Below, in pieces: positions 1-42,918 of a stretch of 42,918 nucleotides of DNA; the first letter of the stretch is position 1; each line of letters starts with the position of its first letter. The stretch is from NCBI GenBank assembly GCA_012522505.1, contig JAAYKJ010000165.1:1-42918 (forward strand). The letters are read 5' to 3'. A program made the translations under genes and the position numbers. The notes beneath the pieces are model-generated. The model saw only the letters and a list, made by a program, of their open reading frames with translations, did not search any database and was not told the origin of the DNA. Source of the stretch: Clostridiaceae bacterium (GTDB lineage: Bacteria; Bacillota; Clostridia; DSM-8532).

Positions 1-2
1 GA

Positions 3-287
3 AAAACAGCTGCGGATTTCTCCTTTTTATTATCCATACCTGCGATCTTGGCAGCGGTAGTGATGGATGTATATGATATTATTCAAACTGGCGAGAATAC
101 ATTGGCATCAATTGGTGCTGGTCCTCTGGTGCTGGGGATGATATTCGCCGCTGTTTCCGGGTTCTTTGCCGTTAAAGTTATGATTAAAATGATTCAGAAC
201 AGGAAGCTAAAGGTTTTTTCCTGGTATTTATGGGTGCTGGGTGCCTTAATCCTTTTGGATCAATTGGTCCTGCACATTGTTTTCTAA
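3..287 (+). CDS. uppP: Undecaprenyl-diphosphatase UppP (BacA family), C-terminal part
   Basis: The gene enters from outside the window; the frame is open from base 3 to a TAA at 285-287, leaving about 94 residues. UppP is an integral membrane enzyme that dephosphorylates undecaprenyl pyrophosphate so the lipid carrier can be reused in wall synthesis. The visible part begins with the family segment AADFSFLLSIPAI, then a second hydrophobic helix (GPLVLGMIFAAVSGFFAVKV), a short basic loop (KMIQNRKLK) and a last helix ending in LVLHIVF, as in the ends of full-length UppP proteins. The catalytic N-terminal motifs lie upstream and cannot be judged. It is followed directly by a GC-rich structured element rather than a T-rich terminator. 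Confidence 0.9.
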   Translation, partial: KTAADFSFLLSIPAILAAVVMDVYDIIQTGENTLASIGAGPLVLGMIFAAVSGFFAVKVMIKMIQNRKLKVFSWYLWVLGALILLDQLVLHIVF

Positions 288-480
288 TTTATCAAATGCC
301 CGAAGACCCCTGCCTCTACAGGCGGGGGATAAACCAATTTCTGCTTCAGTGGTGGCCCGCTGAAGGGCATTTGATAAAATGCTCGCAGCACGTTGCACAC
401 AAAACGCGCAGGGAAGGCGCGTTCAGCACCCGCGTTTTGGCGCGCAATTCGCGCAAGCGCTCATTGAATTGCGCCTGTTT
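288..480. repeat. GC-rich structured repeat element (three consecutive inverted repeats)
   Basis: Starting at the base after the uppP stop, three inverted repeats follow one another. (A) A 14-bp perfect arm pair, TTTATCAAATGCCC at 288-301 and its complement at 365-378, encloses two small hairpins: CCCCTGCCT/AGGCGGGGG near 307-328 and CTTCAG/CTGAAG near 345-364. (B) AAAACGCG at 401-408 pairs with CGCGTTTT at 431-438. (C) GGCGCGCAATTC at 439-450 pairs with GAATTGCGCC at 466-475. The block is richer in G+C than its flanks and has no convincing ORF. Bases 434-462 recur, inverted, at 35933-35961. The composition and repeat structure suggest a small non-autonomous mobile or palindromic repeat; a structured RNA is the alternative. 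Confidence 0.6.
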
Positions 481-540
481 ATGAGGTATGAATTGTGATC
501 CTGTTTATTCGATTGTTGGCCTAATGGAAATGGAGGGTTT

Positions 541-1566
541 ATGAAAGATGTCACCATTCTCGGGATTGAGTCCAGCTGTGATGAAACATCTGCAGCTGTT
601 GTCGTAAATGGCAGAGAAGTTCTGTCCAATATTATCGCGACCCAGATTCAGCTTCATGCCGAATATGGTGGCGTAGTGCCTGAAATTGCTTCCCGTAAGC
701 ATGTCGAGTCGGTGATTCCTGTTGTGGATAAAGCACTGAAAGAAGCCAATATGCCGTTAGAAGCAGTTGATGCGATTGCCGTCACATATGGCCCAGGATT
801 GGTGGGTGCTCTTTTGGTGGGATTAACTGCGGCAAAAGCACTTGCATTTTCTCTTGGTAAGCCTTTGATCGGAGTGAATCATATTGAAGGCCACATCAGC
901 GCGAATTATATTGCTCATCCTGAGTTGACACCTCCATTCATCTGCCTCGTCGCATCCGGTGGGCATAGCCATGTTGTTCATATCGAGGATTACCGCAAGC
1001 CTGTTATTCTGGGAAGGACAAGGGATGATGCGGCAGGAGAAGCTTTCGATAAGATTGCGAGAGTCCTTGGGTTGGGATATCCTGGTGGGCCTGTCGTGGA
1101 AAAGAAAGCTAAGGAAGGAAACGATGAAGCTTTCCGGTTTCCAAGAGTAAAATTTCACGATGAACCGTATGATTTCAGCTTCAGTGGTCTGAAGACAGCG
1201 GTTATAAATACTGTGCACCAATACAAACAGCGGGGAGAGAAAATCCCCACAGAGGATATTTGTGCATCATTTCAAAAGGCGGCTGTGGACGTGCTGGTTC
1301 AACATACCGTGGAGGCCGCGCTGTAAACCTGTACAGATACGGTATGTCTTGCAGGTGGAGTAGCTGCGAATGCATTCTTGAGGTCTGCTTTTGCCAAGGT
1401 ATGCGAAGAAAACGGCATTAAGCTGTATTACCCGCCAATGTGGCTATGCACGGACAATGCAGCTATGATCGCATCAGCGGGGTATTTTGCCTGGCTGCAT
1501 AAGGATTTTGCAGGTAAAGATTTGAATGCCATTCCTGGTTTGAAGCTGGGAGAAAACCTCACATGA
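541..1566 (+). pseudogene. tsaD: tRNA N6-threonylcarbamoyladenosine synthase subunit TsaD, interrupted by an in-frame TAA
   Basis: TsaD transfers the threonylcarbamoyl group onto A37 of ANN-decoding tRNAs, with TsaB and TsaE. The ATG at 541 follows a GGAGG site. The first 261 codons read as a normal Tsa[10 protein letters not shown] at the start, metal-binding GVNHIEGH (H114, H118), [16 protein letters not shown] and FSFSGLKTA. Codon 262 (1324-1326) is TAA. The same frame then continues without a shift into LAGGVAANAFLR and TDNAAMIASAGY (D305, the third metal ligand) and ends at 1566, giving the family's usual total of about 341 residues. A lysine codon AAA at 262 would restore it. The truncated product would lack D305 and part of the nucleotide site. 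No restart codon with a well-spaced ribosome site is visible. TAA ends other genes here, so general recoding is unlikely. Options are a sequencing error, a recent mutation with another copy elsewhere, or readthrough. Confidence 0.85.
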
Positions 1567-1936
1567 TTCCCGAAAAACTGCATTCCTTCATTTTTGTTAT
1601 CCAACCGTTCCTTTTGTGAATATTGTGGAAAAGGAATAGTCTACAGGAAATATTACCGCTTGGGGCTGTGGATAAGTCTGTGGATGATGTGGATGAAACA
1701 GATCGTTTGTTCTGACAAAATGACAGATGGAATACCGATAACTTCATAAAAATACTGTCGTATGTTGTTAGAAAATGTCGCAATCGATCGGAAACGAGAG
1801 GACTTACAGACGAATACTGCAACTGATGAAGAAGTTATCCACAATGGCAGATATTTTGCTAAATGATGGAATCAAAGAAATTTTATATGGGTGCTGGCAG
1901 GAAACCAAGGGGAATGTGTCAGATAAGATGCAATGT
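1567..1936. other. Gene-free region with a cluster of DnaA boxes
   Basis: There is no supportable gene between tsaD and the convergent transglycosylase gene. On the minus strand a consensus DnaA box reads as TGTGGATAA at 1667-1675, followed by two one-mismatch boxes TGTGGATGA at 1679-1687 and 1688-1696, the last two directly abutting. A further consensus box TTATCCACA lies on the + strand at 1835-1843. DnaA boxes are 9-mers with consensus TTATNCACA. No dnaA, dnaN or recF gene is adjacent, so this is more likely a titration or regulatory cluster than the replication origin. Confidence 0.55.
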
Positions 1937-2599
1937 TTAATATTTTCCGGCATTATACATCTGGTAATACTCCAGAACCCGATTCACGTATCTTTGAGCC
2001 TGGGCAGGTATGCCACCATATCTTCTCACCGCGTTTGGTCCTGTGTTGTAAGCGGCAAGTGCCAGCTTTGTGTTACCGCTGAAATTGTTTAGCTGATCTC
2101 TGAAATATTGTGTCCCGCCCCGAATGTTTTGCTCGATGTTGTAAGGATCCGCTACCGAAAGCCATTCAGCCGTCCCTGGCATCAGCTGCATCAATCCCAT
2201 CGCTCCGGAAGTGGACAGGGAGAAGGGTTGGAAGGACGATTCCGCCTTTATAATTGACCGTATCATGTTCTCCTCGACACCATATTTTTCGGAAGCGCTG
2301 GCAATAGCAGCATTGATTCTTGGCATCAGCGCCGATAATTCATCGGAAGAAAGCACGGGATACTTTGCCTCATGACTTCCTGAGACGAGGGGATAGACTG
2401 TTTTCGACGTATCCAGCGTCAGTCTTCTGTTCGTCGTATCCAGAGCCAGTCTCCTGTTCGTCACCTCTTCAACAGCATCTTCTAAAGTCGCGCTGAAAGA
2501 ATTTGACGCTCCGCTGCTTCTGATTTGCAGAGGCACTCTTTTTTGGATTTCGGATATTTTCGCTTGTAGAATATTAGCGATTCGAACTTTCAGGTTCAA
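1937..2599 (-). CDS. Lytic murein transglycosylase, SLT domain
   Basis: The 220-residue protein cleaves peptidoglycan glycan strands by the non-hydrolytic lytic transglycosylase reaction. The SLT domain spans roughly residues 95-220: catalytic glutamate in IIKAESSF (E120), then SGAMGLMQLMPGTA, NIRGGTQYF and LALAAYNTGP, all family hallmarks. The N-terminal 90 residues are not conserved-looking and contain an exact 9-residue tandem duplication, TNRRLALDT/TNRRLTLDT, also seen as a 27-bp DNA repeat around 2410-2465. No signal peptide is visible, as in several Firmicute relatives. The TTG start at 2599 lies very close to a GGGAGGGG run, so the exact start is uncertain. The gene faces tsaD across the DnaA-box region. 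Confidence 0.85.
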   Translation of the reverse strand: MNLKVRIANILQAKISEIQKRVPLQIRSSGASNSFSATLEDAVEEVTNRRLALDTTNRRLTLDTSKTVYPLVSGSHEAKYPVLSSDELSALMPRINAAIASASEKYGVEENMIRSIIKAESSFQPFSLSTSGAMGLMQLMPGTAEWLSVADPYNIEQNIRGGTQYFRDQLNNFSGNTKLALAAYNTGPNAVRRYGGIPAQAQRYVNRVLEYYQMYNAGKY

Positions 2600-2699
2600 C
2601 CCCTCCCGTATGCTTCGGTTCTTGATAATGGCCTTCCTGGTAGCTTTCGTGACTCTCTGATCAGTATATCGGAAAAAATGTGCAAGATCAAAAGATCCT

Positions 2700-2738
2700 T
2701 GTTCACAACCTATATCTCAAGTATACAGGGTGTGAACA
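2700..2738. repeat. Inverted repeat upstream of the MetRS-like gene
   Basis: GTTCACA near 2700 is matched by TGTGAAC near 2732-2738, with an extra CC/GG pair and about 18 bases between. It sits between two divergent genes and upstream of the promoter at 2782-2810. There is no T-run, so an operator or mRNA hairpin is more likely than a terminator. Confidence 0.3.
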
Positions 2739-2781
2739 GTAACATTAATAACGGCTGGAATGCAGAACAATGATGTATTCA

Positions 2782-2810
2782 TTGACACCGGCGAAAACGA
2801 TCGATAAAAT
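2782..2810 (+). promoter_or_regulatory. Sigma-A promoter for the MetRS-like gene
   Basis: A perfect -35 TTGACA at 2782-2787 is separated by 17 bases from TAAAAT at 2805-2810. Transcription would start near 2817, giving a leader of about 80 bases before the ATG at 2897. No T-box motif is present in that leader. Confidence 0.7.
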
Positions 2811-2896
2811 AGATGTTAAAAGCACGGGGGAAATTAAGGTTTACATTCTCCATGCTTAACAGGGCTTCTTTTGTTAGTAGCCACAGGGGTGAGATA

Positions 2897-4909
2897 ATGA
2901 ATTTGGAAAATGAAATGAAATTAAATTTGCAACAGGAAGAATCAAGACCAGTCTTTCCGAAAAGAGCAGTCATTACAGCCGGAATGCCTTACGGGAATAA
3001 GGAACTCCATTTTGGTCATATCGGTGGTGTGTTTGTCCATGCCGATATGTTTGCTCGATTTCTGCGAGATCGCATCGGAAAAGAGAATGTTCTGTTTGTT
3101 TCCGGAACCGACTGCTATGGTTCACCGATTGTTGAAACCTATATGCAATTGGTAAGTAAAGGTGAGTTCAGCGGAACCATTGAAGAATTTGTTATAGAAA
3201 ACCACCAAAAGCAAAAGGACGTTCTGGATGCATATAAAATCGACATAGATTTGTTTGCGGCTTCAGGTATTGGACGTTCGGCTGAAATACACCGTGAGGT
3301 TTCAGAGGATTTGATCAGGAAACTATATGCCAATGGCCATCTGATCAAAATGACTACTTCCCAGTTTTATGACAGTGAGCGTGAGGTGTTCCTGAACGGA
3401 CGGCAGGTCGTTGGACAGTGTCCCATTGAAGGTTGTTCTTCAGAGAAAGGCTATGCTGATGAATGTTCTCTGGGCCATCAATATCAGCCTGTTGATTTGA
3501 TTAATCCCCGCAGTACGCTATCTGGGAAAAAGCCCGAAATGAGGGACGTAACCAATTGGTACGTCGATTTGGAGAAATTCTATCCGTTATTACAGAAATG
3601 GGTCGAAGACCTGAAAACCGATCCCAGTTCAAGAGATTTTGCGATAAAAAGTATTGAAGAATTTCTGGAACCACCAGTGATTTATGTAAAGAAAGAATTT
3701 TTGGAAGAGATCGAACCTCTTGCTGATCTGCTTCCTCCCTATGAGATTACTGACAGTGGGAAAAAATCATCCCTGCCCATGTCTTTTCACAGTCTTGAAG
3801 AAAGGGAAAAAGCCTGTGATATTCTTTCTCAGCACGGGATTCGTTTCCGTACCGGAAAAACCCTTGTTCCTTTCCGTCTCACCGGAAACATTGAGTGGGG
3901 GGTTCCGGCACCGTCGCTCGAGGGAACAGAAGGCCTTACAATCTGGGTTTGGCCGGAATCGCTGTGGGCACCCATATCCTTTACCAAAACCGCCCTTGAA
4001 ATGAAGCAATCAGAGGACAACTGGGAAAAATGGTGGTGCTCATCCGATGCGAAGGTTTACCAGTTTATCGGGCAGGATAATGTATATTTCTATGGGCCTG
4101 CTGAAATGTCCATATTTATGGGGTTGCAGGGCAAAGATTCGGTTTATCCAGCGCCGGAAGGTGCAATTCAGACCCCCGAACTGATTGTAAACAACCATGT
4201 GCTTTTTCTGAACAAGAAAGCAGGTTCAAGCAGCGCCGTTAAGCCTCCAATGGCGGGAGAATTGCTGGAACACTATATGCCGGAACAGTTAAGGGCACAC
4301 TTTCTAGGTTTGGGCCTTGGAATACGAAGCGTCAGCTTCCAGCCGAAGCCATTAAACCCGAAGGCAAGGGAATCTGACAGTGATCCCGTTTTGAAGGAAG
4401 GGAACCTGTTGACCAATGTGTTTAACAGAGTTGTCCGTTCATGTTTTTATACCGCTCAGAAGTATTACGACTCGCAGATTCCCGCTGGTGATATTTCCGT
4501 AGAAATTATAGAGGAAGCCCGGAAAACAGTCCTGGAGGTAGAGCGGCTGATCTACCGGTATGAATTCCACCTTGTGATGAACGCCCTGGACCTATATATC
4601 CGGAACACGAATAAATATTGGGTAAGGAATATCCGCCAGGCCGAAGAAGAGAATGATGATACCCTTCGCAGGCAGGTCTTGATCGATTGCTTCTATATGG
4701 TTCGAATTGCGGCTATACTGATGCACCCGATTGCGCCGGAGGGTACCGAAATGATACGTGAGTACCTTGGTGCGGACGAAAGCTTTTGGAGCTGGGATCG
4801 GATTTTCGAGCCTGTTAATGCCTTTACCAAAGCAGGTCATAAGCTAAAGTTCCTTGAACCCAGAGAGGATTTCTTTAAAAAGCATCCCTCTCAGTTCAGC
4901 AGTAAATAA
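2897..4909 (+). CDS. Methionyl-tRNA synthetase-like class I synthetase lacking a canonical KMSKS motif
   Basis: The start is ATG 2897 after AGGGGTGAG, not the upstream in-frame ATG at 2813. The protein (670 aa) has the MetRS layout: class I signature HFGHIGG near residue 42, a zinc-knuckle region (CPIEGC, then CSLGH, where the last ligand would be His), the core strand region GNIEWGVPAP, and a helical anticodon-binding domain with NRVVR. Two things are odd. The KMSKS loop, which should follow LIVNNHVLFL, reads NKKAGSSSAVKPP. The C-terminal tRNA-binding (Trbp111/EMAP) domain of many Firmicute MetRS is absent. Known MetRS would activate methionine and charge tRNA-Met; here amino-acid specificity and even charging activity are uncertain. 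It could be a paralogue alongside a normal metG elsewhere. It is transcribed alone, from its own promoter to a strong terminator. Confidence 0.8.
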   Translation: MNLENEMKLNLQQEESRPVFPKRAVITAGMPYGNKELHFGHIGGVFVHADMFARFLRDRIGKENVLFVSGTDCYGSPIVETYMQLVSKGEFSGTIEEFVIENHQKQKDVLDAYKIDIDLFAASGIGRSAEIHREVSEDLIRKLYANGHLIKMTTSQFYDSEREVFLNGRQVVGQCPIEGCSSEKGYADECSLGHQYQPVDLINPRSTLSGKKPEMRDVTNWYVDLEKFYPLLQKWVEDLKTDPSSRDFAIKSIEEFLEPPVIYVKKEFLEEIEPLADLLPPYEITDSGKKSSLPMSFHSLEEREKACDILSQHGIRFRTGKTLVPFRLTGNIEWGVPAPSLEGTEGLTIWVWPESLWAPISFTKTALEMKQSEDNWEKWWCSSDAKVYQFIGQDNVYFYGPAEMSIFMGLQGKDSVYPAPEGAIQTPELIVNNHVLFLNKKAGSSSAVKPPMAGELLEHYMPEQLRAHFLGLGLGIRSVSFQPKPLNPKARESDSDPVLKEGNLLTNVFNRVVRSCFYTAQKYYDSQIPAGDISVEIIEEARKTVLEVERLIYRYEFHLVMNALDLYIRNTNKYWVRNIRQAEEENDDTLRRQVLIDCFYMVRIAAILMHPIAPEGTEMIREYLGADESFWSWDRIFEPVNAFTKAGHKLKFLEPREDFFKKHPSQFSSK

Positions 4910-4984
4910 CAGAAAATTAGCCTCTGATGCATTTTAACCAAAGCTAGATCGCAAGAGCAATGGACGATGCCGTATAAAAGTATG

Positions 4985-5020
4985 AAAACAGGTTTCCGAC
5001 AACCAGGGAACCTGTTTTTT
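4985..5020 (+). terminator. Rho-independent terminator after the MetRS-like gene
   Basis: AAAACAGGTTTCC and GGGAACCTGTTTT form a stem of about 12 pairs around an 8-base loop, and the descending arm runs into six T residues. It lies about 75 bases after the stop codon. Confidence 0.85.
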
Positions 5021-5089
5021 AAATTTCCACTGACGATAAATAATTCTAATGATGTATTGAAATTAGAAACAATGTCAATACTTATATCA

Positions 5090-5123
5090 TGAATATATTT
5101 CATTCATTCCGGAATATCCGGAA
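5090..5123 (+). promoter_or_regulatory. Possible forespore promoter and palindrome upstream of spoIIR
   Basis: TGAATA at 5090-5095 matches the -35 element used by sigma-F/sigma-G. Fifteen bases later comes GGAATATCC, only a partial match to a sigma-F -10. The same segment holds a palindrome, TTCCGGA-ATA-TCCGGAA, at 5107-5123. SpoIIR is sigma-F dependent in Bacillus subtilis, which makes the promoter plausible but not proven. Confidence 0.35.
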
Positions 5124-5189
5124 TATAACCGGGAATGTATGGGGTTTGCTGCAAGGTTTGAAATGCCTTATGATGAAGAGGTGGTTTTC

Positions 5190-5897
5190 GTGAAAATGAT
5201 ATTGACATTGCAAGAAAGAAAGAAAGTTAAAAAGAGGGACAAATGGATCCTTGCCATTGTATATTCTATGATATTTATTCTTCTGTTATTCTGCTTTTAT
5301 GCTGAAAGGATCAATCGTAGCTTGTCGGACAGCATGATTCGTCTCCATATCGTAGCAAACAGCGACAGTGATGCTGACCAGGCGCTGAAGTATCGTGTAC
5401 GGGATGCAGTAATTGCGTATATGACCGAGCGTGTGGGGAATCTTGACAGCAAACAGGATGCCAGATCGTACGTCAACGAACATATAGATGAACTGCAAAC
5501 GGTCGCAAACGCGGTCATTGCAGATGAAGGTTTTCATGATCTGGCCAAGGTTACCATCGGGAAATACCCATTTCCAACAAAAAGGTATGAAAATATCATT
5601 CTACCTGCAGGTTTTTATGATGCTGTAAAAATACAGATTGGGAAAGCGCAGGGAGAAAACTGGTGGTGTGTCATGTTCCCGCCATTGTGCTTTGTAGATG
5701 ATACAAAAGGAGAAATGGAGGAGGAATATATGAACGTACTGAAGGATGAACTGACTTCTGATGAAATGGACTTGATTCTTGCAACGGGAGAAGGCGATGA
5801 GATTCCTGTTGAAATCAAATTTAGGATCGTGGAAATCTTCCAGAATTCAAAAATGAAACTGGCAGGGCTGTTCAGAGGAATTATCAGCTTTGATTGA
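5190..5897 (+). CDS. spoIIR: Stage II sporulation protein R (SpoIIR)
   Basis: SpoIIR is made in the forespore, is exported, and triggers SpoIIGA to process pro-sigma-E in the mother cell. A GTG at 5190 preceded by AGAGGTGG is the best start (235 aa); the upstream in-frame ATG at 5139 has no ribosome site. Residues about 20-38 form one membrane/signal segment (WILAIVYSMIFILLLFCFY). The conserved domain follows: IRLHIVANSDSDADQALKYRVRD in two overlapping parts, then FPTKRYENIILPAGFYDAV and ENWWCVMFPPLCFVDD, all close to the family pattern. It is a single-gene unit ended by a terminator. Its presence indicates a spore-former. Confidence 0.95.
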   Translation: MKMILTLQERKKVKKRDKWILAIVYSMIFILLLFCFYAERINRSLSDSMIRLHIVANSDSDADQALKYRVRDAVIAYMTERVGNLDSKQDARSYVNEHIDELQTVANAVIADEGFHDLAKVTIGKYPFPTKRYENIILPAGFYDAVKIQIGKAQGENWWCVMFPPLCFVDDTKGEMEEEYMNVLKDELTSDEMDLILATGEGDEIPVEIKFRIVEIFQNSKMKLAGLFRGIISFD

Positions 5898-5910
5898 AAG
5901 GCTTGTACAA

Positions 5911-5950
5911 AAGCCGGGATGATCTGAAAGGAGCATCCCGGCTTTATTTT
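5911..5950 (+). terminator. Rho-independent terminator after spoIIR
   Basis: AAGCCGGGATGATC and its near-complement GAGCATCCCGGCTT form a long GC-rich stem about 15 bases after the stop, followed by TATTTTATT. Confidence 0.85.
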
Positions 5951-6060
5951 ATTATTGCATCATTGTCTGTTTTGTACTATACTTCTTGTTATAAGAATTT
6001 ATTACCTGATAATAACTTCTGCTAATGATTATCGTGATTATAAAAAGAGGAGTGCTTGAT

Positions 6061-7215
6061 ATGAACTATTTCCTTACCGAAGAACAAGAGATGATAAAGG
6101 AATTGGCCGCAAGAATTGCGGATGAAAAGATCGCTCCGGTGGCACTGGAGTATGATCATGAAGGGAAATTCCCCCATGATATCATGCAGTACCTGGCACA
6201 ATCTGATCTATGCGGTGTTTATATTGAGGAGAAGTATGGAGGCCTTGGCGGCGGTGTCTTTGAGATGGCCCTCGTTGTAGAGGAACTAAGCCGGGCATGT
6301 GGCGGAATCGCTCTGGCTTTCGCGGGTACGGGCCTGGGCGCGTTTCCGATTATTCTTTTCGGTTCCGAGGACCAAAAACAGAAATATCTTCCCGATATCG
6401 CCAGTGGAAAGAAACTGGCAGCTTTTGGCCTGACCGAGGCTGATGCAGGCAGTGATGCTGCCGGTATCCGCACGACGGCGGTTCTCGATGGAGACAGCTA
6501 TGTTCTGAACGGCACAAAGCAGTGGATAACAAACGGTGGTGAAGCCGACATTTATACCGTGGTTGCATGTACAAACCGCTCCAAAGGTGCAAGAGGTTTC
6601 TCCGCATTTATTGTAGAGAAGGGAACTCCGGGTTTTTCCTTCGGGAAGAAGGAGGACAAGATGGGAATTCGTGCGTCCTGTACCCGAGAGCTTATTTTTG
6701 AAGATTGCAGGATTCCAAAGGAAAATCTTCTGGCAAGGGAGGGCATGGGTTTTATTGTCGCAATGAAAACCTTGGACAGGACCCGCCCTGGTGTTGCTGC
6801 CCAGGCACTGGGAATTGCAACGGGTGCGTTTAATGCTGCCTTGAAATACTCCCGCGAAAGGGTGCAATTCGGGCAGACCATCTCATCCTTCCAGGCTGTA
6901 CAGCATATGCTGGCAGACATGGCCATCCAAATCGAAGCCTCAAGGTGTCTGGTCTATCAAACCTGCAGGCATGTAGACAGCGGAGCAAAAGACATTTCTA
7001 AAGAATCTGCTATGGCAAAGGTTATGGCTTCCGACACAGCGATGAAGGTAACGGTAGATGCTGTCCAGATTATGGGAGGATATGGCTATATGCGGGAATA
7101 TCCTGTTGAGAAGATGATGCGGGATGCGAAAATTACACAAATTTATGAAGGAACGAACCAGATTCAACGGAATGTTATAGCACTTGAACTGATCAAGCAA
7201 GCATCAAAGGTATAG
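6061..7215 (+). CDS. Acyl-CoA dehydrogenase (butyryl-CoA dehydrogenase type)
   Basis: This FAD enzyme (384 aa, the usual length) interconverts short-chain acyl-CoA and 2-enoyl-CoA and exchanges electrons with the Etf encoded next to it. Start ATG 6061 follows AGAGGAG. N-terminal helical domain: MNYFLTEEQEMIKELAARIA. Flavin/substrate region: FGLTEADAGSDAAGIRTTA and QWITNGGEAD. C-terminal domain: RERVQFGQTISSFQAVQ, MGGYGYMREYPVEK and IYEGTNQIQRN, where the glutamate at about residue 363 is the catalytic base. In clostridia this arrangement with etfB-etfA usually marks crotonyl-CoA/butyryl-CoA metabolism, but no crt, hbd or thl gene is in the window, so the chain length is not certain. Confidence 0.93.
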   Translation: MNYFLTEEQEMIKELAARIADEKIAPVALEYDHEGKFPHDIMQYLAQSDLCGVYIEEKYGGLGGGVFEMALVVEELSRACGGIALAFAGTGLGAFPIILFGSEDQKQKYLPDIASGKKLAAFGLTEADAGSDAAGIRTTAVLDGDSYVLNGTKQWITNGGEADIYTVVACTNRSKGARGFSAFIVEKGTPGFSFGKKEDKMGIRASCTRELIFEDCRIPKENLLAREGMGFIVAMKTLDRTRPGVAAQALGIATGAFNAALKYSRERVQFGQTISSFQAVQHMLADMAIQIEASRCLVYQTCRHVDSGAKDISKESAMAKVMASDTAMKVTVDAVQIMGGYGYMREYPVEKMMRDAKITQIYEGTNQIQRNVIALELIKQASKV

Positions 7216-7377
7216 TAATCTGTTAAGCTGCCCGGCTTATCATAATCCATATGGAAACTGGTTCGGCCTAATGGCAGAAGCCAGAGGCATGGGCTTAGGA
7301 CAGAAGGTGATTCAAATCTTGTGTTTTCTGCCCCTGTGTAGTTAACTGTTGAGTGAATGAATGGAGAGTGAAAACAT

Positions 7378-8172
7378 TTGAATGTTATTGTATGTGTAAA
7401 GCAGGTTCCGGGGACCAATGAGGTTAAAATGAACAAGGAGACCAACACGATTATTCGGGAGAGCGCAGAAGCCATCATTAATCCCTTTGATGAGTATGCC
7501 ATTGAAGAAGGTGTACGGATTAAGGAAAATACCGATGGAAGTGTTACCGTGCTTAGTATGGGTATTCCGCAGGTCGCCGATTTGTTACGCGAAACGATCG
7601 CAGTGGGTGTAGACAATGCCGTCCTCCTCAGCGACAAGGCCTTTGCGGGTGCTGACAGCCTTGCAACAGCGTATGCTCTTTCAATGGGTGTTAAGAAAAT
7701 AGGGAAGTATGATCTGATCATTTGCGGGAAGCAGGCTACCGATGGAGATACGGCTCAGGTTGGACCAAGCCTTGCTGAAAAGTTGGGAATACCGCATACC
7801 ACCTACGTCCGGAAAATAGAGCAGATTACGGAAAACTATATCCGATGCCAACGCATGACCGAAGACGGGTACGAGGTGATTGAGATGCCCCTTCCTGCAG
7901 TTATCACTGTTGTGAAAGAAATCAACGAGCCGCGCCTTCCGTCAATTAAGGGTAAGCTGAAAGCTAAAAAGACTGAGGTGATGGTGTATAATGCTGATGA
8001 TATCGGTGCCGATAAAAACCTATGCGGTCTGAAGGGATCCCCTACTCAGGTTGTTAAAACGTTTGTACCAGAGCATGAGATCAGTGGTGAGATCATTGAA
8101 GGAACTTCCCGTGAGCAGGCTCAAAAACTTGTGCAGAAACTGATGTCCATGCAGTTCATGACCTGTAAATAG
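7378..8172 (+). CDS. etfB: Electron transfer flavoprotein subunit beta
   Basis: EtfB (264 aa) pairs with EtfA to pass electrons between the acyl-CoA dehydrogenase and NADH/ferredoxin. The TTG start at 7378 follows a GGAGAG site and gives the family N-terminus MNVIVCVKQVPGT. NPFDEYAIEEGVRIKE and ICGKQATDGDTAQVGPSLAE (nucleotide-binding region) are conserved. The C-terminal arm that wraps EtfA is present. It lies 162 bases after the dehydrogenase gene and 160 before etfA; no terminator is seen in the first gap. Confidence 0.95.
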   Translation: MNVIVCVKQVPGTNEVKMNKETNTIIRESAEAIINPFDEYAIEEGVRIKENTDGSVTVLSMGIPQVADLLRETIAVGVDNAVLLSDKAFAGADSLATAYALSMGVKKIGKYDLIICGKQATDGDTAQVGPSLAEKLGIPHTTYVRKIEQITENYIRCQRMTEDGYEVIEMPLPAVITVVKEINEPRLPSIKGKLKAKKTEVMVYNADDIGADKNLCGLKGSPTQVVKTFVPEHEISGEIIEGTSREQAQKLVQKLMSMQFMTCK

Positions 8173-8269
8173 CGCGTTTAAAGCAAACAGCCGATATCAA
8201 ATCCATTCATCCGGTTCGACAATATAATTCGATAATCCTATTCGTTCAGTCCGGCTTAAAGTCGTAACG

Positions 8270-8298
8270 AACCCCCTTATATAGAAAAGGGGTCTTTG
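8270..8298 (+). promoter_or_regulatory. Short hairpin in the etfB-etfA gap
   Basis: ACCCCCTT and AAAAGGGGT flank a short loop (TATATAG), followed only by TCTTTG. It resembles a weak terminator or processing hairpin that could set the EtfB:EtfA expression ratio. Confidence 0.35.
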
Positions 8299-8332
8299 AA
8301 ATATGATAATGAAATTGTATGGAGGTTACAAC

Positions 8333-9526
8333 ATGTCCCATATCACCATCATCTCTGAAAAATGTGTTGGGTGCAAGCTCTGCGTGGGAGCTTGTCCTTT
8401 CAATGCGATAGAAGTAACCGAAAAAAAGGCCAAAATCCTGGATGATTGCACCTTATGTGGTGCTTGTGTTTCATCATGCAAATTCAATGCGATAGATTTT
8501 CAAAAGGATGAAACAGATGCTTCGGTTGATCTGTCTGAATATCAAGGAGTTTGGGTTTTTGGCGAGCAGAAGAACAATCAGGTATCACAGGTTGTGTCAG
8601 AATTACTGGGCGAAGGACGAAAACTGGCAGACAAGCTTTCTGTTCCTCTGTCTGTGGTTTTGATCGGTTCGGAAATAGAGGGACAAGCTGCAGATTTGAT
8701 CGCTTGTGGCTCCGATAACGTATACCTGGTAGAGCATGAATCCTTGAAAAATTACAATGACGAATCCTATGCTGATATTTTTGTGCAGTTGGTGAAAAGG
8801 TTCAAGCCAGAGGTCATTCTGTTGGGTGCCACCACATACGGCCGTTCGCTGGCACCAAGAGTTGCCTCAAGGTTGAATACCGGGCTGACAGCAGACTGTA
8901 CCAGTCTTGATATCGATCCTGAAACACGGAACCTGCTGCAAACGCGGCCTGCCTTTGGCGGAAACCTTATGGCCACCATTATCTGCCCAAACCACCGGCC
9001 TCAAATGTCTACCGTCCGACCAAAGGTAATGAAGCCGCTAGATCCCGACCCTGCAAGAAAAGGAAAAATCATTCGTCCTGATGTTCATATTCCAACCGAG
9101 CTCAGCGTTAAAGTTATCGATATCGTTCAGACGCTCTGTGAAAAAGTGAACCTGACCGAAGCAGATATCATCGTCTCTGGTGGTAGGGGACTGGGTGACC
9201 CGAAGAACTTCGTTCTGGTGGAAGAGCTGGCGGAGGTTCTCGGTGCTGCTGTTGGAGCATCCCGTCCGGTTGTCGATTCGGGATGGGTTGACTATAGTCA
9301 TCAGGTAGGTCAGACCGGAAAAACCGTGGGCCCGAAAGTGTATTTTGCCTGCGGTATATCAGGGGCTGTACAGCACCTCGCGGGGATGTCCTCCTCCGAT
9401 ATTGTTATTGCGATCAATAAAGACCCCAGCGCGCCTATTTTCAAGATTGCCACCTTTGGTATCATTGGAAATGTTATTGAAATTCTTCCAGAGCTGACGA
9501 AGGAATTTAAGGCAAAGCTGGTTTAG
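8333..9526 (+). CDS. etfA: Electron transfer flavoprotein subunit alpha with N-terminal 2[4Fe-4S] ferredoxin domain
   Basis: The ATG at 8333 follows GGAGGT. Residues 1-60 form a bacterial ferredoxin module with two complete cysteine sets (C11, C14, C17, C21 and C39, C42, C45, C49). The EtfA N-terminal domain follows, with LLGATTYGRSLAPRVASRL. The FAD-binding C-terminal domain has GGRGLGDPKNF, GASRPVVDSGWV, QVGQTGKTVGPKVYFACGIS and HLAGM, ending near INKDPSAPIF. Length is 397 aa, longer than plain EtfA by the ferredoxin part. Similar fusions occur in the bifurcating lactate and caffeyl-CoA systems (LctC, CarE), so this Etf may feed or accept electrons through ferredoxin. It follows etfB in the same direction and is the last gene of the cluster. 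Confidence 0.95.
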   Translation: MSHITIISEKCVGCKLCVGACPFNAIEVTEKKAKILDDCTLCGACVSSCKFNAIDFQKDETDASVDLSEYQGVWVFGEQKNNQVSQVVSELLGEGRKLADKLSVPLSVVLIGSEIEGQAADLIACGSDNVYLVEHESLKNYNDESYADIFVQLVKRFKPEVILLGATTYGRSLAPRVASRLNTGLTADCTSLDIDPETRNLLQTRPAFGGNLMATIICPNHRPQMSTVRPKVMKPLDPDPARKGKIIRPDVHIPTELSVKVIDIVQTLCEKVNLTEADIIVSGGRGLGDPKNFVLVEELAEVLGAAVGASRPVVDSGWVDYSHQVGQTGKTVGPKVYFACGISGAVQHLAGMSSSDIVIAINKDPSAPIFKIATFGIIGNVIEILPELTKEFKAKLV

Positions 9527-9543
9527 CACCAGAAAAACCAGGC

Positions 9544-9573
9544 TTGACGTAACGTGGCAATAATGGATATAAT
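9544..9573 (+). promoter_or_regulatory. Sigma-A promoter for the pseudouridine synthase-radC pair
   Basis: TTGACG at 9544-9549, an 18-base spacer, and a perfect TATAAT at 9568-9573. Transcription would begin about 85 bases before the ATG at 9667. Confidence 0.65.
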
Positions 9574-9666
9574 AGGAAGCAAGCTGAATTGTTGCAGAAC
9601 AAGCCGGGTGCCCAAGTTGTGTCAGCCGCATCACTATGAGTATAATCCGGAGGGACAGTTGCTTTG

Positions 9667-10377
9667 ATGCAGATAAAAATACTATATGAAGATAATCATC
9701 TTTTAGGTGTGGAAAAGCCGGCAAATGTCCCCGTGCAGGAAGATGCCAGCAAAGATGGTGATCTTCTGTCTTTCCTGAAGCAATATATTCAGCGCAAATA
9801 TAATAAAAAGGGCGAAGCCTTCCTTGGCATGGTTCATCGGCTTGACCGACCTGCCGGTGGTGCGATGGTTTTTGCCCGAACCTCCAAAGCAGCCTCAAGG
9901 TTATCCGAACAAATGAGGGCAAGAAAGGTTCAAAAAACCTACCTTGCCGTTGTGGAAGGATCCTATGCGGACAGTGCAGGAACATATCATAGCTATCTTT
10001 TCAAAGATCGTACAAAGAATATTGTTCATGTGGTGCCAAAGGGCACACCGGGTAGTCAGGAAGCCCTATTGAATTACCATGTGGTTGCCCGGGCCGAGGG
10101 GATGTCACTGGTGAAAATCGATCTGGAAACAGGGCGGCCTCATCAGATACGCGTGCAGTTCTCTCACGATGGGCATCCGTTAATCGGAGACAACAAGTAT
10201 GGAAGTACAAGACATGGAAAACCAACAAAACACTTGGCATTATGGTCCTTACAGCTGGATTTCAAGCATCCTGTCAGGGATGAGGTCATTCGGATTGTTA
10301 GCACTCCTCCGAATGAACACCCCTGGGTTTTTTTCTCAACGGATATCATTTCTCTGTTAAATGGGGGAGAGTTATGA
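9667..10377 (+). CDS. RluA-family RNA pseudouridine synthase
   Basis: The enzyme isomerises uridine to pseudouridine in rRNA or tRNA; the target cannot be told from sequence. The signature MVHRLDRPAGGAMVFART carries the catalytic aspartate (D60). ILYEDNHLLGVEKPANVPV at the N-terminus and LETGRPHQIRVQFSHDGHPLIGD later are family motifs. At 236 aa it lacks an N-terminal S4 domain, as in short RluA-type enzymes. The ATG at 9667 (directly after an in-frame TTG) follows a GGAGGG site. Its last codons overlap the radC start by four bases (ATGA), so translation is probably coupled. Confidence 0.92.
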   Translation: MQIKILYEDNHLLGVEKPANVPVQEDASKDGDLLSFLKQYIQRKYNKKGEAFLGMVHRLDRPAGGAMVFARTSKAASRLSEQMRARKVQKTYLAVVEGSYADSAGTYHSYLFKDRTKNIVHVVPKGTPGSQEALLNYHVVARAEGMSLVKIDLETGRPHQIRVQFSHDGHPLIGDNKYGSTRHGKPTKHLALWSLQLDFKHPVRDEVIRIVSTPPNEHPWVFFSTDIISLLNGGEL

Positions 10378-11051
10378 GCAGGAATCTGCATGAAGGTCAT
10401 CGGGAGAAAGTGAAGCAGCGCTTTATCGAGGAAGGGCTGAACGCATTTGAAGATCATCAGGTGCTTGAGCTGCTGCTTTTTTATACTATTCCAAGAAAAG
10501 ATACAAATGAAATGGCTCACCGTCTTCTAGAGAAGTTTGGTACCCTTGAAAGCCTCTTTGATTCCAAACCGGAAGAGCTCATAAAAAAGGGGAAGGTTAC
10601 CAGAAACACCGCTATATTTTTGTCTATGGTTCCTGAACTGGCCAGAAGGTATATGATGCTGAAGCAGGGGAGAAAACCCGTTCTGGACAGTTCTTCCAAA
10701 GCCGGGCAGTTCATAACCACCCTTTTCATCGGAAAAACCTATGAGGCGTTCTATGTGTGCTGCCTGAACTCACAGAACCAACTGAACTATGCTGCCTTGG
10801 TTCATGAAGGAACCATTAATGAAGCGCCGGTATATCCTCGGCTGATAGTAGAAACAGCCTTGAGGCATCAGGCCAGCAGTATCATACTGGCTCACAACCA
10901 TCCCGGCGGAAGCCTGAAACCCTCCAACGCTGATATTGAAGTAACCCGAAAAATATGTGATGCGATGAAAACGATTTCAGTTTCGGTCATCGATCACATG
11001 ATAGCCGCAGGAAACAATTACTTTAGTTTTGCTGAAAACGGTTTGCTCTAA
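10374..11051 (+). CDS. radC: RadC family JAB/MPN-domain protein
   Basis: RadC proteins (225 aa here) have a helix-hairpin-helix-like N-terminal part, here RKDTNEMAHRLLEKFGTLES, and a C-terminal JAB1/MPN metal-binding fold. The metal site is intact: an upstream glutamate in RLIVETALRHQ, then LAHNHPGGSLKPSNADIEVT with its two histidines and aspartate. The biological role is not established; despite the name, a repair function is not proven. It overlaps the pseudouridine synthase gene by four bases. No terminator is seen before the GH67 promoter. Confidence 0.92.
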   Translation: MSRNLHEGHREKVKQRFIEEGLNAFEDHQVLELLLFYTIPRKDTNEMAHRLLEKFGTLESLFDSKPEELIKKGKVTRNTAIFLSMVPELARRYMMLKQGRKPVLDSSSKAGQFITTLFIGKTYEAFYVCCLNSQNQLNYAALVHEGTINEAPVYPRLIVETALRHQASSIILAHNHPGGSLKPSNADIEVTRKICDAMKTISVSVIDHMIAAGNNYFSFAENGLL

Positions 11052-11081
11052 ACAGCTTATCTGTATTCAGATGTTTTGCAA

Positions 11082-11110
11082 TTGATTGGAATTGTTTCTG
11101 TTGATATAAT
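11082..11110 (+). promoter_or_regulatory. Sigma-A promoter for the GH67 gene
   Basis: TTGATT at 11082-11087, 17 bases, then a perfect TATAAT at 11105-11110. Confidence 0.65.
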
Positions 11111-11119
11111 GAAAACGAG

Positions 11120-11158
11120 AGCGCCACAAAAGAAAATTTTTGCCAATAACGCGGCGCT
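11120..11158 (+). promoter_or_regulatory. Hairpin in the GH67 5' leader or operator
   Basis: AGCGCC at 11120-11125 and GGCGCT at 11153-11158 are inverted repeats just downstream of the predicted transcription start. They could form an mRNA hairpin or a repressor site; nothing in the sequence decides which. Confidence 0.35.
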
Positions 11159-11188
11159 ATAACAATTGAAAGGAGAACAATAACAGCT

Positions 11189-13240
11189 ATGGATGCAACA
11201 ACGAAACGCCCGGATAGAAAGAAATCCCCGGTTTATGATTGTTGGCTGAATTATCGCCCAATCAATGCTCCAATCGCAGATGCATATGCAACTTTTTGTC
11301 ATTCCATCACCTGTGTTGGCACCTCACCTGTTATAGAGTCTGCTTTGTCCGAACTGGCTTATGGGATTCAATCCATGCTTGGGATCACTCCCGAAAGAAC
11401 ACAAACGTTTCAGGGGATTGCGATTGGCATTGTGGAGCAAATGGATGGTATCGCTTTTTCTGAAACTGAAAATATAGACGAAGAAGGGTATATTATCAAG
11501 CGTCATAAACAGGGCTTTATAATCGCTGGTAAACAGGACAGAGGGGTTCTGTATGGTGTATTTGCCTTTCTCCGGTTGCTGCAGATGAAAACGCCTCCAG
11601 AGAAAATAGAACGGGCCGAATGTCCTTTAAACAAGCTGCGCATGGTGAACCAGTGGGATAATATGGATGGCACGATCGAAAGAGGTTACGCAGGTAAATC
11701 AATTTTTTACAAAGATAACCGCTTTTCAGAAGATATGGAAATAATCCGTGATTATGCCAGAATGCTGGCGTCTGTTGGTATCAATGGAATAGTGCTGAAT
11801 AATGTGAATGTACATCATTATGAAACACGGCTACTCACGGATTTCCTGCCTGATGTGGTCAAGCTCGCTGAACTTTTCAGAAGATATGGCATACAGACTT
11901 TTCTTTCAATTAATTACTCCAGTCCAATCGATTTGGGAGGGTTGCCCACCGCAGATCCTCTTGATGCAGCGGTTCAAAACTGGTGGTGTGAGAAAGTACG
12001 TGAAATCTATCAGTCTATTCCCGATTTCGGAGGATTTCTGGTCAAGGCAGACTCTGAATACAGACCTGGTCCGTTTACATATGGCAGGGACCATGCTGAG
12101 GGTGCCAATATGCTTGCGAAAGCCCTGAAACCATTTGGCGGAATTGTCATATGGCGCTGCTTTGTTTATAACTGTATGCAAGACTGGCGGGATCTGGAAA
12201 CCGATCGTGCAAATGCTGCTTATGATAATTTCATGCCTTTAGATGGCAAATTCATGGACAATGTCATTTTGCAGATCAAAAACGGACCGATGGATTTTCA
12301 GGTTAGAGAACCTGTGTCTTCGCTTTTCGGCAGTCTGAAAAAGACGAACCAGATGCTTGAGCTGCAGATTACGCAGGAATATACGGGTCAGCAGAAGCAT
12401 GTTTGCTATCTTATCCCGCAATGGAAGGAAGTACTTGACTTTGATACCTTTGCAAAGGGTAGCGGATCAACTGTCAAGAGGATCATTTCAGGAAGGCTGT
12501 TTCCACAGAAGCATTGTGGTATTGCTGCGGTATCCAATATCGGTGATGACGCCAACTGGACGGGACATATTCTTGCCCAGGCTAACCTGTATGGTTATGG
12601 TAGGCTTGCCTGGAATCCAGATACAGACAGCCGAGCGATTACTGATGAATGGATCCGGCTAACCTTTGGTGATTCAGATAAAGTAATGGATGTGATCAAC
12701 GATATTTTATTGAGCTCATGGCATACTTATGAGAAATATACCTCTCCACTGGGGATCGGATGGATGGTCAATCCAGGACACCATTATGGCCCCAGCGTTG
12801 ACGGATATGAATACTCAGCATGGGGAACCTACCACAGAGCTGATTGTCATGGGATCGGTGTTGACAGAACGGTTGAAACGGGGACGGGCAATACAGGGCA
12901 ATATTTCCCACCTAACGCAGAGATGTATAACAATCGTGAAACCTGCCCGGAAGAGCTCTTGTTGTTTTTTCATCGTGTACCCTATACCTACCGCCTGAAA
13001 TCGGGAAAAACCCTTATTCAGCATATTTATGACACACATTTTGAAGGTGTTGAGCAGGTGAAACGGTATAGAGACAGTTGGTTGGAGCTCAAAGATCTGA
13101 TCGATACCGAAAGGTTTGATCATGTGCTGAAAATGCTGGAGATACAGATAAAAGATGCGGCAGAATGGCGGGATGTCGTGAACAGCTATTTTTTCAGAAA
13201 GACCGGTATACCGGATGAGAAGGGAAGAACGATTTACTGA
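11189..13240 (+). CDS. aguA: GH67 alpha-glucuronidase
   Basis: The enzyme removes 4-O-methyl-glucuronic acid from the ends of xylo-oligosaccharides. At 683 aa it has the family's normal length and no signal peptide, so it acts in the cytoplasm on imported oligomers. The catalytic residues of the Geobacillus enzyme (E285, D364, E392, recalled from the literature) all appear here at a constant offset of +5: E290 in [11 protein letters not shown] (acid), D369 in [10 protein letters not shown] and E397 in [27 protein letters not shown] and [12 protein letters not shown] are other conserved blocks. The ATG at 11189 lies 13 bases after AAAGGAG, slightly far. The gene stands alone, with no transporter, xylanase or xylosidase beside it, and has its own promoter and 3' hairpin. 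Confidence 0.95.
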
Positions 13241-13310
13241 GATAGTTTCCGTTATGCACAGCTATCTCCCAAGCATATAGGATATGAACAGTAACGAGAC
13301 AGTGGAAAAG

Positions 13311-13336
13311 GCAGGAAGTTTTTGCAGACTTCCTGC
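13311..13336 (+). terminator. Hairpin after the GH67 gene
   Basis: GCAGGAAGT and ACTTCCTGC form a perfect 9-bp stem around TTTTGCAG, about 70 bases after the stop. The T-run is weak, and the last bases merge into the -35 box of the next promoter. Confidence 0.5.
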
Positions 13337-13365
13337 TTGACACTGATAGGAAGGTATATTATAGT
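13337..13365 (+). promoter_or_regulatory. Sigma-A promoter for the proS T-box transcript
   Basis: A perfect TTGACA at 13337-13342, 17 bases, then TATAGT at 13360-13365, directly upstream of the T-box leader. Confidence 0.7.
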
Positions 13366-13371
13366 AAGGAT

Positions 13372-13636
13372 ATCTTCGGCGCTGCGCACTGCTATGCCGA
13401 ATAGTTGAAAGAGCCATCATAAGAAATTCGATGAAGGGGCTGCGAAAAGAAGAGGTTCACAGAGAAAGAGGCCATTATGCTGGAAGGCTTCTGAACATTT
13501 TATTCTTTTCTTCCCATCCCTGAGAAGCAATTGATGAAATTGCCGTAAGTGCTGCGATAAAGCAATCAAGCGGGTCTTTTGACCAATTTGGGTGGTACCG
13601 CGGAATTTCCGTCCCTGTTTACAGGGGCGTTTTTTA
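13372..13636 (+). ncRNA. T-box riboswitch (leader of proS)
   Basis: The leader of about 265 bases carries the invariant antiterminator bulge sequence GGGTGGTACCGCGG at 13590-13603. It ends in an intrinsic terminator: CGTCCCTG/CAGGGGCG at 13610-13629, followed by six T residues. Upstream lie the long stem I region and an AG-rich segment (near 13452-13475). Uncharged tRNA binding would favour the antiterminator and allow proS transcription. The downstream gene predicts tRNA-Pro as ligand. Proline codon triplets (CCC, CCT) occur near 13515-13523, but I could not fold stem I with enough certainty to fix the specifier. Confidence 0.9.
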
Positions 13637-13718
13637 TTGGATGTTTTGTGTGCAGGAAAACAGAAACATGCATAATCCTGCCAGATACTGAATCTATAGA
13701 AAAAGGAGTTGTTTATGG

Positions 13719-15155
13719 ATGTCAAACGATAAGAAACTGGTCGAGGCCATTACCGCTATGGACGAGGATTTTGGTCAATGGTATACGGATATTGTGAAAA
13801 AAGCCGATCTGATCGAATATTCCAGCGTTCGAGGGTGCATGATTATCCGCCCATATGGGTATGCGATCTGGGAACTGATACAGAAAAACCTTGATAGGAT
13901 GTTTAAGGAAACCGGTCATCAGAATGTATACATGCCCATGTTTATTCCTGAAAGCCTATTACAAAAGGAGAAGGACCATGTGGAAGGGTTTGCCCCTGAA
14001 GTAGCATGGGTAACCCATGGGGGAGCGGACGAGTTGACCGAAAGGTTGTGTGTGCGGCCTACTTCAGAAACACTTTTCTGTGAGCATTATGCCAATATCA
14101 TTCACTCTTACAGAGATCTGCCCAAACTATATAACCAGTGGTGCTCTGTTGTGCGCTGGGAGAAAACAACCCGGCCATTCTTAAGGTCTCTGGAGTTTTT
14201 ATGGCAGGAAGGGCATACTGCCCATGCTACAGCGCAGGAAGCTCAGGAGGAGACCATCCGAATGCTGGAGGTGTATGAACGGTTTTGCGAAGACTATCTG
14301 GCCATTCCTGTTGTGAAGGGTCAAAAAACCGATAAGGAAAAGTTTGCAGGTGCCAGAGCAACCTATACGGTAGAAAGCCTGATGCATGACGGAAAGGCGC
14401 TTCAATCTGGAACAACCCATAATTTTGGCGATGGTTTTGCAAAAGCATTTGAGATTCAGTATACCGATAAAAACAACCAACTGCAATATGTGCATCAAAC
14501 CTCATGGGGGGTATCAACCAGGCTTATCGGAGCAATTATTATGGTTCATGGGGACGACAATGGGTTGGTTCTACCGCCTGAAGTTGCTCCGATACAGGTG
14601 GTCGTTATTCCGGTGCAGCAACACAAAGAAGGTATTTTGGAAAAAGCTTTTGCGGTTAAGGAAAGGCTTTCAAAAATCGTACGTGTGGATCTGGACGACA
14701 GTGACAAAATGCCAGGCTGGAAATTCAGTGAGCATGAAATGAGAGGTGTTCCGCTTCGCCTTGAACTGGGTCCAAAGGATATTGAAAAGAACCAATGTGT
14801 AATCGTGCGCAGGGATACCCGTGAAAAGATATTCATTTCGCTTGAAGAGCTGGAAACCCGAATCCCCCAGATACTTGCAGATATGCAGAGGGGGCTTTTG
14901 GAAAAGGCAAGAACAATGCGTGATAAAAAAACCTATACTGCCACAAGTATAGAGCAATTGGCAGCGATCTGTGAAGAAAACCCAGGGTTTATTAAAGCCA
15001 TGTGGTGTGGCGACAGAGATTGTGAAGACAGGATCAAGGAAGAAACAGGGGCAACAGCCCGCTGTATCCCCTTTACCCAGGAAGAAATCGCAGACACCTG
15101 CGTATGCTGCGGCGAACCTGCCAAACACATGGTGTATTGGGGGAAGGCTTATTAA
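13719..15155 (+). CDS. proS: Prolyl-tRNA synthetase, type 3 (archaeal/eukaryotic-like)
   Basis: ProS charges tRNA-Pro. At 478 aa and without the editing insertion of the E. coli-type enzyme, it belongs to the short class II type common in Clostridia. Motif 2-like region: [15 protein letters not shown] and [18 protein letters not shown]. The family segment [12 protein letters not shown] follows, then a motif 3 region [16 protein letters not shown]. The C-terminal zinc-type domain has cysteines in [11 protein letters not shown] and [19 protein letters not shown]. The ATG at 13719 is chosen; an out-of-frame ATG lies at 13715. AAAAGGAG precedes it. It is controlled by the T-box leader and followed 43 bases later by popT. 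Confidence 0.96.
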
Positions 15156-15198
15156 TGGTGGTTGCTGATTCTGTCCTGAAAATGCGGAGGTAGATCTT

Positions 15199-16053
15199 TT
15201 GAAATATTTAGTTTATATTGTCAAAGGTGTCGTGATAGGAATCGCGACACTGGTACCAGGCGTCAGCGGAGGGACAATGTCCATCATTCTGGGTTTATAC
15301 GATGACATCATCCACGCCATCAGTTCTTTCTTCAAGGATATGAAAAAGAATATCATATTTCTTGCGACGGTAGGAATAGGTGGTATTATCGGGCTACTCG
15401 CATTCAGCAAGGTTATGGAATTGGCTCTGATTCATTTCAGATATCCGATGGTTTATCTGTTTATAGGTGTTATTATCGGAGGCATGCCGGTTTTATTCAA
15501 AAAAGCATCAGGTGGTTTCATGAAAGCAGGGAATTGGTTGTATTTTGCAGCTGGTGTACTGATAATTCTTGTAATGTCTTTCTATGACGTCACAATTGTA
15601 AACCTCGCCAATTCATCCGGAATCCTGCAGTTCGTCTTTTTGTTCTTTGCAGGTATAATAATAGCAGTCGCCTTAATTCTTCCAGGCCTAAGCACATCCT
15701 TCATGCTGCTGGCGATTGGTTTGTATGATATAACCCTTAATGCACTAAGTGAGCTGCGGACAATAGTTTTGCATGGCACAACCCCGAATGCAGAGTGGGT
15801 GTTCAGCTATCTGATACCCATCTGCCTTGGGACCGCATTCGGCATCATTACCACAACAAAGGTGCTGGAGAGATTCATGAATAGCAAACCTCAACAAACC
15901 TATATGTTGATTCTGGGGTTTGTGGCCGGATCCATCGTAGATATTGTATTTGACACAGGGCTGCCTTCGGGATGGAATATTGTCCTTTCCATTGCAACCT
16001 TCATCCTTGGCTTTTTGATTATTAAAAAAATGAGTGAAAGATTCAGTGAGTGA
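15199..16053 (+). CDS. popT: DUF368 membrane protein, polyprenyl-phosphate transporter PopT family
   Basis: DUF368 proteins were recently shown to move undecaprenyl phosphate back to the inner leaflet of the membrane, recycling the wall-lipid carrier. This protein (284 aa) has about eight hydrophobic segments and two matching re-entrant motifs: LVPGVSGGTMSIILGLYDD near the N-terminus and LILPGLSTSFMLLAIGLYD in the middle. The pair suggests an internal duplication, as known for the family; the second motif has STS where SGS is common. The TTG at 15199 follows GGAGGT. It is probably cotranscribed with proS and thus partly under the T-box. With uppP at the left edge, it is the second lipid-carrier gene in the window. 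Confidence 0.88.
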   Translation: MKYLVYIVKGVVIGIATLVPGVSGGTMSIILGLYDDIIHAISSFFKDMKKNIIFLATVGIGGIIGLLAFSKVMELALIHFRYPMVYLFIGVIIGGMPVLFKKASGGFMKAGNWLYFAAGVLIILVMSFYDVTIVNLANSSGILQFVFLFFAGIIIAVALILPGLSTSFMLLAIGLYDITLNALSELRTIVLHGTTPNAEWVFSYLIPICLGTAFGIITTTKVLERFMNSKPQQTYMLILGFVAGSIVDIVFDTGLPSGWNIVLSIATFILGFLIIKKMSERFSE

Positions 16054-16082
16054 ATCTCTGATAAAACCGTATCATCTTTCAG

Positions 16083-16111
16083 CCCCCACTATCTTTAGCG
16101 GGGGTTCTTTT
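16083..16111 (+). terminator. Rho-independent terminator after popT
   Basis: CCCCCACT and AGCGGGGG form a hairpin with an ATCTTT loop, followed by TTCTTTT, about 30 bases after the popT stop. Confidence 0.8.
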
Positions 16112-16156
16112 GATCAAATCCAAATTCGCAGCGAAATTGCATAATTTTTTTTTATT

Positions 16157-16189
16157 TGTAAATAATTCATTTCACCTGGAGACATACTA
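16157..16189 (+). promoter_or_regulatory. Candidate sigma-G (forespore) promoter for the CAP-protein gene
   Basis: TGTAAATA at 16157-16164 and CATACTA at 16183-16189, 18 bases apart, match the sigma-G pattern (GNATA-like -35, CATACTA -10) well. A leader of about 105 bases would precede the gene. This is a motif match only. Confidence 0.45.
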
Positions 16190-16301
16190 TCTATTGCAAA
16201 GTTGGATCCTGCAAGTATTCCACCAGTAAGAAGGCCCGTGGCTGTTTAATGTTTTGGGAGAATGTCCGCAGGGTCCGGAACATGGTATGAGGAGGGAGAT
16301 T

Positions 16302-17093
16302 ATGAGAAAAAGAATTGTGGTAATTATCCTGCTTACCTTCCTGTCTGTAGCCGTGTTTGGCCTGTTTAGTCCGGGTGCCACCCGGGCCAATGCGGAACAA
16401 ACATGGCAAAGAGTGGATTTTATCAGTGGGATCGTCACCGCGGTGGAACTGAATGTCCGTAAAGGACCATCAACAAAGCATATGATTGTGGGAACCCTGA
16501 AGAAGAATCAGTGGGTTAATGTACTGGCCAAGATGGATAATGGCTGGTACGTGATATTCGACACCAACACAGGAATGGTTGGATGTGTCAGTGGAAAATA
16601 TCTGTTGCCGCCAAACAAAGTAGACGACCCGGGCAACAGCACGCCATCAACACCATCCGCACCAAAGCCCACGACAGCACCACAGCCGACACAGGCTCCG
16701 CAGGCAGGCCTGTCTCAGGATGAACAGAAGATATTAAACCTGATCAACCAAGAGCGTGCAAAGGCTGGACTGGCAGCATTGAAGGCTGATGCGTCGTTAA
16801 TGGATGTGGCTCGATTGAAAGCAAAAGATATGGTGCAGAACAATTACTTCTCGCATCAGTCACCGACATATGGTTCACCTTTTGATATGATGCGTCAATT
16901 CGGTATAACTTTCAAAACAGCTGGAGAGAATATAGCAGGGAACAGTACTGAGGAAGGCGCTGTAAAAGCGTGGATGAATTCCGAGGGGCACAGGAAGAAT
17001 ATCCTGAATGGAAACTTTAATTATACCGGAATCGGAATTTATCAAAGTCCAAAGTACGGGAAAATTTTTGTCCAAATGTTTATTGGGCGATAA
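16302..17093 (+). CDS. Secreted SH3b-CAP (SCP/YkwD-like) protein
   Basis: The ATG at 16302 follows GGAGGGAG. Residues 1-31 are a signal peptide ending ATRANA. Residues about 40-105 are a bacterial SH3 domain (VELNVRKGPSTKHMIVGTLK), which usually binds the cell wall. A linker of about 30 residues is rich in T, P, Q and S. Residues about 140-263 are a CAP domain with the family tetrad region: NYFSHQSPTYGSPFDMM, TAGENIAG and NSEGHRKNIL. CAP proteins of this type occur in Bacillus and Clostridium, several of them linked to spores (YkwD-like); the biochemical activity is unknown. The candidate sigma-G promoter fits a spore role. A small N/Q-rich gene follows 32 bases later and is probably cotranscribed. 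Confidence 0.9.
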   Translation: MRKRIVVIILLTFLSVAVFGLFSPGATRANAEQTWQRVDFISGIVTAVELNVRKGPSTKHMIVGTLKKNQWVNVLAKMDNGWYVIFDTNTGMVGCVSGKYLLPPNKVDDPGNSTPSTPSAPKPTTAPQPTQAPQAGLSQDEQKILNLINQERAKAGLAALKADASLMDVARLKAKDMVQNNYFSHQSPTYGSPFDMMRQFGITFKTAGENIAGNSTEEGAVKAWMNSEGHRKNILNGNFNYTGIGIYQSPKYGKIFVQMFIGR

Positions 17094-17125
17094 AGGAAAC
17101 AGTTATTTATGGAGGTGTTCAAAAA

Positions 17126-17311
17126 ATGAACAAAAACCAAAACCAAAACAATCAGAACCAAAGAAGAGACAAAAATCAGGAGAACAACCAGAGAAAGAAG
17201 AACAGCTTCAACAATGATCAGTTGGGTGAAAATATGACAGAATTCTCTGAAGATGTGAATCCGAACAATGTACAACGGAGAAGGGAAAACGAAAGAAAAA
17301 AACAACAATAA
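17126..17311 (+). CDS. Small N/Q/K-rich hydrophilic protein, possible spore protein
   Basis: This ORF of 61 codons has a strong ribosome site (GGAGGTG, 8-bp spacing) and is followed by a clear terminator, so it is likely real. The first 30 residues are almost only N, Q, K, R, D and E; the rest is charged and has no cysteine or hydrophobic core. Such composition is typical of small spore or coat-associated proteins, but I do not recognise a named family. Its position behind the CAP gene, under a sigma-G-like promoter, supports a sporulation role by inference only. Confidence 0.65.
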   Translation: MNKNQNQNNQNQRRDKNQENNQRKKNSFNNDQLGENMTEFSEDVNPNNVQRRRENERKKQQ

Positions 17312-17371
17312 TCCTGCAATTATCCAAAACGTGATTCATTGTAACCAGTAAACAGATAACAATGAGCAAAC

Positions 17372-17396
17372 AAAAAAGAGCCACGGCTCTTTTTTG
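17372..17396 (+). terminator. Rho-independent terminator
   Basis: AAAAAAGAGCC, a two-base loop and GGCTCTTTTTT form a perfect hairpin with a T-run about 60 bases after the small N/Q-rich gene. Confidence 0.9.
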
Positions 17397-17505
17397 TTAT
17401 GCGTTGAAAAAACAGATGTTGAGGCATTCTTATGCCAGGCAAGCGCATGATTTAAATGTTATGGTTATGGTAGCATAATTCAGACTTTTAATCCTCTTCC
17501 TTCGT

Positions 17506-17514
17506 TGATATAAT
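17506..17514 (+). promoter_or_regulatory. Extended -10 promoter for the TolC-like pair
   Basis: TGATATAAT is an extended -10 (TGN plus perfect TATAAT). The -35 position has only a weak TTTTAA-like match. The remainder of the gap 17397-17618 shows nothing else. The leader to the TTG start is about 100 bases. Confidence 0.5.
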
Positions 17515-17618
17515 TGGATTACGAAGTGAAGCCTGGAGAAATTCACATATATTACGATAGGGCTACAGGGATCATCTGTAGATATGCAAGGATAATTCAT
17601 GGTAAAGGAGGGCTTGTC

Positions 17619-18794
17619 TTGAGAAAGAAATGCGTTGCTTTGGCAGTTATTGCGGTAAACGCAATATTGGCTTTATTACCGCAGGCTCACGCGGCTTCCG
17701 ACTCGGGTGGAATTTTAAGCCGCCAAATGGCGACTGCTTTGATAAGAGAAAATGCCACAGCGATATGGGATGCCCGGGAAAACATCCGTTTTGCGAAAAA
17801 AGCCTATGAGACTCAAGCTCTGAGATCTGAAAGTATTGATACTAAAAAGACCACCTTCTACAATCCTTTTACCAAAGAGGATGAAAACTACTATTATGAT
17901 GCTACTACGCAAATGCAGCTGCGGCTCGCTAAGGAATTTATACCCGCACAATTGAAATATGTCTGGGAAGTCCGTCAGAAAGCCCTTGCGGTTACCGGGA
18001 ACGCCATGGCAAATGCGGCAGACAACCTTTATATAGGCTTGTACAGTGCCTATCAGAATAAAATTTTGGCAGAGAAATCCCTTGAGCTGGCAAACAGGTT
18101 GTTTGAGCGAGAAGAGGTGCGTTATAACAATGGTCTGATTACAGCACTCGATCTGGAAGGGGCCAGGCTTGATGTACAAACCCACGAAAACGCAATCATC
18201 AAGGCGAACCGAGATTATGAAAACATACACCGGCAGTTTAACCGCCTTGCCGGGCTTGAGCTGAACTACCGGTACGATTTGGTTGGGACGCCTTGGGTTA
18301 GCCATAACAAGATTTTAATTACCGAAGAGCAGGCTGTTTCCAGTGCGCTGAAAAACAGAATGGAAATTTGGGATCTTGACCAGCAAATACGGTTAACACT
18401 TACGAAGCTTACGATATATCAGCATGAAAACGTCAATAAATATGATCCAAAGACCAAGGAAGACTATGAAAAAGCGCTGGATGAGATGGAAGATCTGAAA
18501 CTAAAGCTGGCTGAGCAAAAATATTCCATTGAAAAAGAAATCAGACAGGCCTATCAAGACTTGAAAACCAGTTATCTGGATCTGGAAATTGCCAAGCTTG
18601 AATTTGCAAAGCAGAAAAATCAGCTTGAGACTGTGTCGAAACAATATCATCAGGGGTTGGTTCCCATTTCGGTTGTGGAACAGTTGGAGAATGCGGTGAA
18701 TCAGCTGGAATATGCGGTAAACATGAGTATGATTACCACCTTGATCAAACAGGATCAATTCAGTCGCGCGATCTCTGTTGGGCCAGGATATTGA
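17619..18794 (+). CDS. TolC-like exported coiled-coil protein 1
   Basis: The TTG at 17619 is placed by AAAGGAGGG at a 6-base spacing and yields a signal peptide (KKCVALAVIAVNAILALLPQAHA); upstream codons in frame encode no sensible protein. The mature part (391 aa total) is mostly helical, with heptad-like coiled coil at about 60-220 and 290-380. It shows the two TolC-type repeats: a turn motif YNNGLITALDLEGARLDVQ in the first half and YHQGLVPISVVEQLENAVNQL in the second. In diderms such proteins form outer-membrane efflux channels. In a presumed monoderm clostridium they are exported, but their role is unknown. A second TolC-like gene starts 19 bases on. No membrane-fusion protein or pump gene is adjacent. 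Confidence 0.8.
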   Translation: MRKKCVALAVIAVNAILALLPQAHAASDSGGILSRQMATALIRENATAIWDARENIRFAKKAYETQALRSESIDTKKTTFYNPFTKEDENYYYDATTQMQLRLAKEFIPAQLKYVWEVRQKALAVTGNAMANAADNLYIGLYSAYQNKILAEKSLELANRLFEREEVRYNNGLITALDLEGARLDVQTHENAIIKANRDYENIHRQFNRLAGLELNYRYDLVGTPWVSHNKILITEEQAVSSALKNRMEIWDLDQQIRLTLTKLTIYQHENVNKYDPKTKEDYEKALDEMEDLKLKLAEQKYSIEKEIRQAYQDLKTSYLDLEIAKLEFAKQKNQLETVSKQYHQGLVPISVVEQLENAVNQLEYAVNMSMITTLIKQDQFSRAISVGPGY

Positions 18795-18813
18795 TTCTGA
18801 GAGGAGAATGAGA

Positions 18814-19914
18814 ATGAAAAGAATTGCTGTTTTAGTGCTGTTGCTTGTCTTTGTTACAGGCGTTATGGTTTATGCTGAAGAGGCCATAACAACATTTACA
18901 TATGAATCCGCACTGGAGACTGCGGTTAAAAATTCGATTCAGCCCGCACTGGACGATTACAATATCAAGTCAAAGGAAAGCGCCTTAAAAGATGCGAAGG
19001 ATGAAGCGATAAAAGGATTTATCGGAGGAACGCATCAGGAGGTAGTGGAAAGAACCATCATTAAAGAAGTAGCTCCTTTTGAAGCGGAAACTGCGCTTGA
19101 AGTGGCCCGACGGCAGAAATCGGATCATGAGCGGCAATTGAAAGCCGATGTCTATCAGGAGATGATGCGGGTTCTGCTGGCACAGGACAATGTTGCGCTG
19201 AAGAGAGAGAAGCTTGCCCTGATCGAAGAGAAATTCAGAATTGATACCATACAGTTTCAGGAGGGGCTGATATCAGAGGCCGATATTACGAATGAGGAAT
19301 TAGCTCTATCTGTTGAGAAGCTGGATTTGGTCAAAATGGAAACCACCCTGAAATCAAATATCCTGGATATTAAAAAGAGGCTTCATGTTGATTTGAGTGA
19401 TGAAAACCAGATTGAATTCGATTATGAGCTACAAAAGGTCGCTACACATTATGTTCTGGACTTTTTCGATATTGATAAGTCCATTGAAAAAGCGCTTTTG
19501 GAGGATACAGAGGTATACAGCAGGCAAAAAGCTGTGGAAGCGGCCCGCATGAAATTCCAGATTACACAGGAATATATTAAACCTGGTTTGGATTATTACG
19601 ATAAAAAAGCTTATGAGCTCGAAGCTGCCCAAAAAGCTTTGTATGATGCAAAAACCGAACTCGAGGTTTCCATCCGCAATGCACACAGTGATCTTTTGAC
19701 AGCGCTCGATTCTCTGGAGCTGGCCAATAAGCGACTGGATCTGGAAAACAGCAGGTTGGCGGCCTTAAAGGTGAAACATAATGCCGGGATCATCAGTCGA
19801 AGAGATATGATTGATACCGAAATCAACGTGGTGACAAGAAAACAGGAAGTACTGCAGGCAATCTGCGACTTTAACATAAAAAATGACATCCTCAGAAACT
19901 TAATCGGAGAGTAA
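18814..19914 (+). CDS. TolC-like exported coiled-coil protein 2
   Basis: The protein is 366 aa. GAGGAG at 18801-18806 fits the ATG at 18814 better than the ATG at 18808. The N-terminus is a signal peptide ending near VMVYA. The remainder is highly helical and charged, with TolC-type turn motifs FQEGLISEADITNEELALS and KHNAGIISRRDMIDTEIN. It is a diverged paralogue of the preceding gene: same length class, same two-repeat plan, little residue identity. It is the last gene of the pair, followed by a terminator-like hairpin. Confidence 0.8.
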   Translation: MKRIAVLVLLLVFVTGVMVYAEEAITTFTYESALETAVKNSIQPALDDYNIKSKESALKDAKDEAIKGFIGGTHQEVVERTIIKEVAPFEAETALEVARRQKSDHERQLKADVYQEMMRVLLAQDNVALKREKLALIEEKFRIDTIQFQEGLISEADITNEELALSVEKLDLVKMETTLKSNILDIKKRLHVDLSDENQIEFDYELQKVATHYVLDFFDIDKSIEKALLEDTEVYSRQKAVEAARMKFQITQEYIKPGLDYYDKKAYELEAAQKALYDAKTELEVSIRNAHSDLLTALDSLELANKRLDLENSRLAALKVKHNAGIISRRDMIDTEINVVTRKQEVLQAICDFNIKNDILRNLIGE

Positions 19915-19943
19915 AATCGAATAATCATTTCAGATAAACATAT

Positions 19944-19981
19944 ACTATATACGTTGAATTTTTCAATGTATATAGTTTTTT
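19944..19981 (+). terminator. Terminator after the TolC-like pair
   Basis: ACTATATACGTTGAA and TTCAATGTATATAGT form a 15-bp stem (one G-U) with a 3-base loop and a T-run. It lies about 30 bases after the stop. Confidence 0.8.
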
Positions 19982-20010
19982 CTGTCCGTTTTTAGGCTGG
20001 ACAGAAAAAG
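19977..20010 (+). promoter_or_regulatory. Second hairpin overlapping the terminator T-run, before the stress gene
   Basis: TTTTTCTGTCC pairs with GGACAGAAAAA across an 11-base loop. Its left arm uses the T-run of the preceding terminator and its right arm ends just before the AAAGGAGAG ribosome site of the next gene. It could stabilise the 5' end or interfere with the terminator. Confidence 0.4.
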
Positions 20011-20024
20011 AAAGGAGAGCTTTT

Positions 20025-20504
20025 ATGTCTGTAACCGTAGTTGGTGTTTTTGACAGAGTGGATTACGCTGAAAAAGCTGCCAGGGAGATAAAGGAGCGAG
20101 GTCTTAGGACCGATGATATTTCCATACTGGTTAAGAATGAAGACCAGACACAATCCAGTGGTATGAAGGGAATGGTTAATGACAACATGTCCAACGGTGC
20201 TGTAACGGGTGGCGTTATTGGTGGCCTTGCCGGTCTTCTCATTGGTGCCGGACTGGTTGCCATACCCGGACTTGGTATCATTGCTGCCATGGGTCCCATA
20301 TCAGGTCTTATCGGAGGTGCTGCAACCGGTGGTATAATTGGTGGCCTGGTAGATATGGGTATTCCTGAAGCAGAAAGCAAAGAGTATGAAACCGATATCC
20401 GAGGCGGTAAGGTTGTTTTTACAATGAAAGCTGAGGAAGAGAAAGCAGATGAAATTAAAAATATTCTTCAGGCAAACGGTGCTGAAAAAGTGAATCAACA
20501 TTAG
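20025..20504 (+). CDS. Glycine-zipper general-stress-type protein (YflT / DUF1269-like)
   Basis: The protein has 159 aa. Residues 1-45 resemble the YflT/general stress 17M fold (VVGVFDRVDYAEKAAREIKERG, then DDISILVK). Residues about 60-120 are a glycine-zipper hydrophobic stretch (GAVTGGVIGGLAGLLIGAGL and GGAATGGIIGGLVDMGIP) able to insert in or associate with membranes. The C-terminus (GGKVVFTMKAEEEKADEIKNILQANGA) is the usual domain ending. Function is unknown; homologues respond to general stress. The ATG at 20025 follows AAAGGAGAG. It is monocistronic. Confidence 0.8.
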   Translation: MSVTVVGVFDRVDYAEKAAREIKERGLRTDDISILVKNEDQTQSSGMKGMVNDNMSNGAVTGGVIGGLAGLLIGAGLVAIPGLGIIAAMGPISGLIGGAATGGIIGGLVDMGIPEAESKEYETDIRGGKVVFTMKAEEEKADEIKNILQANGAEKVNQH

Positions 20505-20780
20505 ATCCTGAAATCACTAAAGTGCGGCTGCCAGGCAGGCTTTGGCTGTTACCGGAAATTGTGTTACCGCTCTGTAAGCCTGATGATCACATCATCAACA
20601 AGGCGATATAGACGGGGCTGTCTATACATCCATTGTCTGCCCTGCAGTATTTTCCAAATCTCTTTTTATGCTATTACAACACGCACCTGGCTCCACTTGT
20701 ATGTTCTGCAATATTCGTCCGGGCACCTGTAAATCCCATATCTATGAGCCTCGGTTTAATTACATTTCAGAACGGCTATA

Positions 20781-20809
20781 TTGTAAACCTGTAACCGATT
20801 AATTATATT
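20781..20809 (+). promoter_or_regulatory. Candidate sigma-A promoter upstream of the DnaA boxes and hpf
   Basis: TTGTAA at 20781-20786, 17 bases, then TATATT at 20804-20809. Its transcript would cross the DnaA boxes and reach hpf after about 395 bases. Confidence 0.4.
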
Positions 20810-20867
20810 TTGTTGCGGTGACAAACCCTGTATTTTAGTATTTGATGAGAGGGAACCTGTGAAAAAC

Positions 20868-20929
20868 TTATCCACAACTCAAAACACTATAATAGCAAGT
20901 TATACACAAACTTATCCACATTATCCACA
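20868..20929 (+). promoter_or_regulatory. Cluster of four DnaA boxes
   Basis: TTATCCACA occurs at 20868-20876, 20912-20920 and 20921-20929, and TTATACACA at 20900-20908. All four are on the + strand and match TTATNCACA perfectly; the last two abut. A weaker reversed box TGTGGATGG is near 20967-20975. A/T-rich DNA surrounds them. No replication-initiation gene is nearby. Confidence 0.75.
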
Positions 20930-21211
20930 AGAACAAAACCCTTGTTTTATCATAAGCTGTGTTGTTTGTGGATGGGAAATGTGAATAATAGCAGACCGCA
21001 ATCAGATTGGGGGCAGAAGCAGGCTAAACGCCTTTTCTCTACCATAGGTTGGCAGCATATACACAGATTGGAAGAACAAGGGTTGTTTATTCCTGCTCAA
21101 CCGGGGTAAAAATATGGTAAAATAGAACCAAGGAAACGCTTTATGTTGGTCGTAATTCCCTCGCAGGGGAAAAGCAATTGCATGAGCAAATATCTGAAAG
21201 GGGATGTTAAG

Positions 21212-21742
21212 ATGAAGTACATCGTCAGCGGGAAAAACACTGAGGTTTCAACTGCCTTAAGGGAGCGTGCCATCAAAAAACTCAGTAAAATTGAGAAGTT
21301 TTTTAAAGGGGACGCCGAATGTCATCTCACCTTTGAGATCGAAAAAAACCGACATATTTTAGAAGTCACGATTTTGTCCAAAGGAATTTTTATTCGGGCC
21401 GAAGAAACAACAGATGATATGTATGCCTCAATTGATGCAGTAATCGATAAGCTGGAACGACAGATCAGAAAAAACAAAACGAAATTGGGTAAAAGGATCT
21501 ATCAGGAAGGTGTTATACCCGATAATTTTCTCATAGATGAAAACATAGAAGAAGAGAGCAATTATAAAATAATGAAAAGCAAAAGGTTTGCCATAAAACC
21601 CATGAGCGTTGAGGAAGCTATCTTGCAGATGAACCTTCTTGGCCACACTTTCTTTGTGTTTTCCAATGGGGATACTGAAGAAGTGAATGTTGTATATAAG
21701 CGCAAGGATGGGAATTATGGCCTGATAGAGCCGGAATTTTAG
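21212..21742 (+). CDS. hpf: Ribosome hibernation promoting factor, long form
   Basis: Long HPF (176 aa) dimerises ribosomes into inactive 100S particles in stationary phase. The N-terminal S30AE domain (residues about 1-100) has the family pattern MKYIVSGKNTEVSTALRERA and LEVTILSKGIFIRAEETTDD, MYASIDAVIDKLERQIRK. After a short linker, the C-terminal dimerisation domain reads RFAIKPMSVEEAILQMNLLG and HTFFVFSNGDTEEVNVVYKR. The ATG at 21212 follows AAAGGGGATG; an upstream in-frame ATG at 21143 has no good ribosome site. It is monocistronic and ended by a strong terminator. Confidence 0.95.
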   Translation: MKYIVSGKNTEVSTALRERAIKKLSKIEKFFKGDAECHLTFEIEKNRHILEVTILSKGIFIRAEETTDDMYASIDAVIDKLERQIRKNKTKLGKRIYQEGVIPDNFLIDENIEEESNYKIMKSKRFAIKPMSVEEAILQMNLLGHTFFVFSNGDTEEVNVVYKRKDGNYGLIEPEF

Positions 21743-21819
21743 CAAAAGAGGCGTGACTGGCGACCCGCTGTTCCATGTGGCCGCAGCATGCAAACCTTAG
21801 CTAAATAAATCAGTTCTAC

Positions 21820-21847
21820 AAAACCCCCGTTTATAAGCGGGGGTTTT
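21820..21847 (+). terminator. Rho-independent terminator after hpf
   Basis: AAAACCCCCG and CGGGGGTTTT form a perfect 10-bp hairpin with an 8-base loop about 80 bases after the stop. Confidence 0.85.
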
Positions 21848-21909
21848 CGGTGTTCGAGCGGCATTGCGTGACCTTTCCGTTGCAAGTACATTGTGGTGTT
21901 AAGCAGTCA

Positions 21910-21982
21910 ATTTGATTAAAAAAGTTTTTAATAAAAAATGATTTATAGGTAGTAAAAATCAAATTATGTGGTAGAATATAAT
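21910..21982 (+). promoter_or_regulatory. A/T-rich promoter region before a small ORF
   Basis: A perfect TATAAT lies at 21977-21982 with no good -35. Upstream, ATTTGATT at 21910-21917 and AATCAAAT at 21957-21964 are inverted repeats that could bind a regulator. The rest of the gap 21848-22058 shows nothing further. Confidence 0.35.
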
Positions 21983-22058
21983 TAAGAGAAATTCTTATTC
22001 TGTTTTGGTTTTATGTTTCATTTTTGTTCACACTTCCTTGACAAAGGAGATGAGAGTA

Positions 22059-22217
22059 TTGAAGAACAAGAAGATTAGGCTTACTGAAAACGACGTTCAC
22101 GTCATTGATGCGTATTCGAAAAAGAATTTATCCGATACAATGCCTCAATTTGGGAACCTGGAAGAAAATTTGGAGGTTCCTGTGCAGGGAATGACAGATC
22201 TTCAAAATCAAAAATAA
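22059..22217 (+). CDS. Small hypothetical protein (52 aa)
   Basis: A TTG at 22059 stands 9 bases after AAAGGAG and gives a 52-residue, charged protein with no hydrophobic segment (KNKKIRLTENDVHVIDAYSK at the start, PVQGMTDLQNQK at the end). The ribosome site, the promoter-like TATAAT upstream and a terminator downstream argue that it is expressed. I do not recognise a family. Confidence 0.5.
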   Translation: MKNKKIRLTENDVHVIDAYSKKNLSDTMPQFGNLEENLEVPVQGMTDLQNQK

Positions 22218-22325
22218 TTTACTGGTTCAATGAATGGAAAGTGGGTAATAGATTTATATGGATTATTTTCATTTTTGTTCCTCCTTCTTATACATGTTAC
22301 ACAAAACTTCATATGATTTTGGTAA

Positions 22326-22373
22326 GGGCACACAATAGGAATTAATGAATATTTCATACAGGTGCCCTTTTTG
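22326..22373 (+). terminator. Terminator before the Nudix-like gene
   Basis: AAGGGCAC and GTGCCCTT form an 8-bp stem closed by a loop of about 30 bases, followed by TTTGTTATAT. The long loop is unusual. Confidence 0.55.
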
Positions 22374-22444
22374 TTATATAAGTATTCTCAAAGCCGAATG
22401 ATGCGGGAAACCGTTCAAATAAAAAACAGGAAGGGGTAATCGAT

Positions 22445-22870
22445 ATGCTTTTAAGAAACTGTGCTGGAGGAGTGGTTTTCTCCGGCAGTAAAGTGTTCTT
22501 GCTTCAAAATGAAAAAGGAGAATGGGTATTTCCAAAGGGGGTGATTAAAAATGGTGAATTGCAAAGCGAAGTAGCGCTTAACAGGGTCAAAGTAGAAGGC
22601 GGTATTGATGCATCAATCATTTCATCAGCAGGCAGAACCAACTATGAATTCTTCTCTGTAACAAGACAAAAGCCCGTCTGTAACCGAATCACCTGGTTCA
22701 TCATGATGGCACCCGATGAAAGCTTTAAAATAGGCGAGCCTGCAAAATTTATCAACGGCGGGTTCTTTTCGATAGAGGAAGCCATGGAAAAAATAACATA
22801 TAGCCAGGATCGTTCATTACTTCATGTATCTTACTTGAAATATAAAGAATTAGTCTCGATAGCAAGTTAG
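22445..22870 (+). CDS. Nudix-fold protein with a degenerate Nudix box
   Basis: The fold is recognisable (141 aa): N-terminal strands CAGGVVFSGSKVFLLQNEKG, then EWVFPKGVIKNGE. The Nudix box G-x5-E-x7-R-E-U-x-E-E-x-G-U maps to residues 32-54. There G32, E38, E51 and G53 are kept, but the arginine is N46, the next glutamate is R47 and the first metal-binding glutamate is V50. Metal-dependent hydrolysis of nucleoside diphosphate derivatives is therefore doubtful; the protein may bind nucleotides or act differently. The ATG follows GGAAGGGG. It is apparently monocistronic. Confidence 0.75.
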   Translation: MLLRNCAGGVVFSGSKVFLLQNEKGEWVFPKGVIKNGELQSEVALNRVKVEGGIDASIISSAGRTNYEFFSVTRQKPVCNRITWFIMMAPDESFKIGEPAKFINGGFFSIEEAMEKITYSQDRSLLHVSYLKYKELVSIAS

Positions 22871-23210
22871 TATACTCATTCATACGAAAACCACGAGAAA
22901 ATCGTTCAGTTATCTCGATTAAGTTATAAATGGCTTAAATAAGCCGGGCATCAGGAAACCACACAAGGAGATGGCCAGAGCAGGTTGCCGTTTTTATTGC
23001 ATTGGTGTCAAGGTCTTTTGTGTGATGGCCTGATAAATAGATCTGCCCTTGGGTTCAAAATCAAAACTGTCTTTTATGACTGTTTTCTGGTACAATAAAT
23101 GGTGGCCTCGCGGCCATCATTTATTGTTGGAACAACATTCTGCAATCAAAAAGCGAATACACAAAACTTACATGTACATAGGCACACCGGTTAATTGAAG
23201 GAGGAATGGA
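22871..23210. other. Gene-free region with a 16-bp-stem hairpin
   Basis: No gene is supportable. Near its right end, ACAATAAATGGTGGCC at 23092-23107 and its complement at 23112-23127 (one G-U pair) form a 16-bp stem with a TCGC loop and no T-run. The ribosome site AAGGAGG of the next gene closes the region. Confidence 0.5.
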
Positions 23211-23861
23211 ATGCAACGCTGTATCCGCACTGTTTCCAGGACGGGGAACGGTGAATATGAGGAAAAACGATCCCGTTTTTTGTCCTGGGCTTTTCAGGTG
23301 AACTCGGAAGAGGAGGCGCTGGATTGCCTGGCTCAATTGAAAAAGAAGTATTGGGATGCGAGACATCACTGTTATGCCTATGTTATTGAAACTGAAACCG
23401 AAATTCAAAGGTTCAGTGATGACGGGGAACCTTCGGGAACCGGGGGGCTGCCTATTCTACAGGCTATACGGATGAAGGAACTGAAAAATGTTCTTGTGGT
23501 CGTAGTCCGCTACTTCGGAGGCATTCTATTAGGGGCGCCAGGCCTTGTTCGGGCCTATGGAAAAGCGGCAACAGCAGGTCTTGATGATGCGGGGGTTCTT
23601 CTACGGAAGAAATGTCTGAAAACCAAAATACATATCGATTATTCCTTTTATGGAAAGATACGAAATTATCTGGATACCGAAAAATTTGCCGCAGGTGGTG
23701 CAAATTTCACAGATATCGTAGAGATAGAATTGTTTCTTGAGCCGACAAAAAAAGAGGCCTTCGAAAAGTCGATCAACGAAATTACCGGAGGGCAGGCCAA
23801 GATATCCTTCCATGGAACAACATCAGTCGATTTCGATGAAAACGGGAACACTCTGAGTTGA
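23211..23861 (+). CDS. yigZ: YigZ/IMPACT family protein
   Basis: The protein has 216 aa. The N-terminal UPF0029 (IMPACT) domain is well conserved: KRSRFLSWAFQVNSEEEALD, RHHCYAYVI, RFSDDGEPSGTGGLPILQAI and VVRYFGGILLGAPGLVRAYG. The C-terminal DUF1949 part follows (DYSFYGKIRNYLDTEKF). Eukaryotic IMPACT regulates translation through GCN1; the bacterial role is not known. The ATG at 23211 lies 6 bases after AAGGAGG. It is the first gene of a run of five genes in the same direction, with yebC 86 bases on. Confidence 0.92.
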   Translation: MQRCIRTVSRTGNGEYEEKRSRFLSWAFQVNSEEEALDCLAQLKKKYWDARHHCYAYVIETETEIQRFSDDGEPSGTGGLPILQAIRMKELKNVLVVVVRYFGGILLGAPGLVRAYGKAATAGLDDAGVLLRKKCLKTKIHIDYSFYGKIRNYLDTEKFAAGGANFTDIVEIELFLEPTKKEAFEKSINEITGGQAKISFHGTTSVDFDENGNTLS

Positions 23862-23947
23862 AATTTTTCACGGATAATGAGAAAATAAGGTTTGAAGCAA
23901 AAAGAAGGGTTCAACCCCTTTAAATATTAAAGACAGAGGTGGGAAAT

Positions 23948-24676
23948 ATGGCCGGTCATTCAAAATGGGCAAACATTAAACGTAAGAAGGAAAAAACCGA
24001 TGCCCAGAAGGGAAAGGTCTTTACAAAGCTAGGAAGAGAAATTGCGGTTGCAGTCCGTTCAGGTGGGCCGGATCCCAACGCGAATTCAAGGCTTAAGGAC
24101 GTTATTGCAAAGGCGAAGGCAAACAATGTTCCGAATGATAATATCCTTCGAAGCATCAAAAAAGCATCCGGAGACTTAGCCAACGACAGCTTTGAGGAGA
24201 TAGTATATGAGGGATATGGCCCGGGTGGTGTTGCTGTAATCGTAGAAACATTAACGGATAACAGAAACCGCACAGCAGGAGATATCCGGCATATTTTCGA
24301 TAAGTTTGGTGGTAATCTGGGAACCAATGGTTGTGTAGCCTTTATGTTTGATAAGAGAGGTCAGTTTATTATCGAAAGAACAAAAGATGTTGACGAGGAT
24401 AAACTGATGATGGTTTCTCTTGAGGCTGGTGCATTGGATGTCATCGAAGAAGAAGAGTATTATGAAGTGATCACCGAACCCGATGATTTTACAAAGGTTT
24501 TAGAAGCTCTGGAGAATGACGAGTACCAGTTTGAAACAGCCGAGATAGCCATGTTGCCTCAAACAACTACCGCTTTGAATAATGAAGAAATGGCTGAAAA
24601 AATGGAAAAACTTCTGGAGAGGCTGGAAGATTTGGATGATGTGCAGAACATCTATCATAACTGGGAACAGGATTAA
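23948..24676 (+). CDS. yebC: YebC/TACO1 family protein
   Basis: The protein (242 aa) starts with the invariant MAGHSKWANIKRKKEKTDAQ. It continues with VFTKLGREIAVAVRSGG, YEGYGPGGVAVIVETLTDNR and NGCVAFMFDKRG. Family members were long annotated as transcription regulators; recent work ties some of them to translation of difficult sequences such as proline runs. The ATG at 23948 follows GAGGTGGG. fabZ begins 27 bases after the stop. Confidence 0.95.
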   Translation: MAGHSKWANIKRKKEKTDAQKGKVFTKLGREIAVAVRSGGPDPNANSRLKDVIAKAKANNVPNDNILRSIKKASGDLANDSFEEIVYEGYGPGGVAVIVETLTDNRNRTAGDIRHIFDKFGGNLGTNGCVAFMFDKRGQFIIERTKDVDEDKLMMVSLEAGALDVIEEEEYYEVITEPDDFTKVLEALENDEYQFETAEIAMLPQTTTALNNEEMAEKMEKLLERLEDLDDVQNIYHNWEQD

Positions 24677-24703
24677 TCATGAGAATACAGGAGAGAAGGA
24701 AAG

Positions 24704-25162
24704 ATGGAAAAGAAGACGCTGGATATTGCTCAAATAAAAGAGATTATTCCGCATCGGTATCCGTTTCTACTGATTGACAAAATTATAGAGATTGAATTGG
24801 AGCCTGTTACACGAGCAGTTGCCATAAAAAACGTAACTGCAAACGAACCATTTTTTCAGGGGCATTTCCCTGATTATCCAATTATGCCCGGCGTACTCGT
24901 AATCGAAGCTCTGGCTCAGACTGCATGTGTGGCCGGGTTGATGATGGAACAAAACAAAGGAAAGCTGCCCCTGTTTACGGGAATTGATGGTCTGAAAATA
25001 AGAAGGCAGGTTGTTCCCGGGGACACATTATTGCTTGAGACTGAATTCGCTGTTTTTCGCCGCGGTGTAGGAAAGGTTAATGTACGGGCTTCGGTAGGTG
25101 GCGAAACTGCAGTAGAAGGGGTTATCAAGTTTGCGATCATGGATCCCAAAGGGAAAGGATGA
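24704..25162 (+). CDS. fabZ: 3-hydroxyacyl-[acyl-carrier-protein] dehydratase FabZ
   Basis: FabZ removes water from 3-hydroxyacyl-ACP in fatty acid elongation. The 152-aa hot-dog-fold protein has IIPHRYPFLLIDKI at the N-terminus. The active site is complete: H54 in FFQGHFPDYPIMPG and E68 in VLVIEALAQTA. It lacks nearby fab genes; its neighbours are yebC and a phosphoesterase. The stop overlaps the next start (ATGA). Confidence 0.95.
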   Translation: MEKKTLDIAQIKEIIPHRYPFLLIDKIIEIELEPVTRAVAIKNVTANEPFFQGHFPDYPIMPGVLVIEALAQTACVAGLMMEQNKGKLPLFTGIDGLKIRRQVVPGDTLLLETEFAVFRRGVGKVNVRASVGGETAVEGVIKFAIMDPKGKG

Positions 25163-25869
25163 AAATGCGCGTATTTGCCATATCTGATTTACATCTGGCT
25201 TTGGCTGAAGACAAACCGATGGATATCTTCGGGCTGGAATGGAAGAACTATATGCAGCGTATCCAGGAAAACTGGCAGCAGGTTGTTTCAGAGGAAGATC
25301 TGGTTTTGTTGCCCGGAGATATATCATGGGCCACATGTCTTGACAATGCAGGCCCTGATTTTCAATATATTGAACAGCTTCCCGGAAAGAAGATCATTAC
25401 AAAAGGAAACCATGATTATTGGTGGACAACCAGAAATAAGCTTCTAAATTATCTGGAAAGGGAAAATCTAAAGCGTATTTCCTTCCTTCAAAACGATGCC
25501 TGTTTGTTTAACGGTGTTGCTATCGTTGGAAGCCGAGGCTGGAAAAGTCCTAAAGATGAGGGCTTCAGCAAACAGGATGAAAAAATTTATCTAAGGGAGC
25601 TGGAGCGACTAAGGCTTTCTTTGAATTCAACCATTGGGTTTGATGGCGTTATTATTGCCATGCTGCATTATCCGCCTTTCACTTCTGATGGGAAACCAAC
25701 AGGGTTTGTAGAAATTCTAAGCGAATACCATGTCGATATTTGTATATATGGCCATTTGCACGGAAAGAAATGTAATTATGCGACAGAAGGGGAAGTGGAA
25801 GGGATTCGGTACCATTTGGTTTCTGCCGATTACTTAAAATTTATACCTAAACAGTTGGGCGAATGGTGA
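25159..25869 (+). CDS. Calcineurin-like metallophosphoesterase
   Basis: The protein (236 aa) has all metal-ligand blocks of the family: AISDLHLA, LLPGDISWA, TKGNHDYWW, AMLHYPP and YGHLHGKK. It has no signal peptide or membrane segment, so it is cytoplasmic. The substrate is unknown. The ATG at 25159 overlaps the fabZ stop, suggesting translational coupling; a second ATG two codons later is also possible. Confidence 0.9.
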   Translation: MKMRVFAISDLHLALAEDKPMDIFGLEWKNYMQRIQENWQQVVSEEDLVLLPGDISWATCLDNAGPDFQYIEQLPGKKIITKGNHDYWWTTRNKLLNYLERENLKRISFLQNDACLFNGVAIVGSRGWKSPKDEGFSKQDEKIYLRELERLRLSLNSTIGFDGVIIAMLHYPPFTSDGKPTGFVEILSEYHVDICIYGHLHGKKCNYATEGEVEGIRYHLVSADYLKFIPKQLGEW

Positions 25870-25905
25870 CAGGGCCGCCCGGAGAGAGGAATTGAGGTGG
25901 TAAAC

Positions 25906-27558
25906 GTGGCACACCAGGCTTTATACAGAAAATACAGGCCACTGAACTTCGACGATGTCGTCGAACAAGCACATGTAGTGAATACCTTAAGAAATATTGT
26001 CCTATCTGGGAAAATAGCGCACGCTTATCTTTTCAGCGGAACACGCGCCACCGGAAAAACAACCATGGCGAAAATATTCGCCCGTGCGGTAAATTGTCTT
26101 CAACCGATCAATGGAAACCCCTGTAATACATGCACGGTATGTCATGGAATTCTTGATGGAACAGTACTGGATGTCATCGAAATCGATGCGGCATCCAACA
26201 ACAGTGTCGACAATGTGCGTGGTATTATCGATGAAGTGGGGTATACACCAACACAGGCACGCATAAAGGTATATATTATCGATGAAGTACACATGCTTTC
26301 CACGGGTGCATTCAATGCGCTTTTGAAAACATTGGAGGAACCCCCGAAGCATGTCATGTTCATACTGGCGACAACCGAGCCGCACAAGCTTCCCGCGACG
26401 GTACTGTCCAGATGCCAGCGTTTCGATTTCAGGCGTATATCTGTCGGCGGCATTGTACAAAGATTAATGAAAATAGCGGAAGAAGCCGGCGTTAATCTAA
26501 CGCAGGATGCCCTTGAATTCATCGGTTCTCTTGCGGAAGGAGCACTAAGGGATGGTATCAGTATTCTTGATCAATGCATTGCCACCGGGAAAAACCCGCT
26601 GGTTCTGGAAGATATTCATGAAATTGTTGGCATAGCGCCCAATAAGCTCATTCTTGATACAGCAGACTTCCTGATTGAACGGAACGGGAAAGCGGCAGTA
26701 GAGGCCATAGACCTTCTTATCACAGACGGTAAGGATCCAGGCCAGTTCCTTCAGGGTTTGGTTCAACTGTTTCGGGATATACTTGTTTATCAAACGGTTA
26801 ACAGCCTTGATCCATTGCATTCAATGTCTGGCGAGGACAGAATGCGGATACCCGCTTTGGCCAGTAAAACGTCGCCAGCAGAAGCCTTGGCGGTGGTAAG
26901 AGAATTGTCAGAGCTGGAAGCAGGTATACGCTGGAGCTCAAGCCCAAGAATACTGCTGGAAATGACATTCCTGCGCATTTGCACAAGGGAAATCACCAGA
27001 GATAAAGACGACCTTTCATATAAGCTTAATCTTCTTGAAGAAAGAATTCGAAAGCTGGAGCAGGGTATACCTGTTAGGAATGCCGATGCCAGCTTTGAAC
27101 GGGTTGCTGTGAAAACCAACGAAAGCACCCCGGAACTGAAACCAGCCGATAAAGAAAAAAGAACGGTAAGACCGGTAAATAAGACCGGACCGGAAAAAAC
27201 CCAACTCCTCAATGCAAAGGACTTTGAAAAATGGGACGATGTAATGGCAGATCTCAAAAAAGGCGGACATATGGTTATCTTAAGCTACCTGTTCGATTCA
27301 AGGGCGGTTTGGAAAGATGAAAACACCATATGGATCATTTTGCCTGAGGGAGATGTGCATAAAGAACAACTCTTGAATAAAAGCAGGAGTATTGACATCA
27401 TCACCGACGTCATCCGACAATGCACCGGGAAAAAACTGAAAGTAGAACTGTATAAAACCGGCACAAAAGAAAAAACACAGCCTGAAGATGAAATCCAGGA
27501 AAGAATCCTTAATTTCGCAAAGAAGACTGGTCTGGAAGTCGACATTGTGGATAGTTGA
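25906..27558 (+). CDS. dnaX: DNA polymerase III subunit gamma/tau
   Basis: DnaX (550 aa) is the AAA+ clamp-loader subunit of the replicase. A GTG at 25906 after GAGGTGG gives the usual N-terminus MAHQALYRKYRP. Walker A is SGTRATGKTTMAK, where many relatives have GPRGTGKT. The zinc knuckle has cysteines in NCLQPINGNPCNTCTVC; DEVHMLSTGAFNALLKTLEE is Walker B and sensor region; LSRCQRFDF follows. The C-terminal part (from about residue 365) has a charged linker and a terminal domain of the tau type. In most Firmicutes ybaB and recR come next; here a 650-base gap and rho follow instead. Confidence 0.95.
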   Translation: MAHQALYRKYRPLNFDDVVEQAHVVNTLRNIVLSGKIAHAYLFSGTRATGKTTMAKIFARAVNCLQPINGNPCNTCTVCHGILDGTVLDVIEIDAASNNSVDNVRGIIDEVGYTPTQARIKVYIIDEVHMLSTGAFNALLKTLEEPPKHVMFILATTEPHKLPATVLSRCQRFDFRRISVGGIVQRLMKIAEEAGVNLTQDALEFIGSLAEGALRDGISILDQCIATGKNPLVLEDIHEIVGIAPNKLILDTADFLIERNGKAAVEAIDLLITDGKDPGQFLQGLVQLFRDILVYQTVNSLDPLHSMSGEDRMRIPALASKTSPAEALAVVRELSELEAGIRWSSSPRILLEMTFLRICTREITRDKDDLSYKLNLLEERIRKLEQGIPVRNADASFERVAVKTNESTPELKPADKEKRTVRPVNKTGPEKTQLLNAKDFEKWDDVMADLKKGGHMVILSYLFDSRAVWKDENTIWIILPEGDVHKEQLLNKSRSIDIITDVIRQCTGKKLKVELYKTGTKEKTQPEDEIQERILNFAKKTGLEVDIVDS

Positions 27559-27657
27559 TGTAAGGAATCAGGACGCTAAAATTAGTCAGGCAAATCAGTG
27601 GTTAACATGCAGGTTGCAGGGAAACAGTAAAAAACAGTAAAAACTTCCCGGAAGGTC

Positions 27658-27687
27658 TTGACAGCGGCATAGATTAGCTGATATAGT
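27658..27687 (+). promoter_or_regulatory. Sigma-A promoter in the dnaX-rho gap
   Basis: A perfect TTGACA at 27658-27663, 18 bases, then TATAGT at 27682-27687. The nearest downstream gene on this strand is rho. Confidence 0.6.
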
Positions 27688-27980
27688 AAAAATACCAAAA
27701 ATCTACGGATCAGCTATTTCCCGAGGATGTATCTTCTTTGGTTTTTCAGTCCAGAATAACAGGTGAATCCACCTAAACGGATTTTAGTTGCTTCTGAATT
27801 CCTGAAATCATAGATACTACCCAGATAATATATAAAATCATAAGGAATATTGTTTCATGCTAATATCCCGCATTGCCAATAAACGAAACACATGGAAAAA
27901 TACAGGAGCTTATTGTGAAGCCATTTTAGATCAAGGGGTTTATTTTTAGATGTAAAAAAATTAGGGGAAATAATACATTG

Positions 27981-27999
27981 CTATTCACAAATGTGATAG
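27981..27999. promoter_or_regulatory. Operator-like palindrome upstream of rho
   Basis: CTATTCACA-A-ATGTGATAG is a 19-base near-palindrome (only the fifth position of each arm mismatches). TAATAT follows at 28004-28009, so it could overlap a second promoter. The binding protein is unknown. Confidence 0.35.
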
Positions 28000-28207
28000 T
28001 TTCTAATATGATCAAATATAGAAGGAAATAATAATGCATGTCTTGAATATGCAGCAAGCTGAAAGCCTACAGAAAGAATTAAATACAGAAAGAATTCCGG
28101 GAATCTGGTGAGTCGGGTTTCCAGTAATGTTGCAAAAATAATGAATTGGTCTGGTAAAAACACCAATCAGATATATTTCAATTGAAAATAAAATAAGGCG
28201 GTGTATC

Positions 28208-30115
28208 ATGGAAGACAGAACGAAACTGCAAGGCAAGAGCCTGGAAGATTTAAGGTATATTGCCAAAGTAATGGGGATAAAAAGCATTACCCGTTACAGA
28301 AAGCAGGAATTAGTTGAAAAAATCTTGTCTGTTGGGGAGGATCCTGAACAGATAAGTCAGCCTGTGCAGAATACTGTACAAAGAAGACCAGGGCGACCAA
28401 GAAAAGTTAAAGAGGCTGCAAATTATGAAGCGGGCACAAGCGAAGAAAAGCAGACGATAGAGAGCGAGCCCGTTCCAGAACAAAAATCTGAAGGACCACC
28501 CAAACAAGAATTTCGAAGCCCCATATACAGAGAGCCTGAAATCAGAAAGGCTGTACGGCGTGGAAGGCCCCCGGCGCAGGGTCATCATGCCTCGCAGAGC
28601 CGACAGGAGACAGCTCAGAAAACCCAGGAACAGGTGGAAGCCCTGGCTCAGGATAGCAAGCAGGAAGCACCAGTATCCGTCGACACAAAGGAAGTGATGG
28701 CTCCAACTGTTGCACAGGAAACGATGGTTCCAGCTGCCGCACAGGAAGAGGTGGCTCCAACTGTCACACAGGAAACACCGGTCCCAGCCGCTATACAGGA
28801 GGAAACGGTTTCTATACAGCAACCCAAAAAAGAGAGCGTTCCACCGGATGATAACGAAAACAACATCGAAGAGAGAGAGCCCTCTGCTGAAAGAACTGAC
28901 ACCACGAGGGATTACCGGGATAACAACAACCGGACAGGATATAATAAAGACCTGTCACGTCTTGAAAGTGATGAGCCTGTCAGTGGTATTCTCGAAGTTT
29001 TACCCGATGGCTATGGGTTTTTAAGGGGTCACAATTATCTGTCAGGGCCTCGTGATATCTATGTATCTCCTTCACAAATCAGACGTTTCAACCTGAAAAC
29101 AGGGGATAAGATTGTTGGAAAGGGAAGGATACAGAAGGAAGGGGAAAAGTTCCAGGCACTTCTGTATGTCTTATCTGTTAATGGCGAATCACCCGATATG
29201 GCCCAGCGGCGCAAACCCTTCGAACAACTAACACCCATTTTTCCGGACAAGCGGATAACGCTTGAAACAGAACCAAAAGAATTGTCCCCGCGACTAATCG
29301 ATTTAATTGCTCCTATCGGCAAGGGCCAGAGAGGACTGATCGTATCACCTCCAAAAGCAGGGAAAACCATCCTTTTGAAGAAGATAGCCAATGCCATTAC
29401 TCAAAAATATAATGATATAGAGCTAATCGTACTGTTGATCGATGAACGGCCTGAAGAAGTAACCGACATGCAGCGATCCATCAGGGGAGATGTTATTTAC
29501 AGCACCTTCGACGAATTACCGGAACATCACATCAAGGTGGCTGAGATGGTGTTGGAAAGAGCACAGCGTCTTGTAGAGCAAAAAAAGGATGTGGTCATTC
29601 TTCTTGACAGTATCACCCGTCTTGCAAGGGCATATAACCTTACGATCCCACCTACGGGAAGGACACTGTCAGGCGGTCTTGATCCGGGAGCATTGCATAA
29701 ACCCAAGCGTTTCTTTGGTTCTGCCAGAAACATTGAATTCGGAGGCAGCCTTACGATCATTGCCACAGCGCTGATCGATACCGGTAGCCGAATGGATGAT
29801 GTAATCTATGAAGAGTTTAAGGGAACAGGGAATATGGAATTGCATCTTGACAGAAAATTGTCTGAAAAGCGTATCTTCCCAGCACTCGACATAAATCGTT
29901 CGGGCACCCGGCGTGAGGAACTTCTGCTGAGCCAGCGTGAGCTTGAAGCCATTTGGGCTATCCGTAAGGCCATGAGCAACATGGGCACCGCCGAAGTAAC
30001 GGAAATGATTGTCAATCGCCTGGTACAGACAAAAACGAACGAAGAATTTGTTAATAGCATTAATTTGGCATTTGTTCAAAAGGATAAGAATAGTTACGAT
30101 TCCATATATAAATAA
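28208..30115 (+). CDS. rho: Transcription termination factor Rho with long disordered insertion
   Basis: Rho is a hexameric RNA helicase that ends transcription. Domains: Rho N-terminal SAP-like part (residues 1-45, [14 protein letters not shown]); a low-complexity insertion of about 210 residues rich in E, Q, P, T and A; the cold-shock-like RNA-binding domain (from about 259, [15 protein letters not shown]); and the ATPase, with Walker [14 protein letters not shown] near 380-391 and Walker [15 protein letters not shown] near 462-475. The bicyclomycin/Q-loop region [20 protein letters not shown] and [13 protein letters not shown] are conserved. At 635 aa it is about 210 longer than E. coli Rho. 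The insertion holds imperfect repeats of the type [17 protein letters not shown]. Comparable insertions in other clostridial Rho proteins are N-rich; one was reported to be prion-like. Confidence 0.96.
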
Positions 30116-30224
30116 ACAGAAGTCAAATTGGATTTCCTTCGGTTCCGTATGCTTCCTCGGATAGACTGGTTCAGTCTTGTGCATACTAAATATATCAATA
30201 CAAATGGCGGAAAGAGGGATGTAA

Positions 30225-30440
30225 ATGGCGGAGAAACCAGGGAAAGACAATACCACCATGAACGAAATTGCAGATGTACTTTTGGATCCCGATTCGGTGC
30301 AGAGAAAAAACGCATTCAGTAATGAAGCCCAATTCAGGGGAATGAACAACAGATATCAAGCAGAAGAAGAGGAGCGTCAGTCAGGCCGGCATAGAGAAAA
30401 TCTGGCATTTCAAGAGTGGACAGCGAAATACCATCAATAG
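30225..30440 (+). CDS. Small hypothetical protein (71 aa) behind rho
   Basis: The ATG at 30225 follows AAAGAGGG. The protein is hydrophilic and probably helical (NEIADVLLDPDSVQRKNAF, then YQAEEEERQSGRHRE), with no cysteine, signal peptide or membrane segment. It lies 110 bases after rho in the same direction, directly before a strong terminator, so it is likely cotranscribed. I do not recognise a family. Confidence 0.55.
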   Translation: MAEKPGKDNTTMNEIADVLLDPDSVQRKNAFSNEAQFRGMNNRYQAEEEERQSGRHRENLAFQEWTAKYHQ

Positions 30441-30449
30441 ATCAAAACG

Positions 30450-30484
30450 GGGTTGGCAAGTTGCTTGCCAGCCCTGTTATTTTT
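30450..30484 (+). terminator. Rho-independent terminator of the rho unit
   Basis: GGGTTGGCAAG, loop TTG, CTTGCCAGCCC: an 11-bp stem with one G-U, followed by TGTTATTTTT. Confidence 0.85.
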
Positions 30485-30487
30485 GGT

Positions 30488-30515
30488 GTGCGCGTCCAGT
30501 GAAGCTGGAATCGCA
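30488..30515. repeat. Small double-stem hairpin
   Basis: GTGCG...CGCAC encloses TCCAG-TGAAG-CTGGA. It lies between two terminator hairpins and has no T-run. Confidence 0.3.
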
Positions 30516-30577
30516 CTTGTCTTAATAGACCGCTGAAAAGGCTGGCAGTTGCCAATCACCGGCCGATGGCTGAAGGG

Positions 30578-30614
30578 AAGGGCGGGTAGCAAACTTCGTT
30601 TGCTGCCCGCCCTT
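30578..30614. terminator. Long convergent hairpin, probable terminator for the calcium-binding protein gene
   Basis: AAGGGCGGGTAGCAAAC and GTTTGCTGCCCGCCCTT form a 17-bp stem (one G-U) with a 3-base loop. It is located 60 bases beyond the end of the minus-strand gene at 30674. The T-runs are short on both strands, so it may act mainly as a 3' stabiliser. Confidence 0.55.
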
Positions 30615-30673
30615 TCAACCAGGAACGCCATCACAGATGATTCAGCCCGTTTGACAATAATTCTTGAACACGA

Positions 30674-31714
30674 TCATATGGAAAGATCCACATGCTGGAT
30701 GGTTCCGGCAGAACCGTTTTCAAATAGAAATATGCCGGATTGCCGGATTTGCCCCAGAGTATTATTGGTATTGTCCTTCAGTGTGAACGGTGTTTCCACA
30801 TGTCCCAGATAGATCGCTCCAACACCAACCTCACCAATTGCCAGGAGTTTGGGCTCACCATCATCCTCGCGAATCCAAATAGAGAGGTTTTGATAAACAG
30901 CGTCGTTTTCATCAATCCATCCGTTGTTATCCTCGTCATAGGCAGCTAATTCCATAAATCCATTTCCCAATGAGGGGCCGAACAATTCAGAACCATCATC
31001 CACTACACCATTACCATTTTTGTCCAGAGCAAGAAACCCGCTACCGGAGTTTGTGAAGGCGATTTTGTCCATTATTCCGTCGTTGTTCAGATCAAATTCA
31101 TAACTTTTGCTGCCGAGAGAGGCACCTGAACCCTTCAGATTGATCACCAGAGGATCAACCAGGGCATCTCCAGCCTTAAATGTAATACTTGTACTTGAGG
31201 CAAAGGACCTGCTCATGCTTAGATTCAGGTTCAGCTTAATTTCACGCCCATCCTGTGTTTTAACGATGCCTTCGGTTTTGAATGACATACTCTCCTGTTC
31301 AATAATGGTTTCGGAATAGTGGTATGAGATTCCGAAACCCTGCATTCTACGGGCAACAGGCTTGGACTGGGGATGATACCCCGCAGACTGCAGTTTCTTC
31401 AGTTGATTAATTTCTTTTGGTATCACAAATTTTATTCTTTTTCCTGTAAGTACATAAATGAAATCCGATAAGAGCTTCAGTTTATTCCTGTCCTCCTCAG
31501 GCAGTTCAAACTGAGATGGCTCGATCGCATTCGTTTCCTGGATCTTTTCGGCAAGCTGTTTGCCTTTATCAGACAGATCAACAAAAACCCAGGGCTTTGC
31601 TTCTTCATTTGTTTGTTGTGGATTGCCCCAAACCCGCAGTTGTTCGACAGAATGCTGCCACCTTGCAGAATTGGAGGCAGCTTCCATTTGAATGAAAGAT
31701 TCACTGATTCTCAT
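30674..31714 (-). CDS. Calcium-binding protein related to the non-repeat module of RTX/hemolysin-type proteins
   Basis: The ATG at 31714 lies behind AAGGAGG (346 aa). Residues about 205-300 contain three EF-hand-like calcium loops in a typical order: DLNNDGIMDKIAF, then LALDKNGNGVVDDGSELFG, then AAYDEDNNGWIDENDAVY and LSIWIREDDGEP. This D/N-rich block with ELFG is found in many large RTX or hemolysin-type calcium-binding proteins, where it accompanies nonapeptide repeats. Here there are no such repeats, and no signal peptide or anchor. The N-terminal 200 residues are unrecognised. It stands alone on the minus strand, divergent from the UDG gene. Function unknown; export would need a non-classical route. 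Confidence 0.75.
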   Translation of the reverse strand: MRISESFIQMEAASNSARWQHSVEQLRVWGNPQQTNEEAKPWVFVDLSDKGKQLAEKIQETNAIEPSQFELPEEDRNKLKLLSDFIYVLTGKRIKFVIPKEINQLKKLQSAGYHPQSKPVARRMQGFGISYHYSETIIEQESMSFKTEGIVKTQDGREIKLNLNLSMSRSFASSTSITFKAGDALVDPLVINLKGSGASLGSKSYEFDLNNDGIMDKIAFTNSGSGFLALDKNGNGVVDDGSELFGPSLGNGFMELAAYDEDNNGWIDENDAVYQNLSIWIREDDGEPKLLAIGEVGVGAIYLGHVETPFTLKDNTNNTLGQIRQSGIFLFENGSAGTIQHVDLSI

Positions 31715-31917
31715 TTTTTTGCCTCCTTGCAAAAATATTCATCCGTGATGGAATGATCCTCTTAATGATCTTATCGGAAAATTGCTATAAGAATGTTAGA
31801 TTCTACAGTGACAAGATAGAAGGTGAAGGTGTAAAAACTTGTGATGACGCCTTCTCAGCGTTCCTGTTTTATGATAGGATCGTTATGAAGGGAATAGGCC
31901 AAAAAGAAGGAGAACAA

Positions 31918-32496
31918 ATGAAGGATCAAGTACAATGGGATAGCTTTGTTCATTCCTGTCGGAATTGTGAGCGTTGTGAGCTGGCAAAAACAAGGACAAA
32001 CGTAGTTATTGGAAGAGGCACAAATCTGAGCGCACCGGTTATGCTTGTTGGTGAGGGCCCCGGTCAGCAGGAGGATCTTACCGGAGAGGCATTTGTCGGT
32101 AGAGCCGGTAAGCAATTGGATCATCTGTTGAATGCATTGATGTTCGATCCGGAAGATTACTACATCTGCAACATTGTTAAATGCCGTCCGCCGAAAAACC
32201 GCGTGCCCTTAGGCGAGGAAGCCCATGCCTGCCTTCCGTGGCTCAGGTATCAGGTGAAATATATAAAGCCTGCTATTTTGGTATGTCTCGGTTCCACCGC
32301 CCTCAAGTATCTTGTTGGTGATGATGTCCGGATCACACGCATAAGAGGCACCTGGCTCGACAGACCCGGCTTTTTCCGGATTATGCCCACATACCATCCT
32401 TCGGCTGTGCTAAGAGACCCGACAAAAAGAGAAGAAATGTTCCTCGATATGAAAAAAGTAAGGGAATATTTGCAGACATTGCGGCAACAACCCTGA
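31918..32496 (+). CDS. Uracil-DNA glycosylase, family 4 (4Fe-4S type)
   Basis: The enzyme removes uracil from DNA. The ATG at 31918 follows AAGGAGAA; the open frame upstream of it is not protein-like. The protein (192 aa) has the family 4 motifs VGEGPGQQEDLTGEAFVGRA and MPTYHPSAVLRDP. Four cysteines for the iron-sulfur cluster are in CRNCERC-type spacing at the N-terminus, in NIVKCRPP and in AHACLPW. It is divergent from the calcium-binding protein gene, with about 200 bases between, and precedes the desulfurase-family gene. Confidence 0.93.
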   Translation: MKDQVQWDSFVHSCRNCERCELAKTRTNVVIGRGTNLSAPVMLVGEGPGQQEDLTGEAFVGRAGKQLDHLLNALMFDPEDYYICNIVKCRPPKNRVPLGEEAHACLPWLRYQVKYIKPAILVCLGSTALKYLVGDDVRITRIRGTWLDRPGFFRIMPTYHPSAVLRDPTKREEMFLDMKKVREYLQTLRQQP

Positions 32497-32615
32497 AGCT
32501 GGACATCCATGCCAAAGTCAACCCAACCCCTGATATAAACATAATAGTCTGCCAAGTTCAGAAAAACGCATTCCTGTCATAAAATAAAGTATCCTACGTT
32601 TAGAGGGGTACTTTC

Positions 32616-33767
32616 ATGATTTATTTGGATAATGCCGCTACATCATGGCCAAAGCCACCACAGGTGATTCAGGCCATGGCGGATTTTATGAAAAGAGGTT
32701 GTGCAAACCCTGGACGTTCAGCTCATGAAATGTCACGCCAGGCAGATGATGCTATTTTTCATACCCGAGAGCTTCTCGCGGAACTTTTTCATATTGCCGA
32801 CCCGATGCGCATTGCCTTTATGCCAAACGCAACGTATGGTCTGAATATGGCAATACATGGGGTTTTGTCCAACGGAGCCCGTGTTGTTACCACGATGATG
32901 GAGCATAATTCTGTTTTGCGCCCGCTGAAAACACTGGAGAATGAGGGAAGGATCCATTTGGAACTGATAGAACCCGACAAAATGGGTAGGATCAGCCTTC
33001 AGAGTATCAAACGTGCTGTATCGGGTTCAACCTCATTAGTATGCATGTCCCTTTCATCCAATGTTACAGGAGCCATAATGCCCTTCGCCGATGCGGCAAA
33101 GTATTGCAGATCCAAAGATGTTCTTTTCCTGCTGGATGCGTCTCAGGGTGCAGGCGTAGTCCCTATCGATGTTGAAAGCATGTGCATTGATATTCTTGTG
33201 TTTCCCGGACACAAGAGCCTTCTTGGCCCTCAAGGCACAGGGGGGATTTATGTTCGCGAAGGCATCCCACTTCGACCCATCATACAGGGCGGAACCGGCA
33301 GTTTATCCGATCAACTGACACAGCCTTCTGTTTATCCAGATGCCTTGGAAAGCGGTACCTTGAACGTTCCGGGGATTATCGGGCTTGGAAAGGGAGTTTC
33401 CTATATTCTTGATACCGGAATCGAAAAGATATACCTGAAAAAACAACAGCTTTTAGAGCTATTGTTTTCAGCACTGGAAAACGATGAACGGATTACAGTG
33501 TTTTCTCCGCCACCGGAACAGAACTCTGGGATTTTGTCTTTATCGATTGAGGGTATGGATTCTGCGGAAGCAGGCTATATCCTGAATAAAAGCTTTGGCA
33601 TTTATGTGAGGAACGGTCTGCACTGCGCTCCCTGTGCCCATCAGGCGTTGGGGACCCGGAATAGCGGTTTGGTACGGATAAGTCCGGGTTACTTCAACGA
33701 TGAAAGTGATATTGATTTAACCATAAAAGCCATCCAAAAAATAGCCGGAGGAATGTATAGGGAATAG
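32616..33767 (+). CDS. Cysteine desulfurase family PLP enzyme (SufS/CsdB-like)
   Basis: The protein (383 aa) is a class V aminotransferase-fold enzyme. The N-terminus MIYLDNAATSWPKPPQVIQA is typical. The PLP lysine is K200 in FPGHKSLLGPQGTGG. The catalytic loop has C337 in NGLHCAPCAHQALGT. It would take sulfur from cysteine for iron-sulfur clusters or other thio-compounds. No sufU, iscU or thiI partner is adjacent, and the subfamily (a stand-alone desulfurase group common in Clostridia) has no settled acceptor. The ATG at 32616 has a weak AGAGGGG site. Confidence 0.9.
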   Translation: MIYLDNAATSWPKPPQVIQAMADFMKRGCANPGRSAHEMSRQADDAIFHTRELLAELFHIADPMRIAFMPNATYGLNMAIHGVLSNGARVVTTMMEHNSVLRPLKTLENEGRIHLELIEPDKMGRISLQSIKRAVSGSTSLVCMSLSSNVTGAIMPFADAAKYCRSKDVLFLLDASQGAGVVPIDVESMCIDILVFPGHKSLLGPQGTGGIYVREGIPLRPIIQGGTGSLSDQLTQPSVYPDALESGTLNVPGIIGLGKGVSYILDTGIEKIYLKKQQLLELLFSALENDERITVFSPPPEQNSGILSLSIEGMDSAEAGYILNKSFGIYVRNGLHCAPCAHQALGTRNSGLVRISPGYFNDESDIDLTIKAIQKIAGGMYRE

Positions 33768-33819
33768 ACATATATATCCAATGAATCCTTTATGCCTGGT
33801 TCATAGACAGCTTCCGGTG

Positions 33820-34644
33820 CTATGTGTCAAATATGGTCACTTCAGGAACAGATAAGAAACGAAACGGAAAGAGGACCGTTCCGAGGCCGCGGCTGATATA
33901 AACCCTGTTTCCGCGGATTGTAGCAAAATCTTTGATATATCCCATTTTGCTGACGATATCCTTTCTCAGGAACAGATATTCAAGTTTGAAGGGCAGCCAA
34001 ATCTGCCCTCCGTGGAAATGGCCTGTAATCAATAAATCCACACTGCCTTCCGGAATATGAAGCGCGATATCCGGATTGTGTGAAAATGCAAAAATAGAAT
34101 CACTTCTTTCCCGTAGACCTTGGAATATCTGATTGTTGACAACCTGGCCTGCCTTATAATCATCGAAGCCTGCCAATGCGATAGTTTTGGAAGAACAGCC
34201 AGAATTCTTCTCTCTCTTACCCGGCAAAAAAACCACCTCATTGCAAAGCACACGAATATCCAATGCTTTCATTGCAGACAGGAATTCGTTCTTAAAACCC
34301 GGGTTTTTCCTGAAGCACCTATGCTCATGGTTTCCTAGAACAGAAAACACGGGTGTACCGGGGTTTATTTTTTCGAACCAGCGGACGAATTTCTTCAAAT
34401 CATCGGGCTTGCTCAGAATGTCACCACTGATAAGAATATAGTCCGGCCTGGTATTCTCTATCGTCTTGCGGATTCTTCCGGCAGAGATTAAGAGAAGGCT
34501 GATATGTATATCCGTCAGGTGCAGAAATCTAAGTCCCGTTGAGGTGGGTAGTGTGTGAACCCTGGTCGTATACAAAAGAGCTTGAAGAAACATATACAAC
34601 AACACCAAAGCAAAGACCGGAATCATCAAAACCCATTTCATCAT
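33820..34644 (-). CDS. Membrane-anchored metallophosphoesterase (YkuE-like)
   Basis: The protein (about 274 aa) has an N-terminal membrane segment (VLMIPVFALVLLYMFLQALL) followed by a calcineurin-like phosphoesterase domain facing outside or the membrane surface: LHLTDIHIS, LISGDILS, VLGNHEHR, FAFSHNPD and ITGHFHGGQIWLP. Blocks ending VYISRGLGTVLFPFRF match the YkuE/YpbG group. The start is one of two adjacent ATG codons behind AAAGGAA. It is convergent with the desulfurase-family gene and divergent from deoB. The substrate is unknown. Confidence 0.9.
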   Translation of the reverse strand: MMKWVLMIPVFALVLLYMFLQALLYTTRVHTLPTSTGLRFLHLTDIHISLLLISAGRIRKTIENTRPDYILISGDILSKPDDLKKFVRWFEKINPGTPVFSVLGNHEHRCFRKNPGFKNEFLSAMKALDIRVLCNEVVFLPGKREKNSGCSSKTIALAGFDDYKAGQVVNNQIFQGLRERSDSIFAFSHNPDIALHIPEGSVDLLITGHFHGGQIWLPFKLEYLFLRKDIVSKMGYIKDFATIRGNRVYISRGLGTVLFPFRFLSVPEVTIFDT

Positions 34645-34751
34645 CCATGAATTCCTTTCAGTGAAAAATCAACAAAGACAGTGTTGCTGTTTATTTTACC
34701 AGAAAAATGATAATATATGAATAGGATCTTTAGCGATGGAAGGTGATGCAT

Positions 34752-35930
34752 TTGAAAAGAATTATTCTTATCGTCCTTGACAGCGTGGGTATTGGAGAAT
34801 TACCCGATAGCCGGGATTATGGGGATGAAGGTAGCAATACACTTGGAAACATTGCCCGGGCTGTGAAGGGTTTCCAGCTTCCTAACCTCCAAAAGATGGG
34901 GCTTTCAAATATTGATGGTATAGATATGCCTCCACACTTTCAAAAAGTGGAGCACCCCGAAGGGGCATATGGAAAAATGGCGGAAAAGTCAGTGGGGAAG
35001 GATACGACGACCGGGCACTGGGAGATTTCAGGAATTATCCTGGAGAGCCCATTTCCCGTTTATCCTAAAGGGTTCCCAAATGAGCTGATAGAGAAATTTG
35101 AAGAAAAAATCGGTCGCAAAACTTTGGGAAACTTTCCAGCTTCCGGAACGGTAATCATACAGGAGCTGGGCGACGAACACGTTAAAACGGGGTTTCCCAT
35201 TGTGTATACTTCAGCGGACAGCGTGTTCCAGATCGCAGCACATGAAGAAGTAATTCCGATTGAAAAACAGTATGAGATCTGCCGTATTGCAAGAGCCATG
35301 CTGACCGGTCAGCATGGTGTCGGAAGAGTAATCGCCAGACCCTTCGTCGGTGAATCGGGAAGCTATACACGAACTGGCAGGAGGAAGGATTTTGCAATTT
35401 CCCCACCAAGCAAAACGATTTTAAATGTTTTGAAGGACAATGGCTTTGAAGTCCGCGCTGTTGGAAAGATCGAGGATATTTTTAACGGTTCCGGAATAAC
35501 AGGATCAGTGCATACAAATGGAAACGAAGACGGGGTGGACAAAACTCTGAAATGGATGCAGGATTCATTTGAAGGCCTATTGTTTACCAACCTCGTCGAT
35601 TTTGACATGAATTACGGGCACCGCAATAATCCAGAGGGATATGCAAAGGCACTGGTGGAGTTTGACGTCAGGCTTCCAGAAATATTGGCGCAGCTTAAGG
35701 AAGACGATATCCTGATCATTACGGCGGATCATGGCTGTGATCCAACCACCACAAGCACAGATCATTCAAGAGAGTATGTTCCCCTTCTGGTTTCCGGTAC
35801 CAGAGTCAAGAAGGGTAAAAACCTTCACATCCGCGACACATTTGCCGATATTGCGAAAACAATTGCAGAATATTTCGATGTTGGGAATGAACTGAGCGGT
35901 ACCAGTTTTCTTGAAGAGATACTTTCATAG
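34752..35930 (+). CDS. deoB: Phosphopentomutase
   Basis: DeoB converts (deoxy)ribose 1-phosphate to the 5-phosphate in nucleoside salvage. The TTG at 34752 behind GGAAGGTGA gives the family start [19 protein letters not shown] (392 aa). Alkaline-phosphatase-fold metal residues are present: the first Asp in [17 protein letters not shown] with the nucleophile threonine, then [14 protein letters not shown] and [22 protein letters not shown]. The stop is followed at once by a copy of the dispersed repeat, then pdp 49 bases later. It forms a salvage operon with pdp. Confidence 0.96.
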
Positions 35931-35962
35931 AGCGCTTGCGCGAATTGTGCGTCAAAACAGTG
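35931..35962 (-). repeat. Second copy of the dispersed GC-rich repeat core
   Basis: Read on the minus strand, the segment is GTTTTGACGCAC followed by AATTCGCGCAAGCGCTC. It matches + strand bases 434-462 at 27 of 29 positions, including 18 consecutive identical bases. It fills most of the deoB-pdp gap and leaves both reading frames intact. Confidence 0.75.
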
Positions 35963-35979
35963 ACAGAGGAGTATTGGTC

Positions 35980-37281
35980 ATGCATATACTGGACATTATT
36001 TTGAAAAAAAGAAATGGCAGGAAACTGACCCGTGAGGAAATTACATTTATTGTAGATGGATATACAAAGGATATGATTCCGGATTATCAGGTTTCAGCCT
36101 TTCTGATGGCCGTCTATTTCCGTGGGATGGATCAGGATGAGACCCTGTGGCTAACAGAAGCCATGCTGCATTCAGGGGATATCGTGGATCTTTCCAATAT
36201 TCCCGGAATAAAAGTAGACAAGCACAGTACCGGGGGTGTCGGAGACAAGACAACACTGATCATCGGGCCAATTGTAGCATCCTGTGGGGTTCCCGTAGCA
36301 AAGATGTCCGGCAGGGGGTTAGGTCACACTGGCGGGACAATTGACAAATTGGAATCGATTCCGGGGTTCAGAACAAACCTTTCAAAAGAAGAGTTCGTTG
36401 AAAATGTCAGGGAAATCGGCTTGGCGGTTGCAGGTCAAACCGGAAACCTGGCCCCCGCAGACAAAAAGTTTTATGCGCTTCGGGATGTAACGGGGACCAT
36501 TGAGAATATATCTCTGATCGCTGCTAGTATCATGAGCAAAAAGCTTGCCTCCGGCTCGGATGCAATTACTTTGGATATTAAAACCGGAAGCGGTGCCTTC
36601 ATGAAAACAGTGGAGGACGCAACGGTACTTGGCCGCGCGATGGTGGATATTGGCCATGGTGCCGGGAAAAAGATAACTGCTCTGATAACCGAGATGGACA
36701 GACCTTTAGGGCTTGCTATCGGAAATGCACTGGAGGTAGCTGAGGCCATAAATGTTTTAAAGGGGGATGGCCCGCAGGATTTAACGCAAGTGTGTATTGA
36801 GTTGGCTTCGAATATGCTGATGCATGGCGGTAAGGGGACAATGGAAACCTGTAGAAGGCTGGCTGCAAATGCCCTTGCTGACGGATCAGCCATGATGAAA
36901 CTGGTTGAGATGATAAAAAGGCAGGGTGGGGATCCCGGTGTTGCAGAAGATCCTTCAAGGCTTCCCAAGGCACCGATTCAGGTTGAATGGAAGGCTGACA
37001 TATCGGGGTATATTCACTCCATGCAGGCTGAGAAACTGGGTATGGCTTCAATGGTGCTTGGAGCAGGCAGGAAAACGAAAACCGACGTGATCGATCCCTC
37101 CTCAGGTATTGTGCTTCTGAAAAAAGCCGGAGACAGAATCGATAAGGGTGAACCCCTGGCTATCCTGCACACTTCCGTTGAGGAAACCATTGCAGAAGCC
37201 ACAAGCCTTTTATATTCATCCATCCGCGTGCAGAGTGAGCCCGTAGAGCAAAGACCGCTCATTCTTGGAAGGGTAGAATAA
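35980..37281 (+). CDS. pdp: Pyrimidine-nucleoside phosphorylase
   Basis: Pdp splits thymidine, uridine and deoxyuridine with phosphate. The ATG at 35980 after AGAGGAG gives the family start (MHILDIILKKRNGRKLTREE) and 433 aa; the longer upstream frame only translates the repeat element. Conserved: VDKHSTGGVGDKTTLIIGP, KMSGRGLGHTGGTIDKLES and LASGSDAITLDIKTGSGAFM. The C-terminal PYNP domain is present. The product sugar 1-phosphate is the substrate of deoB upstream. Confidence 0.96.
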   Translation: MHILDIILKKRNGRKLTREEITFIVDGYTKDMIPDYQVSAFLMAVYFRGMDQDETLWLTEAMLHSGDIVDLSNIPGIKVDKHSTGGVGDKTTLIIGPIVASCGVPVAKMSGRGLGHTGGTIDKLESIPGFRTNLSKEEFVENVREIGLAVAGQTGNLAPADKKFYALRDVTGTIENISLIAASIMSKKLASGSDAITLDIKTGSGAFMKTVEDATVLGRAMVDIGHGAGKKITALITEMDRPLGLAIGNALEVAEAINVLKGDGPQDLTQVCIELASNMLMHGGKGTMETCRRLAANALADGSAMMKLVEMIKRQGGDPGVAEDPSRLPKAPIQVEWKADISGYIHSMQAEKLGMASMVLGAGRKTKTDVIDPSSGIVLLKKAGDRIDKGEPLAILHTSVEETIAEATSLLYSSIRVQSEPVEQRPLILGRVE

Positions 37282-37331
37282 ACATAAAAAAAGCAATGCG
37301 AAGGGCTTGCCAAAACAAAAATAAATAAGCC

Positions 37332-37361
37332 TGAATAAACCCATACTGGCGATGCATACAT
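37332..37361 (+). promoter_or_regulatory. Candidate forespore promoter for dacF
   Basis: TGAATA at 37332-37337, 17 bases, then CATACAT at 37355-37361, close to sigma-F/G patterns. Bacillus subtilis dacF is sigma-F dependent, which fits. No sigma-A promoter is evident in this gap. Confidence 0.4.
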
Positions 37362-37395
37362 TATTATTGGACTATACTTTCAAGGAGTATGAACC

Positions 37396-38598
37396 ATGAA
37401 AATAAAGGCACTGGTATGGGTATTATTCGTGGCGATTTTCATACTACCTTTAAATCTGGCGGTTTTGAGCATTGAAGAAGAAAATGTACCAATGGCTGAT
37501 AATGCACCAATGGTTGATAACGCACCTTTTGAGATAAATGCTAAGTCTGCAGTATTAATGTGTGCAAACACAGGACAGTTTATCTTTGAAAACGACAGCC
37601 ATACGAAACGGCCAATCGCTTCGGTCACCAAAATCATGACGATGCTTTTGGTGATGGAAGCTCTGGAGCAGAAGAAAATTTCACTGGATGATGTTGTGAC
37701 CGCCTCTGAGCATGCATGCAGCATGGGGGGCACCCAGGTGTACCTGGCTGTCGGAGAGGAATTTACGGTTCATGATCTGCTGAAGGCGGTTGCGGTTCAT
37801 TCGGCAAATGACGCTTCTGTTGCTCTGGCCGAACATATTGGCGGCAGCGAAGGTGTGTTTGTTTCACTGATGAATGACAAGGCAAAAGACCTGGGCATGT
37901 ACGATACTAATTTTCTGGACTGTTCGGGCCTTACCGATGAGGGGCATTACAGTACAGCCCATGACATCGCACTGATGGCATTGGAACTTTCTACAAAACA
38001 CCCGCTGATATTCGAATATACAACAATACGTCACGATACTTTTAGAAGCGGCACCTTTGACCTGGATAATACAAACCATTTGATTGGCAGATACAGGGGC
38101 ATGACAGGCCTGAAAACCGGGAGGACCAATGCTTCCGGATATTGCCTGGCGGCTACCGCGTCACGTGATGGACTAGACCTGATATCGGTAGTATTGGGCT
38201 CGGAAACCAATAATACACGCTTTGCTGAGACCACCAAAATTCTAGACTATGGTTTTTCAAACTATGAGATCATGCTGCTCAACCGAAAAGGAGAGAAAGT
38301 AGCGGATGTTCCGGTTAGAAAGGGGTTGGGCAGCTCCATTCCGGTTGCCTATGAGACAAATCAGGCAATCCTTTTGAAAAGAGGTCAGAAAGACAAAATA
38401 ATGGAAGAAATCAGTCTGCCTGAATATCTGAACGCACCGGTTACGGCAGGAGACCGCGGTGGTGAAGTGGTAATTACCCTGAACAATGAGGCCATTCAAA
38501 AAATTCCGCTGGTCACAACTGGTAATATAGAGAAGGCAACCTGGCTGAAGATGTTCTGGAGACTGGCTGTTCACTGGTTCTCACTGGCACGAAGATAG
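37396..38598 (+). CDS. dacF: D-alanyl-D-alanine carboxypeptidase, DacF-type (PBP, S11 family)
   Basis: The enzyme trims the terminal D-Ala from peptidoglycan stem peptides, in sporulating cells probably in the forespore or cortex wall. The protein (400 aa) has an N-terminal signal segment (ALVWVLFVAIFILPLNLAVL), then a short DNAPM-type duplication. The active-site motifs are S76-V-T-K79 (PIASVTKIMTM), SAN in AVHSANDASVA and KTG in GLKTGRTNASGYCL. The C-terminal S11 domain and a final amphipathic helix (WLKMFWRLAVHWFSLARR) for membrane attachment follow. It lies behind deoB and pdp, as drm-pupG-dacF does in Bacillus, but no spoIIA operon follows. Confidence 0.93.
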   Translation: MKIKALVWVLFVAIFILPLNLAVLSIEEENVPMADNAPMVDNAPFEINAKSAVLMCANTGQFIFENDSHTKRPIASVTKIMTMLLVMEALEQKKISLDDVVTASEHACSMGGTQVYLAVGEEFTVHDLLKAVAVHSANDASVALAEHIGGSEGVFVSLMNDKAKDLGMYDTNFLDCSGLTDEGHYSTAHDIALMALELSTKHPLIFEYTTIRHDTFRSGTFDLDNTNHLIGRYRGMTGLKTGRTNASGYCLAATASRDGLDLISVVLGSETNNTRFAETTKILDYGFSNYEIMLLNRKGEKVADVPVRKGLGSSIPVAYETNQAILLKRGQKDKIMEEISLPEYLNAPVTAGDRGGEVVITLNNEAIQKIPLVTTGNIEKATWLKMFWRLAVHWFSLARR

Positions 38599-38641
38599 CC
38601 GGTCTGTCAAATAACCCCTCCAGCGGCTTGCAGCTTCCTGA

Positions 38642-38690
38642 AAAAAGACGGATATTCGGTATGCTTGATGCAGCCCGAATATCCGTTTTG
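38642..38690. terminator. Bidirectional terminator between dacF and GH43 genes
   Basis: ACGGATATTCGG at 38648-38659 and CCGAATATCCGT at 38675-38686 form a perfect 12-bp stem. TTTTG follows on the + strand, and a six-T run on the minus strand (AAAAAAG at 38641-38647), so it serves both convergent genes. Confidence 0.9.
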
Positions 38691-38724
38691 TGTTGTTACT
38701 ATGCTAAGAGGCGTCCTTAGCCTT

Positions 38725-40998
38725 TTACTGTAAAATACAGATAAATCTTTCCCAATCGCCATTTACACCACTTCGGTTTGCATGTATACTCGGATGATAC
38801 AGTTCAGATGCATTGGAGTCGGCGCAGACATACTGACTGTTATAAACACACATCAGCCCGACTGTACCGTCGCCATTGTTTACCCATTGAAATCTTTCCC
38901 TGTCATGGTCAACCGTTGAGCCGCCATTATTCTTAATCACATATTTTTCGGAGGAACTATTCACACGCAGGTATTGATTGTTATATTTAGATTTTAAGGC
39001 CACATACCCGTTTCCTGCATCCTCTATGATAAATTTGCTGATAGTTGAATTTTGTGATAAAACATTTTCCGACCCAGAAGCACATACTAGCTGAGGCGTA
39101 CCGGTTTTTATTTCAGTAACCAGATAATTGTTATTGTTCAAAGATTTGAAGACTACTGTACATCCGATCGGTGCATCTGTCACTTCCACATAAAATTTCC
39201 CTTTTTCATTTATGGATGATTGGTTGGCATAAACTCGTGAACCCGAACCTACGGCCGCGTATTTATCCGTTAACACATCCTTAAGGGATATTGTCCCATC
39301 GCTGTTTCTCACCCAATACCAGCTAGCATAGGATAGATCACTAGAATCCTGATTTGCTTTAACTAATGCGCCTGAAGCGTAAGGTGTAACTATACATCCA
39401 TTATTCGCTGACTTCAAGGCAACCATTTGTTTATTCATTCCTTCGTTTATAACTTCGAATCTTTCCCACCATCCTGCTTCAGAACGGTTGGCATAGATGG
39501 TTGGAGGCGTTCCTTTGTTCTGATCCGCGCAAAGATATTGATCATTATATTTTGATCTCAATGAAACATTCAAACCAACAGGAATCTCAGAACTACTCTT
39601 ACGGGTAAACTTAAATGAATCCAAGTTAAATAGCGCTCCACTTCCACCTTTGAAAACAAGATAAATGTTATGCTCATGACCAATATACCTTGAATTATAA
39701 TGTATATCTGTACTCACTGTCTTCCATTTCTGCCAGCCGCCTGTATTAGGAACGTTAACACTTGCAATAAGCTGACCTGTTTTGCTCCCATCTCTTACTT
39801 CAATTGTGCCACCCTCTGTATTGGATGCAACAGTTGCTTCAAATCTAGCACATGATTGGGAATCTTCGAAATCTACCTTATCAAAGCTAAGCCAATCACC
39901 ATTTTCAATCCAGTTGACACATCTTCCTACACCATTCGTATAATCTTCTAAATCTGTACCGGATTGTGCACTGTAAAATTGCGCTTTAATCGTCTGGTAG
40001 GCACTTGTTCCTAAACCAACCCTTGTTGGTGTGACCTTATTTATTAAACCTTCTTTATCGAACGTCAATCTATCGGCGCAAATTGACCTTTCTGATATTT
40101 TGTTATCCGTTCCGCTTGACATCTCAGATGTATGATAGAAAATATACCAATTATTGCTGTCTTTAGGGTAATCCACAATAGAAATATGATTTGTCCACCC
40201 GGGGACTTCTCCCAATAATTCACCTTGATGCTTCCAGGGGCCTTCAATACTGGTGCTGGTGGAATAGTGAATCTTGCTTTGGCCACCACCATTACTCCCG
40301 GTCGAATAAGCTAAATAATAGAGATTCTTTCTTTTAAATACCCAGCATGCTTCAAACCAATAATCTACGCCGGATTCTATATCATTAATAGAACCATCAA
40401 TCTCTTTCATGTTTGATTTCAGCTTTGCCCACTTGGGATGATCCACACCGCCATGTCCCTGTCCGCCATAGAAGAGATACGCCTGCCCATCAGCATCATC
40501 TATAAATACACACGGATCAATACTATCGGTTCCGGCAATCGGATTTGGCTCTGGGACAAACGGCCCCATGGGAGACTTGCTGGTTGCCACACCAATTTTG
40601 AAATCTTTTTTAACCATATTCTGTTGACTGGACTCACTGCTTGTTGAAGCGCAATAATAGAAATAGTACATCCCGCCTTTATAGGCACCGTCTGGTGCCC
40701 ACATCCACTTTTTAGCAGTGGGGTTTTCCCACGGAACCTGGTTCAGATGCAGCACAACACCATGGTCAACCCAATTTTTCAAATCACCCGACGAGAAAAC
40801 ATGGTAATCGACCATGTTAAACCAATTGGGGTGATCCTGATCATGGGACGGGTAAACATAGACTCTGTTTTCAAAAACATGTGCTGAAGGATCGGCCGTG
40901 TAAATATGTGTTACAAATGGATTTAGTGCATAGGATTGCCCGACAAATAATGTAAAAAAAATGGATATAGCGAATAATAGTGCCAATAGCTTTCTCAT
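38725..40998 (-). CDS. Secreted GH43 glycosidase with CBM6 and fascin-like beta-trefoil repeats
   Basis: The ATG at 40998 lies behind GGGAGGG (757 aa). Residues 1-24 are a signal peptide (cleavage after QSYA). A five-bladed GH43 domain spans about 26-330: D36 in IYTADPSAHVF (base), the Asp in GTDSIDPCVFID, and the Glu in YWFEACWVFKR (acid), so the catalytic set looks intact. A CBM6-type module follows (about 340-460, KAQFYSAQSGTDLEDYTNGV to GGSGALFNLDSFKFTRK). The C-terminus has fascin-like/beta-trefoil repeats (VSLRSKYNDQYLCADQNKG, VALKSKYNNQYLRV, GLMCVYNSQYVCAD). It probably acts as arabinofuranosidase or xylosidase on arabinoxylan. There is no dockerin or sortase signal. It follows the foldase gene, 120 bases away. 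Confidence 0.9.
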   Translation of the reverse strand: MRKLLALLFAISIFFTLFVGQSYALNPFVTHIYTADPSAHVFENRVYVYPSHDQDHPNWFNMVDYHVFSSGDLKNWVDHGVVLHLNQVPWENPTAKKWMWAPDGAYKGGMYYFYYCASTSSESSQQNMVKKDFKIGVATSKSPMGPFVPEPNPIAGTDSIDPCVFIDDADGQAYLFYGGQGHGGVDHPKWAKLKSNMKEIDGSINDIESGVDYWFEACWVFKRKNLYYLAYSTGSNGGGQSKIHYSTSTSIEGPWKHQGELLGEVPGWTNHISIVDYPKDSNNWYIFYHTSEMSSGTDNKISERSICADRLTFDKEGLINKVTPTRVGLGTSAYQTIKAQFYSAQSGTDLEDYTNGVGRCVNWIENGDWLSFDKVDFEDSQSCARFEATVASNTEGGTIEVRDGSKTGQLIASVNVPNTGGWQKWKTVSTDIHYNSRYIGHEHNIYLVFKGGSGALFNLDSFKFTRKSSSEIPVGLNVSLRSKYNDQYLCADQNKGTPPTIYANRSEAGWWERFEVINEGMNKQMVALKSANNGCIVTPYASGALVKANQDSSDLSYASWYWVRNSDGTISLKDVLTDKYAAVGSGSRVYANQSSINEKGKFYVEVTDAPIGCTVVFKSLNNNNYLVTEIKTGTPQLVCASGSENVLSQNSTISKFIIEDAGNGYVALKSKYNNQYLRVNSSSEKYVIKNNGGSTVDHDRERFQWVNNGDGTVGLMCVYNSQYVCADSNASELYHPSIHANRSGVNGDWERFICILQ

Positions 40999-41118
40999 CA
41001 AAAACCCTCCCTTTTAATTAAATATCAATACTTGAATCATTTATTTTCTGCCAACCATCCTCCTTTCAAAGATTCGTATGCGATTTCCGGGATAGGATAA
41101 CATCATATCCTGCCGCAT

Positions 41119-42519
41119 TTAATCGAAAGCTTTTTCAATAACACTTTCCTCCTTCCATATTTCCATGAACTCATTAAAGCGATTTGTTTTTACTGAATAC
41201 GCCAGTTCCTCTGCTATTTTGCCTTTGGCCTGTTCAAACGGCTGGCGTCCTCCATCCGTTTTACTTAATAGCTTGATAATATGAAAGCCTCTGTATGTTT
41301 TTACAATATCGCTGATTTCACCAACCTCCAGAGCAAAAACCACCTGTTCGAATCCTTTTGCGATAGCCAACTGTCCCTCGACCACTTCAAACCCATCAGG
41401 ATAATCTGCCGTATCCGAAAAATAATCTACGGAAAATTCCTTTTGCAGAGCTTCAAAATCTTCTCCGGCCCGGATCCGTTCTAAAACCTTTTCTGCCAAA
41501 GCACGTTGTTGTTCAACTTTTTCATCACTATAGCTGTTCTCATTTTCATCCTTTGCTGGGATAATAATATGCTGTACAATAGCCTTTGAAGGATTAACAT
41601 ATGCTTGCCGGTTCGTTAAATAATACTCCTGCAGGATATCATCACCGGGAATGATTCCTTCCGTAGTTTTTTCCTTTAATTTTTCAAGAAGAACACCATA
41701 TGTAAAATAGTTGATTGCATCGGGGTAAGTAACCCCATGCTTTTCAATTGTCTTTCTGAACTCTTCGATTCCATCAAAGTTTGAAACCGTGGATTCCAGG
41801 TACCAATTCACGGTATCCTTTGTATCTGCATCAACTGTAATCCCATTTTCCGCTGCAATCTGAGCAGCCAGCACCAATTCAACCACTTCTGAAAATGCTT
41901 CCTCCTGCAGGCTCTTTTTCTGCTCGTCACTTATTGCTTGATCGGTTATAACCAAATTGGCCAATCTTGAACAATAGCGTTCATGAAATGCTCTTGCTTT
42001 TATTTTTTCTCCGTTAACTGTGCCGACATATTCTTCCGGATATTTTTCCATTGATACAGATTTCTTTAAAAAGCCCCATTTCATACTCATATCAAAAAAT
42101 TCAACCAAATGTTTTAAATGAATATATAATGTATCCTCATATGCAACTGGTGTTAAAAATGAAATAAACCCGTCGATCATGATCCGATAATCCGTCCCTG
42201 ATACCGTGACATTTGCTTTTTTGGTATTCCTGTAACTTTCCTCCGAAATTTTTTCTTTATCACTGTCTTTTGCAATATGGATAACCTTTTGTTCATCTAT
42301 TTCATAACTACATCCCAAATAACTACAGATTGCATCTATTGGAACATATACTTCCTGATTGTATATTAAGGTGTCGATATTCAGTTTAGAACCATTCATA
42401 TAAGTATGGATAGTATTGAAGCCTGCTGAAGGATTAGCCTGCATTGTTAAGGAAAAAATGACGGGTATCAGAATGATTAAGACCGTAATGAATAGTATAA
42501 TGGTACTTTTTCTTTTCAT
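41119..42519 (-). CDS. Secreted PrsA/SurA-like peptidyl-prolyl isomerase with N-terminal copper-amine-oxidase-like domain
   Basis: The protein has 466 aa. Residues 1-25 are a signal/membrane segment (IILFITVLIILIPVIFSLTM). Residues about 40-155 resemble the copper amine oxidase N-domain repeat seen in many clostridial surface proteins (YNQEVYVPIDAICSYLGCSY, YEDTLYIHLKHLVEFFDM). A SurA-N-like helical chaperone region follows (about 165-290, NGEKIKARAFHERYCSRLAN), then a parvulin PpiC domain (about 310-440: AIVQHIIIPAKDE, FEALQKEFSVDYFS, GFEQVVFALEVGEISDIV, RGFHIIKLL). It should assist folding of exported proteins at the membrane-wall face. AGGAG precedes the ATG. The secreted GH43 gene follows in the same direction. 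Confidence 0.87.
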   Translation of the reverse strand: MKRKSTIILFITVLIILIPVIFSLTMQANPSAGFNTIHTYMNGSKLNIDTLIYNQEVYVPIDAICSYLGCSYEIDEQKVIHIAKDSDKEKISEESYRNTKKANVTVSGTDYRIMIDGFISFLTPVAYEDTLYIHLKHLVEFFDMSMKWGFLKKSVSMEKYPEEYVGTVNGEKIKARAFHERYCSRLANLVITDQAISDEQKKSLQEEAFSEVVELVLAAQIAAENGITVDADTKDTVNWYLESTVSNFDGIEEFRKTIEKHGVTYPDAINYFTYGVLLEKLKEKTTEGIIPGDDILQEYYLTNRQAYVNPSKAIVQHIIIPAKDENENSYSDEKVEQQRALAEKVLERIRAGEDFEALQKEFSVDYFSDTADYPDGFEVVEGQLAIAKGFEQVVFALEVGEISDIVKTYRGFHIIKLLSKTDGGRQPFEQAKGKIAEELAYSVKTNRFNEFMEIWKEESVIEKAFD

Positions 42520-42918
42520 AGTAACACTCCTATAGGATTAGCATAGTTTGAAACCTTAATGGAATTATTCAGCCATTCAATTCACAGGGTATCTGTAGTA
42601 AATTGGGAAATATATGTTTCTCTCTTATTAAATTTAGATGTGACAAATTGTTGTGAACTTGTGGGAAAGTATCTGGTGTTGCTCTTTTCATTCACTTAGA
42701 TGCGCACTGCAAATACAAGGATATTTCTGCTGCTTGCGGCAACCCCTATAAGTTTATATAAGTGTAATTTTTATCCAGAACAGATTATCATACTGTAAAA
42801 TGGCTGTCAATATAGAATGGGAAATATGCTAAATCTAAACATTTCACCCTGGTTCTGTTTCGGAAACATAAATAATTCGATAAATGGGGAAGGAAAAAGA
42901 CAAGCTTCGAATCCTGTC
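42520..42918. other. Gene-free right end
   Basis: The A/T-rich end of the window holds the ribosome site (AGGAG) and presumably the promoter of the foldase gene, which I could not place with confidence. I see no other gene, repeat or RNA. Confidence 0.5.

Follow-up and report, generated by a model that had tools for sequence, protein, structure and literature searches.

The locus and its DnaA boxes

The window analysed here is a stretch of 42,918 nucleotides from the draft genome of a Clostridiaceae bacterium, in which hpf follows a gene for a YflT-domain protein. The initial annotation described the interval between them as gene-free, and this is borne out: the YflT-like reading frame stops at 20504, and the most likely start of hpf, judged from its homologues, is 21212 rather than 21143 as given by the ORF tool. 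The four same-strand DnaA boxes that had been noticed in this interval are all present on the plus strand (TTATCCACA at 20868, 20912 and 20921, the last two abutting, and TTATACACA at 20900), and are the core of a larger element at 20857–20989. This contains six TTWTNCACA boxes between 20858 and 20988, in the arrangement < 10 > 32 > 12 > 9 > 59 < (start-to-start distances), of which the initial annotation had four of the six; the palindrome, the conservation and the cluster at tsaD described below were found only in the follow-up. The features of the interval and its flanking genes are as follows.

20025–20504, plus strand: upstream neighbour, YflT-domain protein; conserved as a neighbour only in genera g1, g3 and g6 (loci examined)
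20857–20989, plus strand: full composite element; matches the sequence-only model R1 with E 2.3e-20, a value that is not independent, this element being one of the 28 copies from which the model was built
20858–20866, minus strand: outermost 5′ DnaA box, TTTTTCACA; one base before box 1, with which it forms the inverted pair TGTGAAAAA-c-TTATCCACA
20868–20876, plus strand: DnaA box 1, TTATCCACA
20900–20908, plus strand: DnaA box 2, TTATACACA; starts 32 bp past the start of box 1
20912–20920, plus strand: DnaA box 3, TTATCCACA; 12 bp beyond box 2
20921–20929, plus strand: DnaA box 4, TTATCCACA; abuts box 3
20933–20948, no strand: inverted repeat ACAAAACccttGTTTT, a degenerate version of the palindrome CACAAAACANNTGTTTTGTG
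20967–20975, minus strand: degenerate box TGTGGATGG, within a block conserved in the sister species (20965–20984 at 85% identity)
20980–20988, minus strand: leftward DnaA box TTATTCACA, 59 bp beyond box 4; the closing box of the element
21084–21124, plus strand: probable promoter region of hpf (GTTTAT...GGGGTAA..TAAAAT); the other conserved block of the interval, distinct from the element
21212–21742, plus strand: hpf, long-form ribosome hibernation promoting factor (Pfam PF02482 and PF16321; start from homologues)

Identity between the window and its sister species (G001), taken per 20 bases, is 55–90% over 20865–20984 and mostly 5–60% in the surroundings. It rises again to 95% in the promoter-like block at 21105–21124, which has poorly conserved flanks and lies about 100 bp beyond the end of the array. 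Because identity is high in both and mostly low around them, the element and the promoter-like block are two distinct conserved parts. The sigma-70-like pair just upstream of the boxes that was initially proposed as promoter-like (20781–20809) is at chance level, with 4 sites against 2.2 ± 1.5 expected; sigma-70-like pairs and terminators throughout 20500–21260 are at or below chance in number, and no known RNA element was found in the window at Rfam gathering thresholds. Further upstream, at 17514–19914, are two adjacent genes of the OEP (outer-membrane-efflux-protein) family, in a genome that otherwise looks Gram-positive; these are conserved in g3 and g6.

Within the window TTATNCACA occurs 10 times against 1.78 expected, a count that shuffled sequences never reach, and strict boxes per 150 bp have a maximum of 1 in any shuffled window (40 shuffles). 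The whole draft genome (3,287,973 bases in 276 contigs) contains TTATNCACA 186 times, compared with 88 for the reversed control; a same-orientation pair with an N0-30 gap occurs at this site only (reversed control, 0). The genome-wide count of clusters suggested by the initial annotation thus reveals no scatter of equally dense box pairs; the closely spaced pair is unique here and the cluster is not one of many in the genome. Judged from their sequence, the boxes are very likely bound by DnaA. The DnaA protein encoded by this genome contains KRSR...PRQMAM...GGKDHTTVLHA, which we take to be the usual box-reading motif.

Conservation and placement of the element

Homologues of hpf are present in 58 of the 61 genomes of family f1, the window's own genome counted, and 30 hpf loci were compared. 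The array precedes hpf, with the same inverted pair and near-identical spacing, in all 8 genomes of g1, g3 and g6 that have upstream sequence. G010 carries a 44-9 spacing variant, eroded versions are found in genera g2 and g7, and in G011 and G014 the array is absent upstream of hpf. Outside the family, at least two strict boxes lie within 600 bp upstream of hpf at 15 of 80 named loci (3 of the 80 have less than 600 bp of upstream sequence), including those of Sporosalibacterium faouarense, Thermobrachium celere (12-9 spacing) and one Hungateiclostridiaceae genome; most Paenibacillus and Clostridium loci in this set have no such boxes in the 600 bp. Of 246 class genomes, 13 have the three-box spacing pattern, a single time each (control, 0), and one of these matches, in G186, sits before dnaA. 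At L178 (G054:C189), the genes flanking the three-box array are those for a TetR-family protein and homoserine dehydrogenase, and hpf is on another contig. The 12-bp-spaced pair is found in 74 of the 246 genomes at 112 places, of which 45 are at most 12 kb from dnaA, 20 at most 6 kb from hpf and 47 elsewhere. Pairs of this kind therefore belong to DnaA sites in general, and what sets the element apart is the longer array.

At E ≤ 0.001, model R1 has matches in 257 of 392 class genomes, the weaker matches including other clusters and oriC since the model consists mostly of DnaA boxes. Placement was assessed from the best match per genome among the 150 matches listed, which represent 129 genomes at E ≤ 3e-7. 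Among these listed matches, the best is located upstream of hpf at a distance of no more than 700 bp in 60 of 129 genomes, belonging to 21 families, and is co-oriented with hpf in every one of the 60; 51 of them, in 19 families, gave nothing to the model. The remaining 69 divide into 13 within 6 kb of hpf, 41 on another contig (a class that may conceal adjacency to hpf, the genomes being mostly drafts), 9 elsewhere and 6 in which hpf was not found. At E ≤ 1e-12 (54 genomes), 28 are upstream of hpf, 11 within 6 kb, 11 on another contig, 1 elsewhere and 3 without hpf. Genomes of f26 (L213, L304; G153, G211, G245, G289, G349) have 3–5 R1 matches each, some of them 100–300 kb from dnaA and off hpf, and thus multiple related DnaA sites per genome.

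The 30-34 / 12 / 9 spacing inside the element is preserved in most aligned copies from many families, whereas the distance to hpf ranges from 16 to 663 bp. The upstream neighbours vary: YflT-like or SCP-like in f1, SPL in f2, FUR in f16, zf_Tbcl in f5, f20, f21, f22, f26, f36, f40, f61, f73 and f84, and other genes elsewhere, with FlgN among the nearest genes in f23, f75 and f85 (the SCP-like label was read from sequence; the Pfam, blast and neighbour surveys covered loci whose flanking stretches were examined). Several families part the element from hpf. An ABC-transporter operon lies between the two in f5, f36 and most f40 genomes; in f20 the operon comes after the element, with hpf on the other strand; and in f48 (drafts) element and hpf are apart. 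The element of f22 is beside zf_Tbcl and away from hpf in 5/5 genomes, being on another contig in the four drafts and about 1 Mb distant in the complete genome, and here an ABC-transporter operon stays with the element in 3/5 and a sigma-factor gene is nearby in 4. The link to hpf is therefore strong but not obligatory.

The fourth rightward box is followed in several families by ATNCACAAAACANNTGTTTTGTGNAT, in which two convergent degenerate boxes flank a fixed core. The full palindrome CACAAAACANNTGTTTTGTG is present as a single copy in each of 7 of the 246 class genomes (reversed control, 0), and in all seven it is within the element, five times before hpf and twice beside zf_Tbcl. The degenerate copy in the window is the only match to ACAAAACNNNNGTTTT in its 42.9 kb. 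A Spo0A box (TGTCGAA) was also considered as a part of the element and was rejected: although there are 12 sites in the vicinity of 40 copies where the remainder of those loci would predict about 2, the reversed control yields 9, and f1 has none. Spo0A-box-like TGTCGAA sequences are located 49–70 bp upstream of the first counted box in f5, f20, f40 and one f22 genome (L169, L170, L171, L176, L236, L237, L238, L228).

The tsaD cluster and the position relative to oriC

A further group of boxes lies near the start of the window.

1615–1696, minus strand: second DnaA-box cluster, 3′ end of tsaD; ATATTCACA, TTTTCCACA, TTATCCACA and two TCATCCACA, arranged > 9 > 12 > 43 > 9 >
1835, plus strand: additional box near the tsaD cluster, TTATCCACA; the whole region spans 1615–1843

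In G065 and G046, tsaD is followed by clusters in this position with similar spacing, and in G261, G220, G071 and G202 by 12-bp pairs. The gcp (tsaD)-ydiF region is among the strongest DnaA-bound regions of B. subtilis according to part of the published account (PMC4447404). The window's cluster occupies this same position and relatives have similar clusters, which supports both sites in the window as extra-oriC DnaA clusters. The tsaD gene itself (541–1560), normally essential, has an in-frame TAA at 1324–1326 with the frame open beyond it; this may be an assembly error, a pseudogene or a real truncation.

That the cluster upstream of hpf might be an origin, as the initial annotation allowed, does not survive inspection of its chromosomal context. 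GC skew has the same sign on both sides of 20.9 kb, and dnaA, dnaN, recF and gyrB are grouped on another contig, C251 (names other than dnaA read from translations), where boxes are found between dnaA and dnaN with one more upstream of dnaA. The complete G010 genome, of the same family, was sampled in 19 stretches and keeps one skew sign between dnaA and 1.37 Mb and the opposite one over 1.5–2.77 Mb, so that the sign switches at dnaA and between 1.37 and 1.5 Mb. There is no skew change at its hpf, which is located at 2.584 Mb, inside one arm and 390 kb from dnaA. The element thus has neither the change in skew sign nor the dnaA/dnaN context of an oriC. The related description of the boxes as lying away from any replication gene is right for dnaA, dnaN and gyrB, all on the other contig, but not for dnaX, which starts at 25897. 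Boxes, skew and dnaA context together give good support to a DnaA-box cluster outside oriC, which was the type of site first proposed. In all 7 one-contig class genomes for which both positions are known, the element is 8–25% of the chromosome from dnaA; since hpf itself tends to lie near the origin, also in genomes without the pattern there, this position is weak evidence. The window's own genome is a draft in which the element cannot be placed relative to the origin.

Candidate roles of the element

The comparative data suggest that the element controls the amount of free DnaA, ribosome hibernation, or both; of the two functions offered in the initial annotation, titration of DnaA and a DnaA-controlled hpf promoter, each stays a candidate. 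Our preferred reading, to which we give roughly an even chance, makes it an autonomous site of DnaA assembly outside oriC, akin to the B. subtilis clusters and restraining initiation. With six consensus boxes clustered outside oriC it resembles the dense B. subtilis clusters at ywlC, ywcI-vpr, gcp-ydiF, yqeG-sda, yydA and trmE-jag, and the parts of two reports that bear on this describe early initiation on deletion of six DnaA-box clusters in that organism (PMC5295017, PMC13220808). An autonomous site is favoured because the internal spacing is fixed while the distance to hpf varies, and element and hpf lie apart in several families; the non-promoter position of the tsaD cluster in the same window points in the same direction. 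The conserved architecture consists of an inverted box pair, three further close direct boxes, the palindrome and the closing leftward boxes. DnaA would most likely load cooperatively on boxes 2-3-4 and draw box 1, together with the inverted boxes on either side, into an ordered complex; as a cluster of the origin-proximal type, the element would keep DnaA off oriC and so restrain initiation. Against an autonomous titrator, pure titration needs neither fixed spacing nor a palindrome, and something more specific may be involved. Likewise, a co-oriented site upstream of hpf in 60/129 genomes with listed matches, next to a variable gene on the other side, is more than a free-standing titrator needs. 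The top regions listed for B. subtilis, in the part of that work consulted, include none at hpf/yvyD, whereas here one fixed-spacing array with its palindrome recurs across many families.

The main alternative, which we hold tentatively as the less probable of the two, is that DnaA on the array represses or activates an hpf promoter 100–250 bp downstream, as at the DnaA-controlled sda promoter of B. subtilis. Ribosome hibernation would thereby be linked to how much of the replication initiator is present or to its nucleotide state. The co-oriented placement directly upstream of hpf, including the 51 genomes from 19 families outside the model set, argues for such control, as do the differing upstream neighbours (YflT, SCP-like, SPL, FUR, zf_Tbcl, FlgN and others) and the finding that the conserved intergenic parts in the sister species are the element and a separate promoter-like block. 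Placement relative to hpf is not constant, however, either in distance or, given the separations in f5, f20, f22, f36, most f40 genomes and f48 (drafts), in adjacency; the window's array stops short of the promoter-like block; and a word search in the main text of the paper on genome-wide DnaA binding in B. subtilis gave neither hpf nor yvyD. With the element found immediately before hpf in 21 families, the idea stays alive. The sda promoter is alike in having boxes ahead of a gene that comes into play on arrest of growth or replication; here, the target would be a ribosome hibernation factor, and the distance to the gene is variable. If the element is an autonomous site, a side effect on hpf is possible.

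Somewhat more doubtful is a broader version, in which a class-wide composite element and a putative partner reading the palindrome couple the initiator to ribosome hibernation, setting ribosome sleep via hpf. Replication capacity and translation capacity would then be switched together through DnaA upstream of hpf. Our literature search combining DnaA boxes and hpf, yvyD or ribosome hibernation turned up no statement of a link of this kind, and the portion consulted of a 2024 paper on replication-initiation arrest in B. subtilis (PMC11019786) mentions neither hpf nor yvyD.

We consider it improbable that the element alters the nucleotide state of DnaA in the manner of DARS or datA, a helper protein at the palindrome then taking the place of IHF or Fis. 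Ordered inverted and direct boxes, fixed spacing and an extra conserved palindrome would suit such a site. The 12-bp-spaced direct pair is shared with E. coli DARS1 and DARS2, but their three-box core, > 14 < 12 <, is not present in the window element, where no 12-spaced pair is accompanied by an inverted box at 14, and identity with DARS was rejected on this ground. E. coli datA is alike as a non-coding DnaA-box cluster away from oriC; its minimal form includes an IHF site, according to part of the source (PMC5742627). No helper protein is known here. It is very improbable that the boxes are sites for another protein reading TTATNCACA-like sequence: a dimeric regulator would fit the inverted pair and the palindrome, but the nine-base consensus, the occurrence of single sites in both orientations and the 12-bp-spaced pairs that also mark the dnaA region (45/112 places) speak against it. 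A main or second replication origin is the least credible reading of all, since the dense boxes and A/T-rich surroundings that would favour it are set against the skew and the dnaA context given above.

Extra-oriC DnaA clusters have been described mainly from B. subtilis and E. coli. A single element of fixed spacing with its private palindrome, traceable over many families, offers a comparative handle on the role of such sites, and its recurring place before hpf raises a directly testable link from the replication initiator to ribosome hibernation.
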